Source of the DNA: Thermoanaerobacter pseudethanolicus ATCC 33223 | GTDB taxonomy: Bacteria > Bacillota > Thermoanaerobacteria > Thermoanaerobacterales > Thermoanaerobacteraceae | DNA: 64,000 nt | Direction of reading: 5' to 3' | Assembly (NCBI RefSeq): GCF_000019085.1 | Contig: NC_010321.1 | Coordinates: 628,501 to 692,500, forward strand | Part shown: piece by piece, positions 1-64,000 of the stretch | Numbering within the stretch: the first letter of the stretch is position 1 | Layout: every line of letters starts with the position of its first letter | Notes under the pieces: generated by a model | What the model was told of the DNA's origin: nothing | Seen by the model: only the letters and a program-made list of their open reading frames with translations | Database searches by the model: none | Translations under genes and position numbers: made by a program

Positions 1-71
1 GCTATGGAACTACTGATAAAACACATGTGTGGCAAATTAGAAGAACCACAGAGGATTTTTTTAGAGCATGA
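1..71 (+). CDS. C-terminal end of an unidentified gene (partial)
   Basis: An open frame runs in from the window edge (first whole codon at base 3) and stops with TGA at 69-71. The last residues read ...HVWQIRRTTEDFFRA. I do not recognise the family. It ends about 90 bases before the first Gfo/Idh gene, so it may belong to the same transcript, but there is too little sequence to say what it does. Confidence 0.35.
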   Translation, partial: YGTTDKTHVWQIRRTTEDFFRA

Positions 72-159
72 GCTAATAATAAGAGAGTCGACAGTAAAAT
101 AAAGAATAAAGTTTTGTCTTAAAAATACAAATTTAAATATAATCAGGGGAGGAATTTTT

Positions 160-1248
160 ATGGTAAAAGAGAAACTGAGAGTAGGAATTATAGGTTGTGG
201 AGGAATTGCTTTTGGTAAACACATGCCCTCTTTGGCAAAACTAGACAATATTGAAATGGTGGCCTTTTGTGACATCATAGAAGAGAGGGCTCAAAAAGCG
301 GCAAAAGAATATGGTACAAAAGACGCGAAAGTATATACGGATTACAAAAAACTTCTTGAAGATAAAACGATAGATGTGGTTCATGTTTGTACTCCCAACA
401 AGTCTCATGCAGACATAACTATTGATGCTCTTTATGCAGGAAAACATGTAATGTGTGAGAAGCCTATGGCTAAGACTGCTGCAGATGCCAGAAGAATGGT
501 GGAAGCATATAAGAAAACAGGTATGAAACTCACTATAGGGTATCAAAATCGCTTTAGACCAGATTCTCAATATTTACATAAAGTTTGTCAAAATGGTGAA
601 TTAGGGGAAATATATTTTGCTAAGGCTCATGCTATACGTCGCCGCGCGGTACCTACATGGGGTGTTTTCTTAAATGAAGAAGAGCAAGGTGGTGGGCCTT
701 TAATCGATATAGGAACACATGCCCTTGATTTGACATTGTGGATGATGAATAACTATAAGCCTAAAGTTGTAATGGGAAGCGCCTACTATAAATTAGGCAA
801 AAAGGCAAATGCTGCGAATGCTTGGGGACCATGGGACCCTGAAAAGTTCACAGTTGAAGATTCAGCTTTTGGATTTATAGTAATGGAGAATGGGGCTACC
901 ATTATATTAGAGTCCAGTTGGGCTTTAAATACTTTAGAGGTTGGCGAGGCTATGACCACTTTGTGTGGAACAGAAGGCGGAGCTGACATGAGAGATGGAC
1001 TTCGCATAAATGGAGAGAAATTTGGAAGACTTTATACAACTAAAGTTTCTACTGATGTAGGTGGAGTAGATTTCTATGAAGGTAAATCAGATGACCCAGG
1101 ATTTTTAGAAGCAAAAGCTTGGATTGATTGCATCATAAACGATACAGAGCCTGTTGTAAAACCAGAAGAAGCTCTTGTAGTAACTGAGATACTAGAGGCT
1201 ATTTATACATCTGCGAAAACAGGAGAACCAGTATATTTTAACAGGTAA
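160..1248 (+). CDS. Gfo/Idh/MocA family NAD(P)-dependent oxidoreductase
   Basis: 362 residues, a normal length for the family. The N-terminal Rossmann fold shows the dinucleotide motif GIIGCGGIA (about residues 9-17). The family motif CEKPMAKTA lies near residue 99 and GGGPLIDIGTHALDL in the C-terminal alpha/beta domain near residue 178, where the His belongs to the usual substrate pocket. These enzymes oxidise or reduce hydroxyl/keto groups of sugars or cyclitols. The start is supported by GGGGAGG seven bases upstream of the ATG. It is first of four adjacent genes, with 14 bases to the next, a paralogue. Pairing with two TIM-barrel isomerases suggests a keto-sugar or inositol-like pathway; the substrate cannot be read from sequence. 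Confidence 0.9.
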   Translation: MVKEKLRVGIIGCGGIAFGKHMPSLAKLDNIEMVAFCDIIEERAQKAAKEYGTKDAKVYTDYKKLLEDKTIDVVHVCTPNKSHADITIDALYAGKHVMCEKPMAKTAADARRMVEAYKKTGMKLTIGYQNRFRPDSQYLHKVCQNGELGEIYFAKAHAIRRRAVPTWGVFLNEEEQGGGPLIDIGTHALDLTLWMMNNYKPKVVMGSAYYKLGKKANAANAWGPWDPEKFTVEDSAFGFIVMENGATIILESSWALNTLEVGEAMTTLCGTEGGADMRDGLRINGEKFGRLYTTKVSTDVGGVDFYEGKSDDPGFLEAKAWIDCIINDTEPVVKPEEALVVTEILEAIYTSAKTGEPVYFNR

Positions 1249-1262
1249 ATGGAGGCTTTTGT

Positions 1263-2312
1263 ATGGAAAAACTTAAATATGCATGTGTTGGTGCAGGGTC
1301 AGTTGCTGATTACAAACACTTAAACGGTTATTCAAAAGTAGAAGGAGTTGAAATTGTAGCCATATCTGATCCGGATATAGAAGCTGCAAAAAGATTAGCG
1401 GAAAAGTACAATATACCTCACGTTTATACAGATTATGAAGAAATGTTTGAAAGAGAAGAACCAAACTTAATAAGCGTATGTACTCCTAATTATTTACATG
1501 CGCCTATTTCTATAAAAGCGATGGAAAAGGGAATTCATGTGCATTGTGAAAAACCTATAACTCTAAGCGCAAAAGAAGCTTATGAGGTCATTGAATCAAA
1601 AAATAAATACAAAAGGAAGTTTATGATAGGATTAAATAATAGGTTTACAAATGAATCTTTCTTTGTAAAAAGATATATAGAGGAAGGGTATATAGGCGAA
1701 ATATACCATGTAAAGACTGGCTGGAGGAGAAGGAGAGGCATTCCTGGAAAGGGCGGATGGTTTACAAATAAGAAATTGTCTGGAGGAGGCCCATTAATTG
1801 ATTTAGGTGTACATTTTTTAGACTTAGTCTTGTATTTCATGGGATACCCAGAGGTGCAATCTGTGTCAGCAGCTACTTATTCTAAGTTTTCAAATAGCAA
1901 CAGTTTAAACAGCTGGAATTATGCAAAAAGCGGGGATGGAATTTACGATGTGGAGGATATGGCAGTAGGCTTTGTAAGGCTTAAAAATGGTGCCACAATT
2001 GACTTTGAATTCAGCTGGGCTTCCAACATTGAGGGAGATTACAATCACTATGAAATTTTAGGTGATAAAGGTGGCATATGGTTTAAAAACGGACAGCTTA
2101 AAGTATTTTCGGAAATTGTTGAGACATTGATTGAAATAGTTCCCGACACCAATTATCCAAAGTCGCCTTTAAATGAATTTGAACATTTTGTTGACTGCAT
2201 AAAAAATGACAAAGAGCCTCTGGCTTCTGCTGAAGAAGGGGCAAAACTCATGAAAATAATAGACGGTGCCTATGAATCAGCTGAAAAAGGTAAGGAAATA
2301 GTTTTAGGTTAA
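1263..2312 (+). CDS. Gfo/Idh/MocA family oxidoreductase (second paralogue)
   Basis: 349 residues with the same two-domain plan as its upstream neighbour: CVGAGSVADYKH at the N-terminus (NAD-binding loop), CEKPITLSA near residue 95 and GGGPLIDLGVHFLDL near residue 172. A GGAGG sits upstream of the ATG. The two oxidoreductases are clearly related but diverged, so they probably act on different intermediates or opposite steps of one pathway, as in cyclitol or 3-keto-sugar catabolism. It lies 14 bases after the first paralogue and 17 bases before the first isomerase, which indicates co-transcription. The exact substrate is unknown. Confidence 0.9.
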   Translation: MEKLKYACVGAGSVADYKHLNGYSKVEGVEIVAISDPDIEAAKRLAEKYNIPHVYTDYEEMFEREEPNLISVCTPNYLHAPISIKAMEKGIHVHCEKPITLSAKEAYEVIESKNKYKRKFMIGLNNRFTNESFFVKRYIEEGYIGEIYHVKTGWRRRRGIPGKGGWFTNKKLSGGGPLIDLGVHFLDLVLYFMGYPEVQSVSAATYSKFSNSNSLNSWNYAKSGDGIYDVEDMAVGFVRLKNGATIDFEFSWASNIEGDYNHYEILGDKGGIWFKNGQLKVFSEIVETLIEIVPDTNYPKSPLNEFEHFVDCIKNDKEPLASAEEGAKLMKIIDGAYESAEKGKEIVLG

Positions 2313-2329
2313 AGGGGGAAAAAATTAAA

Positions 2330-3079
2330 ATGAGCATACCTATAGCACTTCAACTTTACACTTTGAGAGAGGAGACACAAAAAGATTTTACAGGTACTCT
2401 TGAAAAGGTTGCGGAAATAGGATACGAAGGAGTGGAGTTTGCAGGATATGGCGGTTTAAAAGCATCAGAATTAAGAAAAACGCTTGATAAATTAGGACTA
2501 AAAGCTGCTGGTAGTCATGTAGGAATAGATTTATTGAAAAACAATCTTGAGGAAGTGATAGATTATAACCTTGAAATAGGCAATAAATACATCGTATGTC
2601 CGTGGAATGAGTACAAGTCAAGAGAGGATTATATTGAAACAGCAAAGTTGTTTAATAAAATAGGTGAAAAGTGTAGGGAAAAGGGACTTGAGTTTTGTTA
2701 TCACAACCACAATCACGAATTTGAAATATACGATGGAGAATATGGACTTGACATACTTTACAAAAATACAGATAAAGAACTTGTAAAAGCTGAAATCGAT
2801 GCATATTGGGTTACATATGCGGGAGTTGACCCGTTAGAATATCTTAAAAAATTCTCCAATAGACTACCTTTAATTCACTTAAAAGACATGGATAAAGAGG
2901 ACAGGTCTTTTACTGAAATAGGAAATGGAATTATCAATTTTAAAGAAGTAATAAAAATTACAAAAGAAAATGGAGTTAAATGGCTAATTGTTGAACAGGA
3001 TGAGTGTAAAAGACCTCCAATTGAAAGTGTGAAAATTAGTTTTGAAAATTTAAAAAAGATTTTAGAGGAGGAAATGTAA
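2330..3079 (+). CDS. Sugar phosphate isomerase/epimerase (xylose isomerase-like TIM barrel)
   Basis: 249 residues, an AP-endonuclease-2/IolE-type TIM barrel. The opening IALQLYTLREE, the strand CYHNHNHEF (metal-binding His/Glu region, about residues 123-131), the segment VKAEIDAYWV and LIHLKDMD followed by the late EQDE are typical of this family, which binds a divalent metal and isomerises or dehydrates sugars or inositol derivatives. AAAGGGGG precedes the start by about ten bases. It is followed after one base by another TIM-barrel paralogue, and preceded by two Gfo/Idh genes, a usual partnership. Substrate unknown. Confidence 0.85.
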   Translation: MSIPIALQLYTLREETQKDFTGTLEKVAEIGYEGVEFAGYGGLKASELRKTLDKLGLKAAGSHVGIDLLKNNLEEVIDYNLEIGNKYIVCPWNEYKSREDYIETAKLFNKIGEKCREKGLEFCYHNHNHEFEIYDGEYGLDILYKNTDKELVKAEIDAYWVTYAGVDPLEYLKKFSNRLPLIHLKDMDKEDRSFTEIGNGIINFKEVIKITKENGVKWLIVEQDECKRPPIESVKISFENLKKILEEEM

Positions 3080-3080
3080 A

Positions 3081-4007
3081 ATGTATTTAGGATTTTTAAC
3101 AGTATGTCTTGGGAATATGCCTCTTAAAGAAAAAGCTAAGTGGGCAAGTGAAAATGGGTTTAAATCACTGGAAATTGCATGCTGGCCTAAAGACAATACG
3201 AGGGATTATTCTGCAAGTGACATAGATGTAGAAAATCTCACACCTGAAGAGGCGGAAGAAATAAAAAAATATTTTAAGGAGTACGGGCTCACAATTTCAT
3301 CTCTTGCATATTATGACAACAACCTTGACAGAGACCCAGAAAAGAGAAAGTTTATAAACAATCACTTAAAAAAGTGCATTGATGTAGCTAAAATGCTTGG
3401 GACTGACATGGTGGGGACTTTTGTAGGGAGAAACATTGAAAAGAGCATAAAAGACAATTTTGATGAATTTGAAAGAGTTTTTACTGATATAATAAGCTAT
3501 GCGGAAGACAAAGGAATAAAAATTATAATCGAAAATTGCCCTATGGAAGGATGGCAGGTACCTGGCCTTCCAGGAACCATATCTTTTACACCAGAGCTTT
3601 GGGAGGAGATGTTTAGAAGGATACCTTCTAAAAACTTTGGTTTAAATCTTGACCCTTCCCATCTTGTTTGGCAGTTTATAGACTATATAGATGTGATACC
3701 AGAGTTTAAAGATAGAATATTTCATGTACACGCAAAAGACACAGAAGTGTTTGAGGATAAATTTAAGCGATATGGAGTTTTCAACAGACAGCTTTACACA
3801 GGAACGCATGGCGAATTTGGATACTGGAGATACCGAATGCCAGGTATGGGAAATGTAGATTGGGGCAAGTTTATAAAGGCGCTAAAAGACAATGGATATG
3901 ATGGAGTAATAAGCATAGAACATGAAGACCCTCTATATGAAGGCAGTGAAGAAAAAGTAAAAGAAGGGCTTCTTTTAGGTCTAAATCATCTAAAACAATT
4001 TATATAA
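3081..4007 (+). CDS. Sugar phosphate isomerase/epimerase (TIM barrel), second paralogue
   Basis: 308 residues of the xylose isomerase-like TIM-barrel superfamily. Metal-ligand landmarks can be seen: IIIENCPMEGW near residue 150, LNLDPSHLVWQ near 190, FHVHAKDTEVF near 215 and ISIEHEDPLYEG near 280. The Shine-Dalgarno GAGGAGG is inside the end of the preceding gene, so the two are translationally linked. It is the last gene of the operon; a rho-independent terminator follows at once. With the two Gfo/Idh enzymes it suggests oxidation followed by isomerisation or epimerisation of a sugar or cyclitol. The exact reaction is not predictable. Confidence 0.85.
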   Translation: MYLGFLTVCLGNMPLKEKAKWASENGFKSLEIACWPKDNTRDYSASDIDVENLTPEEAEEIKKYFKEYGLTISSLAYYDNNLDRDPEKRKFINNHLKKCIDVAKMLGTDMVGTFVGRNIEKSIKDNFDEFERVFTDIISYAEDKGIKIIIENCPMEGWQVPGLPGTISFTPELWEEMFRRIPSKNFGLNLDPSHLVWQFIDYIDVIPEFKDRIFHVHAKDTEVFEDKFKRYGVFNRQLYTGTHGEFGYWRYRMPGMGNVDWGKFIKALKDNGYDGVISIEHEDPLYEGSEEKVKEGLLLGLNHLKQFI

Positions 4008-4024
4008 CTTTAATAACTTTAAAA

Positions 4025-4060
4025 AAAGCTCAACCTAATAATCGGTTGGGCTTTTTTTTA
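4025..4060 (+). terminator. Rho-independent terminator of the Gfo/Idh operon
   Basis: The stem AAAGCTCAACC pairs with GGTTGGGCTTT (one G-T pair) around an eight-base loop, and a run of T follows. It lies 18 bases after the last stop codon. Confidence 0.9.
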
Positions 4061-4114
4061 ATGTAAACATACTGTAAAATATAAGATATACGTTAAGTGA
4101 TGGGGGAGATAAAA

Positions 4115-5035
4115 TTGGTCACTTCAAAAATCGCTGAAGTGCTTCTACAAATATTCACTGTTATGGCAGTAGGATTTTATGTGGCAAAAATAAAAATAGT
4201 AAAGGAAGAAAATTTTAAAGCTTTTGCTGATCTAACTGTCTTAGTGGCAATACCTGCTCTTATATTTTACGGCATATACACAAACTACACCTTAGATATG
4301 TTAAAAACTTCTTATATGATACCAATAGTGGGAGTGGCTGTTCCTTTTTTAACCTATCTAGTGAGCAAAATTATCTTTTTACTTTTAAAAGTTCCTGAAG
4401 AGATAGAAAAAGAACTTTACCTCATTTCTTCTTTTAGCAATACCTTGTTTGTAGGGTTACCTGTCAGTTTGGCTCTTTTTGGAGAAAAAAGTCTGCCTTT
4501 TGTCATATTATATGATTTTGGACATACTTCACTTTTTTGGACATTGGGTGTGATGATTATTACAGGTGACAAGCTTTTTAATGCGAAAAACTTTAAAAAG
4601 TTAGTTAATCCCTCCACAATTACTCTTTTCTTTAGTTTTTTAGCTATAACTTTACATATTAAAATTCCTTCTTTTTTATTAAAAAGCCTTCAAATGATAG
4701 GTGGCATTGCTGTACCTCTTGCTATGATGTTTATAGGGATGAATATGGTCCATATCGATTTTAAAGAAAGAAATGGTAGCAAATATGTTTATATCGCAGC
4801 AGTAATTAAACTTATTTTAGCTCCTCTTATTGCTTATGGAGTGGTGAGCTTTTTGAGTATACCTTCACTTGTGAAAAAGATAGTCATTTTAGAAAGCGCT
4901 ATGCCTGCAATGGCTAGTTCAGCAATTATTGCAAAACAATATGATAAAAACCACAAATTTGTCTCTATAAGTGTATTTTTGACAAATATTTTGTCTTTTA
5001 TAACAATATCTGTTATACTATACTTGATGGGATAA
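4115..5035 (+). CDS. AEC (auxin efflux carrier) family transporter
   Basis: An integral membrane protein of about 306 residues with roughly ten hydrophobic segments arranged as two inverted halves. The FADLTVLVAIPALIFYG segment in the first half and LILAPLIAYG with SAMPAMASSAIIA in the second half are typical of AEC/malonate-type carriers, which export or take up small organic acids. Upstream GTG (4097) and ATG (4100) codons are in frame, but GGGGGAG at 4102-4108 is placed correctly only for the TTG at 4115, so I chose that start. It stands alone between the operon terminator and the IS110 element. Substrate unknown. Confidence 0.85.
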   Translation: MVTSKIAEVLLQIFTVMAVGFYVAKIKIVKEENFKAFADLTVLVAIPALIFYGIYTNYTLDMLKTSYMIPIVGVAVPFLTYLVSKIIFLLLKVPEEIEKELYLISSFSNTLFVGLPVSLALFGEKSLPFVILYDFGHTSLFWTLGVMIITGDKLFNAKNFKKLVNPSTITLFFSFLAITLHIKIPSFLLKSLQMIGGIAVPLAMMFIGMNMVHIDFKERNGSKYVYIAAVIKLILAPLIAYGVVSFLSIPSLVKKIVILESAMPAMASSAIIAKQYDKNHKFVSISVFLTNILSFITISVILYLMG

Positions 5036-5189
5036 ATTTGTATGGAGTATTTCGGTAATATGTCAAGAGGGTGGTAAAAAAAATTCAAAAAAAATTTAAT
5101 AAAATAACCTAAAAAAGGGTATAGCAAAGCTAACCATCACGCAATAAGCTAATGGAAAATAATGTAAAATATGGTTATGGGGTAATATG

Positions 5190-6449
5190 TTAACTTATAC
5201 AATCATCTCCTTTCATTATTGGGGATTTATAAAGTTTTTCTTCGCGCAGCAGAGCGAAGACTAACCTTACAGTTTTACGTGCAGTCAATACAAGAGCACG
5301 TTTATGCTTGTGAGTTTTGCTTTCTTTAAATTTGCGGGCATAGTATTGTGAGAACTCAGGTAAATACTTCCTGAGCTGGTCAGCTGCTTGAATAAAATAA
5401 TATCTGAGATACTCATTACCAGTACGCTTGAGATATGTGTCCTCCGCTTTAAAATCAGCAGACTGGTACTCTGACCAATAAAGGCCGGAAAACTTTGCAA
5501 GGGCATTATCATTATCAAACCTTGAAATTCCGCCTATCTCAGATATTAAGCCGGCTGCGATGGTTGGGCCAATACCTTTTACTGATGTAAGACAAAGAAA
5601 TTCATTGTTAAATCCTTTTACCTCATTAATAATGGCTTTTTCTACAGCTTTCTTCTGCTTTTCAAGGGACTGTAGATTGTCAAAGCAAGACTTGATAACA
5701 AAGTTTAAAGAATCATCTACAGTAGCATTAATTCTATAAGACTTGCGAACAGCCTCTTGAAGCAATTTAGCTGTAGCTTCTGGATCATCAAAGCGATCTT
5801 TACTCTTATCAACCAAAAAGCCGGCAAGTTCATCAAGCGGTCGAGCCGCAATATCATCAAGGGTGAAAAACTCATTAAATATTTCAGTAGCAGTTGCTCC
5901 AAAATTATTACTAAAGACTTTATTTTGGCACAAACCGCTAAACTTAAGGAACAAATTGCTGAGTAAATAATTTTTTTCTCTAACAATACTATTAACAATG
6001 TGAAAGCGATGGCGAGTAAGCCTCTGGAGAGCAAGATATCTAAAATCTACAGAACAAGATTTAGGGAGTCTACCGAATCTCAGTTTTTCGGCAATAGCAA
6101 AGGCATCAATCCAGTCATTTTTAGGTAAATTGCCGAGAGACTTTTTAAAAGCATTAATAATATTTGCATTAAAAGTAGTAATAGAAGGTTGATAAGGCTT
6201 AAGAGCAGAATGATCAGCCAAATAATACTGGAGGTGCCAGCCATAGACTGAGGTAGATTCCAAACCAATAAAGACCTTTTGAATATTGTATTTATTACAA
6301 CACTCCAAGATACGTGATACTATAACATCACAACCATGAGGGTTATTTTCTACAGAAAAACGGGAGGAAGCATCATTACCCTCCTGGTCGAGAATATGAA
6401 CCTTGACATCATTCAGGCTTACATCCATACCAACAAAAAGCTTATTCAA
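5190..6449 (-). CDS. IS110-family transposase (DEDD recombinase)
   Basis: About 419 residues. The N-terminal RuvC-like domain has FVGMDVS (first Asp), GLESTSVYGWH (Glu) and NDWIDAFAIAEKLR (last two Asp), the DEDD set. The C-terminal Transposase_20 domain has LTSVKGIGPTIAAGLISEIG with a helix-hairpin-helix, then the serine-containing FSGLYWSEYQSADF. This architecture defines IS110/IS1111 recombinases. The longer frame begins at an ATG whose following codons are themselves the ribosome site AAAGGAGGTG, so the real start is the TTG at 6449, eight bases downstream. The folded non-coding DNA upstream of the start matches the layout of IS110 elements whose left end encodes a bridge RNA. The gene looks intact. 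Confidence 0.92.
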   Translation of the reverse strand: MNKLFVGMDVSLNDVKVHILDQEGNDASSRFSVENNPHGCDVIVSRILECCNKYNIQKVFIGLESTSVYGWHLQYYLADHSALKPYQPSITTFNANIINAFKKSLGNLPKNDWIDAFAIAEKLRFGRLPKSCSVDFRYLALQRLTRHRFHIVNSIVREKNYLLSNLFLKFSGLCQNKVFSNNFGATATEIFNEFFTLDDIAARPLDELAGFLVDKSKDRFDDPEATAKLLQEAVRKSYRINATVDDSLNFVIKSCFDNLQSLEKQKKAVEKAIINEVKGFNNEFLCLTSVKGIGPTIAAGLISEIGGISRFDNDNALAKFSGLYWSEYQSADFKAEDTYLKRTGNEYLRYYFIQAADQLRKYLPEFSQYYARKFKESKTHKHKRALVLTARKTVRLVFALLREEKLYKSPIMKGDDCIS

Positions 6450-6495
6450 GATTGTTACACCTCCTTTCAAAAGTGATAAAGTAAGTAAAAGTTAA

Positions 6496-6725
6496 TTTGA
6501 GATAACCCTAGCAACCAGATTATGTAGCAACCTCGCAATTAGCTCTTAATATATAAGCCTGAATCCTCTGCTGCCAGGGGCTTATATATGACAAAGCAGA
6601 TTTCGCGTAAGAAAAGGCAAATCTGGTGTAGGGACCACACTTTAAAGAGCGGTCAAGCCGCATGGAGGACGAAAGCCTGTCCCACATTAACTTTACAGTA
6701 TAATAATGCTACAAGTTATCTCAAA
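6496..6725 (-). ncRNA. Candidate bridge RNA in the left non-coding end of the IS110 element
   Basis: Starting 47 bases upstream of the transposase start is a gene-free block rich in nested inverted repeats. An outer 11-bp perfect pair (6496-6506 with 6715-6725, GTTATCTCAAA) could close the whole fold. Inside are ATATAAGCC...GGCTTATAT around a 19-base loop, CAGATTT...AAATCTG around a 15-base loop, GGGAC...GTCCC, and GCGG...CCGC. IS110 elements are known to encode a structured bridge RNA here, with internal loops that pair to target and donor DNA. The strand is assumed to be that of the transposase. Exact ends and loop assignments were not determined. Confidence 0.6.
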
Positions 6726-6737
6726 AGTAAATAATAA

Positions 6738-6804
6738 GGCCGAAAAAAGATGAGACGGCCGCGCCATGAATCCTGCATATTGCGCAATATTACGGATTCA
6801 TGGC
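6738..6804. repeat. Nested palindromes at the outer side of the IS110 left end
   Basis: GGCCG (6738-6742) pairs with CGGCC (6756-6760). Next to it GCCATGAATCC (6763-6773) pairs perfectly with GGATTCATGGC (6794-6804), and the loop carries the 10-bp palindrome ATTGCGCAAT (6779-6788). The rest of the gap to 6929 is plain AT-rich leader. These palindromes may be the outer end of the element or a palindromic target, because IS110 relatives often insert into such repeats. Confidence 0.5.
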
Positions 6805-6929
6805 AATAGATAAGATTTTAGACAAGATGAGAATATTAAAGATTTCCAGTTATAAATGCGCTTTATTAAATTTTTAAGAAGTGAGACAAATTTATTGTCT
6901 TTAAAATTAATTATACGAGGAGGATTCTT

Positions 6930-7901
6930 ATGTTTAAAGTGTATGTTACAAGGATGATTCCTGAGGAAGGGATTGAACTTTTAAAAAAGTACTGCGAAGT
7001 TGAAATAAACCCAGAAGACAGACCTCTTAAAAGAGAAGAATTGCTTGATGTAATAAAAGACAAAGATGCCGTTGTGACGCAGCTTAATGAAAAAGTTGAT
7101 GCAGAATTTTTTGATTCAGCAAAAAATTTAAAAATTGTGGCAAATTACGCTGTAGGATTTGACAATATCGATCTAAAAGAGGCAACTAAGAGAAAAATTT
7201 ATGTTACAAATACGCCAGATGTTTTGACAAATGCAACAGCAGAACTTGCATGGGCACTCCTCTTTGCAGCAGCTCGAAGGGTTATTGAGGCAGATAAATT
7301 CACAAGAGAAGGAAAATTTACTGGATGGGCACCGAACCTCTTTTTAGGTAAAGCTGTGACGGGAAAAACATTGGGAGTAATTGGTGCGGGGCGTATAGGA
7401 CAAGCTTTCGCAAAGATGTCGAAAGGGTTTGACATGAAAATTTTATACACTGCAAACACTCCAAAAGAAGAATTTGAAAAAGAGACAGGTGCAAAGTATG
7501 TTGACTTGGAAACACTTTTGAAAGAATCGGATTTTGTATCACTTCATGTGCCGCTGACACCTCATACACGCCATTTAATAGGGGAAAAAGAATTAAAACT
7601 TATGAAAAAAACCGCAATTTTAATAAATACAGCGAGAGGTCCTGTTGTAGATGAAAAAGCGCTGGTAAATGCATTAAAAAATAAAGACATTTATGCAGCA
7701 GGTCTTGACGTATATGAAAAAGAACCGGAGATTACAGAGGAATTAAAAGCTTTAGATAATGTAGTAATACTTCCACATATAGGAAGTGCTACAGATGAGG
7801 CAAGGAGAGATATGGCAGTACTTGTTGCACAAAATATAATAGACGTAATAGAAGGAAGAACGCCGCGCACCCTTGTAAATAAAGACATATTGGAGAAGTA
7901 A
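6930..7901 (+). CDS. D-isomer-specific 2-hydroxyacid dehydrogenase (glyoxylate/hydroxypyruvate reductase type)
   Basis: 323 residues, full length. The N-terminal substrate domain is followed by the NAD-binding domain with LGVIGAGRIGQAFAK near residue 150, the catalytic Arg in LINTARGPVVDE near 233, the Glu in YEKEPEITEE near 263 and the catalytic His in LPHIGSATDEAR near 281. Enzymes of this type reduce glyoxylate, hydroxypyruvate or 2-ketogluconate with NAD(P)H. GAGGAGG precedes the ATG. A terminator follows, so it is a single-gene unit. Its neighbours (DeoR regulator, gnd, gntK) make a role in gluconate/2-ketogluconate or glycerate metabolism plausible, but that is inference. Confidence 0.9.
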   Translation: MFKVYVTRMIPEEGIELLKKYCEVEINPEDRPLKREELLDVIKDKDAVVTQLNEKVDAEFFDSAKNLKIVANYAVGFDNIDLKEATKRKIYVTNTPDVLTNATAELAWALLFAAARRVIEADKFTREGKFTGWAPNLFLGKAVTGKTLGVIGAGRIGQAFAKMSKGFDMKILYTANTPKEEFEKETGAKYVDLETLLKESDFVSLHVPLTPHTRHLIGEKELKLMKKTAILINTARGPVVDEKALVNALKNKDIYAAGLDVYEKEPEITEELKALDNVVILPHIGSATDEARRDMAVLVAQNIIDVIEGRTPRTLVNKDILEK

Positions 7902-7907
7902 ATTTTT

Positions 7908-7938
7908 AAGGAATCCCTAAAATGGGATTCCTTACTTT
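7908..7938 (+). terminator. Rho-independent terminator after the hydroxyacid dehydrogenase
   Basis: AAGGAATCCC pairs with GGGATTCCTT around a short AT loop, seven bases after the stop codon. The T-run is interrupted (ACTTTGTTCTT), so termination may be partial. Confidence 0.7.
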
Positions 7939-7985
7939 GTTCTTATAAAACCATACAAAGTAATAAAAAAATTTTAAAACAAAGA

Positions 7986-8010
7986 AGGATTTTTTGGATT
8001 TGTGTAGAAT
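7986..8010 (+). promoter_or_regulatory. Sigma-H-like promoter upstream of the deoR-type gene
   Basis: AGGATTT and GAAT are separated by exactly 14 bases (spacer ending GTGTA). This matches the Bacillus Sigma-H pattern AGGAWWW-N14-GAAT. The same arrangement recurs at 13704 and 19902. It lies about 140 bases ahead of the start at 8148. Confidence 0.5.
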
Positions 8011-8147
8011 TAATATATTAAAGTCAATAAAATCCACAAACAAAAACGGAATTTCCAACTTGAAACTGTGTTTTATTTTTATTTGCTTTATATTTTAGGT
8101 TTTGAGCAAAATAAAAAACAAATTGATATTTTTAGGAGTGGATGTAG

Positions 8148-8903
8148 ATGCTGGTTTCGACAAGGAGAGATAAAATCAAAGAAATCATTTTAAAAAAGAA
8201 AGCCGTTAAAGTCTCTGAGCTTTGTGAGATTTTCAAAGTTTCTGATGAGACAATAAGAAGGGACTTAGAAGAATTAGAAAGACAAGGACTGGTAGAGAGA
8301 AACTATGGAGGCGCAGTACTGAAAGAAAATATTATTATTCCTCCCCTTGTCAAAAGATTTAAAGAGCACACAGAAGAAAAGCAAAAAATTGCTGCAAAAG
8401 CGGTAGGAGAAGTAAAAGAAGGAGATGTCATTTTTTTAGATGCAGGTTCTACTACTTATCACATAGCCCGACTCCTTAAAAATTTTAATAACATAACTGT
8501 TGTGACAAATGCTTTAAACGTTGCTACAGAATTAGCTAATAATCCTAATATTAATCTTTTTATTACTGGTGGAAAATTAAAAACTGACAATCATTCAATG
8601 GTAGGCTTTGAAACACTAAATTGCATTGGCAGATACAACATTGACATCTTGTTTTTAGGAACTGGTGGCATTTCTTTAGAAAAAGGGCTTACGACGTCTG
8701 ATATTTTTGAAGCAGAAGCTAAAAAAGCCATGATAAAATCAGCCAGCAGAGTAATTGTCGTGGCTGATAGCAGCAAATTTGGGAAAGTTGCAATGGTGTC
8801 CTTTTGCACATTTGAAGATGTAGAAAAGATAATAACCTCTGGAGAACAAAACAAAGAGATAGTAGAGGAATTAAAAAATTATGTAAAGATTGAAGTGGTA
8901 TAG
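8148..8903 (+). CDS. DeoR/GlpR family transcriptional regulator
   Basis: 251 residues. The N-terminal winged helix (residues 6-60) has VKVSELCEIFKVSDETIRRDLEELE, the DeoR signature, then the sensor domain with DVIFLDAGSTTYHIARLL and ITGGKLKTDNHSMVG and the late VVADSSKFGKVAMV, which bind a phosphorylated sugar as effector. A GGAG precedes the ATG. It heads a set with a truncated dehydrogenase and gnd, so it probably represses gluconate or uronate catabolism. A Sigma-H-like promoter lies upstream, with an AT-rich imperfect inverted repeat (TTTTATTTGCT near 8080 with AGCAAAATAAAA near 8105) that could be its operator. Confidence 0.9.
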   Translation: MLVSTRRDKIKEIILKKKAVKVSELCEIFKVSDETIRRDLEELERQGLVERNYGGAVLKENIIIPPLVKRFKEHTEEKQKIAAKAVGEVKEGDVIFLDAGSTTYHIARLLKNFNNITVVTNALNVATELANNPNINLFITGGKLKTDNHSMVGFETLNCIGRYNIDILFLGTGGISLEKGLTTSDIFEAEAKKAMIKSASRVIVVADSSKFGKVAMVSFCTFEDVEKIITSGEQNKEIVEELKNYVKIEVV

Positions 8904-8941
8904 AAAATTTAAAAGGAGAAGATTACTTATGAGGCGTAAAA

Positions 8942-9523
8942 ATGGGTGTTAAAATTGCTATTGTAAATTCCAGTAGTTTTGGTAAGCATTTTCCTGAACA
9001 TATCGAAAGGTTAAAAGCGTTAGGAGAAGTAGAAAGATTTGAACTTCCCCACGATATAAGAGGGAAGGCTTTAGCAGAAAAGCTAATGGGCTATTCTGTA
9101 ATAATTGCCAGTGTCAAGCCATATTACGATAAGGAGTTTTTTGAGCATAAAGATAAAACTCTTTTAATAACACGCCACGGCATAGGTTATGATACAATAG
9201 ACATTAAAAGCGCTACTGAAAAGGGAGTTATTGTAACGAAAGTTGAAGGCATTGTAGAAAGGGAAGCTGTAGCCGAAAATGCTGTTGCACTTTTATTAGA
9301 TGTTATGAAAAAAGTAAGGTCTGCATCCCTTAAAGTGAAAGAAGGAAAGTGGGAGGAAAGAGCGAGCTTCATTGGATATGAGATAAAAGACAAAGTTGCA
9401 GGAATTATAGGTATTGGAAATATTGGAAGCAGAGTTTGTGAAATTCTGAAATATGGGTTTGGTGCTAAAGTAGTGGCTTATGACCCTAATCTTTCACCTG
9501 AAAACTTTGACAAAAGAACTTAA
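8942..9523 (+). pseudogene. Truncated D-2-hydroxyacid dehydrogenase (C-terminal third missing)
   Basis: 193 residues against about 320 for the family. The N-terminal half and the first part of the NAD domain are present (RHGIGYDTIDI; VAGIIGIGNIGSRVCEIL). The frame stops soon after the dinucleotide fold, at ...NLSPENFDKRT. The catalytic Arg, Glu and His segments seen in the full-length gene at 6930 are absent, so it should not be active. The DNA up to gnd (50 bases) holds no remnant, which points to a deletion rather than a frameshift. In location it is the middle gene between the DeoR regulator and gnd, so it was probably a gluconate-pathway reductase. Confidence 0.8.
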
Positions 9524-9573
9524 AAAATTATTTGAACTGCACACTAAATTATAAAAAACGAGGAGGTAATTAG

Positions 9574-10980
9574 ATGAAAGACATTGGATTAATTGGATTG
9601 GCAGTAATGGGACAAAATCTTGCTCTAAATATTGCGAGGAAAAAGTATAGTGTATCTGTTTTTAACAGGACACCTGATAGAACACAAGAATTTATGAAAA
9701 ACAAAGTAAAAGACGAAGAAATCGCAGCTTATTATGATATCAAGTCTTTTGTAGAATCTTTAAAAAAGCCGCGAAAAATCATCCTCATGGTTAAAGCAGG
9801 AAAACCAGTAGATGAAATGATTCAAGAACTTTTACCTTATCTAGATAAGGGAGATTTGATTATTGATGGAGGAAATTCCTACTTTAAAGATACCTCCAGG
9901 AGAATTAATGAATTAAAAGAAAGAGGCATATTGTACCTTGGAATGGGAGTGTCAGGAGGAGAAGCCGGAGCTTTACACGGGCCTTCTTTGATGCCAGGGG
10001 GATCTTACGATGCTTATGAGATGGTAAAAGAAATTCTTTTAAAAATTGCTGCTCAGACGGAAGCAGGTCCTTGCTGTACATACGTTGGAAATGATTCTGC
10101 AGGACACTTTGTCAAAATGGTTCACAACGGTATAGAATATGCCATAATGCAAGCAATAGCTGAGGTTTACGATGTACTTCGAAAGGTGTTAAAACTTTCT
10201 CCCGAAGAGATAGGAGAGATATTTGAAAAATGGAATAATGGGGTGTTAAACTCCTTCCTGATGGAAATTTCTTATAAAATAATGAAGTACAAAGACAAAG
10301 AAACAGGAAAATACCTCGTTGACCTCATATTAGACGAAGCAGAACAAAAAGGCACAGGCAAGTGGACTTCTCAAACTTCTTTGGATTTAGGAATCCCAAC
10401 TCCTTCTTTAAATCTTGCAGTAGAAGCAAGAACTTTGTCTTTCTTTAAAGAGGCGAGAGTAGAATTGTCTAAAAAAGTAACAAAAACTTATCCTAGCATT
10501 AAGGTGGACAAAGAGAAAGTAATAAATGATTTGGAGAATGCATTGCTTTTTAGTGTTTTCGTCTCTTTTTCTCAAGGACTATGGCTTATATCTGAGGCTT
10601 CAAAGGCTTTTAACTATAACATTGACCTTTCAGAAGTTTTAAGAATTTGGAAAGGCGGATGCATCATAAGAGCCAAAATTTTAGATTTCTTAAGAGACAT
10701 TATTAAAGAAAATAAAGAAAATGTAAATCTTCTTAACAGTGAAAAGGCGTTATCTTTCTTAATGGATAAAATTGATTCAATAAAATATATCACTAATTTA
10801 ACAAAAGATTTTTACCTTCCAACGCTTGTACTTAATTCTTCATTAGATTATTTCTTGAGCATGATAGAAGAAAACTTGCCTGCTAATCTAATCCAAGCTC
10901 AAAGAGATTTCTTCGGTGCTCACACTTACAGAAGAATAGACAAAGAGGGAATTTTCCACACTGAATGGGAGGCAAACTAA
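9574..10980 (+). CDS. gnd: 6-phosphogluconate dehydrogenase, decarboxylating
   Basis: 468 residues, the usual length of the long Gnd form. It makes ribulose 5-phosphate, CO2 and NAD(P)H from 6-phosphogluconate. The N-terminus has GLIGLAVMGQNLALNIA (dinucleotide loop). IDGGNSYFKDT is near 108, LGMGVSGGEAGALHGPSLMPGG near 126-147 (substrate signature), GHFVKMVHNGIEYAIMQAI near 183-200 (catalytic Lys) and KGTGKWTS near 260. The C-terminal tail has the substrate-binding AQRDFFGAHTYRR. GAGGAGG precedes the start. Together with gluconokinase at 11653 it completes gluconate entry into the pentose phosphate pathway. Confidence 0.97.
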   Translation: MKDIGLIGLAVMGQNLALNIARKKYSVSVFNRTPDRTQEFMKNKVKDEEIAAYYDIKSFVESLKKPRKIILMVKAGKPVDEMIQELLPYLDKGDLIIDGGNSYFKDTSRRINELKERGILYLGMGVSGGEAGALHGPSLMPGGSYDAYEMVKEILLKIAAQTEAGPCCTYVGNDSAGHFVKMVHNGIEYAIMQAIAEVYDVLRKVLKLSPEEIGEIFEKWNNGVLNSFLMEISYKIMKYKDKETGKYLVDLILDEAEQKGTGKWTSQTSLDLGIPTPSLNLAVEARTLSFFKEARVELSKKVTKTYPSIKVDKEKVINDLENALLFSVFVSFSQGLWLISEASKAFNYNIDLSEVLRIWKGGCIIRAKILDFLRDIIKENKENVNLLNSEKALSFLMDKIDSIKYITNLTKDFYLPTLVLNSSLDYFLSMIEENLPANLIQAQRDFFGAHTYRRIDKEGIFHTEWEAN

Positions 10981-11100
10981 AACCTAATTGACATCATTTA
11001 GTTAATGTTGAATTAATGGGAGTTTTTTGCTCCCCATTTTCTTTCAATAAAAATTCAATAAAAAAATTTAAAAATCAAGAAGGATTTTTTGGATTCGTAC

Positions 11101-11268
11101 ATGCTTTTAAACAAAGAAGGCATAAAAGACATTAACAAATGGCAGCAAGCAGGTATAAAGCTTCCGGACTTTGATGTAGAAAAAATAGCAGAACAAACCA
11201 AGAAATATCCTACATGGGTGCATTTTGGAGCAGGGAATATATTTTTAGAGGATTTATTGCACTCTTGA
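11101..11268 (+). pseudogene. N-terminal fragment of a mannitol dehydrogenase/fructuronate reductase (UxuB-like)
   Basis: From the ATG at 11101 the frame reads 55 residues, including WQQAGIKLPDFD and the family nucleotide-binding start PTWVHFGAGNIF, then breaks into unrelated sequence and stops at 11268. Full-length enzymes of this family are about 480-540 residues. The break coincides with the start of the transposase remnant. There is no ribosome site: the ATG lies directly against a decayed Sigma-H-like element (AGGATTT at 11081 without the GAAT), so the 5' side also seems to have been deleted. A tagaturonate/fructuronate reductase would fit the surrounding sugar-acid genes. Confidence 0.7.
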
Positions 11269-11637
11269 AGCAAGTTATTTTGACTGTTTGCTGATTCAAA
11301 TGAACTAAATCCTTGCTTAGTTTTATACCAGGCTTTAAATTGGTGATGGAAAGATTCTATCAAATTATTAGAAATGTCATCTTTAAAGCTTTCAACTCTA
11401 ATATGTTTAACATTGTCATCAAAGAGAGATTTAACAGGTACTTTATAGGCGCTGTAACGATCACTGACTATAGCAGAGGGAGTTCCTAAACCTTAACAGA
11501 ATTAAGCAAAACAAAAGCTTGTTTAGAGTTTCTATAAGGTGATAGATGGAAGCCTAAGATGAAACGAGTTTCTGAATCTATAATAAACCAGATGTAATAT
11601 TTTTCACCTGCGATTTTAAATACAGTTTCATCCACAA
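11269..11637 (-). pseudogene. Internal fragment of a DDE transposase (IS6/IS240-like)
   Basis: Read on the minus strand the segment translates as ...VDETVFKIAGEKYYIWFIIDSE..., then after a frame change near 11495 as GTPSAIVSDRYSAYK... and ...NNLIESFHHQFKAWYKTKQGF. These are the D, D and E regions of an IS6/IS240-type DDE domain. Both termini are missing, the frame is broken and no terminal repeats were seen. It is a dead remnant between the uxuB fragment and gluconokinase, and it has displaced the native upstream region of the latter. Confidence 0.65.
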
Positions 11638-11652
11638 TTAGGAGGTAATTTT

Positions 11653-13173
11653 ATGGAATATTTAATAGGGGTAGATATAGGCACGACAGCTACTAAGGCT
11701 ATAGCATTTAATAGGGAGGGTGTTATTATATCTAAAAAGAGTGTTGAGTATCCTATATACCATCCAAAACCTACATGGAGTGAGCAGGACCCTGAAGAGA
11801 TATTTCATGCGGTTTTAATTTCTATAAAGGATGTAGTTGAAGAAAACAATGCAATGGGTAATAAACTTGAGGGTATAAGTTTTAGTGCAGCTATGCATAG
11901 TTTAATAGCTGTAGATCCTGAAGGGAAACCATTGACCAATTGTATAATCTGGGCTGATACAAGAAGTGAAGAATATGCAAAGAAAATGAAAGAAAGTAAG
12001 GTCGCACATTCCATATATCTAAAAACGGGAACTCCGATACACCCTATGTCACCACTTTGTAAACTTTTATGGATGAAGGAGAATAATAGTGAGATTTTTA
12101 ATAAGGCGTATAAATTTATATCAATAAAGGAATATGTCTTTTACAAATTATTTTCAATATATATCGTTGATTATTCTATTGCATCTGCAACAGGGCTGTT
12201 TGATACTTATAAATTAAAATGGGATGATGAGGCACTGAATCTCATTGGCATTTCGCCTGATAGACTATCTATTCCTGTTTCTACAACACATACTGTTAGA
12301 GGGCTAAAAGATGGATATGCGAAGTTTTTAAATATACCTAAAAGTACACCATTTATAATTGGGGCTAGCGATGGATGTTTATCAAACCTAGGTACCAATG
12401 CTGTAAAACCTGGTGTAGCTGCTGTCACAATAGGTACCAGCGGTGCGATAAGGGTAATTTCAAACAAACCGGTGTCAGATCCAGGCGAGAGAATATTTTC
12501 TTATATACTTACTGAAAATCATTATGTAGTAGGCGGTCCAATCAATAACGGAGGTATAGTGCTAAGATGGTTTAGAGACAACTTTTATCCGTTAGAAGTT
12601 GAAAATGCAAAAAAAGAAAATATTGATTTCTACGATATTTTAACTCAAAAAGTAGATAGTATTCCTGTGGGAGCAAGCGGATTAATATTTCTCCCTTATT
12701 TACTAGGAGAGAGAGCACCCCATTGGGATGCCAATGCTCGAGGCGTTTTTTTTGGAGTAAATATAACCCATACGAGAGAACACTTTCTAAGGGCATTAAT
12801 GGAGGGTGTAATATTTGGAATATATAGTGTAGGAAAAGTCTTAGAGCAGATTACTGGTAACATAGAAAAAATTTATGCTACTGGTGGGTTTGTAAGGTCA
12901 TCACTATGGGTTAAGATCCTAGCGGATGTTTTTAATAAAAAGGTTTTGGTAGCAGAAAGCTATGAGAGTTCATGTCTTGGTGCAGTTGTTCTAGGGATGA
13001 AGTCTCTCGGTTTAATAAGCTCAATTGAAGATGTTGAAAAAATGGTTCCGATATCACAAACCATATATCCAGATAAAAATCACCATTATACTTATACAAG
13101 GTTATTTGAAATATATGAACGTCTATATGATCAACTAAAAAATGAGTTTATTAGAATAATAAATCTGCAATAA
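11653..13173 (+). CDS. gntK: Gluconokinase (FGGY carbohydrate kinase)
   Basis: 506 residues, typical for FGGY kinases. The N-terminal ATPase fold has LIGVDIGTTATKAIAFN and GISFSAAMHSLIAVD with CIIWADTRS, a pattern closer to Bacillus-type gluconokinase than to xylulokinase. The C-terminal FGGY domain has GERAPHWDANARGVFFG near 352 and EKIYATGGFVRSSLW near 415. It phosphorylates gluconate to 6-phosphogluconate, the substrate of the neighbouring gnd product. AGGAGG is at the edge of the transposase remnant, seven bases from the ATG, so the promoter may be remnant-derived. Xylulokinase is the main alternative. Confidence 0.8.
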   Translation: MEYLIGVDIGTTATKAIAFNREGVIISKKSVEYPIYHPKPTWSEQDPEEIFHAVLISIKDVVEENNAMGNKLEGISFSAAMHSLIAVDPEGKPLTNCIIWADTRSEEYAKKMKESKVAHSIYLKTGTPIHPMSPLCKLLWMKENNSEIFNKAYKFISIKEYVFYKLFSIYIVDYSIASATGLFDTYKLKWDDEALNLIGISPDRLSIPVSTTHTVRGLKDGYAKFLNIPKSTPFIIGASDGCLSNLGTNAVKPGVAAVTIGTSGAIRVISNKPVSDPGERIFSYILTENHYVVGGPINNGGIVLRWFRDNFYPLEVENAKKENIDFYDILTQKVDSIPVGASGLIFLPYLLGERAPHWDANARGVFFGVNITHTREHFLRALMEGVIFGIYSVGKVLEQITGNIEKIYATGGFVRSSLWVKILADVFNKKVLVAESYESSCLGAVVLGMKSLGLISSIEDVEKMVPISQTIYPDKNHHYTYTRLFEIYERLYDQLKNEFIRIINLQ

Positions 13174-13234
13174 TATAATAAGAACTGAGTTATAAACTTG
13201 TTTTAATGCACTTTATATTATTTTGGGAAGATAC

Positions 13235-13594
13235 TTATGATAAAGGTGATTGCAATTGCATACAGATATTGGGATTATTGGACTTGGTATAGTTATTTTC
13301 AGTGAGTCCTTTTTCATCACAAATAACAGCTATATCTGGCTGTACTTTGTGCTTTTCTTGAGCATTTTGTAGTATAACATCTAAAGGGGCAACAAAATGT
13401 TTGCACTTTTTATCTCTAAAATATATTCCAAATTCTGTCGATAAGTTCGTTAAAATTCTTTGGTGTGCCACTGAAGGTGCGGATAACAAATATATTTCGC
13501 CGTTTATGAATTCGAGCATTTCATCAGTTTTAGAGTCTATTTCTTCGAATTCTTCATAAGTAATTCTTTTATTTTTAGGTATTATATTTTCCAT
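13235..13594 (-). pseudogene. Uma2-family endonuclease (DUF820), C-terminally truncated
   Basis: 119 residues against about 180-190 for the family. The N-terminus is typical: ITYEEFEEID, EMLEFINGEIYLLSAPSVAHQRI, FVAPLDVIL, then VQPDIAVICDEKG (PD-(D/E)XK-like Asp region). After GLTENNY the sequence turns into TKSNNPNICMQLQSPLS instead of the usual hydrophobic strand and Glu-x-Ser segment, so the end is probably lost by frameshift or deletion. Uma2 proteins are common in thermophiles and cyanobacteria; their role is not settled. A sound start and a GGGGATGATATAATGG leader suggest it was once expressed. Confidence 0.65.
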
Positions 13595-13904
13595 TATATC
13601 ATCCCCATTTACTACGTTCTAAATATATTTTAGCACATTTTTCAATATTAACAATTATTCATTACCTTTATAAAAATATCTAAAAAACTTTTTATAAACT
13701 AGAAGGAATTTTTAAATGTGTGTCGAATATAATAAAAAAGAGGTTAATTAAAATAATAAACAAACTCTCTTAAATGTTTTTCATTGCATGTGAATGTCAT
13801 GTTTTAATAAATCTGCTGTTTTAACAAAGTCATTGTATACTGTAGATTTCTTTTTTATTACAGACTTAATTAAAAAATATAATAAAGTTAGTGGAGGATA
13901 TATT
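13595..13904. other. Gene-free gap between the uma2 remnant and galT
   Basis: An AT-rich region. The one clear signal is a Sigma-H-like promoter at 13704-13728, given as its own entry. An in-frame ATG at 13794 exists but has no ribosome site. No hairpin terminator was seen. Confidence 0.6.
13704..13728 (+). promoter_or_regulatory. Sigma-H-like promoter of the gal operon
   Basis: AGGAATT and GAAT are separated by 14 bases (spacer ends GTGTGTC). The pattern and spacing match those at 7986 and 19902. The flanking sequence is also shared with the 19902 copy (GAAGGAATTTTT, then GTCGAATATA). Confidence 0.55.
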
Positions 13905-15482
13905 ATGGATTCAAGAGAGGCAGCTATGCATATTGAGCGGCTTATAAAGTTTGCACTTAAAAAAGGCTTGATAGAGGAATTAGATGTGATTCCAAGCCGC
14001 AATGCACTTATGGATTTATTTAAAATAGAAGTTCCATATGAGGGTGAAGTACCTGAAGAGGAGTTAGATAGTCCTTCTTCTATTTTAACCAAATTGCTTG
14101 ATTATGCGGTGGAGATAGGCCTTATTGAGAATACTATTACCTATAGAGATTTAATGGATGCAAGAATTATGGGGCTTTTGATGCCAAGAGAATCAGAAGT
14201 TGTAAAAAAGTTTAATACCATTGCCTCTGAAAAGGGGATTGAAAAAGCCACAGAGTATTTTTACAAATTATCTCAAGCTTCCAATTACATCAGGATGGAT
14301 AGAACTTCGCAAAATTTATATTGGCGTACTCCCACAGAATACGGTTCTTTAGAAATCACTATAAATCTTTCTAAGCCAGAAAAAGATCCAAAAGAAATTG
14401 AGGCGGCAAAGAAAATTCCTCAGTCAGGATATCCAAAGTGCCTTTTGTGCATTGAAAATGTAGGTTTTGCGGGAAATTTAAATCATCCAGCAAGGCAAAA
14501 CTTAAGAATAATCCCAGTAAAAGTTGCGGGAGAGCAATGGTATTTCCAGTATTCACCTTATGTATATTACAATGAGCACTGCATTTTGCTCCATGAATCC
14601 CATATTCCAATGAAAATATCAGAAAAAACTTTTGTGAGGCTTTTTGATTTTATTGAACAATTTCCCCATTATTTTATGGGCTCCAATGCGGATTTGCCAA
14701 TTGTGGGAGGCTCAATTTTATCCCATGAACATTTTCAAGGGGGAAGGCACGTTTTTCCAATGGAAGAGGCTTCTATAGAAGAATACTTTATACATCCTCA
14801 ATATCGTAACATTAAAGCAGGAATAGTCAAATGGCCTATGTCTGCCATTCGCCTTTCAAGTAAAGACAGGGATAAATTAACAGAGCTTTCTTCACATATA
14901 TTGAATACCTGGAAGGACTACAGTGATGAATCCTGTAACATATTGGCATATACTAAAAAGAATGGGGAACTCATCCCTCACAATACTATCACACCAATTG
15001 CGAGGTTTAATAAAGAGGGAGAATTTGAAATTGACCTTGTCCTTAGGAATAACAGGACAACAGATGAATACCCCTATGGAATTTTTCATCCTCATGAAGA
15101 ACTTCACCATATAAAAAAAGAAAACATTGGACTTATAGAAGTTATGGGATTAGCAGTTTTGCCAGGAAGGCTGAAATTTGAGTTGGAGGAAATTATTAAG
15201 TTTTTAATAGGGGAAGAAAAATTTAGCCCATACTTGTATGGTGAAAGCAGTCCTTTATACAAACATATTCAATGGATTGAAGAATTACTTTTAAAATATG
15301 GTACTAACTGCACTCGAGAAGAAGCCGAAAATTATATAAAACAGGAGGTTGGAAACAAATTTTTGAAGGTTCTTTTAGATGCAGGAGTTTTTAAAAGAGA
15401 TGAAAAAGGGAAAAAAGGCTTTGAAAGATTTATGAAAACAGTAGGTTTTGAAAAAATAGATATGAAAGGAGACCTTAAATGA
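13905..15482 (+). CDS. galT: Galactose-1-phosphate uridylyltransferase, family 2 (Firmicutes type)
   Basis: 525 residues. The family 2 enzyme is much longer than the E. coli type. It transfers UMP from UDP-glucose to galactose 1-phosphate. Landmarks are [26 protein letters not shown] near 175-200, [12 protein letters not shown] near 230 and [15 protein letters not shown] near 270, which carries the His-x-His nucleotidyl-transfer motif. GTGGAGG stands ten bases before the ATG at 13905; the in-frame ATG 111 bases upstream lacks a ribosome site, so I rejected it. The stop overlaps the next start (ATGA), giving translational coupling to galK. Confidence 0.93.
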
Positions 15483-16642
15483 AAACGGCTGTAATTGAGG
15501 CACTTGAAAAATTCTACGGTAAAAATGATGCTGAAATAAGGCTTTTCTATTCTCCGGGACGAGTAAATCTAATAGGGGAGCATACAGATTACAATGGAGG
15601 TTATGTATTTCCTTGTGCCCTTGACTTTGGAACATATGCTGCGATTAGAAAAAGAAATGACAAAAAAGTCTTCATGGCTTCTTTAAATTTCGATTTAAAG
15701 GTGGAAGTAGACCTTGATGCATTTATTTATGATAAAAGCCATGATTGGGCCAACTACCCGAAAGGGGTTTTAAAAGTACTACAGGATGAGGGGTATGACT
15801 TTTCTGGATTTGAAATTGTGTTTGAAGGGAACATTCCAAATGGTGCTGGACTTTCCTCATCTGCTTCAATAGAGCTGGTTACTGCTGTTGCAGTGAATGA
15901 AGTTTTCAATTTAAATATTGACAGAATAAAATTGGTGAAATTGTGTCAAAAAGCAGAAAATACTTTTGTTGGGGTAAATTGTGGCATAATGGACCAATTT
16001 GCTGTTGGAATGGGTAAAAAAGACCATGCAATTTTATTAAAAAGCGATACATTAGAGTATTCATACGTGCCTTTGAAGTTAGAAGGTTATAAAATTTTGA
16101 TAACAAATACAAATAAAAGGAGAGGGCTCTTGGATTCGAAATATAATGAAAGAAGAAGTGAATGTGAAAAGGCCCTTTCATATCTTCAAAAGGCTTTGCC
16201 TGTAAAAAATCTATCTGAAATTACAATTGAACAATTTGAAGAATACAAAGATTTGATACCTGACGAAGTGCTTAGAAAAAGGGCAAAACATGTTATAACT
16301 GAAAATAAAAGAGTTTTAGATGCAGTAAAAGCACTTAATGATAAAGACTTAATCAAATTTGGAGAATTAATGATTGAATCTCACAATTCTTTGAGAGATG
16401 ATTACGAAGTTACAGGGAAAGAACTGGACACTTTGGTAGAAGAAGCGTTAAAATTAAAGGGAGTAATAGGTTCCCGTATGACTGGAGCAGGCTTTGGTGG
16501 CTGCACTGTAAGCATTGTAAAAGAAGATGCAGTAGAGGAATTTATAAAAGTGGTTACTCACAATTACACTCAAAAAATAGGCTACAGGCCAACAGTCTAT
16601 ATAACGGGAATAGGTGAAGGAGCAGGAGAAATTAAATACTGA
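15479..16642 (+). CDS. galK: Galactokinase
   Basis: 387 residues, GHMP kinase fold. The galactokinase signature [19 protein letters not shown] is near residues 27-45. The ATP-binding loop [18 protein letters not shown] is near 119-136, the catalytic Asp lies in [18 protein letters not shown] near 165-182, and [16 protein letters not shown] is near 337. It makes galactose 1-phosphate for GalT. It overlaps galT by four bases (ATGA), and galE follows after 13 bases. The substrate comes plausibly from the alpha- and beta-galactosidases encoded about 7 kb downstream. Confidence 0.97.
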
Positions 16643-16655
16643 AGGAGGTAAAAAT

Positions 16656-17645
16656 ATGGCGGTTTTAGTATGTGGTGGTGCAGGTTATATTGGAAGCCAC
16701 ACAGTTGCAGCACTTTTAAGGAGAAATGAAGAAGTTGTCGTTGTAGATAACCTCGTCACAGGACATAAGGAATCTGTTTTGGGAGGAAAACTGTATATAG
16801 GCGATTTAAGGGATGAAGCTTTTTTAGACAAGGTATTTACAGAAAATGAAATTGAAGCGGTAATTGATTTTGCAGCTTTTTCACTTGTGGGAGAAAGTGT
16901 AGAGGAGCCATTTAAATATTATGAAAACAACGTATGCGGGACATTGAGCCTTTTAAAAGCGATGAAGAAACACAATGTCAACAAAATCGTGTTTTCTTCA
17001 ACAGCTGCAACATATGGAGAACCAGAGAGAATTCCAATAGAAGAGGAAGATAGAACTAATCCCACAAGCCCTTATGGTGAGACAAAGCTTGCCGTTGAAA
17101 AGATGCTAAAATGGGCAGACAGTGCTTATGGAATCAAATACGTCGCTTTGCGATATTTTAACGTTGCAGGGGCTATTGAAACAGGCGAGATTGGAGAGGA
17201 CCATTCGCCTGAGACGCACCTTATACCGATTATACTTCAGGTTGCACTTGGGAAAAGAGAAAAGATAATGATTTATGGTGATGATTATCCTACTAAAGAT
17301 GGGACATGTATAAGAGATTATATTCACGTGATGGATTTAGCAGATGCACATATACTTGCGTTGGACAAATTGAGAAAAGACAATAATAGCGCAATTTATA
17401 ACCTGGGAAATGGAGAAGGTTTTAGTGTAAAGGAAGTGATAGAAGTTGCAAGAAAAGTGACAGGGCATCCTATTCCAGCAGAAGTTGCTGGGCGCCGTCC
17501 GGGAGACCCTGCAGTACTTGTGGCATCTTCCAAAAAGGCAATAGAAGAGTTAGGTTGGGTGCCAAAACATTCATCTTTAAAAGAAATAATTGAAAGTGCT
17601 TGGATGTGGCACAAAAATCATCCAAATGGCTTTAAGAGAGGGTAA
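16656..17645 (+). CDS. galE: UDP-glucose 4-epimerase
   Basis: 329 residues of the extended short-chain dehydrogenase fold. VLVCGGAGYIGSH at the N-terminus is the NAD loop. The catalytic triad is visible as SSTAATYG (about 114-121) and Y140-x3-K144 in SPYGETKLAVEK. YNLGNGEGFSVKEV and RRPGDPAVLVASS are typical C-terminal segments. It interconverts UDP-galactose and UDP-glucose to close the Leloir cycle. GAAGGAGG precedes the ATG by about seven bases; the longer frame starting inside galK is rejected. The regulator follows after 14 bases. Confidence 0.96.
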   Translation: MAVLVCGGAGYIGSHTVAALLRRNEEVVVVDNLVTGHKESVLGGKLYIGDLRDEAFLDKVFTENEIEAVIDFAAFSLVGESVEEPFKYYENNVCGTLSLLKAMKKHNVNKIVFSSTAATYGEPERIPIEEEDRTNPTSPYGETKLAVEKMLKWADSAYGIKYVALRYFNVAGAIETGEIGEDHSPETHLIPIILQVALGKREKIMIYGDDYPTKDGTCIRDYIHVMDLADAHILALDKLRKDNNSAIYNLGNGEGFSVKEVIEVARKVTGHPIPAEVAGRRPGDPAVLVASSKKAIEELGWVPKHSSLKEIIESAWMWHKNHPNGFKRG

Positions 17646-17659
17646 AGGAAGGGGTATAA

Positions 17660-18850
17660 ATGGAAAACTTAATACCAGTCAGCTACAAATTGTTAAAAGG
17701 AATGAACGAATCAGTTATATTAAATATTATAAGAAAAATGGGACCTATTTCAAGAGCGGATATTGCCAAAGAGACAAATTTAACGCCGCCGACTGTGACT
17801 AACATTGTAAACAAACTCATTGCTGAAAATATTGTAATGGAGTACAAAGTTGGCGAATCAAATGGTGGAAGGCCTCCTGTACTTATCAAATTAAATCCTG
17901 ATTTTATGAGTATTATTGTCATTCATATAAGCACCTACAACTTACATCAATATACTCTTGATGCAGAACTTAAAACAAAAAAGAAAGAGAAGAATTCTAT
18001 TAGAGGTTTAAAGCAAGAAGAAGTTTTAGAATTGTTGACATCTGTTCTTGATAAAGCAATAAAAGAATCTCCACAAAATGTATCGGGGATAGGAATTGTG
18101 GTTAGAGGACCTGTAAAAATGAAAGAAGGTATATCTGTATTTGCTCCCAATATAGGGTGGAGAAATGTGCCTTTAAAATCAATTGTAGAAGAAAAATTTG
18201 GTGTACCTACCTATGTTATAAATGACGTGCGAGCTATGGCTTTAGGAGAATTTCATATGGGCAAAGCAAAAGATGTGGAAAATATGATATTTTTAAAGGT
18301 TGGCTATGGAATAGGTTCAGCAATACTTATAAATGGCAGGATATATACTGGAGCCAGTGACGGTGCGGGTGAAATAGGGCATACAACTATTGATGTAGCA
18401 GGGCCACAATGTAGTTGCGGCAATTACGGTTGCTTTGAAGCGTTGGCTTCAGAAAAAGCCTTAGTGAATTTAGTTGTTAAATCTATTAAAGAGGGTATGG
18501 ATTCTATTGTGTATCAAATGGCAGAAGGGATGTTAGACAGTGTTACTCCTGAGATGATATACGAGGCAGCAAAACTAAACGATAAATTAGCAGTTAATGC
18601 TTTAAAAACTATAGGAAGATATTTAGGAATAGGTATAGCCAATACAATAAATACATTTAACCCAGAGCTCATTTTGATAGGGGGAGGGATTGTGCAGGCA
18701 CGTGAGCTTATTGAAGATATCATTATAGAAACTGCTAAAAAGCGCACTTTTGAGAATTCATTTTCTTCCTGCAGAATAGCTTTTGCTGAATTAGGTGATG
18801 ATGCTACACTCATCGGTGCTGCCAATATGGTCATGGATGAAGTATTGTAA
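17660..18850 (+). CDS. ROK family transcriptional regulator (NagC/XylR type)
   Basis: 396 residues. An N-terminal winged helix (about 15-75) has GPISRADIAKETNLTPPTVTNIVNKLI and GGRPPVLIKLNP, then a ROK sugar-kinase-like domain with ISVFAPNIGWRNVPL, DGAGEIGHTTID near 234 and the zinc motif CSCGNYGCFE near 249-258. Such proteins repress sugar operons and are released by the sugar. Its position as last gene of the gal operon suggests autoregulated control of galT-galK-galE, possibly responding to galactose. That pairing is inference. Confidence 0.9.
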   Translation: MENLIPVSYKLLKGMNESVILNIIRKMGPISRADIAKETNLTPPTVTNIVNKLIAENIVMEYKVGESNGGRPPVLIKLNPDFMSIIVIHISTYNLHQYTLDAELKTKKKEKNSIRGLKQEEVLELLTSVLDKAIKESPQNVSGIGIVVRGPVKMKEGISVFAPNIGWRNVPLKSIVEEKFGVPTYVINDVRAMALGEFHMGKAKDVENMIFLKVGYGIGSAILINGRIYTGASDGAGEIGHTTIDVAGPQCSCGNYGCFEALASEKALVNLVVKSIKEGMDSIVYQMAEGMLDSVTPEMIYEAAKLNDKLAVNALKTIGRYLGIGIANTINTFNPELILIGGGIVQARELIEDIIIETAKKRTFENSFSSCRIAFAELGDDATLIGAANMVMDEVL

Positions 18851-18857
18851 CCCATCT

Positions 18858-18885
18858 CTGTTATTCTGAGCGCAGCGAAGAATCT
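18858..18885. repeat. Dispersed short palindromic repeat (ATTCTGAGCG-CAGCGAAGAAT type)
   Basis: The core TTATTCTGAGCGCAGCGAAG followed by AATCTT is an imperfect palindrome. It belongs to a short dispersed repeat I know from many bacterial genomes, usually between genes. It follows the ROK stop by eight bases. A second small hairpin, TACCT-ACTG-AGGTA, is directly adjacent (18887-18900). One copy was seen in this window. Confidence 0.6.
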
Positions 18886-18941
18886 TACCTACTGAGGTAG
18901 TGAAAAAAATAAAAAATTATGCAGAAAGGAATGAAAATAGT

Positions 18942-19847
18942 ATGGCAATAAAAATTGACAAAATAAACTTTTTAGGATGGGAAAATAGTATAAAACTGTC
19001 TAATGGCATTATTGATGTTGTGGCTACAACTGATATAGGCCCAAGAATTGTGAGGTTTGGATTTGAAAATGATGTAAACGAATTTAATTTGGACCCTAAA
19101 ACTATTGGCTTAAAAGGAGGTGACGAATACAGATATTATGGCGGCCATAGACTGTGGCATAGCCCCGAAGATAGAAAGAGGACATATATACCAGACAATG
19201 ATGAAGTTGATTGGCATGAAATAGAAAACGGTGTGAGACTTATTCAAAAGCCAGAAAAATGGGTTAATACACAAAAGCAAATCGATATAATCTTAAGTCC
19301 TGATGAGAGTAGAGTAAGGCTTGTACACAGGATAACCAATCTTGGAGCGTGGCCTATTGAGCTTTCAGCGTGGACAATTACAGTATTAAACACAGAAGGC
19401 ATCGAAATAATTCCTCAACCAAATAAAGACACAGATTTACTTCCAAATAGGCAAATTGTACTCTGGCCTTATTCTAAAATGAATGATAAAAGGGTGTATT
19501 GGGGAGAAAAATATATTGCACTGAAACAAGATCCTAATAACAAAGCTCCCTTTAAGTTAGGAATTAACAATCAAGAAGGTTGGGCTGCTTACGCAAGAGG
19601 AGGACATCTTTTTGTAAAAAGGTATTATCCACAGCACGACACAACATATCCTGACTTTGGCGTATCTTTTGAAACATATACAAACGATTGGATGCTTGAA
19701 ATAGAAACATTAAGTCCATTTACAAAATTACAACCCGGTGAAACTGTTGAGCATGTTGAAGAATGGGAGCTTTACAATAATGTAAATGTAAAAGATATAG
19801 ATGAAGGTGCATTTGATGAGGTTGTAGAAAAGTATTGCAGGAAGTAA
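18942..19847 (+). CDS. DUF4380 family protein (galactose mutarotase-like fold)
   Basis: About 301 residues, an aldose-epimerase-like all-beta protein of the DUF4380 family. Recognisable segments are GIIDVVATTDIGPRIVRFGF, GGHRLWHSPEDRKRTYIPDN and WPIELSAWTITVLN. Its position after the gal operon fits a carbohydrate-binding or mutarotase role, but no activity is established. GAAAGGAATG is located about 12 bases before the ATG at 18942. A longer frame from a GTG at 18900 is open, but its start overlaps the small repeat and has no ribosome site, so I prefer the inner ATG. Confidence 0.8.
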   Translation: MAIKIDKINFLGWENSIKLSNGIIDVVATTDIGPRIVRFGFENDVNEFNLDPKTIGLKGGDEYRYYGGHRLWHSPEDRKRTYIPDNDEVDWHEIENGVRLIQKPEKWVNTQKQIDIILSPDESRVRLVHRITNLGAWPIELSAWTITVLNTEGIEIIPQPNKDTDLLPNRQIVLWPYSKMNDKRVYWGEKYIALKQDPNNKAPFKLGINNQEGWAAYARGGHLFVKRYYPQHDTTYPDFGVSFETYTNDWMLEIETLSPFTKLQPGETVEHVEEWELYNNVNVKDIDEGAFDEVVEKYCRK

Positions 19848-20286
19848 ATTTTTGGTTGCAAAAAGTTTATAAAAATTTTTAATAAATTACGCTTTCGAAG
19901 AAGGAATTTTTGAATTCATGTCGAATATATAATATAGGAGTTAGTTAAAATAAAAAATAAAGTTAGAGAAAATGATAAGTTTTGAATTACAATAAAAATG
20001 TTTACATCAAGAATTTATGACATTAGAGAATATTAATAGTTAAATGTAAATAAAATATTTTAATAAAATATCAATAATTAGGAATTAAGAAGAAAGTTAA
20101 AAAGGAGGTGGGGAATATACATTAATTATAATATTTAATAAAGATTTAGCATAAGAAGCGATGACGTTACCTAAAATTGGCGTATTGTTAGAGATTTGGG
20201 CATTAAAACAAATTTTAATTTTGATTTTAACATTAAAAGTTTAATTGAGTTAATCACAAAATATTGAGATAGGGGGAAATTGAATT
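19848..20286. other. Gene-free leader of the galactoside ABC operon
   Basis: 440 AT-rich bases. It carries the Sigma-H-like promoter at 19902-19926. A very strong Shine-Dalgarno (AAAGGAGGTGGGG at about 20101) is followed by no usable reading frame longer than a few codons, perhaps the relic of a leader gene. No terminator hairpin was found. Confidence 0.55.
19902..19926 (+). promoter_or_regulatory. Sigma-H-like promoter of the galactoside transport operon
   Basis: AGGAATT, a 14-base spacer ending ATGTC, then GAAT, within an AT-rich stretch. The pattern and flanks are like the gal operon copy at 13704. Confidence 0.55.
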
Positions 20287-21588
20287 ATGTTAAAGAAAAG
20301 GTTTTTAAGTATGACAATAATAATTTTAATGATTTTATTGTTATATTTAACAGGTTGTGGAAATAGTTCTACTACTACAGAAAAAGCTAATGCAGAAAAG
20401 ACGAATGGTTCTATTACTTTAACATTAGCCGTTAATTTCCCAGAAACAGACGTCACGACCCAAAATTTAAAAACAATAGCTAAAAATTTTGAGCAAGAGA
20501 ATCCTAATATTCGCGTAAATGTTACATCACTTCCGGACTATGAAGCAACTATGAAAACTAAGATGGCAGCTAATGACCTTCCTGATATGTGGACAACACA
20601 TGGTTGGTCTGTAATGAGATATAGTGGATATTTGCTACCTCTTCAAGATCAACCTTGGGCATCAAAAATTAATCCGCTTATCAAACCTATTATCACAGAT
20701 AAAGAAGGTAAAATCTATGTATTACCAATGGACGTAGATGTTGCTGGTATAGCATTTAATAAAGATGTACTTGATAAAGCGGGTGTAGATCCTGATTCAA
20801 TAAAAACTTGGGATGATTTTAAAGTGGCTTGCGATAAAATTAAAGCTATTGGTAAAATACCAGTTTATTTAGGTGGCTCAAAAGACGATTGGACTGTAGG
20901 TAATTTCTTTGATTGGGTTGCTCCTTCTTTTCTAGTTACAGATGATAATCATAATTTTAGAAAAGAACTGAAAGATGGAACATTTGATTGGAATAATTAT
21001 AGACCGGTAGCTCAATTGTTTGTGGATTTTATAAAAGCTGGATATTTTAATAAAAATGCAAATGAAGGTACATGGCAAGAAGTAGGAGAAGCCTTAGCAA
21101 AAGGTGAAGCAGGTTTTGCTTTTTTTGGTAATTATGTTATAGGCGAAGCGATGAAATATAATCCTAATGGAAATTATGGATTTATGCCTTTACCAGCAGC
21201 TTATAAAGATGGTGAACGTACAGTTATTGTTGGTGAGCGTACAGCTATAGGTGTTTGGAAAGATTCAAAATATAAAAATGAGGCTCTTAAATTTTTAGAA
21301 TATTTGGCTAAACCAGAAAATATTAACTTAGTAGCCAAAGGTAATATGACGCCGACTGGATTAGTTGGTGATGGATATAAGTTGGATGCTGGAAAATTAA
21401 GTCCATATTTCGAAAATGCGGCTAAGTATAAAGGTTTTGGATATTTTGATAGAGAGTATTTACCCAATGGTATGTGGGATTCTTTATGCAAGACTGGAAC
21501 TGGTATGCTTGCTGGTACTATGTCTATTGATCAAGTAATTGCTCAATTAAAAGCTGATTATCAACGACTTTATCAGCAACAAAAATAA
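20287..21588 (+). CDS. Sugar ABC transporter, solute-binding lipoprotein
   Basis: 433 residues of the family 1 extracellular solute-binding proteins. The signal peptide (1-23) ends in the lipobox LTGC with Cys24, so the protein is lipid-anchored outside the membrane. The mature part reads FPETDVTTQNLKTIAKNFEQ and LPDMWTTHGWSVMRYSG, typical of oligosaccharide binders. AGGGGG precedes the ATG. It is followed by two permease genes and by alpha- and beta-galactosidases, so the ligand is probably a galactoside (raffinose, melibiose or lactose-like). No ATP-binding subunit is encoded nearby, so a shared MsmK-type ATPase elsewhere must be used. Confidence 0.92.
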   Translation: MLKKRFLSMTIIILMILLLYLTGCGNSSTTTEKANAEKTNGSITLTLAVNFPETDVTTQNLKTIAKNFEQENPNIRVNVTSLPDYEATMKTKMAANDLPDMWTTHGWSVMRYSGYLLPLQDQPWASKINPLIKPIITDKEGKIYVLPMDVDVAGIAFNKDVLDKAGVDPDSIKTWDDFKVACDKIKAIGKIPVYLGGSKDDWTVGNFFDWVAPSFLVTDDNHNFRKELKDGTFDWNNYRPVAQLFVDFIKAGYFNKNANEGTWQEVGEALAKGEAGFAFFGNYVIGEAMKYNPNGNYGFMPLPAAYKDGERTVIVGERTAIGVWKDSKYKNEALKFLEYLAKPENINLVAKGNMTPTGLVGDGYKLDAGKLSPYFENAAKYKGFGYFDREYLPNGMWDSLCKTGTGMLAGTMSIDQVIAQLKADYQRLYQQQK

Positions 21589-21626
21589 AAAAATAAGAAA
21601 GGAGAGAAAAAATCAATTATTACTAC

Positions 21627-21663
21627 TCTACAAAGCATATATTTCTAATATATGCTTTGTAGA
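21627..21663 (+). other. Intercistronic hairpin between solute-binding and permease genes
   Basis: A perfect 15-bp inverted repeat (TCTACAAAGCATATA with its complement) has a seven-base loop and a weak T-rich tail. It is likely a partial terminator or mRNA-stabilising hairpin that allows more binding protein than permease. The two other ABC operons in this window have the same arrangement. Confidence 0.8.
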
Positions 21664-21712
21664 GATAAATGTTTTTATTTGTTAAAATGCTGGATAAGGA
21701 GGAGTTACCAAC

Positions 21713-22588
21713 TTGGAAAGGGAACTTAAACGTTCAAATATTATGTATATTCCTGCTATTATTTTCCTTGTAGTATTTATTGTTTATCCTTTTTTAACCG
21801 GATTTAGGATTTCTTTTACGGACTGGGATGGTTATTCACAAACGTATCGCTATATAGGTATAGAAAATTTTAAACTATTGTCTAGAGATCAAAATGTGCG
21901 AATAGCCTTTGTTAATACTTTGATTTATGGCTTTGGTAGTACTTTTTTTCAACAGATTTTGGGACTTGCATATGCTTTACTTTTGAATAAACCATTTAGA
22001 GGACGGACTTTAGCAAGAACTGCTGTTTATTTGCAAGTTTTAATTTCACCAATTATAATGGGTTATATGTGGTACTTTATATTAAAATATGATCACGGGG
22101 CACTTAATGATTTGTTAGGATTGTTTGGAATAAAACCTATCTTATGGCTGTCTGATCCTAAAATTGCGGTATGGGTAATAGTAGCATTGAATACTATTCA
22201 ATATGTAGGAGTTTCTATGGTTATATATCTTGCTGGTTTACAAGGAATACCTTCTATGTATTACGAGGCAGCGGCTATTGATGGTGTAACTGCTTGGCAA
22301 GAATTTAGGTATATAACTTTACCTTTGTTGTATCCTTCGATAGTTAGCAGTGTTATTATAAATGTAATAGGAGGCTTAAAATTATTTGATATTATAAGAG
22401 CGTTAACTGGTGGTGGACCGGGGTACACAACTCATTCACTGTCAACATTGATTTATACAACTTACTTCCAATCACAGTCAGCAGGATATGCTGCAGCTAT
22501 AGGGGTATTGCTCTTTATTTCAATATTAGTGGCTACAATTATATTACAGATCTTTTTTAAGAAAAAAGGTGGTGGTTATGTATTATGA
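21713..22588 (+). CDS. Sugar ABC transporter permease (MalF-like)
   Basis: 291 residues with six predicted membrane spans. The permease loop motif EAAAIDGVTAWQEFRYITLPLLYPS (near 183) contacts the ATPase subunit. The start is TTG, supported by GGAGGAG about nine bases upstream. It overlaps the second permease by four bases (ATGA), so the two subunits are translationally coupled. It belongs to the galactoside-type transporter described at 20287. Confidence 0.93.
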   Translation: MERELKRSNIMYIPAIIFLVVFIVYPFLTGFRISFTDWDGYSQTYRYIGIENFKLLSRDQNVRIAFVNTLIYGFGSTFFQQILGLAYALLLNKPFRGRTLARTAVYLQVLISPIIMGYMWYFILKYDHGALNDLLGLFGIKPILWLSDPKIAVWVIVALNTIQYVGVSMVIYLAGLQGIPSMYYEAAAIDGVTAWQEFRYITLPLLYPSIVSSVIINVIGGLKLFDIIRALTGGGPGYTTHSLSTLIYTTYFQSQSAGYAAAIGVLLFISILVATIILQIFFKKKGGGYVL

Positions 22589-23397
22589 AAAAATCGACAT
22601 GGCACAAAACTGTATTGGCAATATTAATTACTATAATACATCTTATCCCCATTTATATTGCTTTAACAGTTTCTTTCAAAAAAATAACAGACTTTTCATC
22701 ATACTGGACTTTACCAAAACAATTATTTTTGGAAAACTATAAAATTGCATGGCAGAATGGCGGAATGGCTATTGGTTTTAAGAACACAATAATAATAACA
22801 GCGATAGCTTCTGTATTGATTATATTAATATCTGCTATGGCTGCTTATCCATTGGCACGCAATAACAGTAAATTTAATAATATTATTCTTACAATGATTT
22901 TATCTGTCATGATGATTCCACCTCTTAGTTTGTTAGTTCCGCTGTATGTATTAATGAGAAATATTGGAGCAATAAGTACCTATTGGGGAATAATATCAGT
23001 ACATCTCGCTTTTCAGTTACCATTAGCTATCTTTCTGTATACAAATTTTATACGTGCGTTACCAAGAGAATTAGATGAAGCAGCTTTGATAGATGGTTGT
23101 AGTATATTTACTATATTTTATAGAATAATTTTACCGCTTTTGAAACCTATTACTGTGACAGTTTTGATAATGACTGGGTTGAATATATGGAACGATTATC
23201 AACTTTCATTATTTTTCTTACAAAAGCCCGAAATGAAAGTAATCACACTTACAATAGCAACATTCTTTGGAATATCAGGTGCAAATCCTAACGTTGCAGC
23301 GGCTGCAGCAATTATGGCTGTTTTACCTGTGATAGTAGTATATTTATTCTTACAAAAGTACTTTATCCAAGGTATGGTTGAGAGTGCAATAAAATAG
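22585..23397 (+). CDS. Sugar ABC transporter permease (MalG-like)
   Basis: 270 residues with six predicted spans. The EAA loop reads LDEAALIDGCSIFTIFYRII (about 167-186). It starts inside the end of the first permease gene (ATGA). Together the pair forms the membrane channel for the sugar captured by the lipoprotein at 20287. The GH36 gene follows after 20 bases with its own GGAAGGAGG. Confidence 0.93.
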   Translation: MKKSTWHKTVLAILITIIHLIPIYIALTVSFKKITDFSSYWTLPKQLFLENYKIAWQNGGMAIGFKNTIIITAIASVLIILISAMAAYPLARNNSKFNNIILTMILSVMMIPPLSLLVPLYVLMRNIGAISTYWGIISVHLAFQLPLAIFLYTNFIRALPRELDEAALIDGCSIFTIFYRIILPLLKPITVTVLIMTGLNIWNDYQLSLFFLQKPEMKVITLTIATFFGISGANPNVAAAAAIMAVLPVIVVYLFLQKYFIQGMVESAIK

Positions 23398-23417
23398 TTT
23401 GGGAAGGAGGACTTACT

Positions 23418-25607
23418 ATGCCTATTCATTTTAATGATAAAACAAGAACCTTTCATTTAACAGCAAAAGATACAAGTTATATAATTCATGTTTTAAAAAA
23501 CGACGCTGTTTTGCATGCATATTTTGGTAAAAAGATAAAGAACGCGAATATATATCACGTGTTAAAATTGTCTCATGTAAGTATAGATACTGATAATATT
23601 AACTTTGGGAATTACCTAATGTTAGATTTTTTACCACAAGAATATCCTGCGTATGGCAATACTGATTTTAGAAGTCCTGCATATCAAATTCAGCTTGAAA
23701 ATGGTTCTACTGTTTCTGATCTAAGGTACTTATCTCACAAAATCTATAAAGGTAAGCCTAAATTAGAAGGGCTTCCGGCTACTTATGTTGAAAATGAAGA
23801 TGAAGCTGATACTCTTGAAATAGAGTTATATGATAAAGTAGCAAATTTAAAAGTAACTTTAATTTACACAGCATTTAGAGATTATGATGTTATCACAAGG
23901 TCAGTGAGATTTGAAAACATGGGAAAAGAAGACATAAAATTGTTAAGAGCTTTGTCTATGAATGTTGATTTTAATGATGATAAGTTTGACATGCTTCAAT
24001 TGTCAGGGGCTTGGGCGAGAGAAAGACATGTTATAAGAAGACCACTTACTCCTGGAGTTCAGTCTATTGAAAGCAGAAGAGGTGCAAGCAGCCATCAGCA
24101 AAATCCTTTTATAGCACTTTTAAGGAAAGACGCTGATGAATGGCATGGAGATGTTTATGGATTTAGCCTTGTTTACAGTGGCAATTTCTTGGCACAAGTA
24201 GAAGTGGATCAATATAAGATGGCGAGAGTCTCTATGGGAATTAATCCATTTGATTTTTCATGGCTTTTAAAACCAGGTGAAACATTTCAAACACCAGAAG
24301 TCGTTATGGTTTATTCGGATAGTGGCTTAAATAAAATGTCAAATACCTATCACAAACTGTACAGAAATAGACTTATGAGAAGTAAATTTAAGGACAAAGA
24401 AAGACCAATTCTTATAAACAATTGGGAAGCTACTTATTTTGATTTTACCGAAGAAAAACTTAAAGAACTTGCTAAAGAAGCTAAAGATTTGGGTATTGAA
24501 TTGTTTGTTCTTGACGATGGATGGTTTGGAAAGAGAAATTCTGACAATTCTTCACTGGGAGATTGGTTTGTAAATAAAGAAAAGATTCCAAGTGGTTTGG
24601 ATGGTCTTGCAAAAGGGATAAATTCTTTAGGTTTAAAATTTGGATTATGGATGGAACCAGAAATGGTGTCTCCTGATAGTGACCTCTATAGAGAGCATCC
24701 CAATTGGTGTATACATGTACCTAATAGGCCGAGAAGTGAAAGCAGAAATCAACTTGTGTTAGACTTGTCGCGCAAAGATGTACAAGATTATATTATAAAA
24801 GTAGTGTCAGATATTTTGGAAAGCGCCAACATAAGTTATGTAAAATGGGATATGAATAGAAATATGACAGAGATAGGCTCTGCACTTTTGCCTCCTGAAA
24901 GACAAAGAGAAACTGCTCACAGATATATTCTTGGACTTTACAGAATATTAGAAGAAATAACGACAAGGTTTCCTGATGTTTTGTTTGAAAGTTGTGCTGG
25001 TGGTGGCGGTCGTTTTGACCCTGGAATGCTTTATTATATGCCCCAGACTTGGACTAGTGATAATACAGATGCAGTTGAAAGACTTAAAATACAGTATGGT
25101 ACAAGTATAGTTTATCCTCTTATTTCAATGGGAAGCCATGTGTCTGCTGTGCCCAATCACCAAGTTCATAGAATAACTCCTTTAAAGACTCGCCTTGATG
25201 TGGCGATATCAGGTAATTTTGGATTTGAGCTTGATTTAACAAAGCTTAGTGAAGAGGAAAAAGACCTTGCTAAAAAATATGTTAAAAAGTACAAAGAGAT
25301 AAGAAAATTGATTCAATTTGGAGATTTTTACAGATTATTAAGTCCTTTTGAAGGAAATGAAACAGCATGGATGTTTATTAATGAAGAAAAAACTGAATTT
25401 GTGGCTTTTTACTTTAAAGTCTTGGCAACTCCTAATGACACGATAAAAAGGATTTATTTAAAGGCTTTAAACCCCGATTACAAATATGCATTGCAAGATA
25501 CGGGTGAAGTGTATGGTGGTGATGAGCTTATGTATGCAGGCATTGCAATACCACAATTGGAAGGAGATTTTCAAAGTGTTATGATGCATTTTAAAAAGGA
25601 GGCGTAA
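23418..25607 (+). CDS. Alpha-galactosidase (GH36)
   Basis: 729 residues, the usual size of bacterial GH36 enzymes. It removes terminal alpha-galactose from melibiose and raffinose-type sugars and is cytoplasmic (no signal peptide). Landmarks are LINNWEATYFDFTEEKL near 330, FVLDDGWFG near 360, and YVKWDMNR, whose Asp (about 478) is the expected nucleophile. CAGGGGRFD and TWTSDNTDAVERL (acid/base Asp about 548) follow. GGAAGGAGG precedes the ATG. The beta-galactosidase gene follows after three bases, and the released galactose would enter the Leloir pathway at 13905-17645. Confidence 0.95.
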   Translation: MPIHFNDKTRTFHLTAKDTSYIIHVLKNDAVLHAYFGKKIKNANIYHVLKLSHVSIDTDNINFGNYLMLDFLPQEYPAYGNTDFRSPAYQIQLENGSTVSDLRYLSHKIYKGKPKLEGLPATYVENEDEADTLEIELYDKVANLKVTLIYTAFRDYDVITRSVRFENMGKEDIKLLRALSMNVDFNDDKFDMLQLSGAWARERHVIRRPLTPGVQSIESRRGASSHQQNPFIALLRKDADEWHGDVYGFSLVYSGNFLAQVEVDQYKMARVSMGINPFDFSWLLKPGETFQTPEVVMVYSDSGLNKMSNTYHKLYRNRLMRSKFKDKERPILINNWEATYFDFTEEKLKELAKEAKDLGIELFVLDDGWFGKRNSDNSSLGDWFVNKEKIPSGLDGLAKGINSLGLKFGLWMEPEMVSPDSDLYREHPNWCIHVPNRPRSESRNQLVLDLSRKDVQDYIIKVVSDILESANISYVKWDMNRNMTEIGSALLPPERQRETAHRYILGLYRILEEITTRFPDVLFESCAGGGGRFDPGMLYYMPQTWTSDNTDAVERLKIQYGTSIVYPLISMGSHVSAVPNHQVHRITPLKTRLDVAISGNFGFELDLTKLSEEEKDLAKKYVKKYKEIRKLIQFGDFYRLLSPFEGNETAWMFINEEKTEFVAFYFKVLATPNDTIKRIYLKALNPDYKYALQDTGEVYGGDELMYAGIAIPQLEGDFQSVMMHFKKEA

Positions 25608-25610
25608 AAG

Positions 25611-27842
25611 ATGGGTAGAGATGTATTGAATTTTAATGTAGATTGGCTATATATTCCTGAAGACTTAAATGATGCATATAAATTTGATTTTGATGAGAGC
25701 AATTTTGAAGTTGTTAGTCTTCCTCATGCAAACAAAACATTTCCTCACCACTATTTTAAAGAAGAAGACTACAGGTTTGTTTCATGGTACAGAAAACATT
25801 TTAAAGTAGATGAGAGATACAAAGGGAAAAAGGTTTATATTCATTTTGAAGGTGTTATAACTGTTGCGAAGGTTTATGTAAATGGCGAATTTGTAGGAGA
25901 ACATAAAGGAGGATATACTCCTTTTGAATTTGATATTACAGAGTATATTAAATACGGTAATTTTGAAAATTTAATTGCTGTACAAGTGGATTCAAGAGAG
26001 CATAAAGATATTCCTCCAGAAGGTCATCTTGTAGATTACATGTTGTTTGGTGGAATATACAGAAATGTATGGCTGAAAATTTTAAATGATACCCATATAA
26101 AAGATGTTTATTTTGTTGTTGATAAATTGCAAGATTCTGTTGCTGAAATTTCAATTACTACAACTATTGCAGGAAAAGAAATAAGCAATGGAAAGATATT
26201 GACAGAGGTTATAAATAAAGAAGGCGTTGTGTGTTCATCAGTGGTTACTGACATAAAAGAGATGCAAAAAGAGATTGTACAGCAAATAAAGATGGACAAT
26301 CCATTAACTTGGCATCCAGATCATCCGTATTTATATAATGTGTCTGTAAAACTTATTGCAGAGAATGAAATTTTAGATAATTATACTTTTAAGACAGGAA
26401 TAAGGACAGTTGAATTTAGAGATGACGGCAAATTTTATATTAATGGTGAACCTTTAAAATTGAGAGGATTAAACAGACATCAGACTTTTCCTTATGTTGG
26501 CGGTGCTATGCCGGATAGGGTTCAAAGAAAAGATGCAGATATACTAAAGTATGAATTGGGATTAAATTATGTTAGGACGTCACATTATCCGCAGGCTGTT
26601 TCATTTTTGGATAGATGTGATGAGATAGGTTTGTTAGTTTTTGAAGAGATACCTGGATGGCAGCATATAGGCGATGAAAATTGGAAGAACATTGCAAAAG
26701 AGAATTTAAAAGAAATGATTTTAAGAGATAGAAATCATCCTTGTATATTTATGTGGGGTGTGCGAATAAATGAGTCTTTAGATGACCACGATTTTTATAA
26801 AGAAATGAATGAAATAGCTCATAAATTAGACAGAAGTAGACCAACAGGTGGTGTTAGATATTTAAGAGATAGTGAAAAGCTAGAGGATGTATTTACATAT
26901 AACGACTTTATATACAATTTAGAAGGCAAAATACAACTTCCAAATCACAAAAAGTATATGGTAACAGAATATATGGGTCACATGTATCCGACAAAATCTT
27001 ATGATAACCTTAATCGACTTATTACTCATGCAAGGTTGCATGCTCTTATTCAAGACAAACAATATGGGATACCAAACATGGCTGGTGCATCAGGCTGGTG
27101 TGCATTTGATTATAATACCACAAGTGCTTTTGGTTCAGGAGACAATATATGCTATCATGGAGTCTGTGATATATTTAGACTTCCAAAGTTTGCAGCTCAT
27201 TTTTACAGGAGTCAAGCCGACCCGCACTTATATGGACCCTATGTGTTTATAGCTTCGTACTTAATACCATCATTTGAGGAAGAGAACGGCGATAAATTGC
27301 TTGTATTTAGCAATTGCGAAGAAGTAGAACTTTATATAAATGATAAATTTGTGAAAAGACAAATGCCCAATAGAGTTGATTTTCCTAGTTTACCACATCC
27401 GCCTTTTGAATTTTCAATGAAGGAATGCGGAATCAACTATATGGAGGTAAGAGTTAATAACGCTTCTATTACTGCGATAGGTTTGATAGACGGTAAGGAA
27501 GTAGCAAGACATACATTAAGGCCATATGGGAAACCACATAAATTAATTCTTTCTTGTGATGATAATGAGATTATGGCAGATGGCGCTGATTGTACAAGGG
27601 TTGTTGTAAGTGTTGTAGATGAAAATGGATCTATTCTTCCTTATGCTAATATACCAGTATCATTTGAAATAGAAGGTGAAGGAAAGCTGATTGGGGAAAA
27701 TCCGTTGACATTAGAGGCTGGCAGAGGAGCAGTTTATGTAAAATCGACACGAAAGCCGGGAGAAATAATTTTAAAAGCTAAATCTCATTATGTAGCGGAA
27801 GAAAGCAATGTATCTATAAAAACTAAGTCAATAGGATATTAA
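25611..27842 (+). CDS. GH2 glycoside hydrolase, probably beta-galactosidase
   Basis: 743 residues, a compact GH2 enzyme without signal peptide. The N-terminal sugar-binding beta domain (FEGVITVAKVYVNGEFVGEH) and immunoglobulin-like domain are followed by the TIM barrel with LRGLNRHQTFPYVGGAMPDR. The acid/base Glu lies in MWGVRINESL (about 388) and the nucleophile in VTEYMGHMYP (about 453). The C-terminal part (about 630-743) is a bacterial Ig-like domain. It is the last gene of the galactoside operon and is followed at once by a strong terminator. Another GH2 specificity such as beta-glucuronidase is possible, but context favours galactosides. Confidence 0.85.
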   Translation: MGRDVLNFNVDWLYIPEDLNDAYKFDFDESNFEVVSLPHANKTFPHHYFKEEDYRFVSWYRKHFKVDERYKGKKVYIHFEGVITVAKVYVNGEFVGEHKGGYTPFEFDITEYIKYGNFENLIAVQVDSREHKDIPPEGHLVDYMLFGGIYRNVWLKILNDTHIKDVYFVVDKLQDSVAEISITTTIAGKEISNGKILTEVINKEGVVCSSVVTDIKEMQKEIVQQIKMDNPLTWHPDHPYLYNVSVKLIAENEILDNYTFKTGIRTVEFRDDGKFYINGEPLKLRGLNRHQTFPYVGGAMPDRVQRKDADILKYELGLNYVRTSHYPQAVSFLDRCDEIGLLVFEEIPGWQHIGDENWKNIAKENLKEMILRDRNHPCIFMWGVRINESLDDHDFYKEMNEIAHKLDRSRPTGGVRYLRDSEKLEDVFTYNDFIYNLEGKIQLPNHKKYMVTEYMGHMYPTKSYDNLNRLITHARLHALIQDKQYGIPNMAGASGWCAFDYNTTSAFGSGDNICYHGVCDIFRLPKFAAHFYRSQADPHLYGPYVFIASYLIPSFEEENGDKLLVFSNCEEVELYINDKFVKRQMPNRVDFPSLPHPPFEFSMKECGINYMEVRVNNASITAIGLIDGKEVARHTLRPYGKPHKLILSCDDNEIMADGADCTRVVVSVVDENGSILPYANIPVSFEIEGEGKLIGENPLTLEAGRGAVYVKSTRKPGEIILKAKSHYVAEESNVSIKTKSIGY

Positions 27843-27870
27843 AAACCCACCCTTTGGGGTGGGTTTTATT
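27842..27870 (+). terminator. Rho-independent terminator of the galactoside operon
   Basis: AAAACCCACCC pairs perfectly with GGGTGGGTTTT around TTTG. The stem begins at the stop codon, and the right arm ends in the T-run. Confidence 0.95.
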
Positions 27871-27939
27871 ATAGTATGTATAATTTCCTATTGGTAGCTA
27901 ATCAATAATTTTTGAAAAAATAAATTCCTACAAACTAAA

Positions 27940-28006
27940 AATGTCTCAAAAACTTAAAAGAATGTCTATAAATCGAATTTTATAAACTTTTGTTGCAATT
28001 TATAAT
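27940..28006 (+). promoter_or_regulatory. Activator-type promoter module upstream of the alpha-mannosidase
   Basis: Two direct AATGTC repeats lie 21 bases apart (27940 and 27961), joined by AAAACTTAAAA. TATAAT follows 40 bases after the second repeat (28001), with no good -35 box. The same layout, with the same distances, is present at 31242-31308. This is what a regulator binding on one helix face next to a weak promoter would look like. Confidence 0.55.
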
Positions 28007-28048
28007 ATTAAACGAGAATATTATGCTATGAAAGGAGAGAAGAAGACG

Positions 28049-31000
28049 ATGTATTTTCAATTAGAAAGAATAGAGCGTATTTTAAAGGAATTAGAAAGTT
28101 ATATTTATTCGCAAGAGGTTCCAGTAGATATGTATAGATTTAAAGAATGTGGTTATAACTCTTATCACTTGTTGGAGGAAGATGGGGAGAATTGGGATAT
28201 ATTCAAAAGAGGAGACCGATATGGAGGAACAGATAAACATTTTTGGTTTAAAACACAAATAGCTATTCCAGAAACTTTTGAAGGCAAAACAGTAGTATAT
28301 AAAGTGTCAACAGGCAGAGAAGGCGAATGGGATGCATTAAACCCTCAATTTTTTATCTATGTTAATAAAAAATTAATCCAGGGATTGGATGTTAATCATA
28401 GAGAAATAATATTAACTGAAAATGCAAAGGCCGGAGAAAAGTATGATATAGATTTATATGCTTTTGCTGGGATGTTAGAAGGGTACATAGACCTTTATAC
28501 AGAGATAGCTATTTTAGAAAAAGAAATTGAAAAGCTTTATTATAATATAAAAGTTCCATTGGATATAATTAAACTGTTAGAAAAAGATAGTTTAGAATAT
28601 ATAAATACCATAAAATATTTGCAAACAGCTATTAATATTTTAGACCTTCGAAAACCATTTAGTAAAGACTTTTATAATTCTATAAATAAAGCTAATGAAT
28701 ATTTAGAAAAGGAGTTTTACGAAAAGTATTGCGGACATGATGATGTAATCGAAATATGTGTTGGACATACGCATATTGATATTGCTTGGTTATGGACATT
28801 GTCACAGACAAAAGAAAAAGCAGCAAGGAGTTTTTCAACTGTTTTAAATCTTATGAAACAATATCCAGAATATATATTTATCTCGAGTCAACCACAATTA
28901 TATAAGTTTATAAAAGAAGACCATCCAGAGATATATGAAGAAATAAAGAGAAGAATAAAAGAAGGAAGATGGGAAGCAGAAGGTTCGATGTGGGTAGAAG
29001 CAGATACAAATCTTACATCGGGAGAATCACTTGTCAGACAAATCTTATTTGGAAAACGATTTTTCAAAAAAGAATTTGGAGTAGATAACAAAATATTATG
29101 GTTACCTGATGTATTTGGTTACAGTGCTGCTTTACCACAAATTCTTAAAAAAAGTGGAATAGACTATTTTATGACAACTAAAATTAGTTGGAACGAATAC
29201 AACAAAATGCCTTATGATACCTTTATGTGGAGAGGAATAGATGGAACAGAAATACTAACACATTTTATAACAACTACTGATTATGTAAAAGGAGAACCTA
29301 AAGGATGGTTTACTACATATAATGGTAATTTAAATCCTTCACAAGTTATGGGGTGTTGGCAAAGGTATCAACAAAAAGAAATAAATAATTACGTTTTAAA
29401 TAGCTATGGTTACGGAGATGGTGGTGGTGGTCCTACTAAAGAGATGCTGGAAAATGGAAAGAGACTCGCAAAAGGTATACCAGGTGCTCCTAAAGTAAAA
29501 ATGGGAAAAGCGATAGACTTTTTTAAACAGTTAGAAAAAATTGTAAAAGGTAATCCTAAACTTCCTAAATGGGTAGGCGAACTCTATTTAGAATATCATA
29601 GGGGAACCTATACTTCTATGGCAAGAAACAAAAAATATAATAGAAAGACGGAATTTCTAAATTTAGATTCTGAATTATTTTCTACTATGAACATGATTTT
29701 ACAAGGGAAAAAATATCCTCAAAGTGAAATTAATAAAAATTGGGAAATTACTTTGCTTAATCAATTTCACGATATAATTCCAGGTTCTTCGATAAAAGAA
29801 GTTTATGAAGAATCAAAAAAGCAGTATGAAGAAATTAATGCTAGAGGGAAAAATATAATAAATTCTGCCTTAGATAGTATATGTTCTAATATTAATTTAA
29901 AAAATATTTCTTTAGTTGTATTTAATCAACTTAGTTTTGAAAGATCTGATATAGTTGAATTTGAATTACCTGAGGGTTGGTCTAATGTTTTAGTGTATGA
30001 TGGAGAAAAATTAATAACTTCACAGAAAGTCGGAAGTAACAAAATAATATTTTTTGCAGAAAATGTTCCATCAAAAGGATACAAAGTATATACCTTAAAG
30101 AAAGCAGAGAATTTCTCTCAGACAAGTAGTGAAATTAAAATAAACGAAAAAGAGATACAAAATAAATTCTTTAATATTAAACTTGATGACAATGGTAATA
30201 TTATCTCTATTTATGACAAATTAAACGAAAGGGAAGTACTTAAAAATAATCAAAAAGGTAATGTACTCCAAGCTTTTGAAGATAAACCACATAACTTTGA
30301 TGCCTGGGATATTAATATTTATTATCAAGAAAAGATGTGGGAAATTAATGATGTAGAAAAAATTGAAGTTTTAGAGACAGGCCCAGTTAGAGGAGCACTT
30401 AAAGTAAAAAAGAAATTTTTAGATTCAACTATTGAACAGATAATATATGTGTATAACGATATACCGAGGATAGATTTTAATAATAAAATAGACTGGAAGG
30501 AAAAGCAAATATTGCTCAAAGTGGCTTTTCCAGTTGATATACACGCAGATAAAGCAACTTATGAAATACAATTTGGAAATATAGAAAGACCAACCCATTG
30601 GAACACGAGTTGGGATTATGCGCGTTTCGAAGTTCCTGCGCATAAATGGGCTGATTTATCTGAAGGAGGATATGGAGTAAGTTTATTAAATGATAGTAAA
30701 TATGGGTACGACATTAAAGATTTAGTAATGAGACTTACTCTTCTTAAATCTGCGATTTATCCCAATGAGGAGGCTGATAAAGAAATTCATGAATTTGTAT
30801 ATTCCCTATATCCTCATAAAGGAGATTGGAAAGATGGGAATACTGTAAAAATGGCATATAATTTAAATTGTCCAATGTATGCTAAAATTGAAGGGCCACA
30901 TGATGGTGTTTTGCCAGAAAGATTTTCTTTACTTAATGTAGATAAAGAAAATGTGATAGTCGAAACTGTAAAAAAAGCAGAAGAAAGTGATGACATTATT

Positions 31001-31210
31001 GTAAGATTATATGAATATCAAAACAAAAGAGAAAAAGTTACCTTAACTTTATTTAAGGAAATAAAAGATGTAATTGAATGTGATCTTATGGAAAATGAAA
31101 TAAACAAAATAGATTTCGAAGGGAATAGCTTTAAATTTGAAATAAAACCTTATGAAATTAAAACATTTAAAATAATATTTTATATGACTACTATTTTTTT
31201 ATATATTTAA
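28049..31210 (+). CDS. Alpha-mannosidase (GH38)
   Basis: About 1,053 residues, cytoplasmic. An N-terminal domain precedes the GH38 catalytic domain, with the zinc site HTHIDIAWLWTL (about 240) and LWLPDVFGYSAALPQ, whose Asp (about 353) is the expected nucleophile. The middle and C-terminal beta domains follow. AAAGGAGAG is suitably placed for the ATG at 28049, so the longer frame from 28028 is not used. The end is odd: after YEIKTFKI it runs on into IFYMTTIFLYI, whereas the related fragment at 35113 ends YEIKTFKVK, suggesting a small frameshift at the terminus. A second mannosidase-type transport unit follows. Confidence 0.92.
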   Translation: MYFQLERIERILKELESYIYSQEVPVDMYRFKECGYNSYHLLEEDGENWDIFKRGDRYGGTDKHFWFKTQIAIPETFEGKTVVYKVSTGREGEWDALNPQFFIYVNKKLIQGLDVNHREIILTENAKAGEKYDIDLYAFAGMLEGYIDLYTEIAILEKEIEKLYYNIKVPLDIIKLLEKDSLEYINTIKYLQTAINILDLRKPFSKDFYNSINKANEYLEKEFYEKYCGHDDVIEICVGHTHIDIAWLWTLSQTKEKAARSFSTVLNLMKQYPEYIFISSQPQLYKFIKEDHPEIYEEIKRRIKEGRWEAEGSMWVEADTNLTSGESLVRQILFGKRFFKKEFGVDNKILWLPDVFGYSAALPQILKKSGIDYFMTTKISWNEYNKMPYDTFMWRGIDGTEILTHFITTTDYVKGEPKGWFTTYNGNLNPSQVMGCWQRYQQKEINNYVLNSYGYGDGGGGPTKEMLENGKRLAKGIPGAPKVKMGKAIDFFKQLEKIVKGNPKLPKWVGELYLEYHRGTYTSMARNKKYNRKTEFLNLDSELFSTMNMILQGKKYPQSEINKNWEITLLNQFHDIIPGSSIKEVYEESKKQYEEINARGKNIINSALDSICSNINLKNISLVVFNQLSFERSDIVEFELPEGWSNVLVYDGEKLITSQKVGSNKIIFFAENVPSKGYKVYTLKKAENFSQTSSEIKINEKEIQNKFFNIKLDDNGNIISIYDKLNEREVLKNNQKGNVLQAFEDKPHNFDAWDINIYYQEKMWEINDVEKIEVLETGPVRGALKVKKKFLDSTIEQIIYVYNDIPRIDFNNKIDWKEKQILLKVAFPVDIHADKATYEIQFGNIERPTHWNTSWDYARFEVPAHKWADLSEGGYGVSLLNDSKYGYDIKDLVMRLTLLKSAIYPNEEADKEIHEFVYSLYPHKGDWKDGNTVKMAYNLNCPMYAKIEGPHDGVLPERFSLLNVDKENVIVETVKKAEESDDIIVRLYEYQNKREKVTLTLFKEIKDVIECDLMENEINKIDFEGNSFKFEIKPYEIKTFKIIFYMTTIFLYI

Positions 31211-31791
31211 TATTTTCAAGAGATTACAGCCATAACATGAAAATGTCCTAAAAACTTAAAATAATGTCCTGGATTAGAATTTTATAAATTTTATGGTTTA
31301 GTTATAATAATAAACAGGAATAAAAACATATCTGAGTTTAACTATCTACCCTTTATTTAAACCTTATTTACTATTAAACGGCTGTCAGAAAACTATTCCA
31401 AAAAAAGTATTTCCGTTAATTACCATTGATAGTAAACACCGAGAATGTTTTCTTTAAATTTTAAAAAAGAAAATATATACATAAAGTTTTATTATAAGGA
31501 ATTATAAAAACGTTTTAGTAAATATTAATTGCAAAAAGCGGAAATCCAATTTTAGTTCAGCAGTAATAGAGACGTGTAAGAGGAGAGGGGGATATTGTAA
31601 AGGACATGGCTATACATTAAAAAATAGTTAAGATAAAAGTCATCCGCGTTTTTAAGACTTGCTTTCAAAGGAGTCTCCTATTCTTTCATGAAAAAAAGGG
31701 AATTCCTTTGAAATAGAGAGTAGAACCATTTAAACAATTTTGTGGTTCTACAATAGCAAATATGAATAAAATAAAAAGGGGGATGAATGTT
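31211..31791. other. Long leader of the second sugar ABC operon
   Basis: 580 bases without a gene. It holds the activator/promoter module at 31242-31308. Nearer the gene are CAAAGGA...TCCTTTG (about 31667-31712) and GTAGAACCA...TGGTTCTAC (about 31722-31754), inverted repeats that could form leader hairpins. A weak catabolite-response-like palindrome is centred at 31511. No small gene is supported. Confidence 0.55.
31242..31308 (+). promoter_or_regulatory. Activator-type promoter module upstream of the second sugar ABC operon
   Basis: AATGTC repeats at 31242 and 31263 (21 bases apart), AAAACTTAAAA between them, and TATAAT at 31303, 40 bases after the second repeat. Spacing is identical to the module at 27940. 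The AraC-type regulator encoded at 35736 is a candidate for binding. Confidence 0.55.
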
Positions 31792-33165
31792 GTGGGTAAA
31801 ACAAAAAAGTATCTTTCGTTGATGGTAGTTATTGTTTTTGCACTCACGATAATGTTGGCAGGGTGTGGAGGACAAAAAACTTCCCAGTCATCTGAAGGAG
31901 CTCCAGCGCCTCAAACAGAAACTTCACAAAAGAAAGTAGAAGTTGTTTTCTGGCATAATATGAAGGTAGTGACTGATAGACAGTCTATTGAAGAAGCAGT
32001 TCAAATGTTTAACAAAGAACATCCGAACATTGAAGTAAAAGCGGTATTAGTTCCAGGTGACGAAACAGATGCAACGAAATTAATGACAGCTGTTGCAGCA
32101 GGGGAAGGACCTGACGTTTATTATCTTGATAGATTTACAGTAGCACAAAGAGCTCATGCAGGCATGTTAGAACCCTTAGAAGATTATCTAACACAATTGG
32201 GTACAAATATTGATGACTTAAAGAGTAAATTTTTCGATTTTGCAATTGAAGAAGCAACTTATAAAGGAAAACTTTATGCACTTCCGTGGGATACTGATGC
32301 AAGGGTTTTATATTATAATAAAAAATTATTTAAAGAAGCAGGATTAGATCCGGAAAGACCACCACAAACTATATCAGAACTCGATGAATATGCTAACAAA
32401 CTCACGAAAGTGCAAGGGGGAAAAATTTTGCAAATAGGTTTTATTCCTTGGCGTGGTCAAGGATGGCCTTACACTTGGGGTTGGGTATTTGGAGGAAAAT
32501 TTTATGATCATGAAACCAAAAAATTTACTTTTGCAGATGATCCTAAGATTGTTGCTTCACTAGAATGGCAGAAAACCTATGCTGATAAATATGGAATAAA
32601 AAATATTGATTCTTTCTTTGCTGCTTTTGGGGATGGTGGAGGAGCAGAGCCTGTTGATCCATTTATGATGGGAAAAGAAGCTATGAGGATAGATGGTAAC
32701 TGGTTTTTGAGCACGCTGAGAAAATTTGCAGATCCTAAAGTATGTGAATGGGGAATAGCTCCAATACCATATCCTGGAGGTAGGGAAAAAGATTCAACTT
32801 GGGCAGGAGGTTGGAGTTTAGTTATTCCAAAAGGTGCAAAACATCCAAAAGAAGCAGCTGAATTTATTCAATGGATGGCTACAAAGGGTGCTATAAAATA
32901 TGCCAAAGATACTGCTCATTTTTCTGCAATTAAAGAAGGTACATTGGAGGTTGTAAAAGAAGATCCAGATCAAAAATTGTTTTATGAACTTTTAAATGGC
33001 CCCAATGCTCACAGCCGCCCTGTTGTACCAGTAGGAGCACTTGTTTGGGATGAGTTAGTAAGGGCTAGAGATGACGCACTTTATGGTAAAAAAGTACCTC
33101 AACAGGCTTTGAAAGAAGCACAAGAGAAAGTTCAAAAAGAACTTGATAAAGCTCTGAGTGAATAA
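31792..33165 (+). CDS. Sugar ABC transporter, solute-binding lipoprotein
   Basis: About 457 residues. From the GTG at 31792 the signal peptide is clean and ends in the lipobox LAGC. An ATG ten codons upstream is in frame, but AGGGGG lies between the two and fits the GTG. The mature protein has VVFWHNMKVVTDRQSIEEAVQMFNKEHP and WGWVFGGKFYD, typical of family 1 oligosaccharide binders. Adjacent alpha-mannosidase genes (one intact upstream, one ruined downstream) suggest a mannoside or mannan-oligosaccharide ligand. This is inference from gene order. Confidence 0.9.
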   Translation: MGKTKKYLSLMVVIVFALTIMLAGCGGQKTSQSSEGAPAPQTETSQKKVEVVFWHNMKVVTDRQSIEEAVQMFNKEHPNIEVKAVLVPGDETDATKLMTAVAAGEGPDVYYLDRFTVAQRAHAGMLEPLEDYLTQLGTNIDDLKSKFFDFAIEEATYKGKLYALPWDTDARVLYYNKKLFKEAGLDPERPPQTISELDEYANKLTKVQGGKILQIGFIPWRGQGWPYTWGWVFGGKFYDHETKKFTFADDPKIVASLEWQKTYADKYGIKNIDSFFAAFGDGGGAEPVDPFMMGKEAMRIDGNWFLSTLRKFADPKVCEWGIAPIPYPGGREKDSTWAGGWSLVIPKGAKHPKEAAEFIQWMATKGAIKYAKDTAHFSAIKEGTLEVVKEDPDQKLFYELLNGPNAHSRPVVPVGALVWDELVRARDDALYGKKVPQQALKEAQEKVQKELDKALSE

Positions 33166-33182
33166 AAAGGATAAATGTTTAA

Positions 33183-33218
33183 CCTCAGCCTTGCTCTTTG
33201 TAAAGGGCAAGGCTGAGG
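33183..33218 (+). other. Intercistronic hairpin between solute-binding and permease genes
   Basis: CCTCAGCCTTGC pairs perfectly with GCAAGGCTGAGG, and the inner bases TCTTT/AAAGG can extend the stem. There is no T-run, so an mRNA-stabilising or processing role is more likely than full termination. Confidence 0.8.
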
Positions 33219-33247
33219 GAAGTAAGTAAAAGGAGGCTTAATATTGG

Positions 33248-34150
33248 ATGTTTAAAACAAAAAAATTATCATTAGAGATGAGAAATAACATAACAGGTCT
33301 TTTATTTACCCTACCGTGGATAATAGGTTTCTTAATTTTTACTTTTTATCCTATAGTAGCTTCTTTCTATTACAGCTTCACAGAGTATAATGTTGCAACA
33401 CCCCCAAAATGGGTAGGTTTAGAAAATTATATTAATTTGTTCAAAGATGAATTGTTTTTAGAAGCTTTTTATAATACAGGATATTACGCTGCGGGATTAG
33501 TTCCTCTCGGACTTATTGTTGGTTTAATATTAGCACTATTATTAGTACAACCATTGAAAGAAAAATATTTATACAGGGCTTTAATTTATCTGCCGAGTAT
33601 TGTACCGGTTTATGCTCTTGCTGTTATTTCGTTGGTTTTTTTTAATCCATATTTCGGTCTTGTAAATGGTTTCTTGTCTATTTTCAGAATAAATGGACCT
33701 ATGTGGTTAAATGATGAGAACTGGGTTAAATTTACTATTGTGCTTCTTTCACAATGGGGAGCAGGAGGAACAGCTTTAATATTTATGGCAGCGATAAATG
33801 ATATACCAAAAGATTTATATGAAGCTGCTATGCTTGATGGAGCTACTGGTTGGCAAACTTTTTGGAAGATAACATTACCTCTTATGTCACCTGCTATTCT
33901 TTATTATTTAATTACTGCTACGATAGGAGCAGTGCAGATTTTTGATTTGCCTCAAATAATGACAGGTGGAGGACCAGCTAACGCTTCTTTGTCTTATGTA
34001 ATGTATTTGTACCGACATGCGTTTAGGTATTTACATATGGGGATAGCTTCTGCAATGGCATGGATATTATTTATCGTAACAATTATTCTTACCATTTTAA
34101 TATTTAAAACTTCCGCAAGATGGACTTTTTACGGTGGTAGTGAAAAATAG
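33248..34150 (+). CDS. Sugar ABC transporter permease (MalF-like)
   Basis: 300 residues with six predicted spans. The EAA loop reads LYEAAMLDGATGWQTFWKITLPLMSP (near 195). AAAAGGAGG stands upstream of the ATG. It follows the intercistronic hairpin and is followed after 24 bases by the partner permease. It belongs with the lipoprotein at 31792. Confidence 0.93.
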   Translation: MFKTKKLSLEMRNNITGLLFTLPWIIGFLIFTFYPIVASFYYSFTEYNVATPPKWVGLENYINLFKDELFLEAFYNTGYYAAGLVPLGLIVGLILALLLVQPLKEKYLYRALIYLPSIVPVYALAVISLVFFNPYFGLVNGFLSIFRINGPMWLNDENWVKFTIVLLSQWGAGGTALIFMAAINDIPKDLYEAAMLDGATGWQTFWKITLPLMSPAILYYLITATIGAVQIFDLPQIMTGGGPANASLSYVMYLYRHAFRYLHMGIASAMAWILFIVTIILTILIFKTSARWTFYGGSEK

Positions 34151-34174
34151 TTAAAAAGGGGGATTTCAATAGCG

Positions 34175-35017
34175 ATGTTTAAAAATCTGAAAATAAAAAA
34201 AATATTTCATACCAATATGACAAGATTATTATTGATATTAGTAACTTTTATATACATGCTTCCACTTCTTTGGATGGTAACAACATCTTTAAAAGCGAAT
34301 CAAGATCTTTATGCGTCTCCACCAAAGATAATATCTATTCCTCTTGTTTTTGAAAATTACAAAAAAGCCACAGAATATTTTCCTTTTTGGAGATATTTCA
34401 AAAATAGTGTAATAATTACTACTGGAGTAATAGTCGGTACTCTTTTCTCTTCTCCGTTAGTTGCTTACAGCTTTTCTAAAATTAATTGGAAAGGGCGAGA
34501 TATACTTTTTTACATTATGTTATCCACGATAATGCTACCTTTTGCAGTTACTATGATACCTCAATTTTTAATTTTTAAAAAACTTGGATGGATAAATACT
34601 TTCTTACCACTCATAATTCCCAGTTTCTTTGGCAATCCCTTGAGTATTTTCCTTGTAAGACAATTTTTTATGACAATACCTGATTCACTTCTAGATGCTG
34701 CGAGAATTGATGGGGCATCAGAATTACAAATTTATACAAGAATAATGCTACCTCTTGCTAAACCTGTATTATTTTTGATAACCTTGTTTACTTTTATAGG
34801 TGCGTGGAATAACTATTTAGGACCTTTGATATATTTAACCGATGAAAGTAAATATCCTCTTGCGCTAGGGCTTCCTCAGTTTCTAGACAGATATGGTACT
34901 TATTGGAATTGGATGATGGCAGCAGCTACTATTTCCGTGGTACCCACTATCATTTTCTTTGCATTTGCTCAAAAATATTTGATAGAAGGTATAAAATTGA
35001 CAGGTTTGAAAGAATAA
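34175..35017 (+). CDS. Sugar ABC transporter permease (MalG-like)
   Basis: 280 residues with six predicted spans. The EAA loop reads LLDAARIDGASELQIYTRIMLPLAKP (near 171). AAAAAGGGGG is upstream. It is the last intact gene of the transport unit; a ruined alpha-mannosidase gene follows, so the original operon probably coupled uptake to hydrolysis. Confidence 0.93.
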   Translation: MFKNLKIKKIFHTNMTRLLLILVTFIYMLPLLWMVTTSLKANQDLYASPPKIISIPLVFENYKKATEYFPFWRYFKNSVIITTGVIVGTLFSSPLVAYSFSKINWKGRDILFYIMLSTIMLPFAVTMIPQFLIFKKLGWINTFLPLIIPSFFGNPLSIFLVRQFFMTIPDSLLDAARIDGASELQIYTRIMLPLAKPVLFLITLFTFIGAWNNYLGPLIYLTDESKYPLALGLPQFLDRYGTYWNWMMAAATISVVPTIIFFAFAQKYLIEGIKLTGLKE

Positions 35018-35047
35018 AAATTAGGTTCAAAAGTAGAGGTGGGAATT

Positions 35048-35134
35048 ATGTATGTATCATCCAATGAATTAAAATCAAATCTACGTCAATATATATTAGC
35101 TTTAGAATTTACTATTATGGGTTTGATTTTTTAG
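35048..35134 (+). pseudogene. Possible N-terminal fragment of a Phd/YefM-type antitoxin
   Basis: GAGGTGGG precedes an ATG whose 28-residue frame begins MYVSSNELKSNLRQYILALE. This resembles the start of Phd/YefM antitoxins (VSSxxLxxNxxxYLxLA). It then runs out of frame into the alpha-mannosidase remnant and stops. The fragment is too short for certainty and may be chance, but the good ribosome site is notable. Confidence 0.3.
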
Positions 35135-35598
35135 GTGATACTATGCGCATGTCTTTAATAAGAAGTTCTTATTTTCCTGATCCGCTTCCTGAGATAGGAG
35201 AACATGAGATTGAGTTTGCAGTATATCCTCATACTGGAAACTGGACAAATGCACGCTCTACGAGATGTGGATATGAATTTAACAACAGATTGGAAGCTTT
35301 TTATGATGATCCTCATGAAGGGATATTAGGAGATGTAATGACTACAGTAGAAGTAGAACCGGAAAATATCATTATAGCGGCTATAAAAAGAGCTGAAGAT
35401 GATGATTCTATAATATTGAGGATGTACGAAACAAATGGAGTAGAGACGGTAGGAAATGTGAAAATATCATTGTTTGCTGAAACAGTGGTAGAGACTGATT
35501 TATTGGAACAACCTGTAGGAGATATAGTAAAGATTCAAAATGGTGTTTTTAGTAGCGTATTTAAACCGTATGAAATAAAAACTTTCAAAGTTAAGTGA
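35113..35598 (+). pseudogene. C-terminal remnant of a second GH38 alpha-mannosidase
   Basis: The frame YYGFDFLGDTMRMSLIRS, then PDPLPEIGEHEIEFAVYPHTGNW and YEIKTFKVK at the stop, matches the C-terminal beta domain of the intact alpha-mannosidase at 28049 (its YGYDIKDLVMRLTLLKS... and YEIKTFKI). About 160 of some 1,050 residues remain and the catalytic domain is gone. Divergence between the two shows this was an older paralogue rather than a fresh partial duplication. An ATG at 35143 keeps it open as a 151-residue frame, but without a proper ribosome site. Confidence 0.8.
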
Positions 35599-35735
35599 TA
35601 TAAGTTAGAATAAAAGATAGTTATTAATGAACATATAACGTTAATTAAAAAATTTTTTTAAGTAATTTTAGCTTTGATAAGAATAAGTATGTATTAAGTT
35701 TATATGTAGTGCTCCTATTGTGGGGGTGGCATTTT

Positions 35736-36632
35736 GTGAATATGTATAGAGCTTCTGAAGAATTATCTAAACTGGATATTCAAGTTTCTATTGATGATTT
35801 TATAATAAATGTATTATGGTTTAGAGTGATGGTTAGAGAAGGGGAATGGGAAATACCAAGACATACTCATTCTAGTTTTGAATTTCATTTTGTTCCGGAA
35901 GGGGATTCACTAGTTATTCTTGATGATGAGCAATTTGTAGTCAAAAAAGGTGAATTTTATGTTACAGCACCGGGAATTTATCATGAGCAACGTTCAATAG
36001 GGGAAAAATATATAGAATATAGCATAAATTGTGATTTTAAAAAAACAGAGAAAGAAGTTTTCTCTGAAATAGATATTATTTTTGAAATATTAAGCTCAGC
36101 AAAATGTTTTCCAGTCAAAGATCGATATGGAGCAATGAAGTATTTCGAATTAGCTCTACAAGAGGCATATGCACAAAAAATAGGATTTTACAATAATATA
36201 AAAAGTTTAATTGTCATGATACTTACTATGGCTGCACGTGCCTTGGTTTTTGATAACAAAATATCTTCTTATTATCCTGTGCCTAAAAAATTAAAAGAAA
36301 CTGATTATAGGTTTACTTTGATAAAAAAATTTATTGAAGATAATATTTCAGATGTTCGTAAAGTAGAAGATATAGCAAATTATCTTCATCTCAGTCCTAA
36401 ACAGATAAATAGAATTGTAAAAGAAAAAACAAATAAATCTACAAAAGAGCTAATAAACTTTCTTAAGCTTCAGGAGGCAAAAGAAATGCTAAAAAATACA
36501 AATATTTCAATTAAAGAAATAGCTAATAGACTAGGTTTTTCTAGTGAATATTATTTTAATCAATTTTTTAAAAGAGAAGAAGGATATCCTCCGGGACTTT
36601 ATAGAGATAATATTAAGAAGTATTACTATTAA
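35736..36632 (+). CDS. AraC family transcriptional regulator with N-terminal cupin domain
   Basis: About 298 residues. The cupin sensor has PRHTHSSFEFHFVPEGDSLVILD and KKGEFYVTAPGIYHEQ (about 40-90), which usually binds a sugar. The C-terminal AraC double helix-turn-helix (about 200-298) has VRKVEDIANYLHLSPKQINRIVKEK and ISIKEIANRLGFSSEYYFNQFFKREEGYPPGLYR. GGGGGTGG is six bases from the GTG at 35736; the upstream ATG at 35709 lacks a site. It is the likely regulator of the mannoside-type genes upstream, perhaps through the paired AATGTC modules. Confidence 0.9.
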   Translation: MNMYRASEELSKLDIQVSIDDFIINVLWFRVMVREGEWEIPRHTHSSFEFHFVPEGDSLVILDDEQFVVKKGEFYVTAPGIYHEQRSIGEKYIEYSINCDFKKTEKEVFSEIDIIFEILSSAKCFPVKDRYGAMKYFELALQEAYAQKIGFYNNIKSLIVMILTMAARALVFDNKISSYYPVPKKLKETDYRFTLIKKFIEDNISDVRKVEDIANYLHLSPKQINRIVKEKTNKSTKELINFLKLQEAKEMLKNTNISIKEIANRLGFSSEYYFNQFFKREEGYPPGLYRDNIKKYYY

Positions 36633-36688
36633 TATTTTATTTTTTTATTGAAAGTGAAAGTATTACTAGAGGAATTCAAAAAATTCAT

Positions 36689-36720
36689 AAAGAGCTGGAA
36701 TCAGTAGATCCCAGCTCTTT
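36689..36720. terminator. Bidirectional hairpin terminator between the araC-type and amidase genes
   Basis: AAAGAGCTGG pairs perfectly with CCAGCTCTTT around a 12-base loop. A- and T-rich flanks on both sides fit convergent genes. Confidence 0.8.
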
Positions 36721-36849
36721 ACATAATTTAGAGCAGTAATTAAATTATGTGATAATTTATCCTATTACCTTTGTCCAAAGAAATACTTTTATATAAAATT
36801 ATATAAATAGAAATATTTATCCATAGCAAATTGTTCTAATAAAAAATCT

Positions 36850-37749
36850 TCACACCCCTATTCCATAACTTTCCAATACCCAATTTGGCAAACTAAAGCG
36901 TGAGGTTTTAAGTGGATCTACTACTTGTGAAATCTGTACATTTCCTGCTATGCTAAAAAGTGTAGCTATCTCTTCTATTGATAATTTAGTAAAGCTTCGG
37001 AATAAGTTTGCCATATCATGAACAGCTAACTTTACTGCTTTATCTAAAGATTCATCTGATGCTATTGTTGCTGTTACATCTTTTGTTTTTACCATTGGGT
37101 TAGAAAGTTTGAGATTATTTAAAACTCTAAACTCCACTGTAACAGAACCTGCCACTTCTACACCTGATACTCCTACTTCTCCATCTCCCATTGCAGCATG
37201 TAAATCTCCCAAAGCAAATAATGCACCTTCTACAAATACTGGCAAGTAAAGTTTTGAGCCTTCACTGATAAGTAGGGTGTCCATGTTTCCGCCATGAGAA
37301 CCAGGTGTTCCACAGTTTATATTGCCTTCTTTTGGTGAAACGCCTATTACTCCTATCATAGGTTTAATTGAGAGAGAAACTTTTTCATCAAAAATAACTT
37401 TTCCATCTTTTATATTAACTACTCTGGAATACAGTCCCTCCATTAAATCTCCCAATACGCCCAAATCCTTACCTGTTGCCACTACACCTTTATTGGCTAT
37501 TTCAATTTTTTTAATTGTGACTTCCAAAATATCACCTTCTTTTGCACCTTCAACATAAATAGGGCCTGTTGCAGGGTTTACTTTGTTCCAATCCATTTGC
37601 TCAAGCTTATCTTCATTTGACTTGATTTGATTTGAAAAGCAATCTAATGTTTCAATCTCTACTTCATCGCCGTCTTTTACGAATAGTACAGGCTTATTAT
37701 CTTTTGTAAAACTAAATATGTGATTTTCACTTGATATTTTGTAATGCAT
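36850..37749 (-). CDS. Acetamidase/formamidase family protein
   Basis: 299 residues of the FmdA/AmdA family, which hydrolyse short amides to the acid and ammonia. Recognisable segments are NPATGPIYVEGAKEGDILEV near 58-77, GVIGVSPKEGNINCGTPGSHGGNMD near 133-157 and FALGDLHAAMGDGEVGVSGVEVAG near 180-203, which carries the metal and active-site residues. AAAGGGGAG precedes the ATG on this strand. It stands alone, convergent with the AraC gene. The natural substrate is not known. Confidence 0.92.
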   Translation of the reverse strand: MHYKISSENHIFSFTKDNKPVLFVKDGDEVEIETLDCFSNQIKSNEDKLEQMDWNKVNPATGPIYVEGAKEGDILEVTIKKIEIANKGVVATGKDLGVLGDLMEGLYSRVVNIKDGKVIFDEKVSLSIKPMIGVIGVSPKEGNINCGTPGSHGGNMDTLLISEGSKLYLPVFVEGALFALGDLHAAMGDGEVGVSGVEVAGSVTVEFRVLNNLKLSNPMVKTKDVTATIASDESLDKAVKLAVHDMANLFRSFTKLSIEEIATLFSIAGNVQISQVVDPLKTSRFSLPNWVLESYGIGV

Positions 37750-38322
37750 TTACACGACTCCCCTTTCGTATTTGTGTTGATTTAATTTTCAATTTTGTGA
37801 TTTGAAATAATCACTCCTTTTTTGGTTATACTGCTTTCAAAAACATTTTATTTTCTAATTGAGAATATTATACTCTCCCAAAAGTCATTTTTGTCACTTT
37901 CTCTATTTTCAACTTTTGTGAATTCAATGTTAAGCTCATCTATCTTCATTCCTTTCATTACTTCTGTTATCATCATTATAGCACATAATTATAACAAAAG
38001 ATAATATGTACTAAAGTTACAGCTTATTGAACCTCATAAGCATAAAAAAGTTGGTTGGTGTAGCTGTTGCTTGTTGAATAATTTTGTATTATAATTTCAT
38101 ATTATAATTTATCAAAGAACAGTTTATTTGGAGGTTTAAAATTTCCTGTTTAAGTTTTTAAACCTTAACTGGAAATTTTATATACAATCATATTATACGA
38201 GAGAGATGAGGTGAAAAATGAAAAATAAAAAATAAAAAATAAAAAGGTTATTCCGTTTATAGAATCCTTATTTAAGTGTTGCATTTAATATGCAATTTAC
38301 ATACTTAAGGAGGGAATATTTG
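37750..38322. other. Divergent gap between the amidase and symporter genes
   Basis: 570 bases. On the minus strand a 42-codon frame (37848-37976) looks protein-like but has no ribosome site and may be a gene relic. At 38137-38180 TAAAATTTCC pairs with GGAAATTTTA around an inner TTAAG/CTTAA pair, forming a long AT-rich hairpin. At about 38210-38235 GAGGTG precedes ATG AAA AAT AAA AAA TAA, a five-codon frame inside an A-rich tandem repeat. No other gene seen. Confidence 0.5.
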
Positions 38323-39732
38323 ATGGAAAAAAGACAAAGAGAAAGTTGGGGTTCTCGGATTGGATTTATCCTGGCAGCTGCAGGTTCAGCAATTGGGCTT
38401 GGTAACATCTGGAGATTCCCATACATGGCCGGTTCAAACGGTGGTAGTGCATTTATTTTAATTTATTTTGTATTCGCATTAGTCATCGGTCTCAGTATCA
38501 TGATCGCAGAATTTGCTATCGGACGTAGAACCGGCTTAGCAGCAGTTGGAGCGTACAAATCTATTAACAAAAATTGGACCTTTGCAGGGGTTCTTGGTAT
38601 ACTTACTGCCTTCTTTATAATGGGATTCTATCCTGTTGTAGGAGGTTGGGCACTTGCCTATGTAGTAAAATCTGTAACAGGCCTACTGTCAAATGCAGGA
38701 TCAATTGCTGATGCCTTTGGTGGCTTTATCTCTAGCCCAGTGGAGCCTTTGATTTGGATGGGCATATTCTTAGCAATGAATATCTTTATCGTTGCCAGAG
38801 GTATTGCAGGGGGAATTGAAAAAGCAAGCAGTATTCTTCTGCCTACATTATTTGTGCTACTTATTCTAATCGCACTTAGAAGTATAACATTACCAGGAGC
38901 GGGAGCGGGTATTGAATTCCTATTCAAACCTGATTTTAGTGCTGTTACTGGTCAGACCTTTCTTGCAGCTTTGGGACAGGCATTCTTCTCTCTAAGTTTA
39001 GGTATGGGCTGTATGATAACATACGGTAGTTATCTAAGTAAGAGTAAGAACCTTCCAAGCAACGCGTTGATAGTTACATTAATGGATACTATTGTTGCTA
39101 TTCTTGCAGGTTTGGCAATATTCCCAGCGGTGTTTGCTTATGGAATGGAACCAACAGCTGGACCAGGGTTGGTATTCGTAGTTGTTCCTACAATCTTTGC
39201 TGAAATGGGAGCATTGGGAATTCTCTTCTCAGTTATATTCTTCATTGCTCTTACAGTTGCAGCTCTTACTTCATCAATATCATTACTTGAAGTAGTTACA
39301 GCTTATCTGATTGACGAAAGAGGAATGGAAAGAAAGAAAGCTGTTTACATCTCCGGAACTATTATGTTAGTTACAGGAATTTTTTCATCCCTATCATTGG
39401 GAGTTATGTCAGATGTAAAATTCCTTGGAGTTGGAGCATTTGACTTCTTCGATATCTTAACAGATAAGATATTCCTTGCAATCGGTGGATTGCTACTGGC
39501 TATATTTGTTGGCTGGGTCGTTAAGAAGGAGGACCTTGAGGATGAGCTTACAAATGGTGGAACTATTAAGTTTCCACTGTTTAACGTATGGTACAATCTT
39601 ATTAAGTATGTAATTCCAGTAGCTATATCTATTGTTGCTATTATGGGTATTATCTCTATTGAACAAACAAGCCTGATGATATTTGGTTTGGCAATCATAG
39701 GAGTATTAGCAATTTTTTCTAAGAAGCTATAA
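38323..39732 (+). CDS. Neurotransmitter:sodium symporter (NSS, LeuT-like) family transporter
   Basis: About 469 residues with roughly eleven to twelve membrane spans. The signature of span 1, GFILAAAGSAIGLGNIWRFPYMAG, carries the unwound sodium/substrate site, followed by NGGSAFILIYF. The family uses the sodium gradient to import amino acids such as leucine, alanine or tryptophan. AAGGAGGG is eight bases from the ATG at 38323; the longer frame from 38290 starts without a site. Codon choice here uses more ATC and CTT-type codons than its neighbours, a weak hint of transfer. A strong terminator follows. Confidence 0.93.
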   Translation: MEKRQRESWGSRIGFILAAAGSAIGLGNIWRFPYMAGSNGGSAFILIYFVFALVIGLSIMIAEFAIGRRTGLAAVGAYKSINKNWTFAGVLGILTAFFIMGFYPVVGGWALAYVVKSVTGLLSNAGSIADAFGGFISSPVEPLIWMGIFLAMNIFIVARGIAGGIEKASSILLPTLFVLLILIALRSITLPGAGAGIEFLFKPDFSAVTGQTFLAALGQAFFSLSLGMGCMITYGSYLSKSKNLPSNALIVTLMDTIVAILAGLAIFPAVFAYGMEPTAGPGLVFVVVPTIFAEMGALGILFSVIFFIALTVAALTSSISLLEVVTAYLIDERGMERKKAVYISGTIMLVTGIFSSLSLGVMSDVKFLGVGAFDFFDILTDKIFLAIGGLLLAIFVGWVVKKEDLEDELTNGGTIKFPLFNVWYNLIKYVIPVAISIVAIMGIISIEQTSLMIFGLAIIGVLAIFSKKL

Positions 39733-39754
39733 AGATAGTTTAAATATTATAAAT

Positions 39755-39792
39755 AAAGGGTATTATCTCACGATGAGATAATACCCTTTTAA
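39755..39792 (+). terminator. Rho-independent terminator after the NSS transporter
   Basis: AAAGGGTATTATCTC pairs perfectly with GAGATAATACCCTTT around a five-base loop, followed by T. Confidence 0.92.
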
Positions 39793-40047
39793 AATTGCAG
39801 GAGGGGAGAAAAGTGATACTTCAAAGTATGAAAAATATAATATAGAAAAATTAAGAAAAACAAGCCTTACAGAAAAGTTACGATTTAAGATATTTCATGG
39901 GTTGTTGCTAAAAATTATCCTACAGTATCTTGACACTATCTCACAGGACACAATAAATTTTAGGAAATATTGCTTTTATGATATAATTTAATAAGATAAA
40001 GAGATAAAGTAGAAATTTTTTAAACTATGTTATAGGAGATGATGCAG
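39793..40047. other. Gene-poor gap after the symporter terminator
   Basis: GGAGGGGAG near 39801 is followed by a ten-codon GTG frame (39813-39845), too short to call a gene. A TTGACA at 39930 has only a weak -10 partner. Nothing else was recognised. Confidence 0.5.
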
Positions 40048-41355
40048 TTGGGAAATAAAGAAAAATTAAAAAATATTTTAAACGGGTTAAATGAAATAGT
40101 GATTTATAGAAATATTACAAATCATAGCTTAATAAGAAAATGGATTAAAATTTTACAAGAACTTTTAAAAGAAGAGCCCTCTATTGAGTTTATTTATTCT
40201 GAATATAGCAGTTTTTACAAAGGTATTACTGAATATGCTTTTAAAAAGAGGATTCATAAAAATATTTGGCCTACTTTTTTGGCAGAAGAAATCGCTTATG
40301 ATGAAAACCCCTTTAGCCACATTTCAGAAAAATATGGTTTTAATGCTGTGAGCAATTTAATTATTAAGACTATTGAAAAAGAAATAGGGATTTTAAAGGA
40401 ATTTTGCTATGTAAACATAGCAGAAACTGTAAATAGTTTATTAAATACGGAATTACCTGACTTTGAAAACTCTGTTAATAATATTTTTTATGAAAAAGTT
40501 AACAATACCACTTTCATGTTAGGAAATTTATGGGAACTAAAAGAGGGTAAAATTGCTGAATATCTATCAAATTATTACCATTCAAACGGTTGCGGCATTT
40601 TTGGAAAATATAAAGCTTTTCGATGGGTTAAAGAAAATTGGGCTGGAAGATTAAAAGGTATTGAAAGTGTTGACCCTGTAACTTTTGAGGATTTGATAGG
40701 ATATGAAGAAGAACGGAAAATAGTTATAGAAAACACAGAAGCTTTTTTAAAGGGTTTTCCTGCGAATAATGTGCTTTTATATGGAGATAAAGGTACTGGA
40801 AAGTCATCTACTGTTAAGGCTTTGCTCAATGAGTTTTACAAAGAGGGATTGAGACTTATAGAAATTAATAAAAATGATATAAAAGATTTATCATACATAC
40901 TTGATATAATTAAAGACAGAGGAATGAAATTTATATTGTTTTTTGACGATTTGTCTTTTGATGAAAGTGAGGCGGATTATAAAGAACTTAAGTCAGTATT
41001 AGAAGGTGGAGTAGAGGTTTTACCTTCAAATATAGTAATTTATGCAACGTCAAATAGGAGGCATATTGTTACAGAAAATATAGAGGACAATGAACTTCAT
41101 AATACAGATGCGAGAGAAGAAAAACTTTCTTTAAGCGATAGATTTGGGATAACTATTACCTTTGTTACTCCAAGTCAAGAAGAGTATTTAAAAATTGTTA
41201 AGGGTTTAGCTCAAAAGCACAATATAGAAATTGAATGGAATCTCTTAAAGGAAAAAGCATTGCAATGGGCTATTTGGCATAATGGCAGGTCGCCTCGAAG
41301 TGCAAAGCAATTTATAGACCATTTAAGATATGAGTTATCTAAGAATACTGTTTGA
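40048..41355 (+). CDS. DUF815 family AAA ATPase
   Basis: About 435 residues. The C-terminal half is a P-loop ATPase: LLYGDKGTGKSSTVKALL (Walker A, about 246-263), FILFFDDLSFDE (Walker B, about 302) and IYATSNRRHIV (sensor 1). It has the late arginine-containing SLSDRFGITITF. This is the DUF815 family of uncharacterised bacterial ATPases; the N-terminal 230 residues have no recognised domain. AGGAG is nine bases from the TTG at 40048, better than the ATG codons directly abutting it. It stands before transaldolase but with a gap, so a functional link is unlikely. Function unknown. Confidence 0.85.
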   Translation: MGNKEKLKNILNGLNEIVIYRNITNHSLIRKWIKILQELLKEEPSIEFIYSEYSSFYKGITEYAFKKRIHKNIWPTFLAEEIAYDENPFSHISEKYGFNAVSNLIIKTIEKEIGILKEFCYVNIAETVNSLLNTELPDFENSVNNIFYEKVNNTTFMLGNLWELKEGKIAEYLSNYYHSNGCGIFGKYKAFRWVKENWAGRLKGIESVDPVTFEDLIGYEEERKIVIENTEAFLKGFPANNVLLYGDKGTGKSSTVKALLNEFYKEGLRLIEINKNDIKDLSYILDIIKDRGMKFILFFDDLSFDESEADYKELKSVLEGGVEVLPSNIVIYATSNRRHIVTENIEDNELHNTDAREEKLSLSDRFGITITFVTPSQEEYLKIVKGLAQKHNIEIEWNLLKEKALQWAIWHNGRSPRSAKQFIDHLRYELSKNTV

Positions 41356-41475
41356 GTTTTTGAAGGCTTGTTTTGAAGATAAAATAAAAATTGCATAATA
41401 TAAAGCATGGCTTTTAATTTTTTAAAGTTAGATATATAATAAAGGTAAATAAATTGATAACGGAGGGATGAAATG

Positions 41476-42126
41476 ATGAAATTTTTTCTTGACACTGCAA
41501 ATGTTGACGAAATAAGAGAAGCTAATGCATTAGGTGTAATATCAGGTGTTACTACAAACCCATCTCTTATTGCTAAAGAAGGAAGAGATTTTATTGAGGT
41601 AGTAAAAGAAATTACTCAAATTGTAGATGGTCCTATAAGTGCAGAAGTTATAAGTGATGACAGTGAGGGCATGATTAGAGAGGCAAGAGAGCTTGCAAAG
41701 ATACATAAAAATATAGTAATAAAAATTCCTATGACGGCTGAAGGGTTGAAAGCAGTAAATGTTCTTTCCAAAGAAGGGATTAAAACAAATGTGACATTAA
41801 TATTTACAGCAAATCAAGCATTACTCGCAGCTCGTGCAGGTGCGACATATGTAAGTCCTTTTGTAGGAAGGCTTGATGATATAAATACAGATGGCTTGCA
41901 GATTATTGAGGATATTGTTACGATATTCAATAATTACGACATAGATACAGAGATAATCACTGCAAGTGTAAGACATCCTATACATGTTTTACAGGCAGCA
42001 AAACTAGGGGCACATATAGCGACAGTACCATATAAAGTGCTCATGCAGATGGTAAAACATCCGTTGACAGATGCGGGAATAGAAAGATTCAAAGAGGATT
42101 GGAGAAAAGCAGGGCTTAAAATATAA
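41476..42126 (+). CDS. tal: Transaldolase / fructose-6-phosphate aldolase type (short form)
   Basis: 216 residues, the short single-barrel transaldolase (Fsa/MipB subfamily). [15 protein letters not shown] at the N-terminus, [13 protein letters not shown] near 27-39, [11 protein letters not shown] with the Schiff-base lysine segment VIKIPM (about 85-90) and [16 protein letters not shown] are all typical. It moves a dihydroxyacetone unit between sugar phosphates in the non-oxidative pentose phosphate pathway, which fits the nearby gnd and gntK. GGAGGG precedes two adjacent ATG codons; the second is chosen because it begins the conserved MKFFLDTAN. Confidence 0.93.
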
Positions 42127-42131
42127 ATTGA

Positions 42132-42174
42132 TAAAAAAGCAGGGTAGAATTAGGAAAGCTATCCTGCTTTTTAA
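42132..42174 (+). terminator. Rho-independent terminator after transaldolase
   Basis: AAAAAGCAGGGTAG pairs with CTATCCTGCTTTTT (one G-T pair) around an 11-base loop, just after the stop codon. Confidence 0.85.
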
Positions 42175-42222
42175 GTTATTTAAGAGTAATTTTGAGAATA
42201 TAGATAGTAAGAGGTGGTTAAT

Positions 42223-43530
42223 GTGAGAAAGCCTTTTACTATTTTCTTATATTTGTTAGTGATATTTTTTCTTATATATTGGCCTTACTATATGAATCTT
42301 TATGAAAAAGAACAAATACAAGAAAAAAATCAGGTAGAAGAGGAGTTTAGGGGGATAATAACTTTTTGGGATTTCCCTCATCCTTCAATAGGAGACCCGG
42401 GAGGATTTGAATTTATAAAAAAGAAAATAGAATTATTTCAGTACAAATACCCGGGTGTGGTAATAGATTTTGAGCCTCTTTCATACAAAGACGGATATGA
42501 AAAACTGATTAACTCTTCTAAAGATGGCTCTTTGCCAGATATTTTACCTGTTGGGGCAGATTTTTATTTTATTTCAAAGGATTATTTAAGTCCTATCAAT
42601 AAATATGTAGATGAAGAGTTTAAGAAGCAATACAAGGAAGGCGTTATTGATGCTATAAGTTATAAAGGCAATATTTATGGAATGCCTTTAGGAATGTATA
42701 CTAATGTGCTTTTTTTAAATGTGGATATGTTTGATGAAAAAGAAATTAAACTTCCTGAAAACGGCGAGTGGAATTACGAAGAATTTGTGGATAGTATGAT
42801 AAAATTGACTTATACTGAAGGTAAAAAGGATAAAAAATACTTTTATGGATTAGGCATTTCTCTTGCACCTGATAATTATAATTTATGGGGGTTTTTACTT
42901 TTAGATGGTGCGAGAGCTTTTGACAAAGAAAAGTATTCTTTTTTTGGCCCTCAAGCAGTTTCAGGAGTGCAAAAAGTTTTGGATTTATTTAATAAATATA
43001 AGGTGGTCAATCCTGTTTCACTTGAGGGAGAGAGGGAAAAGTTGTGGCAAGACTTTATTACTACTAAAAACACTGCAGTATTAGTAGAAGAAAGTTATAA
43101 AATAGCACAGCTTAAAAATTTACAGTCAAAAGGAAAGTTGTTTGAGTTTGATGTAGCGATGTACCCCGAAGGGGAAAGTGGCATACCATTGACATTATCA
43201 CCTAAAATATATGCCTATGGCATAAAGAAGGAAAAAGATGAAAAAAAGCTTGAGATGGAGTATAAATTTATAAAGTTTCTTACAGAAGACCAACAAAAGG
43301 TGATTGAGTTAGGTTATGTACCAGTTAAAAAAGATAAAGTTACTGAAGATGACAAAATGAAAAGAATTGAATTAGCTACTAATTATACAAATATCATCCC
43401 ACAATTTGACGGATGGAGAAAAATAAACAACACAGTGATAGCAAAAATAAAAGAAGGAATAGGAAATAACAAAAATGCCTTTGATATAACAGAGGAAATA
43501 AAAAACAGTGTAAGTCAGTTGGTGCACTAA
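42223..43530 (+). CDS. Membrane-anchored solute-binding-like protein (family 1 fold), orphan
   Basis: About 435 residues. It opens with an uncleaved hydrophobic anchor (PFTIFLYLLVIFFLIYW) and has no lipobox cysteine. The extracellular part has IITFWDFPHPS, YPGVVIDFEPLSYKDGYEKL and PDILPVGADFYFIS, which resemble sugar-binding proteins of ABC systems. No permease genes are adjacent: transaldolase is upstream and a convergent penicillin-binding protein downstream. It may work with a distant transporter or as a sensor. GAGGTGG favours the GTG at 42223 over an in-frame GTG nine bases earlier. Confidence 0.75.
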   Translation: MRKPFTIFLYLLVIFFLIYWPYYMNLYEKEQIQEKNQVEEEFRGIITFWDFPHPSIGDPGGFEFIKKKIELFQYKYPGVVIDFEPLSYKDGYEKLINSSKDGSLPDILPVGADFYFISKDYLSPINKYVDEEFKKQYKEGVIDAISYKGNIYGMPLGMYTNVLFLNVDMFDEKEIKLPENGEWNYEEFVDSMIKLTYTEGKKDKKYFYGLGISLAPDNYNLWGFLLLDGARAFDKEKYSFFGPQAVSGVQKVLDLFNKYKVVNPVSLEGEREKLWQDFITTKNTAVLVEESYKIAQLKNLQSKGKLFEFDVAMYPEGESGIPLTLSPKIYAYGIKKEKDEKKLEMEYKFIKFLTEDQQKVIELGYVPVKKDKVTEDDKMKRIELATNYTNIIPQFDGWRKINNTVIAKIKEGIGNNKNAFDITEEIKNSVSQLVH

Positions 43531-43553
43531 AAATAACGGGTATTATTATTTTT

Positions 43554-45215
43554 TTACTTTTTTACTGTGTCATAATACCTAAGAGTATCTCTTAATATTT
43601 CTTGTGCTATTGGCGCGGCTACTTCTCCTCCCATATGACCATTTTGTGTTGGATTTTTAACAAGAACTAATACTGCAATTTTTGGGTTTTCAACTGGTGC
43701 AAATCCAGCAAATGATGCTACGTATTTCCCTGGAGCATAATTTTCCGTTGTACCTGTTTTTCCACCTACTGTATAGCCAGGTACTTTTGCTGCTTGGCCG
43801 GTACCCTCTGTTACTGTTTTTTCAAGTATATGTCTCATTGTATCGGATGTTTTTTTAGAGATAACTTGTCTAACTATTTGAGGCTTATATTCTTTAATTT
43901 TTTTATCGCCGTTTTCGATATATTTTACAATATGTGGAACCATGAGGTTTCCACCGTTTATCACGGCTGAAAAAGCTGTAATCATTTGGATTGGAGTTAC
44001 AGCGATTCCTTGACCAAAAGACATAGTAGCGAGGTCGACAGGATATATCTTTGACTTTGGCAAGATCATTCCACTGGCTTCTCCAGGAAGCTCAATTCCT
44101 GTTGGAGTACCAAAACCAAAAGCTTGTATGTATTTATAAAAGGCATCGACACCTAATCGTTCTACTACTTGGACAAAAACTGTATTACTTGATTTTTCAA
44201 TAGCTTGCGAAAAAGTTATATCTCCCAAAGCTTTCCAACTTCTAATTTTTTTACCAGAGACTATATAATATCCAGGGTCGTAGAATTTTTCGTCTGGTGT
44301 AACTACAGCTGATTCTAATGCTGCAGAAGCGGTTATTACTTTAAATACTGAAGCGGGTTCGTAAGTACTTGACACTGCCGGGTTTGACCAGTATTCCTTT
44401 GAAGGCACATTTTGCCAATTATTTGGGTCAAAATCGGGCAAATTAGCCATGGCAAGTATTTCACCAGTTTTTGGATTCATAACTATTGCTGTTATGCCAT
44501 CTTCTGGTTTATATTTTTCATATGCTTTTTTTATAGCTTTTTCTGTATAACTTTGTATTACAGAATCAATTGTGAGGACAATATTATCACCGTTTGTAGG
44601 TTCTTTGTAAAACTTTGGAACTCCTACTTTTCTACCTTCTCTATCTACAAGAGAGATTTCACGGCCAGGTACACCACCCAAGTATTTATCTAAAGAGTAT
44701 TCAAGGCCATACAAACCATTACCATCAATTCCTGCAAAACCTAATACTTGTGATAGCATTTTGTCGTTGGGATAATTTCTCATAAAAGTATCTTCTACAT
44801 ATATGCCTGGTATGTTAAGACTTTTTATTTTATTTATATTTTCAAGAGGAATGGACCTGCCAAGTACAGCCCACTCTGAGTTTTTATTTGAAAGAATTTT
44901 ATAAAGCGAGTCTTTGTCCATATTTAAGTATTTATAGAGTTCTTCTGAAGCTTTTTCTGGATTTTTTATAAATTTAGGAGCCGCAAATACATCTCCTGCT
45001 GGAACATTACAGGCAAGGATATTCCCGTTTACATCATAAATATTGCCCCGTTGAGGCTTTAATATGATATCAGCAGTACTTTGCCTTTCGACTGCCATGG
45101 CAAGTTTTTCAGAGTTTATACCCTGTATCCATATAAGCCTTACGATAAGGGCGAAAATCATAATAGTAAAAAAGATAAATATGGTAAATGTTCGTTTTTT
45201 TACATATGATGTCAA
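43554..45215 (-). CDS. Class B penicillin-binding protein (SpoVD/PBP2-like transpeptidase)
   Basis: 553 residues. One N-terminal membrane anchor (about 10-30) is followed by the dimerisation domain with LKPQRGNIYDVNGNILA, then the transpeptidase domain. The active-site motifs are complete: S289-V-F-K292, S342-S-N344 and K485-T-G487 in GGKTGTTE. It cross-links peptidoglycan in septal or sporulation-specific wall synthesis. PASTA repeats found in some relatives are absent. Translation starts at TTG with AAGGGG ten bases upstream. It is a single-gene unit away from any division cluster, which points to a paralogue of the main FtsI-type protein. Confidence 0.92.
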   Translation of the reverse strand: MTSYVKKRTFTIFIFFTIMIFALIVRLIWIQGINSEKLAMAVERQSTADIILKPQRGNIYDVNGNILACNVPAGDVFAAPKFIKNPEKASEELYKYLNMDKDSLYKILSNKNSEWAVLGRSIPLENINKIKSLNIPGIYVEDTFMRNYPNDKMLSQVLGFAGIDGNGLYGLEYSLDKYLGGVPGREISLVDREGRKVGVPKFYKEPTNGDNIVLTIDSVIQSYTEKAIKKAYEKYKPEDGITAIVMNPKTGEILAMANLPDFDPNNWQNVPSKEYWSNPAVSSTYEPASVFKVITASAALESAVVTPDEKFYDPGYYIVSGKKIRSWKALGDITFSQAIEKSSNTVFVQVVERLGVDAFYKYIQAFGFGTPTGIELPGEASGMILPKSKIYPVDLATMSFGQGIAVTPIQMITAFSAVINGGNLMVPHIVKYIENGDKKIKEYKPQIVRQVISKKTSDTMRHILEKTVTEGTGQAAKVPGYTVGGKTGTTENYAPGKYVASFAGFAPVENPKIAVLVLVKNPTQNGHMGGEVAAPIAQEILRDTLRYYDTVKK

Positions 45216-45333
45216 TTTTATTCTAACCCCTTTTTATAAAGATTTTGTTTATCCAATATAATTATACCATAGATATTTTGCAATTTAATTAAATAAAAGT
45301 ATAGAAATGTTTTTGCTTGGGTGGAGGCTTCAC

Positions 45334-45362
45334 TTGTATTTTTCTTATAAAAAATATATAAT
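45334..45362 (+). promoter_or_regulatory. Promoter of the fluoride riboswitch-DUF6062 unit
   Basis: TTGTAT and TATAAT are separated by 17 bases, about 24 bases ahead of the aptamer. Confidence 0.75.
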
Positions 45363-45385
45363 TATAAATAAGAGATAAAATTAAA

Positions 45386-45435
45386 TAACGGTGATGAAGC
45401 TCACCTTATTGCCGTGAAGGCTAATGGCTTCTACG
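45386..45435 (+). ncRNA. Fluoride riboswitch aptamer (crcB motif)
   Basis: GGTGATGAAGCTCACC (stem P1 with its loop) is followed by TTATTGCC, GTGAA, GGCTAATG and GGCTTCTAC. This lines up with the fluoride aptamer of Thermotoga: GGGCGATGAGGCC, then TGCC, GGGCTGATG, GGCCTCTAC. The pseudoknot has changed on both sides (GAAGC with GCTTC here, GAGGCC with GGCCTC there), which is strong support. The 3' pseudoknot strand is also the 5' arm of a terminator, so fluoride should keep transcription on. The controlled gene is the DUF6062 gene at 45493. Confidence 0.9.
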
Positions 45436-45460
45436 CGCTTTCGTAGAAGCCATTTTTGTT
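45424..45460 (+). terminator. Terminator of the fluoride riboswitch (expression platform)
   Basis: ATGGCTTCTACG pairs perfectly with CGTAGAAGCCAT around CGCTTT, followed by TTTTTGTTT. Its left arm overlaps the aptamer's pseudoknot strand, so the two folds exclude each other. Confidence 0.92.
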
Positions 45461-45492
45461 TATTTGACAAAAAAGAGAGGATGAGAATCTGC

Positions 45493-46149
45493 ATGAAGTT
45501 AGAATTTATTCCATTGTATGAGGTTTTTGAAAAATATAAGGGAGGTTGTCCAATATGCAAGGTTATAAAAGACGAAGAAAAAGCCTATTGTGAGCATTTG
45601 TTTGAAGATGAGGTTTTAAAAGACCCTGAAATGTATGTCAAAATAAGAGAGACAAATTTCTGCCATTATCATTTGGAATTATTGAATAATTCATATGATA
45701 AATTGGGTTTGGCAATTGCATTAAAAGAGAACGTCACTTATAAATTACAGCAAATTACGGAGAAAGGAAAATCTTTAAAGAAAAAAAGGAAAAAAGAAAC
45801 AAAAAACAAATGCCTTGTTTGTGATTATTTAAGTGAAAGAGATAAATACCAGATGCATATATTGATAGATATTTTACATGCTGATAAAGAATTTGTTGAA
45901 AAGCATAGTGAAGGGCTGTCTAAATTGTGTTTTCATCACCTAAATATGTTTATGGAAGCTAAAAAGGATGTTACACCACAAATTGAGAAAATATTTAAAA
46001 TAAATAAAGCGGCAATTGAAAAGAATATAAATGACCTTGAATGGTTTATAACAAAATTTGATTATAGATTTCATGATGAACCATGGTATGACTCCAAGGA
46101 TTCGATTGAAAGAGCATTGAAATTATTGAGAGGTGGTTATTATGATTAG
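45493..46149 (+). CDS. DUF6062 family Cys/His-rich protein under fluoride riboswitch control
   Basis: About 218 residues, soluble, no signal peptide. Two similar halves each carry a CxxC and a Cys-His cluster: C19-x2-C22 with C57-H58-x-H60, and C107-x2-C110 with C146-x-H148-H149. This looks like a duplicated metal-binding finger. A lysine-rich linker (about 92-105) separates them. The family is uncharacterised. GAGAGG is 12 bases from the ATG at 45493; an ATG at 45481 is in frame but touches the site. The upstream fluoride riboswitch suggests a role in fluoride stress, for example protecting or sensing a metal. That role is inference. Confidence 0.85.
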   Translation: MKLEFIPLYEVFEKYKGGCPICKVIKDEEKAYCEHLFEDEVLKDPEMYVKIRETNFCHYHLELLNNSYDKLGLAIALKENVTYKLQQITEKGKSLKKKRKKETKNKCLVCDYLSERDKYQMHILIDILHADKEFVEKHSEGLSKLCFHHLNMFMEAKKDVTPQIEKIFKINKAAIEKNINDLEWFITKFDYRFHDEPWYDSKDSIERALKLLRGGYYD

Positions 46150-46291
46150 GATTTCTTTTGAAATTACTGATAGTTAAATCTGGCTCTAATGTTTTTAAGT
46201 TACGATTTGAATTTTCCCAAAAAGAAAAGGTAGAACGATTAGTTGAACAAATTAATAAAATAGCAAGATATTATAATATTAATAAGTTTCA

Positions 46292-46326
46292 AAAATGTCA
46301 ACCGTATTATAAACGGTTGACATTTT
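46292..46326. promoter_or_regulatory. Probable LacI-type operator, distal (or terminator-like hairpin)
   Basis: A 14-bp perfect inverted repeat with half-site TGTCAACCG and a seven-base loop. The same half-site makes the operator at 46338. It could also serve as a terminator for the DUF6062 gene because TTTT ends the right arm. Confidence 0.65.
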
Positions 46327-46337
46327 ATCAAAAAATT

Positions 46338-46378
46338 TATGTCAAACGGTTGACATATAAAAATTAATCAAGTATAAT
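46338..46378 (+). promoter_or_regulatory. Promoter and LacI-type operator of the sucrose/fructan operon
   Basis: TATGTCAAAC/GGTTGACATA (46338-46357) is a CG-centred palindrome of the LacI-family type. It contains the -35 box TTGACA (46350-46355), and TATAAT follows after exactly 17 bases (46373-46378). A repressor bound here would block RNA polymerase. The LacI-family protein encoded at 55373 is the natural candidate. Confidence 0.8.
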
Positions 46379-46417
46379 AAAAGTAAGTTAAAAAGATTTC
46401 AAAGAAAGGGGATTGTC

Positions 46418-47743
46418 ATGAAAAGAAAAATTTTATCCATTATGTTGACGTTTGCATTGGTTTTTTCGCTCATGGCAGGCTGTGATACAAAAGGCAGCAA
46501 TAATGGAGAAAGTAATAGTACTGTCACGGCAACAAAGACTGTAAAAATTACTTTGCTAAATTCTAAGGGGGAAATTCAGGCTCAATTAGAAGAGGCAGCT
46601 AAAGTTTTTACAAAAGAAAATCCAAATATTACTGTAGAAGTTATTCCTGCAGCGGCTGGTCAGTCACCTTTTGAAAAGGTTACCGCTATGTATGCATCTG
46701 GTAATGCACCGACAATGGCGATGCTGGATCCGGGTGATATAGCAAAATTCAAAGATAAATTTTTAGATCTAAGCGGAGAAAAATGGGTTGAGGATGCGAT
46801 CGATTGGACTTTAAGTGTAGCCAGAGTAGATGGGAAGGTTATAGCATTCCCATTTGCAGTTGAAGGGTATGGGCTCATTTACAACAAAGCTGTATTAGAT
46901 AAAGCTTATGGTGGAAACTTTGATCCGAGTTCTATAAGGACGAGAGATGCTTTGGAAGAAGCATTTAAAAAAGTAGAAGCAATTGGTGTCAAAGCTTTAG
47001 AAATTTCTCCAATGGATTGGTCTTTAGGCGCACACTTTCTGACAATAGCGTATGCTGCTCAATCGAAAGATCCTGCACAAGTAGCTCAATTTTTATCAGA
47101 CTTAAAAGCTGGAAAAGTTGATTTGGCAAATAACAAAGTGTTTAATGGTTTAATGGATACTTTTGACATGATGAAAAAGTACAACATAGATAAAAATGAT
47201 CCATTATCTCCGACTTATGATAGAGGACCAGAGCTTATTGGTAAAGGTGAAGTTGGATTTTGGTTTATGGGAAATTGGGCATGGCCACAGATAAAAGAAT
47301 TTGATACTGCAAATGAACAATACGGCTTTATACCTGTGCCCATAAGCAATAATCCTGGGGATTATGGCAATTCACAGATAGCTGTAGGCCCATCGAAGTT
47401 TATAGGAATAGATAAGACACAGAACAATGCTGTTCAACAGGATGCCGCTAAGAAATTTTTGAATTGGTTAGTTTACAGCCAGACAGGACAGGATGCTCTT
47501 GTGAACAAAGCCAATGTTATACCTGCTTTTAAAAATATAACATTAGAGCCACAAGATCCTTTGGCTAAATCTATAGGACAATATATGAAGGAAAGTAATA
47601 CATTAAAATTAGAGTTTAATACTATATTGCCACCAGACCACTGGTCAAAGTTAGGAGCTTCAATGCAAAAGTATTTGGCAGGCAAAATTGACAGAAAAGG
47701 CTTGATTGATGAAATAGAAAATTATTGGAAAAATGTTCAATAA
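46418..47743 (+). CDS. Sugar ABC transporter, solute-binding lipoprotein (sucrose/fructan unit)
   Basis: 441 residues. The signal peptide ends in the lipobox MAGC (Cys22), so it is lipid-anchored outside the membrane. The mature part has ITLLNSKGEIQAQLEEAAKVFTKENPN, AFPFAVEGYGLIYNK and GEVGFWFMGNWAWPQIKEF, typical of family 1 sugar binders. AAAGGGG precedes the ATG. It is first in an operon with two permeases, a GH32 gene, fructokinase and a LacI regulator, so sucrose or fructo-oligosaccharides are the likely ligands. No ATPase gene is present. Confidence 0.93.
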   Translation: MKRKILSIMLTFALVFSLMAGCDTKGSNNGESNSTVTATKTVKITLLNSKGEIQAQLEEAAKVFTKENPNITVEVIPAAAGQSPFEKVTAMYASGNAPTMAMLDPGDIAKFKDKFLDLSGEKWVEDAIDWTLSVARVDGKVIAFPFAVEGYGLIYNKAVLDKAYGGNFDPSSIRTRDALEEAFKKVEAIGVKALEISPMDWSLGAHFLTIAYAAQSKDPAQVAQFLSDLKAGKVDLANNKVFNGLMDTFDMMKKYNIDKNDPLSPTYDRGPELIGKGEVGFWFMGNWAWPQIKEFDTANEQYGFIPVPISNNPGDYGNSQIAVGPSKFIGIDKTQNNAVQQDAAKKFLNWLVYSQTGQDALVNKANVIPAFKNITLEPQDPLAKSIGQYMKESNTLKLEFNTILPPDHWSKLGASMQKYLAGKIDRKGLIDEIENYWKNVQ

Positions 47744-47756
47744 TATGTAAGGTTTG

Positions 47757-47799
47757 ATTGAATAACGGATAGAATGTTATTGTCTATCCGTTATTCAAT
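47757..47799 (+). other. Intercistronic hairpin between solute-binding and permease genes
   Basis: A perfect 17-bp inverted repeat (ATTGAATAACGGATAGA with its complement) around a nine-base loop, with no T-run. It is the third example of this arrangement in the window. Confidence 0.85.
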
Positions 47800-47823
47800 A
47801 TAAAAGTGAAGGAGGATATGAAT

Positions 47824-48708
47824 GTGAATCAAGAGAAAACTTTATTGGCTAAACTCAAAACGTACTTGATATTTGCAGGACCTACTACCTTTGCTTTTCT
47901 CACAGTAATAATATTACCGTTTTTATATGGAATATATTTAACTTTTACTGATTGGAATGGTATTTCTGCTACGCATGCTTTTGTAGGTTTTTCAAATTAT
48001 TTACAAGCGTTTAATGATAAAGTGTTTTGGACATCTTTTTTATTGACATTAAAATATGTATTTTTCACAGTAATATTAATTAATGTCATAGCTTTTTTCT
48101 TGGCTTATATGTTAACGAGTGGCGTAAAAGGTCAAAATTTCTTTAGAGCAGGGTTTTTTACTCCAAATTTGATAGGCGGAATATTGTTAGGTTTTATATG
48201 GCAATTTATTTTTTCAAACATTTTAGTATATTTGGGAAAATCATATAATATACCAATTTTCTCAGGTTCTTGGCTATCAGATCCTGACAAAGCTTTTTGG
48301 GCTTTGGTTATTGTGACAGTTTGGCAGTATACTGGTTATATGATGGTAATATATATTTCGGGTTTTATGAATATACCGAGAGATTTGTTAGAGGCGGCAA
48401 GTATAGACGGTGCAAATTTTTATCAAAGATTAAAAAATGTAATACTTCCGTTAATGGCGCCTTCTTTTACTATAAGTGTTTTTTTGACTTTACAACGAGG
48501 GTTTATGGTTTACGACATAAACTTGGCTTTGACAAATGGAGGGCCTTACAAAAGCACCGAGCTCATATCACTTCATATATATAACACTGCTTTTTTAAGT
48601 CAACAGTATGGTATTGGTCAAGCAGAGGCGTTTTTTCTCTTTTTTGTGGTAGCGGCTGTGACGTTGCTTCAAGTGTATTTTAGCAAAAAGCTGGAGGTGG
48701 AAAATTGA
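47824..48708 (+). CDS. Sugar ABC transporter permease (MalF-like)
   Basis: About 294 residues with six predicted spans. The EAA loop reads LLEAASIDGANFYQRLKNVILPLMAP (near 190). GGAGG fits the GTG at 47824 (eight bases away); an ATG at 47818 and a GTG at 47806 are in frame but badly placed. Its stop overlaps the start of the next permease by one base (TGATG). Confidence 0.92.
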   Translation: MNQEKTLLAKLKTYLIFAGPTTFAFLTVIILPFLYGIYLTFTDWNGISATHAFVGFSNYLQAFNDKVFWTSFLLTLKYVFFTVILINVIAFFLAYMLTSGVKGQNFFRAGFFTPNLIGGILLGFIWQFIFSNILVYLGKSYNIPIFSGSWLSDPDKAFWALVIVTVWQYTGYMMVIYISGFMNIPRDLLEAASIDGANFYQRLKNVILPLMAPSFTISVFLTLQRGFMVYDINLALTNGGPYKSTELISLHIYNTAFLSQQYGIGQAEAFFLFFVVAAVTLLQVYFSKKLEVEN

Positions 48709-49535
48709 TGGAAAAGAATAATCGCCTACTTAATGGAATAAAATTTTTTGCTTTAAGTATTTTTTTGGTACTTTATATATTTCCATTTTTTATAGTTTTA
48801 ATTAATTCCTTTAAAGAGAGAAAGGAAATACTAGAAAACCCACTCAAGCTTCCGTCGGTGCTGAATTTAAGCAATTACATTGATGCTTTTACAAAAATGA
48901 ATTATATGCATGCTTTTTTGAATTCTTTGATTATAACTGCTTTTAGTGTATTTTTGATTACATTGCTGTCATCAATGACTGCTTATATTTTTGTAAGAAA
49001 AAAGTGGAAGTTCAATCAGTTTATGTTCTTTTTTATGGTGGCGTCTATGATTATTCCTTTCCAAGGGATAATGATACCCCTTGTAAAAATATATGGTTCT
49101 ATCGGGATGATGAATAGCAAATGGGCATTGATTTATATGTATGTAGGTTTTGGTGCATCTTTGGCTGTATTTATGTATCACGGTTTTATAAAGAGTATAC
49201 CATTGGAATTAGAAGAGGCTGCTACTATTGATGGATGCAGCCAGCTTCAGACTTTCTTTAAAATTGTTTTTCCGCTTTTAAAGCCAGTAACAACAACAAT
49301 AGCTATATTGGATATATTATGGATATGGAATGACTTTCTATTGCCATATTTAGTACTTATGGCACCAGAGCAGAGAACTTTACCGCTATCTGTTTTCTAT
49401 TTTTATGGAACTTACACGATTGAATATGGGCCTGCTATGGCAGCTCTTATGTTAGCTACAATTCCTGTAATAATTGTATATTTACTAATGCAAAAGCAGA
49501 TTATAGAAGGCGTTTTAAAGGGTTCAATAAAATAA
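48708..49535 (+). CDS. Sugar ABC transporter permease (MalG-like)
   Basis: About 275 residues with six predicted spans. The EAA loop reads LEEAATIDGCSQLQTFFKIVFPLLKP (near 165). GGAGGTGG is seven bases upstream. It forms the channel with the preceding permease. The GH32 gene follows after 19 bases, so the imported sugar is cleaved inside the cell. Confidence 0.93.
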   Translation: MEKNNRLLNGIKFFALSIFLVLYIFPFFIVLINSFKERKEILENPLKLPSVLNLSNYIDAFTKMNYMHAFLNSLIITAFSVFLITLLSSMTAYIFVRKKWKFNQFMFFFMVASMIIPFQGIMIPLVKIYGSIGMMNSKWALIYMYVGFGASLAVFMYHGFIKSIPLELEEAATIDGCSQLQTFFKIVFPLLKPVTTTIAILDILWIWNDFLLPYLVLMAPEQRTLPLSVFYFYGTYTIEYGPAMAALMLATIPVIIVYLLMQKQIIEGVLKGSIK

Positions 49536-49554
49536 AGGTCTGGAGGTAGTAGAA

Positions 49555-50931
49555 TTGGAATTGAGAAATATAAATGATGCAAATAAGTATATTCAAGCAA
49601 ATAAGAGTAGATTAAATTTACAATATAGATTGAAATACCATCTAATGGGTGAATATGGTTGGATTAATGACCCTAATGGATTTATATATTACAAGGATAA
49701 TTACCATTTGTTTTATCAGCACAACCCTTATGATGCAGTTTGGGGGCCGATGCATTGGGGGCATGCGATTAGTAAGGATTTGGTTAAATGGACTTATCTT
49801 CCAATAGCGTTAGTGCCGGGAGATGATTTTGACAAAGATGGGTGTTTTTCAGGTAGTGCCATTGAAAAAGACGATATGTTATGTTTGCTGTATACTGGAC
49901 ACATATATACAGGACCTGATAAGAGTAAAAATTATAAGCAGGTTCAAAATTTGGCTTACTCGAAAGATGGTATTAATTTCGTAAAATATAGTAAAAATCC
50001 TGTAATTGGAGAAAAGCAAATTCCAGAAGAAGCAAGTAAAAAGGATTTTAGAGACCCTAAAGTTTTTAAAAACGGACAATATTATTACATGATGTTAGGT
50101 TCAAATGATGGGAAGGGACACGGGCAGGTATTATTGTATAAATCAACAAATTTAAAAGATTGGGATTTTGTAAATATACTTGCGAGAGGGAATGAAAACA
50201 CAGGTTACAATTGGGAATGTCCTGATTTATTTGAATTACAAGGTAAGTATGTACTGATGGTATCTACAGAACATATAAAGACTAGAGGGAATGATTTTAA
50301 TAGTACTCACTCATCTATATATTTTATTGGAGATTTAGACATAAACAAAGGGATATTTAAGTTTGATATTGATGGTTATCAACAGATTGACTATGGATTT
50401 GACTTTTATGCTCCACAAACTACTAGTGATAAATTGGGAAGAAGGCTTATGGTTGCATGGATGGATATGTGGGGGGAAGTTATGCCAACACAGGAAAGAG
50501 GCCATAATTGGGCTGGAGCCATGACATTACCAAGGGAAATTTTAATGGTTAATAGTAAATTATATTTTAGGCCGATTAAAGAAATAGAAAACTACAGAAA
50601 AAATCATTATAAGCTTATAAACTTGAAGATAGATGGAGAAAAAAACTTAGACACATATGGTGACTGTTATGAACTTGAAGTTGAGTTTGAGGGGGGTAAA
50701 GCAGAGGAATTTGGTTTAAAAATAAGAAAAGGAGACAATGAAGAAACTATTTTATCATATAAAAGAGATGAATCATTATTTATATTTGACCGCAATGAAT
50801 CAGGTATAGGACCTAAAGGAGAAAGGAAAATAAATGTAGCTTTAAAAAATAATAAACTTAAACTCAGAGTATTTGTAGATGTAAGTTCGGTTGAGATATT
50901 TATTAATGATGGGGAAAAAGTAATGAGTGGA
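49555..50931 (+). pseudogene. GH32 beta-fructosidase (sucrose/fructan hydrolase), interrupted by a transposon
   Basis: Motifs are complete: WINDPNG (36-42, nucleophile Asp39), RDP (166-168) and ECPD (acid/base Glu221), with the C-terminal beta sandwich VDVSSVEIFINDGEKVMSG. Start is TTG with TGGAGG upstream. The frame is broken at residue 459 by the transposon at 50932; read into it, five foreign residues (CHFSN) follow before a stop. Joining 50931 to 54152 restores RIYPSKDSVNISVYSKGECK and a proper end, 491 residues in all. The truncated protein lacks only the last 32 residues of the sandwich and keeps its catalytic domain, so partial activity is possible. Confidence 0.93.
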
Positions 50932-50996
50932 TGTCATTTCTCAAATTAATTTAGCCCAAAACCGATAAAATTTTTCAGATTAAATAATCTTGTGAT

Positions 50997-51054
50997 AAAA
51001 TTAATGCTAAAGGAATTTGATAAATTTTTTTCAGATTCCTTTAGCATTAATTTT
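50997..51054 (+). other. Strong hairpin in the left end of the transposon
   Basis: A perfect 20-bp inverted repeat around an 18-base loop; the arm core is ATGCTAAAGGAAT. The right arm ends in ATTTT just before the DUF6431 ribosome site. It could stop host transcription from entering the element. TTTAGCATTAA from the right arm recurs near 51656, just after the DUF6431 gene. Confidence 0.85.
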
Positions 51055-51071
51055 AATTGGAGAGGTTACTT

Positions 51072-51653
51072 ATGCAAATAATTTTCCATGTTGATAACAT
51101 TGAAGAATATTTACATAAAGGTAAAGATTACAATTTTCCTGACCCACCAGATAGATGTCCTTATCCCGATTGCAAGTGTAGAGTAAAACTAAAAAAGCAC
51201 GGGTTTTATTACCGTTACTATTTAGATGGACCTAACTGTATAAAAATAGCCATAAGAAGATATATATGTCCTGTGTGTAAAAGAACTCTTTCCTACCTTC
51301 CTGATTTCTGTCTTCCCCATTTTCAGTATTCTTTCAATATGATTGTAAAGTCTTTAAAAGAGACACTTACAAGAGAAAAAACTCTCAGTTCTTTCATAAG
51401 TGACTTAAAAAGAAACTTTCCCACCATACTATTTTCAAGACAGCATATATATTTTTACACCAAAAGGATAATGAATAATTTAAGTTTTATCATATACGGA
51501 TTAAGGCAAATAGACCCTTACATAAAGTTATCTGAGACTGACTCACAAAGAGAGAGGGCCAGAGAGATTTTGGACATAATAAGCATTGTACCACTCTTCT
51601 CCCAACGGTTTTATGCTCATTGCCAAAAATCATTTCTGGCCTCTCTCACATAA
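51072..51653 (+). CDS. DUF6431 zinc-ribbon protein carried by the transposon
   Basis: About 193 residues. The N-terminal third has seven cysteines in zinc-ribbon layout (C29, C34, C36, C56, C66-x2-C69, C80), with CPYPDCKCRVKLKKHGFYYRYY and RRYICPVCKRTLSYLPDF, like DNA-binding fingers of some transposases. The rest is helical and basic with no recognised catalytic motif. GGAGAGG fits the ATG at 51072; the longer frame from a TTG at 51057 is less likely. Function unknown; by position it could help bind ends or choose targets, as TniQ/TnsD do in Tn7-like elements. That is inference. Confidence 0.75.
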   Translation: MQIIFHVDNIEEYLHKGKDYNFPDPPDRCPYPDCKCRVKLKKHGFYYRYYLDGPNCIKIAIRRYICPVCKRTLSYLPDFCLPHFQYSFNMIVKSLKETLTREKTLSSFISDLKRNFPTILFSRQHIYFYTKRIMNNLSFIIYGLRQIDPYIKLSETDSQRERAREILDIISIVPLFSQRFYAHCQKSFLASLT

Positions 51654-51789
51654 TTTTAGCATTAAATCCGAAAGATTTAAATAAAAATTTTGATTTTTTC
51701 TTAGCAACATAACTTTTTCCTTTAATGTCCCCCAGGTATGAGCTAAAATTACGATTAAGAAATCAAAAAAGTGAAGGGGGAACATATAA

Positions 51790-53115
51790 ATGCTTGATGA
51801 AAAAGCGAGAGAAGCTATAGCATTAAAGAGATTTTCACTGATAAGTCCGGTGCTAAACGGACAGGTAAAAAATCAGAAAGAATATTTTGATGCTCTTTCC
51901 GATAAACCTATTGAGATACCTTATCTTGGAATGAGAAGATATACTCCCAAGACACTTAGAGGGTGGCTATATCAGTATTTAAGAGGCGGTATAGAAGCGT
52001 TAAAGCCGGGTTATCGAAGCGACAGAGGCAAATACAGAAAGATAAACTTTGAACTTTCAGAGAAAATAAAGCAAAAAAAGCTTGAACATCCTGAAATGCC
52101 AAACAAACTTCTTTATGAGACATTGATAGGAGAAGGAATAATCTCACCGGATAAAGTATCCCTTTCGACATTCTATAGGTTTTTGAAAAACATTCCTGTA
52201 AAATCTTTAGATAAAGAAAAAGAGGGTAAAACAAAGAGATTTTCCCATGAATTCATCAATGAACTGTGGCAGACTGATGTCATGTATGGGCCATATATTA
52301 AAGAAGGTAAAACAAAAAGGCAAACGTACCTTATTGCATATATAGATGATGCTTCCAGGCTGTGTACCTATGCTCGCTTTTACTATACCCAGAATTTTTT
52401 AGCTTTAAGAGACTCATTTAAAGAAGCAGTGCTAAGAAGGGGAATACCCAAAATGCTCTACACTGACAATGGAAAGATATATAGAAGCACTCAATTTGAA
52501 TATATATGTGCATCATTAGGTACATCTCTTATTCATGCTGAGCCCTTTTCACCTCATTCAAAAGGGAAAATAGAAAGATTCTTTCATACGGTGAGAATGA
52601 GATTTTTAAGCACAATAGATCCTACATCCATAAAGAGTATAGATGAGCTCAATATGATGTTTTTTAAATGGCTGGAGGAGGATTACAACCGAAAAGAACA
52701 TAGCAGTATTGGCATGAGTCCTTTAGATTTTTTCATGTCTCAAATATCAAGGGTAAATATGTGTGGTGACATAGATATGTTGAATGAATGTTTTCTCATA
52801 AGAGTAAATCGTAAAGTAAACAAAGATGCCACACTTAAAGTGGAAAATATACTTTACGAAACAGAAGAAAAGTTTAAAGGTATGCGCTTAGAAGTCAGAT
52901 ATGACCCGCAGTGGCTTAAGGATAATACACCCCTTTTACTTTTTCATGAAGGCAAAAAAGTAGGGGAAGCGTATAAGGTAAATTTTCATGATAATGCTAA
53001 AATTCCTGTAGAATATATCGAAGACAGAAAGGTTGTAAGCGAAAATGAAGATACTGTGGATTTTGCGGCAAAACCTAATTCCCCAGTAATATCCTTTAAT
53101 GATATCATTGATTAA
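51790..53115 (+). CDS. DDE transposase, Mu/Tn7 (TnsB/TniA)-like, integrase core
   Basis: 441 residues. N-terminal helix-turn-helix regions (about 45-130) bind ends. The retroviral-integrase-type core has LWQTDVMYGP (Asp163), LYTDNGKIY (Asp226) and HSKGKIERFFHT (Glu262), an exact D-x35-E spacing. The C-terminal beta barrel (about 310-400) is present. GAAGGGGG precedes the ATG. The ATPase gene follows 17 bases later, so the two are one transcription unit. The enzyme should cut and join the TGTCA ends at 50932 and 54145 with 6-bp staggered target cuts, one more than the 5 bp usual for Mu and Tn7. Confidence 0.93.
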   Translation: MLDEKAREAIALKRFSLISPVLNGQVKNQKEYFDALSDKPIEIPYLGMRRYTPKTLRGWLYQYLRGGIEALKPGYRSDRGKYRKINFELSEKIKQKKLEHPEMPNKLLYETLIGEGIISPDKVSLSTFYRFLKNIPVKSLDKEKEGKTKRFSHEFINELWQTDVMYGPYIKEGKTKRQTYLIAYIDDASRLCTYARFYYTQNFLALRDSFKEAVLRRGIPKMLYTDNGKIYRSTQFEYICASLGTSLIHAEPFSPHSKGKIERFFHTVRMRFLSTIDPTSIKSIDELNMMFFKWLEEDYNRKEHSSIGMSPLDFFMSQISRVNMCGDIDMLNECFLIRVNRKVNKDATLKVENILYETEEKFKGMRLEVRYDPQWLKDNTPLLLFHEGKKVGEAYKVNFHDNAKIPVEYIEDRKVVSENEDTVDFAAKPNSPVISFNDIID

Positions 53116-53132
53116 AAAAAGAGGTGTTTACA

Positions 53133-53933
53133 ATGTTTACCCAATATTTTGGAATGAAATTTAATCCATTTTCTAAAGAGATAAGTGTAAACGACCTTTA
53201 CATAAGTGAAGACATTGCTGAATTAAATGCCAGGCTAAAATATTTACAAGAAACAAGGGGTATAGGACTTGTCGTTGGGGAGGCGGGTTCAGGCAAATCT
53301 ACCGCATTAAGAAAATATGCTGAAAGCCTCAATCGTTCTACATTTAAACCATGTTACTTTGCCCTTTCTACACTCACAGTGAGAGAATTCTATCAAGCAT
53401 TGGCTATGATTTTAGGCGAAACCCCCTCATACAAAAAAGTAACGCTCTTTCACCAGATACAAAGAGCGATAACAGAACTTTATTACAGCCAGAAGATAAC
53501 TCCTGTCATAATATTAGATGAAATACAACTGGTTTCTAATGATGTTCTTGAAGATTTGAGAATAATATTTAACTTTAATATGGATTCTCAAAACCCGTAT
53601 ATATTGATACTTTCAGGACAACCACACATAAGAAACAAACTAGCCTTGAATGTAAACAGTGCACTAAGGCAAAGAATTTCTATAAAGTATGTAATGCAAG
53701 GGCTAAAAAAAGAAGAAATTCAAGATTATATAAAAACAAGAATGAAAATAGCTGGAGTGATGGATGATATATTTACACCATCGGCATATGAAGCAATATA
53801 TTCTCTAACAAAAGGGCTGCCAAGGATAATAAATAACCTGGTAACGGCTTCTCTTCTCTATGCGTATTCTAAAAGGCTAAGAGAAATAGATGAAGAAGTA
53901 ATATACCAGGCACAAAATGAAATCAGTTTATGA
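53133..53933 (+). CDS. Transposon AAA ATPase (ExeA/TniB/TnsC-like)
   Basis: About 266 residues. It starts with MFTQYFGMKFNPFSKE, typical of ExeA/TniB-like ATPases. Walker A GEAGSGKST is at 49-57, Walker B VIILDE at 125-130 and sensor 1 ILILSGQP near 154-161. The C-terminal lid has PSAYEAIYSLTKGLPRIINNL. Such proteins choose and activate targets for Mu- and Tn7-type transposases. GAGGTG lies six bases before the ATG at 53133; the GTG at 53124 is inside the ribosome site. A terminator follows inside the element. Confidence 0.93.
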   Translation: MFTQYFGMKFNPFSKEISVNDLYISEDIAELNARLKYLQETRGIGLVVGEAGSGKSTALRKYAESLNRSTFKPCYFALSTLTVREFYQALAMILGETPSYKKVTLFHQIQRAITELYYSQKITPVIILDEIQLVSNDVLEDLRIIFNFNMDSQNPYILILSGQPHIRNKLALNVNSALRQRISIKYVMQGLKKEEIQDYIKTRMKIAGVMDDIFTPSAYEAIYSLTKGLPRIINNLVTASLLYAYSKRLREIDEEVIYQAQNEISL

Positions 53934-53970
53934 GAGTAGTAGCTTTCGCTACTCTCATTTTTTATTATAC
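53932..53970 (+). terminator. Rho-independent terminator of the transposon genes
   Basis: GAGAGTAG pairs perfectly with CTACTCTC around TAGCTTTCG, followed by ATTTTTTATT. It could also reduce transcription into the downstream fructokinase gene. Confidence 0.9.
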
Positions 53971-54061
53971 TTCAATTAACCCAAATTGCCAATAACAGAT
54001 ATTAACATATTTTGGCGGTTATGCTCTTAAAAAGTGAAAAAAATTTTTAATCAGGCTGTGA

Positions 54062-54139
54062 TAATTTGAGAAAAAATACTTTTATGCACTTAAAAAATGC
54101 CATTATAATTTGAAAATCTTTGGAGATTTAATTTGAGAA
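54062..54139. repeat. Iterated motifs in the right end of the transposon
   Basis: TAATTTGAGAA (54062-54072), TAATTTGAAAA (54106-54116) and TAATTTGAGAA (54129-54139) are spaced 44 and 23 bases apart. Related motifs lie in the left end at 50938-50948, 50972-50982 and 51028-51038. They look like multiple transposase-binding sites, as at Mu and Tn7 ends. Confidence 0.65.
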
Positions 54140-54145
54140 TTGACA

Positions 54146-54250
54146 AGTGGAAGGATATATCCTAGCAAAGATTCGGTAAATATATCTGTATATTCCAAAG
54201 GGGAATGCAAAATTAATTATTTAAATAAATGGGATATTGTTGTAGATTAA
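54146..54250 (+). pseudogene. 3' end of the interrupted GH32 gene
   Basis: After the second AGTGGA copy the frame reads RIYPSKDSVNISVYSKGECK and ends KWDIVVD at TAA 54248-54250. This is the missing C-terminus of the GH32 protein whose N-terminal 459 residues end at 50931. It has no start of its own. It lies 66 bases before fructokinase, which shows the ancestral operon order. Confidence 0.92.
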
Positions 54251-54316
54251 ATTTATTGATAAATTTAAAGTGAGCGTTACCACAGTGTAAAATAAATTCT
54301 GTGTGGGGTGATTATA

Positions 54317-55285
54317 ATGTGTGATGTTATAGCTTTAGGTGAGTTGCTGATTGATTTTACTCCTGCAGGGTTTTCTGATAATGGAAATACACTATTTGAA
54401 ATGAATCCTGGGGGAGCACCTGCAAATGTGTTAACTGCTGTTACAAAATTAGGAGGAAAAGGTGCTTTTATAGGTAAAGTAGGTGATGACCAATTTGGAT
54501 ATTTTTTAAAAAAAGTGCTTGAAAATAATCAAATTAACACAGATGGTTTAAAATTTACTACAAAAGCAAATACAACTCTTGCTTTTGTACATCTTGATGA
54601 CAAAGGAGACAGAAGCTTTACTTTTTATCGAAATCCGGGAGCTGACACAATGTTGGAAGAAGAGGATATTGAACTGGATTTAATAGAAAAAGGAAAAATA
54701 TTTCATTTTGGGTCTTTATCTATGACAGATGAACCTTCGAGAAGTGCCACATTAAAAGCTATTGAATATGCAAAACAAAATAAAAAAATTATTTCATATG
54801 ACCCAAATTGGAGACCACCTTTATGGGAAAATGAAACTGTTGCGAAAAAAGAAATGGTTTTGGGATTACAATATGCAGATATAGTGAAATTATCTGAAGA
54901 CGAACTACAATTTCTGACGGGAGAATCAAACTTGGAATATGGCAGTAAAACATTATTTGATATGGGGATAAAACTAGTTTTAGTAACTTTAGGAGCAAAA
55001 GGTTGCTATTATAGACATACATCGGGCACAGGACATATACCTGCATATCGTGTAAATGTGGTAGATACAACAGGAGCTGGAGATGCTTTTTTAGGAGGAG
55101 TTCTTTATAATATATCAAAAATAGATTATCCCCTAGATAAATTAAAAACTCAAGAACTCGAAAAAATTATTGACTTTGCTAATGCTACCGGTGGACTATG
55201 CACAACTAAAAGAGGAGCAATTCCTGCAATGCCAACATTAGAAGAGGTAAAATATTTACTAGTACATGGTGTAAAATCGTTGTAA
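54317..55285 (+). CDS. scrK: Fructokinase (PfkB family)
   Basis: About 322 residues, ribokinase/PfkB fold. VIALGELLIDFTP at the N-terminus, the substrate loop MNPGGAPANVLTAVTKLGG (about 30-48) and the catalytic DTTGAGDAFLGG (about 249-260, Asp base) are typical of bacterial fructokinases. It would phosphorylate fructose released by the GH32 enzyme. GGGGTG precedes the ATG at 54317. Since the transposon lies between it and the operon promoter, it may now depend on read-through or a weak local promoter. Confidence 0.9.
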   Translation: MCDVIALGELLIDFTPAGFSDNGNTLFEMNPGGAPANVLTAVTKLGGKGAFIGKVGDDQFGYFLKKVLENNQINTDGLKFTTKANTTLAFVHLDDKGDRSFTFYRNPGADTMLEEEDIELDLIEKGKIFHFGSLSMTDEPSRSATLKAIEYAKQNKKIISYDPNWRPPLWENETVAKKEMVLGLQYADIVKLSEDELQFLTGESNLEYGSKTLFDMGIKLVLVTLGAKGCYYRHTSGTGHIPAYRVNVVDTTGAGDAFLGGVLYNISKIDYPLDKLKTQELEKIIDFANATGGLCTTKRGAIPAMPTLEEVKYLLVHGVKSL

Positions 55286-55372
55286 AATATGCCATTATGA
55301 AGACTTTAATTGTAATTACGATAAAGGTATAATAGAAGAGGAGACAAAAAGTAGTAATAGAAGGTGATAGAC

Positions 55373-56347
55373 ATGCCAACTATAAAAGACGTAGCGAAAA
55401 AAGCAGGAGTTACAGTTACGACTGTATCGAGGGTTTTAAATAACAGAGGCTATATAAGCGAGGTAACGAGAAAAAAAGTTTATGAGGCGATGAAAGAGTT
55501 AAATTACCAGCCTAACGAGTTAGCAAGGTCCTTATACAGAAAAAAATCCTATTTAATAGGTTTATTAATTCCCAATGTAGCGCACCCTTTTTTTGCAGAA
55601 TTGACCGGTTATATAGAATATTATGCTTATCAAGAAGGTTATAAAATTTTGTTGTGCAATTCTGGGCAAGATAGTAGCAAGGAAAAAGAGTATATAGATA
55701 TGCTGAAAAGGCATCAAGTTGATGGTATAATTATTGGCAGTCATACCTTAGAAGCAGAGCAATATTTAAATGTGAAACTTCCTATTGTGGCAATTGATAG
55801 ATATTATTCCAATATACCTTATGTAGCTTCAGACAATTATAAAGGTGGAATTTTGGCTACAAAACTTTTAATACAAAAGGGATGTAAAAAAATTGCTCAC
55901 ATAAGCGGCCCATTGATTTTGAATACACCGGCAAATAATCGTTATAAAGCGTTCAAAGAGGTAGCAACACAAGAGAATGTTGAGTATTTTGTTGTAGAAA
56001 CAAAGTTAAACAGGTTTGAGATAGAAGAATATAAAAAAATAGTAAGAGGCCTTTTTAAAGAACATCCAGACATTGACGGTATATTTGCCAGTGGCGATTT
56101 AATCGCTGCTTCTGTAATAAGTGTGGCTAAAGAGTTAAATAAAAAAATACCTCAAGATTTGAAAATTGTAGGTTATGATGATATAAATGTCGCTAATTTG
56201 GTAGTTCCATCTTTAACAACCGTAAGACAACCAATTAAAGAAATAGCAAGAAAAGCTATTGAACTGATATTACGCCAAATAGATGGTGAAAAGGTGGAAA
56301 AAGAAAATATTTTGCCTATAACTCTGATAGAGAGGGAGACTACGTAA
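55373..56347 (+). CDS. LacI family transcriptional regulator of the sucrose/fructan operon
   Basis: About 324 residues. The headpiece TIKDVAKKAGVTVTTVSRVLNNRGYISEVT is at 2-31, followed by the hinge LARSLYRKKS and a periplasmic-binding-protein-like sensor domain with LIGLLIPNVAHPFFAEL and IFASGDLIAASVI. GAAGGTGATAGAC leads to the ATG at 55373; a GTG nine bases earlier overlaps that site. As last gene of the fructan operon it is the obvious candidate to bind the CG-centred operators at 46292-46357, with fructose or a fructose phosphate as inducer. The pairing is inferred from position and operator type. Confidence 0.92.
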   Translation: MPTIKDVAKKAGVTVTTVSRVLNNRGYISEVTRKKVYEAMKELNYQPNELARSLYRKKSYLIGLLIPNVAHPFFAELTGYIEYYAYQEGYKILLCNSGQDSSKEKEYIDMLKRHQVDGIIIGSHTLEAEQYLNVKLPIVAIDRYYSNIPYVASDNYKGGILATKLLIQKGCKKIAHISGPLILNTPANNRYKAFKEVATQENVEYFVVETKLNRFEIEEYKKIVRGLFKEHPDIDGIFASGDLIAASVISVAKELNKKIPQDLKIVGYDDINVANLVVPSLTTVRQPIKEIARKAIELILRQIDGEKVEKENILPITLIERETT

Positions 56348-56490
56348 TTTTGACCTCTCTTGACTTTTTTATTCAATTAAATGTATAATTTTATGTGCTG
56401 GCCTAAATATTGGCTTAAATGGAATATACCCCTGTATGGTATTTTGAAGGTGTAAAAAGCTTGTAGAAATACTATTATGGGGGTGAGAAG

Positions 56491-57567
56491 ATGGAAAGTC
56501 TACAAGATATAGCGCACCAAATCTACCAAAAAACAGGGGTTATGACTTCCTCTAAGGATGTGGAAAAAATATTGTCAGCTGCTGCAGCAACTCCGCATTT
56601 TTGGGAGATTATATCCTTATCTCAAAAACCTTTTTCAGTTGTAGCAGAAATAATTGAGTTACTACGTCAAAGAAATTTGTTGAAAGTTGAGAAAAATGGA
56701 GATATAAAATTTAATTCTAAAGGTTTAGAATATCTTGGGAGTCTTAAAATAGCTCCAAAAAGAACATATACTTGTCACGCGTGTGAAGGACGAGGGATAA
56801 ACTTTTCTAAATTAGAAGACTTGATCAAAAAATTTGACCAAGTGACAGTAAATCGCCCAAAAGCTATTAGCGATTATGACCAAGGTTTTGTTACGACACA
56901 AACAGTGGTGGGCAGAATAGCTCTCCTGGCTGAAAGAGGAGATTTAGAGGGGAAAAAGCTTTTAGTTTTAGGTGATGATGACCTTGTAAGTATAGCAGCA
57001 GGACTTTCAGGTATGCCAACGGAAATTGTTGTGATGGAAATAGACGATAGACTAGTGGAATACATCAATGAGGTGGCAAATAAATATAATCTGCCTATAA
57101 AAGCCATGAAATACGATTTTAGAGACAAACTACCAGAGGAATATGTAGGGTATTTTGATACTTTTATTACTGACCCGCCAGAGACTATAGAAGCTTTGGA
57201 AATTTGCATAGGAAGAGGGATTTCTGCTCTTTCCAAAGAAGGGTGTGCGGGGTATTTTGGACTGACGTTAATAGAGGCCTCATTGGAAAAGTGGAATGTT
57301 TTCCAGCAAATTTTAGCAAGTAAATTTAAAGTGGTAGTGACAGATATTATCCATAACTTTAATCATTATGTAAATTGGGACTATCTTTTAAATACAGTAG
57401 GTAAACAATATGAATTTGTGCAAGTAGAGCCAAAACTTAATTGGTACCGGTCTTCTATGTATCGTATAGAGACCTTAAAAGATTCAAAAGGAATTGAAAA
57501 TGAATATAAACCTTGTGAATTATACGTAGACGAAGAAGCTTTAATATACAGAGGAGACAAAGCATAG
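56491..57567 (+). CDS. bpsA: Branched-chain polyamine synthase, N4-bis(aminopropyl)spermidine synthase
   Basis: 358 residues of the family once called DUF43. An N-terminal winged-helix-like domain (1-85) precedes THACEG-type Cys pair YTCHACEGRG (C95, C98), then a Rossmann-fold aminopropyltransferase with LLVLGDDDLVSIAAGLSG (GDDD at 161-164) and TFITDPPETIEAL (DPPET at 228-232), the motifs that hold the polyamine in archaeal BpsA. It adds aminopropyl groups from decarboxylated S-adenosylmethionine to spermidine, giving quaternary polyamines that protect nucleic acids at high temperature. It stands alone between lacI and a terminator, which supports a thermophilic host. Confidence 0.92.
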   Translation: MESLQDIAHQIYQKTGVMTSSKDVEKILSAAAATPHFWEIISLSQKPFSVVAEIIELLRQRNLLKVEKNGDIKFNSKGLEYLGSLKIAPKRTYTCHACEGRGINFSKLEDLIKKFDQVTVNRPKAISDYDQGFVTTQTVVGRIALLAERGDLEGKKLLVLGDDDLVSIAAGLSGMPTEIVVMEIDDRLVEYINEVANKYNLPIKAMKYDFRDKLPEEYVGYFDTFITDPPETIEALEICIGRGISALSKEGCAGYFGLTLIEASLEKWNVFQQILASKFKVVVTDIIHNFNHYVNWDYLLNTVGKQYEFVQVEPKLNWYRSSMYRIETLKDSKGIENEYKPCELYVDEEALIYRGDKA

Positions 57568-57600
57568 GCTTCCATACTAATGTGGAGGCCTATATTTATT
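57566..57600 (+). terminator. Rho-independent terminator after bpsA
   Basis: ATAGGCTTCCA pairs with TGGAGGCCTAT (one T-G pair) around TACTAATG. A short T-rich tail follows. Confidence 0.85.
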
Positions 57601-57681
57601 ATTCAGTACAAGCACAAGACAAACTATAAAATCATATATAAAAATGAGTATATAAAATTTTATATGAAAAGAGTGATCGCT

Positions 57682-57813
57682 ATGAAAGAAGAAAAAGAAG
57701 GATTAAATGCTTATTTGCTTGTAATTGTACTTTCGTTGATTCTCTATTTCGGTTTGGGTTATGCAAAACCTGAAGAGCCAGCGATAATAATTTTTCCACT
57801 GCCAATAAGATGA
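57682..57813 (+). CDS. Small single-span membrane protein, unknown
   Basis: About 43 residues: an acidic start (MKEEKEG), one hydrophobic span (LNAYLLVIVLSLILYFGLGYA) and a short tail PEEPAIIIFPLPIR. I do not recognise the family. A longer frame from 57580 overlaps the bpsA terminator and is not credible; an ATG at 57664 is another possible start. It ends 27 bases before the next small gene, so the two may be co-expressed. A sporulation role is possible, since such tiny membrane proteins often are, but nothing here proves it. Confidence 0.5.
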   Translation: MKEEKEGLNAYLLVIVLSLILYFGLGYAKPEEPAIIIFPLPIR

Positions 57814-57840
57814 CATAAAAGTTATAGGGGGAGAAAATAC

Positions 57841-58266
57841 ATGTTTTCATCGGATAATTTAGAATCCCAATTGAAAGATTTGCTATTAAAGCTAGGATTA
57901 AGGGAAAATAGCGAAGAGAATGGTCAAAAAGAAAATAAGGAGGAGGATAAAGATGAAGAAGGTGGAGAACATCCTGATGTAGATGGAGGGAATGGTGATA
58001 AAGGGAATGGGGAAAATGGTGAAAAAGATAATACAGGTGGAAAAGGAGGAGATGAAAAAAAGAAGGGAGTCTTAACCCCTTCACAGATAATGGTTATTTT
58101 AGGTATACTTAGTGGAGCTTTGGAACCTATCTCAATAATTGTGGATAGAAATCAAAATGTGCAAATTGTTTTATCAGGTACATTGATAGAAAAAATAGAA
58201 TCAAAAGAGGATACGCAACCCAAAGAAGGGGATTTTTTAGACAACGTAATAAAAGCTTTGCTTTAA
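57841..58266 (+). CDS. Hypothetical protein with acidic low-complexity linker
   Basis: 141 residues. A short helical start (LESQLKDLLLKLGL) is followed by a Glu/Gly/Asn/Lys-rich linker at about 23-78, then a compact conserved-looking domain VLTPSQIMVILGILSGALEPISIIVDRN and IVLSGTLIEKIESK. GGGGGAG is placed well for the ATG. No known domain was recognised. The linker and gene pair recall spore-surface or cortex-associated proteins of clostridia, but that is a guess. It is convergent with the methyltransferase gene, 17 bases away. Confidence 0.65.
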   Translation: MFSSDNLESQLKDLLLKLGLRENSEENGQKENKEEDKDEEGGEHPDVDGGNGDKGNGENGEKDNTGGKGGDEKKKGVLTPSQIMVILGILSGALEPISIIVDRNQNVQIVLSGTLIEKIESKEDTQPKEGDFLDNVIKALL

Positions 58267-58283
58267 AAAGTGTAGTTCAAATA

Positions 58284-58913
58284 TCATTTTTTAGCGCTTA
58301 TTACTATGAAGGAGCCTTTGCCAAAGCCATATCTTACAGGTTCTTTTTCTTTTATTTCATCAAGTTTTTTAAAAATGGTTTGTGAGAAATTGAAATTTTT
58401 AAATCCTGCTTCGTAAAGCAATTCAACTATTTCACTTGTAGAATAAAACGTTGCTTCTTTGTAAAATAGACTTTTTTCTTTATTTGCTTGATATATTTTG
58501 CCAATTGTGCTCTCTCTATCTACAAAACCTATTAAAATTGTACCGTTATTTTTAAGCACTCTAAAACATTCTTTGAAAGATTTTAGCACATCGTCTACAA
58601 AACATACAGTCGTCACCATTAAAACAAGGTCAAAAGAGTTGTCTTCAAACGGAAGATTTTCTGCTACTCCATCTACCACATTAAGACCCCGTTCTAAAGC
58701 TATTTTTCTCATTTCTGAAGAAGGTTCAACTCCATTTTTTATATTGAGAGGTACCGCGAATCTTCCTGTGCCAATTCCTATTTCTAATCCCTTTACAAAT
58801 TTCGGCATGAGTAGTTTCACTGCGTCTAATTCCGATTGATAGGCGTATTCATTTTTTTCAAACCATTCTTCATATCTGTCAAAATGTTTTTCAAAAGCAG
58901 ATATTTTAGGCAT
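58284..58913 (-). CDS. Class I SAM-dependent methyltransferase
   Basis: 209 residues, Methyltransf_11 type. Motif I GLEIGIGTGRFAVPL is near 38-52, the acidic residue in GVEPSSEM near 56-63, LPFEDNSFDLVLMVTTVCFV near 85-104 and FRVLKNNGTILIGFVD near 118. The substrate cannot be predicted. GAAGGGGG is upstream of the ATG on this strand. It is a single-gene unit. Confidence 0.9.
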   Translation of the reverse strand: MPKISAFEKHFDRYEEWFEKNEYAYQSELDAVKLLMPKFVKGLEIGIGTGRFAVPLNIKNGVEPSSEMRKIALERGLNVVDGVAENLPFEDNSFDLVLMVTTVCFVDDVLKSFKECFRVLKNNGTILIGFVDRESTIGKIYQANKEKSLFYKEATFYSTSEIVELLYEAGFKNFNFSQTIFKKLDEIKEKEPVRYGFGKGSFIVISAKK

Positions 58914-59241
58914 ATTTTAAGCCCCCTTCTTTTTATTATTTTCTTCCTGGATATGCTTTTTTAAATCAATCTTATTTATCAGTTCATCCTCTGGTAAATT
59001 TATTATAGATTATCTCAGTTTTTTTCGAAATAGTCTAAATTTTTATAGTAAACCTTCCATTGATTTCATTATATCATATAACAGAAATATAATGAAAATA
59101 CGTGAAGAATTAAATCAGGTTTTAAAAATTCAACAATAAAAAGCTTTTTTTGGGTAAAATATTATTGACATAAGTCCATAACAGTGATATTATATAACTA
59201 GGTAATGGTCATATGACCAAAATAAAAGAGGAGGGATTGAT
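58914..59241. other. Divergent gap between the methyltransferase and DUF5320 genes
   Basis: Besides the promoter and palindrome at 59165-59219, an 11-bp perfect inverted repeat TTTCATTATAT (59064-59074 with 59087-59097) is present and could be an operator. No gene seen. Confidence 0.6.
59165..59219 (+). promoter_or_regulatory. Promoter and CATATG-centred palindrome of the DUF5320 gene
   Basis: TTGACA (59165) and TATTAT (59188) are 17 bases apart. TGGTCATATGACCA (59206-59219) is a perfect 14-bp palindrome just downstream of the predicted start point. Related sites flank the promoter at 59721. Confidence 0.75.
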
Positions 59242-59601
59242 ATGCCAAGAGGAGATGGAACAGGTCCAATGGGATTAGGCCCAAGAACAGGAAGAGGCTT
59301 AGGATATTGTTCAGGATATAATGTACCTGGTTATTTAAATCCCGGAGGAGCATACTGGGGATTTGGCAGAGGCTTCGGTTGGTTCGGCAGAGGAAGAGGA
59401 TTTAGACATATGTACTATTTAACAGGACTTCCTGGTTGGGCAAGAGGATGGTATGGTTATGGGTATCCTCAATATCCTGGCTACAATATAAATGAAAAAG
59501 ATGTTTTAAGTGCTGAAGCAAAATATTTGGAAGACCAATTAAAATATATAAAAGAAAGATTGGACCAATTAGAGAAAAAAGACGATAAAAAAGAGGAATA
59601 A
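59242..59601 (+). CDS. DUF5320 family protein
   Basis: 119 residues. The N-terminus MPRGDGTGPMGLGPRTGRGLGYCSG is the family signature. A Gly/Trp/Tyr/Arg-rich middle follows, and the C-terminal 35 residues form a charged coiled coil (AEAKYLEDQLKYIKERLDQLEKK). GAGGAGGG precedes the ATG. These proteins are regularly found beside NifX-like and ferredoxin-ATPase genes, as here, and are supposed to take part in metal-cluster handling. Their biochemical role is unknown. Confidence 0.88.
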   Translation: MPRGDGTGPMGLGPRTGRGLGYCSGYNVPGYLNPGGAYWGFGRGFGWFGRGRGFRHMYYLTGLPGWARGWYGYGYPQYPGYNINEKDVLSAEAKYLEDQLKYIKERLDQLEKKDDKKEE

Positions 59602-59720
59602 TTAGTTTTAAAAGTCGCAGTCACGCAAGTGGCTGCTTATTTTTATGCTTTAATTTGATATAATTTGGCTAAAGTGTTATAGTAAAACAGATTAAGTGCG
59701 CTTTTTGTTTAATAAATTTA

Positions 59721-59775
59721 TTGACATATGACAAAAATAATAATATATTAATAAATGTAAGTAACATATGTCAAT
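59721..59775 (+). promoter_or_regulatory. Promoter with paired operators of the NifX/ferredoxin-ATPase operon
   Basis: TTGACA (59721) and TATATT (59744) are 17 bases apart. TTGACATATG (59721-59730) covers the -35 box, and its inverted copy CATATGTCAA (59765-59774) lies near the start point. A dimeric CRP/FNR-like regulator is a possible binder. Confidence 0.7.
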
Positions 59776-59795
59776 AATGAAATGGAGGATGCAAT

Positions 59796-60158
59796 ATGAA
59801 AATAGCTATTTCCTCAGAAGGAAAAACTCTTGAAGCTAAGGTGGATTCAAGATTTGGACGAGCTCAATATTTTATTATAGTTGATAGTGAGACGATGGAT
59901 TATAAAGTTATTGACAACGCTGCAGTAGCCCAAAGCAGTGGTGCGGGCACTAAAGCGGCACAGACTCTTATAGATGAAGGGGTGCAAATTCTCATCTCAA
60001 GCAATGTAGGACCAAATGCTATGGAAGTATTTAAAGCAGCAGAAATTCCAGTTTATAAAGCAATAGAAGGAGATGTAAAAACAAACATAGAGCTTTTTAA
60101 AAATGGAAGCCTTGAAAAGATAACAGAAGCGACAAATCAAGGACATCACCATCATTAA
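59796..60158 (+). CDS. NifX/NafY-like protein (dinitrogenase iron-molybdenum cofactor family)
   Basis: 120 residues of the dinitrogenase cofactor-binding fold. MKIAISSEGKTLEAKVDSRFGRAQYFIIVD is the typical start, with SSNVGPNAMEVFKAAEIPVYKA in the second half and a metal-binding tail HHHH at the very end. Proteins of this family carry Fe-S or Fe-Mo clusters between partners; outside nitrogen fixation their role is unclear. No nif genes were seen. GGAGG precedes the ATG, and two ferredoxin-ATPase genes follow, the first after 14 bases. Confidence 0.9.
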   Translation: MKIAISSEGKTLEAKVDSRFGRAQYFIIVDSETMDYKVIDNAAVAQSSGAGTKAAQTLIDEGVQILISSNVGPNAMEVFKAAEIPVYKAIEGDVKTNIELFKNGSLEKITEATNQGHHHH

Positions 60159-60172
60159 AAGGAGCATTGAAG

Positions 60173-61021
60173 ATGAGAAGAGTCAAGATTTCTGTATTGA
60201 GTGGTAAAGGTGGGACAGGAAAAACAACTGTTTCTGTTAACCTTGCCAAAACTTTTAATAATAGCCTGTATGTTGATTGCGATGTAGAAGAGCCTAACGG
60301 CTATTTATTTTTAAATCCTCAAATAGAAGATGAAAAAACGGTTGAAGTCATAATACCTGAAATAAACTCCGACAAATGCACATTATGTGGTGAGTGTGTA
60401 AAAGCGTGTAGATTTGGAGCTTTGACAAAATTAATCAAAAAAATTCTCGTCTTTGACCACTTATGTCATTCCTGCGGAGCTTGTTTTGAGATGTGTCCTT
60501 ATGATGCCATAGTAGAAAAATACAAACCTATTGGAACGATAAGGAAGGGCAAAGCCCAAAGCGTAGATTTTATAGACGGAAAATTAAATTATGGAGAAGC
60601 GACTGGAGTGCCTATTTTAAAAGAGATTAATAAATTGATTGAGAATGTAGATAAACCTGTAATAGTGGATAGCCCGCCAGGGACTTCCTGCCCAGTTATA
60701 CATTCTATTGAAGGAAGTGATTTGTGCATTCTGGTTACAGAACCTACCCCTTATGGTTTGCACGACTTTGATTTAGCTGTACAGCTTGTAAAACAGATGG
60801 GCATTCCTATGGCCGCTGTCATTAATAAAGCTGGGGAAGGAGACAATATTATCGAGGAATACTGCGAAAAAGAAGGCATAAAAGTTTTAGCGAAGATTCC
60901 TTTTAAAAAAGAGTTTGCAGAGGCCTATTCAAAAGGTAAATTGTTGATTGAGGTTAATGAAGAGGTAAAAGGAATATTTGAGAAGTTGACGACTGATGCA
61001 TTGGGGTTGATAAAAAAATGA
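60173..61021 (+). CDS. MinD-superfamily ATPase with inserted ferredoxin domain (first copy)
   Basis: About 282 residues. The P-loop SVLSGKGGTGKTTVSVNLAK is at the N-terminus (deviant Walker A of the MinD/Mrp group). Two [4Fe-4S] motifs, CTLCGECVKACRFGAL (near 62) and CHSCGACFEMCPYDAI (near 93), are inserted, then VDSPPGTSCPVIHS. Such proteins are thought to move or assemble Fe-S clusters with ATP. AAGGAG is eight bases from the ATG at 60173, so the TTG at 60167 is not used. It overlaps the second copy by four bases (ATGA). Confidence 0.92.
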   Translation: MRRVKISVLSGKGGTGKTTVSVNLAKTFNNSLYVDCDVEEPNGYLFLNPQIEDEKTVEVIIPEINSDKCTLCGECVKACRFGALTKLIKKILVFDHLCHSCGACFEMCPYDAIVEKYKPIGTIRKGKAQSVDFIDGKLNYGEATGVPILKEINKLIENVDKPVIVDSPPGTSCPVIHSIEGSDLCILVTEPTPYGLHDFDLAVQLVKQMGIPMAAVINKAGEGDNIIEEYCEKEGIKVLAKIPFKKEFAEAYSKGKLLIEVNEEVKGIFEKLTTDALGLIKK

Positions 61022-61893
61022 AGCAGTTAGCAATTTTAAGCGGGAAAGGTGGTACAGGGAAGACCACAGTTGCCACTACTTTGAGCACCATTGTCAAAAA
61101 TAAGATTATGGCGGATTGTGACGTAGAAGCTCCTAACCTAAATATAGTTTTGCAAGGAGAAATAATAGAAAAACGAGACTTTTACGGCAAAGAGACAGCA
61201 GTAATTGACAAAGACAAATGTATTGAATGTGGACTTTGCGAAGAACTTTGTAGGTTTGACGCTATTTCAAATTTTGAGGTAAATCCTTATTATTGTGAAG
61301 GTTGTGGCCTTTGCATGTATAAATGCCCTGTTGAAGCGATTAAATTGATAGAGGAAAAAACAGGCCATGTAGTATATGCCAAGACAAAGTCGGGAGAAAA
61401 AGTAGTATATGCTGAGCTTTTTCCTGGAGCAGATGGTTCAGGGAAATTGGTGACAGAGGTGAGAAAGAAGGCGAAGGAAGTAAGTGACGACAACGATGAG
61501 TATTTGATAATTGATGGCACTCCAGGAATAGGATGTCCTGTCCTTGCTGCTGCTACGGGTGTTGATTTGGTATTAATTGTTACAGAACCTACACTTTCTG
61601 GTTTTGCTGACATGAAGAGAGTATTGTCAGCGATAGAAAGTTTTAAAGTTCCTTCCGTAGTGTGTGTCAATAAATGGGATTTAAATAAAGAAGTATCACA
61701 ACAAATAGAAAAATATTGTGAGGAAAACAACATTGTGGTTGTTGGGAAAATAGATTTTGATGAAACAGTTGTAAAAGCTTTAAAAAATTTACAAAGCTTA
61801 AGTGATTATCCTGACAGTACTGCTTACCAGCAAATTTATAAAATGTGGCTTAGGATTAAAGAAATTTTAGATGAAGGAGTGGAAAGTAAATGA
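61018..61893 (+). CDS. MinD-superfamily ATPase with inserted ferredoxin domain (second copy)
   Basis: 291 residues, same architecture as the preceding gene: AILSGKGGTGKTTVATTL, CIECGLCEELCRFDAI and CEGCGLCMYKCPVEAI, and IDGTPGIGCPVLAAATG. The pair may form a heterodimer, since MinD-type ATPases dimerise. Start and stop overlap the neighbours by four bases on both sides (ATGA), so the three genes are tightly coupled in translation. Role in Fe-S cluster handling is inferred from domains. Confidence 0.92.
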   Translation: MKQLAILSGKGGTGKTTVATTLSTIVKNKIMADCDVEAPNLNIVLQGEIIEKRDFYGKETAVIDKDKCIECGLCEELCRFDAISNFEVNPYYCEGCGLCMYKCPVEAIKLIEEKTGHVVYAKTKSGEKVVYAELFPGADGSGKLVTEVRKKAKEVSDDNDEYLIIDGTPGIGCPVLAAATGVDLVLIVTEPTLSGFADMKRVLSAIESFKVPSVVCVNKWDLNKEVSQQIEKYCEENNIVVVGKIDFDETVVKALKNLQSLSDYPDSTAYQQIYKMWLRIKEILDEGVESK

Positions 61894-62234
61894 AAATTGC
61901 AGTTGCTTCAGAAGGCGAAGAAGTTTCAATGCATTTTGGGCACTGTGAAGGTTTTTGGATTTTTGATGTAGAGAATGAGGAGATAAAAAACTCTACTTTT
62001 TTACCGAATCCCGGTCATAGGCCAGGATTTCTCCCAGAGTTTTTAAAAGACAAAGGAGTAGATTGTATAATTTCTGGAGGTATGGGGACCAGTGCTATTG
62101 AGCTTTTTAATAGTTATGGAATAGATGTAATAACTGGCGCTGAAGGAAATGTTACAGAAGTGGCAGAGAAGTACATCAATGGTACTTTGATATCTTCTAA
62201 CAGTCCTTGTGAAAAACACGAACATCACCATTAA
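61890..62234 (+). CDS. NifX/NafY-like protein (second copy)
   Basis: 114 residues of the dinitrogenase cofactor family: MKIAVASEGEEVSMHFGHCEGFWIFDV, then SGGMGTSAIELFNSYGIDVITG, and the tail CEKHEHHH that could bind metal. It is last of the coupled set and overlaps the ATPase gene by four bases. The unit thus has NifX-ATPase-ATPase-NifX order, with each small carrier flanking the two ATPases. Confidence 0.9.
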   Translation: MKIAVASEGEEVSMHFGHCEGFWIFDVENEEIKNSTFLPNPGHRPGFLPEFLKDKGVDCIISGGMGTSAIELFNSYGIDVITGAEGNVTEVAEKYINGTLISSNSPCEKHEHHH

Positions 62235-62414
62235 AGAAGGGAGGTTGCAACAGTTAAGAATAACAGTACAAAATGGTATAATTTTAATTGACGGATTGCA
62301 AATGTTATTAAATATACAAAAAGTTAAAAAGATTACAACATTGACAGAAATACATCATAGCAATAAATCACCTCACTTGTAAAAAGAATTTACATAAAAG
62401 AGGTGGTAAAAAAC

Positions 62415-63851
62415 ATGATAGTAATACAGGCTAAACTCATTTTTCTAAGTCAAGAAGACAAACAAATAGTATTAGACTTAATGAGAAGATGGTCATCCTG
62501 CATGAGATATTCATACAAAAGGCTTTTAGAAGGTTATGATAGAAAAACATTAAAAAGAGACCTTCAGGGGACGTTTGACTTAAACTCAAGATATGTAGAT
62601 GATGCAATAATGAAAGCAAGAGGTGTATTAAAATCATCTAGACAATTAGACAACAATCCAAAGAAAGTCATCTTTGGAGGAAGAGACTTATTTGGAAAAC
62701 TTCAAAAGCGCCATATAAATGGGAAAGAATATCAAAAGCTAAAAACAAAGTGGCAAGAGAAAAGAAAAGGAAATCTCTACTCAAGAGGGGATAAAAGCAA
62801 AAAAGGAAATCTCAACACAAGAATAGAAATAAAAGAAAATGGCACTTTCTTAAGGATAAATGTAGGGGAAAGAAAATATGTATATGCCAGAATAGAAGCA
62901 GGCTACAAAAAGAATAAGAGCAGAGGAGAACTTCTACAGGAAATTGCCCAATCAAACATACCCTACTCTGTAGAATTAAAACTTAAAAACGGCAGTATAT
63001 ACGCTTATTTTGCTATTGAAGAAGAATATCCGGAAATAAAGATAACAAAAGGAAAAGGGGTTATAGGAATAGATATAAATGCATATCCGTACAACATATC
63101 ATGGGCAGAAACAGATGAAAAAGGGAATCTAATAAACTATGATAAAATGCCAATGACAGAGCTTGCAAGTGGCAGTAAAGACAAAAGAGAATACTTCAGA
63201 TGGCAGTATGCTCATGAGATAGTAAATATAGCAAAAGAAAAAGGAAAAGCAATTGTAATTGAGGGATTAGACATAAAAAACAAAGGTAAAAAAGGAGACT
63301 TTTCAGGGAGAAAATCAAGGAGAATAAGACATAACTTTAGCTATAAATCACTTCTTTCAAAAATAAAAACGCTGGCAAAAAGAGAAGGGATAGAAGTAAT
63401 AGAAGTCAATCCTTCTTATACATCAATAATAGGGATGTTAAAATATTCTCCGCAGTATATGATAACAAAAGATGTAGCAGCAGCCTACGTAATAGCAAGA
63501 AGAGGATTAAAACTGCAAGAAAAAATACCAGACAATTATATAAAGTTTCTCAACGCATTGACTGTAGAAGAATTAGAAGAATTAAAAGAGTACGTAAAGA
63601 AAACAGTCAGGAACAAGCATATAAAGAAAAAGCACATAAGGGAAATAAATAAAGCAATAGAATTTTTACAAAGCCTTGAGAGTGAGCCAGGAAGGGTGCT
63701 AGAACCTCTGGATGGAACAAGTTTTAGTGCCTATAATTTCTGGCGAGTTCTCAAGGTAGCGGTGGTAACGCCACTCTCCCCTGAGAAGGTATCAAGAGAC
63801 TTCTCTGCCCTGAAGGAATTACTAATTCAGGGCAAGTGGAGAGACCTGTAA
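62415..63851 (+). CDS. tnpB: TnpB-like RNA-guided nuclease (IS200/IS605 OrfB relative) lacking the zinc ribbon
   Basis: About 478 residues. The RuvC core is intact: GVIGIDINAYPYNISW (Asp, about 220), KAIVIEGLDIKN (Glu, about 283) and TKDVAAAYVIARRG (Asp, about 353). Typical TnpB has a four-cysteine ribbon between the second and third motifs; here that place reads NPSYTSIIGMLKYSPQYMI and only one cysteine exists in the whole protein. GAGGTGG lies eight bases before the ATG at 62415. No tnpA was found beside it. The last 50 codons are GC-rich and fold into hairpins, consistent with overlap by an omega RNA. Confidence 0.85.
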   Translation: MIVIQAKLIFLSQEDKQIVLDLMRRWSSCMRYSYKRLLEGYDRKTLKRDLQGTFDLNSRYVDDAIMKARGVLKSSRQLDNNPKKVIFGGRDLFGKLQKRHINGKEYQKLKTKWQEKRKGNLYSRGDKSKKGNLNTRIEIKENGTFLRINVGERKYVYARIEAGYKKNKSRGELLQEIAQSNIPYSVELKLKNGSIYAYFAIEEEYPEIKITKGKGVIGIDINAYPYNISWAETDEKGNLINYDKMPMTELASGSKDKREYFRWQYAHEIVNIAKEKGKAIVIEGLDIKNKGKKGDFSGRKSRRIRHNFSYKSLLSKIKTLAKREGIEVIEVNPSYTSIIGMLKYSPQYMITKDVAAAYVIARRGLKLQEKIPDNYIKFLNALTVEELEELKEYVKKTVRNKHIKKKHIREINKAIEFLQSLESEPGRVLEPLDGTSFSAYNFWRVLKVAVVTPLSPEKVSRDFSALKELLIQGKWRDL

Positions 63852-63985
63852 GGGCGTAAGTTCCTGCTTCTTGGGGCAGGGGCTATGGCTTTCCCAAATA
63901 CCGCCTGCTGGGTCTGGGAAAGCCTGAAAGGCGGACTACAAATATCCCAGCTATCTAAACTGTACACTTTTGTACAGTTTGGGTA
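63700..63985 (+). ncRNA. Candidate omega RNA (TnpB guide RNA scaffold) overlapping the tnpB 3' end
   Basis: GC content rises sharply here. GCCCTGAA (63807-63814) pairs with TTCAGGGC (63826-63833); CCTGC (63863) with GCAGG (63876). GGCTTTCCCA (63887-63896) pairs with TGGGAAAGCC (63915-63924), while CCGCCT in its loop (63901-63906) pairs with AGGCGG downstream (63929-63934), forming an H-type pseudoknot. AAACTGTACA (63957) pairs with TGTACAGTTT (63971). Omega RNAs are known to span the tnpB 3' end and the element's right end, with the guide just outside. Exact 5' and 3' ends are not defined. Confidence 0.6.
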
Positions 63986-64000
63986 ACCAGGAGAGAATAA

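Follow-up and report, generated by a model that had tools for sequence, protein, structure and literature searches.

A tandem-repeat promoter module shared by a GH38 alpha-mannosidase gene and a sugar importer is a probable operator of a local AraC-family regulator in Thermoanaerobacter pseudethanolicus

We found that two copies of a promoter module in Thermoanaerobacter pseudethanolicus (G000) very likely act as operator-promoters of the AraC-family regulator encoded at 35709–36632, through which it would activate a GH38 alpha-mannosidase gene and a sugar importer. The copies (denoted M1 and M2) lie in the 64,000-nucleotide stretch of DNA analyzed here (the window, whose own positions are used throughout); M1 precedes the alpha-mannosidase gene and M2 precedes the ABC transporter genes, in agreement with the first-pass annotation of this DNA. 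Distant bacteria carry the module next to the same pair of regulator and enzyme genes, and this recurrence makes it very probably the docking site of that regulator. The features of the locus, all on the forward (+) strand, are as follows.

27940..27959, +, M1 half-site 1 (AATGTCTCAAAAACTTAAAA), from the repeat pattern and conserved boxes in other genomes
27961..27981, +, M1 half-site 2 (AATGTC ... ATTTT box, overlapping the -35 region), from offsets relative to 27940
28001..28006, +, M1 -10 hexamer TATAAT, 61 bp from the module start
28028..31210, +, GH38 alpha-mannosidase, proposed M1 target (Pfam Glyco_hydro_38N/38C)
31242..31261, +, M2 half-site 1 (AATGTCCTAAAAACTTAAAA), from the repeat pattern and a genome scan
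31263..31283, +, M2 half-site 2 (AATGTC ... ATTTT), from conserved boxes
31303..31308, +, M2 -10 hexamer TATAAT, 61 bp from the module start
31309..31761, +, long leader from M2 to the transporter genes
31762..33165, +, sugar ABC transporter solute-binding protein (SBP), first gene past M2 (Pfam SBP_bac_1)
33248..34150, +, sugar ABC permease 1 (below-cutoff NCBIfam matches to UgpA, GlcT and MalF)
34175..35017, +, sugar ABC permease 2 (below-cutoff NCBIfam matches to GlcU, UgpE and MalG)
35143..35598, +, GH38', the C-terminal remnant of a second GH38 gene (Pfam Glyco_hydro38C2)
35709..36632, +, AraC-family regulator (cupin and double helix-turn-helix), proposed binder of M1 and M2 (Pfam Cupin_2, AraC_binding, HTH_18)

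The core of the module was already visible in the first-pass annotation and stands as described there. Reading positions off the sequence, we located AATGTC direct repeats 21 bp apart at 27940 and 27961 (M1) and at 31242 and 31263 (M2), joined in both copies by the linker AAAAACTTAAAA and followed by TATAAT 40 bp past the start of the second repeat (28001–28006 and 31303–31308). The weak -35 region proposed earlier was borne out (TTTATA, a 4/6 match with a 16-bp spacer, in M1 and M2 alike). The site is wider than first described; an extra conserved box, ATTTT, lies at 27977–27981 and 31279–31283 and overlaps the -35 region. From the module start to 14 bp beyond the -10 hexamer, 60 of 81 positions are identical between the copies. 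Two matches to AATGTC-N10..20-AATGTC were found in the window, compared with 0.09 expected. A genome scan for the module had been proposed as a check, and a search of the single 2,362,816-base contig for AATGTCNNAAAANNTTAAAANAATGTC returned M1 and M2 only at up to three mismatches, leaving no third copy in the 2.36-Mb genome at that threshold (the reversed-pattern control gave zero matches). Both modules were also found in Thermoanaerobacter thermocopriae JCM 7501 (G008), a member of the same genus. For the alpha-mannosidase itself, a start at 28049 suits the relatives better, as these begin at the second Met.

We looked for the same arrangement in other genomes. Among 24 genomes from the order, four encode relatives of the regulator (G000, G008, G010 and G011), and a contig scan seeded by two 7-residue peptides, which found 15 loci (one of them, L016, being T. 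thermocopriae again), added at least six further genomes with relatives at 48%–53% (L013, L014, L015, L017, L018 and L019). Relatives may be missed owing to the two-peptide seeding and the limited scoring of the profile search. In all of the relatives' genomes listed except G000, the regulator gene is directly upstream of GH38. We read 12 such junctions from 11 other genomes, and in all 12 the gap between the two genes carries the module (consensus TGTCYnAAAAnnTTAAAAnnnnGTC), followed by ATTT and a -10 hexamer at a constant distance. The suggestion that the AraC protein is the regulator of the module is thereby well supported by genome comparison. Six of the junctions (the six loci named above) were read by eye before the pattern was fixed, an initial strict regular expression having matched no module at L010–L019. 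One genome, G414, has a second AraC–GH38 pair (G414b), also with the module.

Two genomes, G633 and G634, were found after the motif had been built, in 225 genomes of the order of G416 (three matches, including G416 itself). The best matrix score of each locus sits in the AraC–GH38 gap, at 31.0 bits for G633 and 23.4 bits for G634, against next-best scores of 7.1 and 1.6 bits, respectively; the consensus pattern recognizes the G633 site and misses the G634 site. No further pair was found among eight genomes from the family of G419. Eight loci that match the helix-turn-helix region only, at 26%–36% (L020–L027), had no GH38 match nearby, and a distant AraC protein in G045 (29%) had neither a match to the window GH38 within the surrounding 19.5 kb nor the module.

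A comparison of sites showed a rigid architecture. In all 15 sites the -10 hexamer begins 60–61 bp past the module start (TATAAT in 13, TATACT in two), at a spacing where a match to TATAAT of at least 5/6 occurs by chance at about 3% of window positions; ties in this search were broken toward 61 bp, which affects G415 only (TATAAT at 61 and 70). Invariant in the 13 first-aligned sites are TGTC at offsets 2–5, A at 8, 10 and 11, TTAA at 14–17, C at 26, T at 33 and ATTT at 37–40. Deviations from the consensus occur at the G417 and G634 sites, in the latter at offsets 2 and 14. Mean pairwise identity among nine lineages was 0.82 in the first half-site, 0.41 at offsets 27–36, 0.74 at offsets 37–43, 0.28–0.30 in the flanks and the spacer ahead of the -10 hexamer, and 0.55 around that hexamer (an ungapped value, hence blurred by the one-base shift). 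None of the 13 sites scored had a -35 match better than 4/6. With the start of the -10 hexamer placed at -12, the module would span approximately -73 to -32, with its second half-site against the -35 region. These sites share the sequence features of an AraC-type class II site, namely 21-bp tandem half-sites, a downstream half-site on a weak -35 region and fixed spacing to the -10 hexamer, and we read the module as a putative class-II-like activator site of the local AraC-family protein.

Specificity was assessed at several scales. Within the window, a matrix built from nine sites outside G000 and G008 ranked 27940 first (27.9 bits) and 31242 second (22.5 bits), with the third match at 13.7 bits. 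Thirty random 64-kb sequences gave a best score of 21.6 and a mean of 12.7, so M2 alone is barely beyond the null; its position, its -10 hexamer and its presence in T. thermocopriae add to the support for it as a probable site. Across 398 genomes sampled from the phylum, a sample that as listed left out G008, G010 and G011, the strict pattern matched one genome, G000 itself (the reversed control gave two matches). This count should not be taken at face value as a measure of rarity in the phylum, because the strict pattern misses four of the 15 known sites (G414b, G417, G419 and G634). The AraC profile matched at least two of the 398 genomes, with up to five candidates scored per genome among the matches listed: G000, and G045 with its distant relative lacking a GH38 neighbor. 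A looser pattern was run on 11 whole genomes (ten with the AraC–GH38 pair or its Thermoanaerobacter form, plus G045), and all 12 exact matches fell at AraC–GH38 junctions or at M1/M2 promoters. This pattern had no match in G417 or G045, and among known sites it misses those of G417 and G634. We discarded its five one-mismatch matches as apparent background, given nine matches in the reversed control and surrounding loci of ∼2–3 kb without any of the nine window proteins.

The regulator has the domains expected of an AraC/XylS family protein. Its C-terminal double helix-turn-helix matches HTH_18 (PF12833) above cutoff with an E-value of 8.8e-20, and its N-terminal cupin/AraC_binding sensor is covered by above-cutoff matches to PF07883 and PF02311. 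It falls outside the AraC equivalog family NF007860 (58.3 bits against a cutoff of 208, the best stretch lying within the helix-turn-helix region only), and no NCBIfam cutoff was passed among the best 25 of the 27 families matched. The predicted structural model had a pLDDT of 87.7 and a pTM of 0.59, the latter making domain placement uncertain. Ranked against the whole model, the full-length AraC-family proteins ToxT and Rns came closest; the whole-chain TM-scores were low, at about 0.3. Taken separately, the sensor resembles those of AraC (2arc) and BgaR, and the DNA-binding domain resembles AraT (6swi) and YesN (3lsg).

These data suggest a model in which two regulator subunits would occupy the 21-bp tandem repeat, the upstream half being recognized via TGTC and TTAAAA and the downstream half via GTC and ATTT. 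The downstream subunit would abut the -35 region and bring in RNA polymerase at a promoter whose -10 element is good and whose -35 element is poor. A mannoside, or a product of its breakdown, is the probable inducer, and activation would switch on the GH38 alpha-mannosidase (from M1) and the sugar importer (from M2) jointly. Binding by this particular AraC protein, activation and the nature of the inducer are all proposals of this model.

Several other explanations were weighed. The likeness of M1 and M2, which align over ∼83 bp at 77% identity, could be a mere leftover of DNA duplication with no regulatory function, but we consider this extremely improbable, as the boxes and their spacing are kept across lineages whose flanks are only 0.28–0.30 identical, and both modules are present in T. 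thermocopriae. A role in repression has somewhat more to recommend it. The AraC protein of Escherichia coli is a dual regulator that represses in the absence of sugar, and the downstream half-site of our module overlaps the -35 region, which would permit occlusion. Yet a weak -35 region with tandem sites upstream is the layout of an activator in the portion of PMC8579813 available to us, and we regard it as unlikely that the protein acts at the module by repression, either throughout or, in a dual role, when sugar is absent.

It is also conceivable that the module is bound instead by another genome-encoded AraC/YesN-type regulator whose DNA-binding domain is similar, and that the neighboring AraC protein is a bystander. 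Response regulators with AraC-type DNA-binding domains likewise use tandem repeats upstream of promoters (PMC8579813, as far as the source was available), and the DNA-binding domain of the window protein resembles those of AraT and YesN. Against this stands the module's presence at all 12 junctions with this AraC protein, while its strict form occurs in no other of the 398 phylum genomes, although some of these list many AraC-type candidates (133 such stretches in the first pass of the profile search in G045). We thus judge a bystander role to be quite unlikely, and favor the AraC protein of the locus as an activator acting at M1 and M2.

Candidates for other regulatory elements were examined at the modules and in the leader. 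No CcpA cre site was found near 27940 or 31242; the window had six matches at up to one mismatch to the cre-like palindrome WTGNAANCGNWWNCA, compared with 9.63 by chance. Three Rfam matches, all below the gathering threshold, fell within 27800–27956, and none fell in 31309–31761. The M2 leader folds better than all 100 of its shuffles (z = -2.33). We also rejected the idea that the leader contains a repeat or mobile element: In a search of 10 genomes of the genus, with the best 40 candidates per genome scored, its matches were itself, its T. thermocopriae counterpart, both M1 modules and a weak 41-bp stretch in G005.

The regulator gene is placed unusually in T. pseudethanolicus, behind the transporter genes, beside the GH38 remnant and away from M1. 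The gene order is GH36-GH2-AraC-M1-GH38-M2-SBP-permeases in T. thermocopriae and GH36-GH2-M1-GH38-M2-SBP-permeases-GH38 remnant-AraC in T. pseudethanolicus. Parts of long open frames in G010 and G011 match the 151-aa remnant at 70% and 68% identity, respectively, and the second GH38 gene of G011 follows its own SBP gene and two permease genes, an order as in T. pseudethanolicus. Between the two Thermoanaerobacter species the AraC proteins are 74% identical, compared with 85%–97% for most aligned parts of neighboring proteins; other lower values were those of the GH38 N terminus (79%) and the GH2 C terminus (80%). The distance of the gene from M1 and the divergence of its product both count against the assignment of this protein to the modules. 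The low identity of the AraC proteins, together with a remnant order as in G011, suggests that the regulator and remnant of T. pseudethanolicus reflect paralogs sorted by reciprocal loss, or a replacement.

Placement bears on how the regulator is itself controlled. At nine of the 12 junctions the operator and the AraC stop codon overlap; in six of these the shared stretch is exactly 9 bases long, such that the stop codon is a TAA or TGA within the module; at the other three, gene and operator are separated by 1 (G008), 17 (G414b) and 52 bases (G415). A scan upstream of the AraC gene at 11 loci (up to 701 bp each; 149 bp for L013 and 533 bp for L040) found no operator, with a best score of 7.1, compared with at least 27.4 for 13 sites under the same matrix. 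Because the stretches examined hold no upstream operator, a regulator gene in the usual layout is probably outside the control of its own operator. In T. pseudethanolicus, no + strand terminator-like site was listed from 35017 to 35709, and the AraC gene might for that reason be transcribed from M2 and come under its control. Considering that a weak terminator-like hairpin (35710–35728) lies directly ahead of the likely AraC start and that promoter-like matches around 35017–35709 are at chance level (46 found, 46.5 expected), positive feedback is something we can only infer. We offer as a tentative and rather doubtful scenario that the AraC gene moved, or was replaced by a paralog, to the end of the M2 operon, possibly rewiring an open loop into positive feedback, while T. 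thermocopriae keeps the usual layout. If true, comparing the two species would be a natural way to ask whether operon reshuffling creates all-or-none sugar induction; they already offer a natural comparison of one regulon with its regulator inside or outside the controlled operon.

More generally, our analysis ties a putative regulator and operator to a scattered gene pair (AraC beside GH38 alpha-mannosidase), and provides a sequence pattern usable for target prediction in other Firmicutes and a candidate sugar-responsive promoter for thermophiles.

The closest classical parallel is the araBAD promoter of E. coli, where the TAGC tandem half-sites (I1-I2) are also 21 bp apart and the -10 element lies 58 bp from the first half-site, against 60–61 bp here. 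E. coli AraC likewise combines a cupin sensor with a double helix-turn-helix, but its half-site sequence differs, its sensor is ∼12% identical in the fold match (2arc), and it serves arabinose genes rather than mannoside genes. The AraC-family lactose sensor BgaR is similar in sensor-domain fold (6nwo_B, TM-score of 0.64 by target length) and unlike our protein in its sugar and target, with 11%–15% identity in fold matches. We recognized no description of an AraC-regulated GH38 regulon in the open-licence literature, judged mainly from titles and the starts of abstracts, and the portion of PMC8457756 available to us has no bearing on the AraC–GH38 system. In Caldicellulosiruptor, HemR, PecR2, XylQ and AxuRS are local AraC-family regulators of CUT1 sugar ABC operons, predicted to be activators, whose sites are tandem repeats upstream of promoters, sought at 21- or 32-bp periodicity (PMC8579813, in the portion available). 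They share with our case a local regulator beside a sugar importer, often with a glycosidase, and upstream tandem-repeat sites, whereas GH38 is absent from the main text of that work. The AraC–GH38 case is thus a known kind of sugar-gene control, with a regulator, operator and target that differ from the Caldicellulosiruptor ones.

Part of the module-bearing region is highly similar between this genome and that of Thermoanaerobacter thermocopriae (G008). The stretch at window 31182-31578, which covers M2 (the copy of the predicted AraC operator-promoter module before the sugar ABC transporter genes) and most of its leader, aligned at ∼99% identity (393/396 aligned positions); the GH38 alpha-mannosidase gene that precedes M2 was mostly less similar, at 77%-100% identity per 100 bp. 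Judged from the alignment, the high identity of M2 and its leader could have arisen by recent exchange, or it could mean that the leader is functional; stable folding of the leader was indicated only mildly.

The GH38 gene of G008 is split into three reading frames (locus L010, 4667-7795), and the preceding GH2 gene (870-3106) is broken into two, owing to either draft errors or decay. In our window, sequence context makes 28049 a more likely GH38 start codon than 28028, because AAAGGAGAG precedes 28049 and the relatives start at the matching position. A further feature, at 35143-35598, is what is left of a second GH38 gene; its longer relatives in two same-order genomes, G010 and G011, are 70% and 68% identical to it, respectively.

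Another genome, G414, carries two AraC-GH38 pairs (loci L013 and L040), each with one module of its own, and its two regulons may therefore cross-talk.

Within the sensor domain of the window's AraC-family regulator (35742-36632), H41, H43, E47, H49, and H81 were kept in 11 out of 11 aligned proteins, a set of residues that resembles a cupin metal or ligand site.
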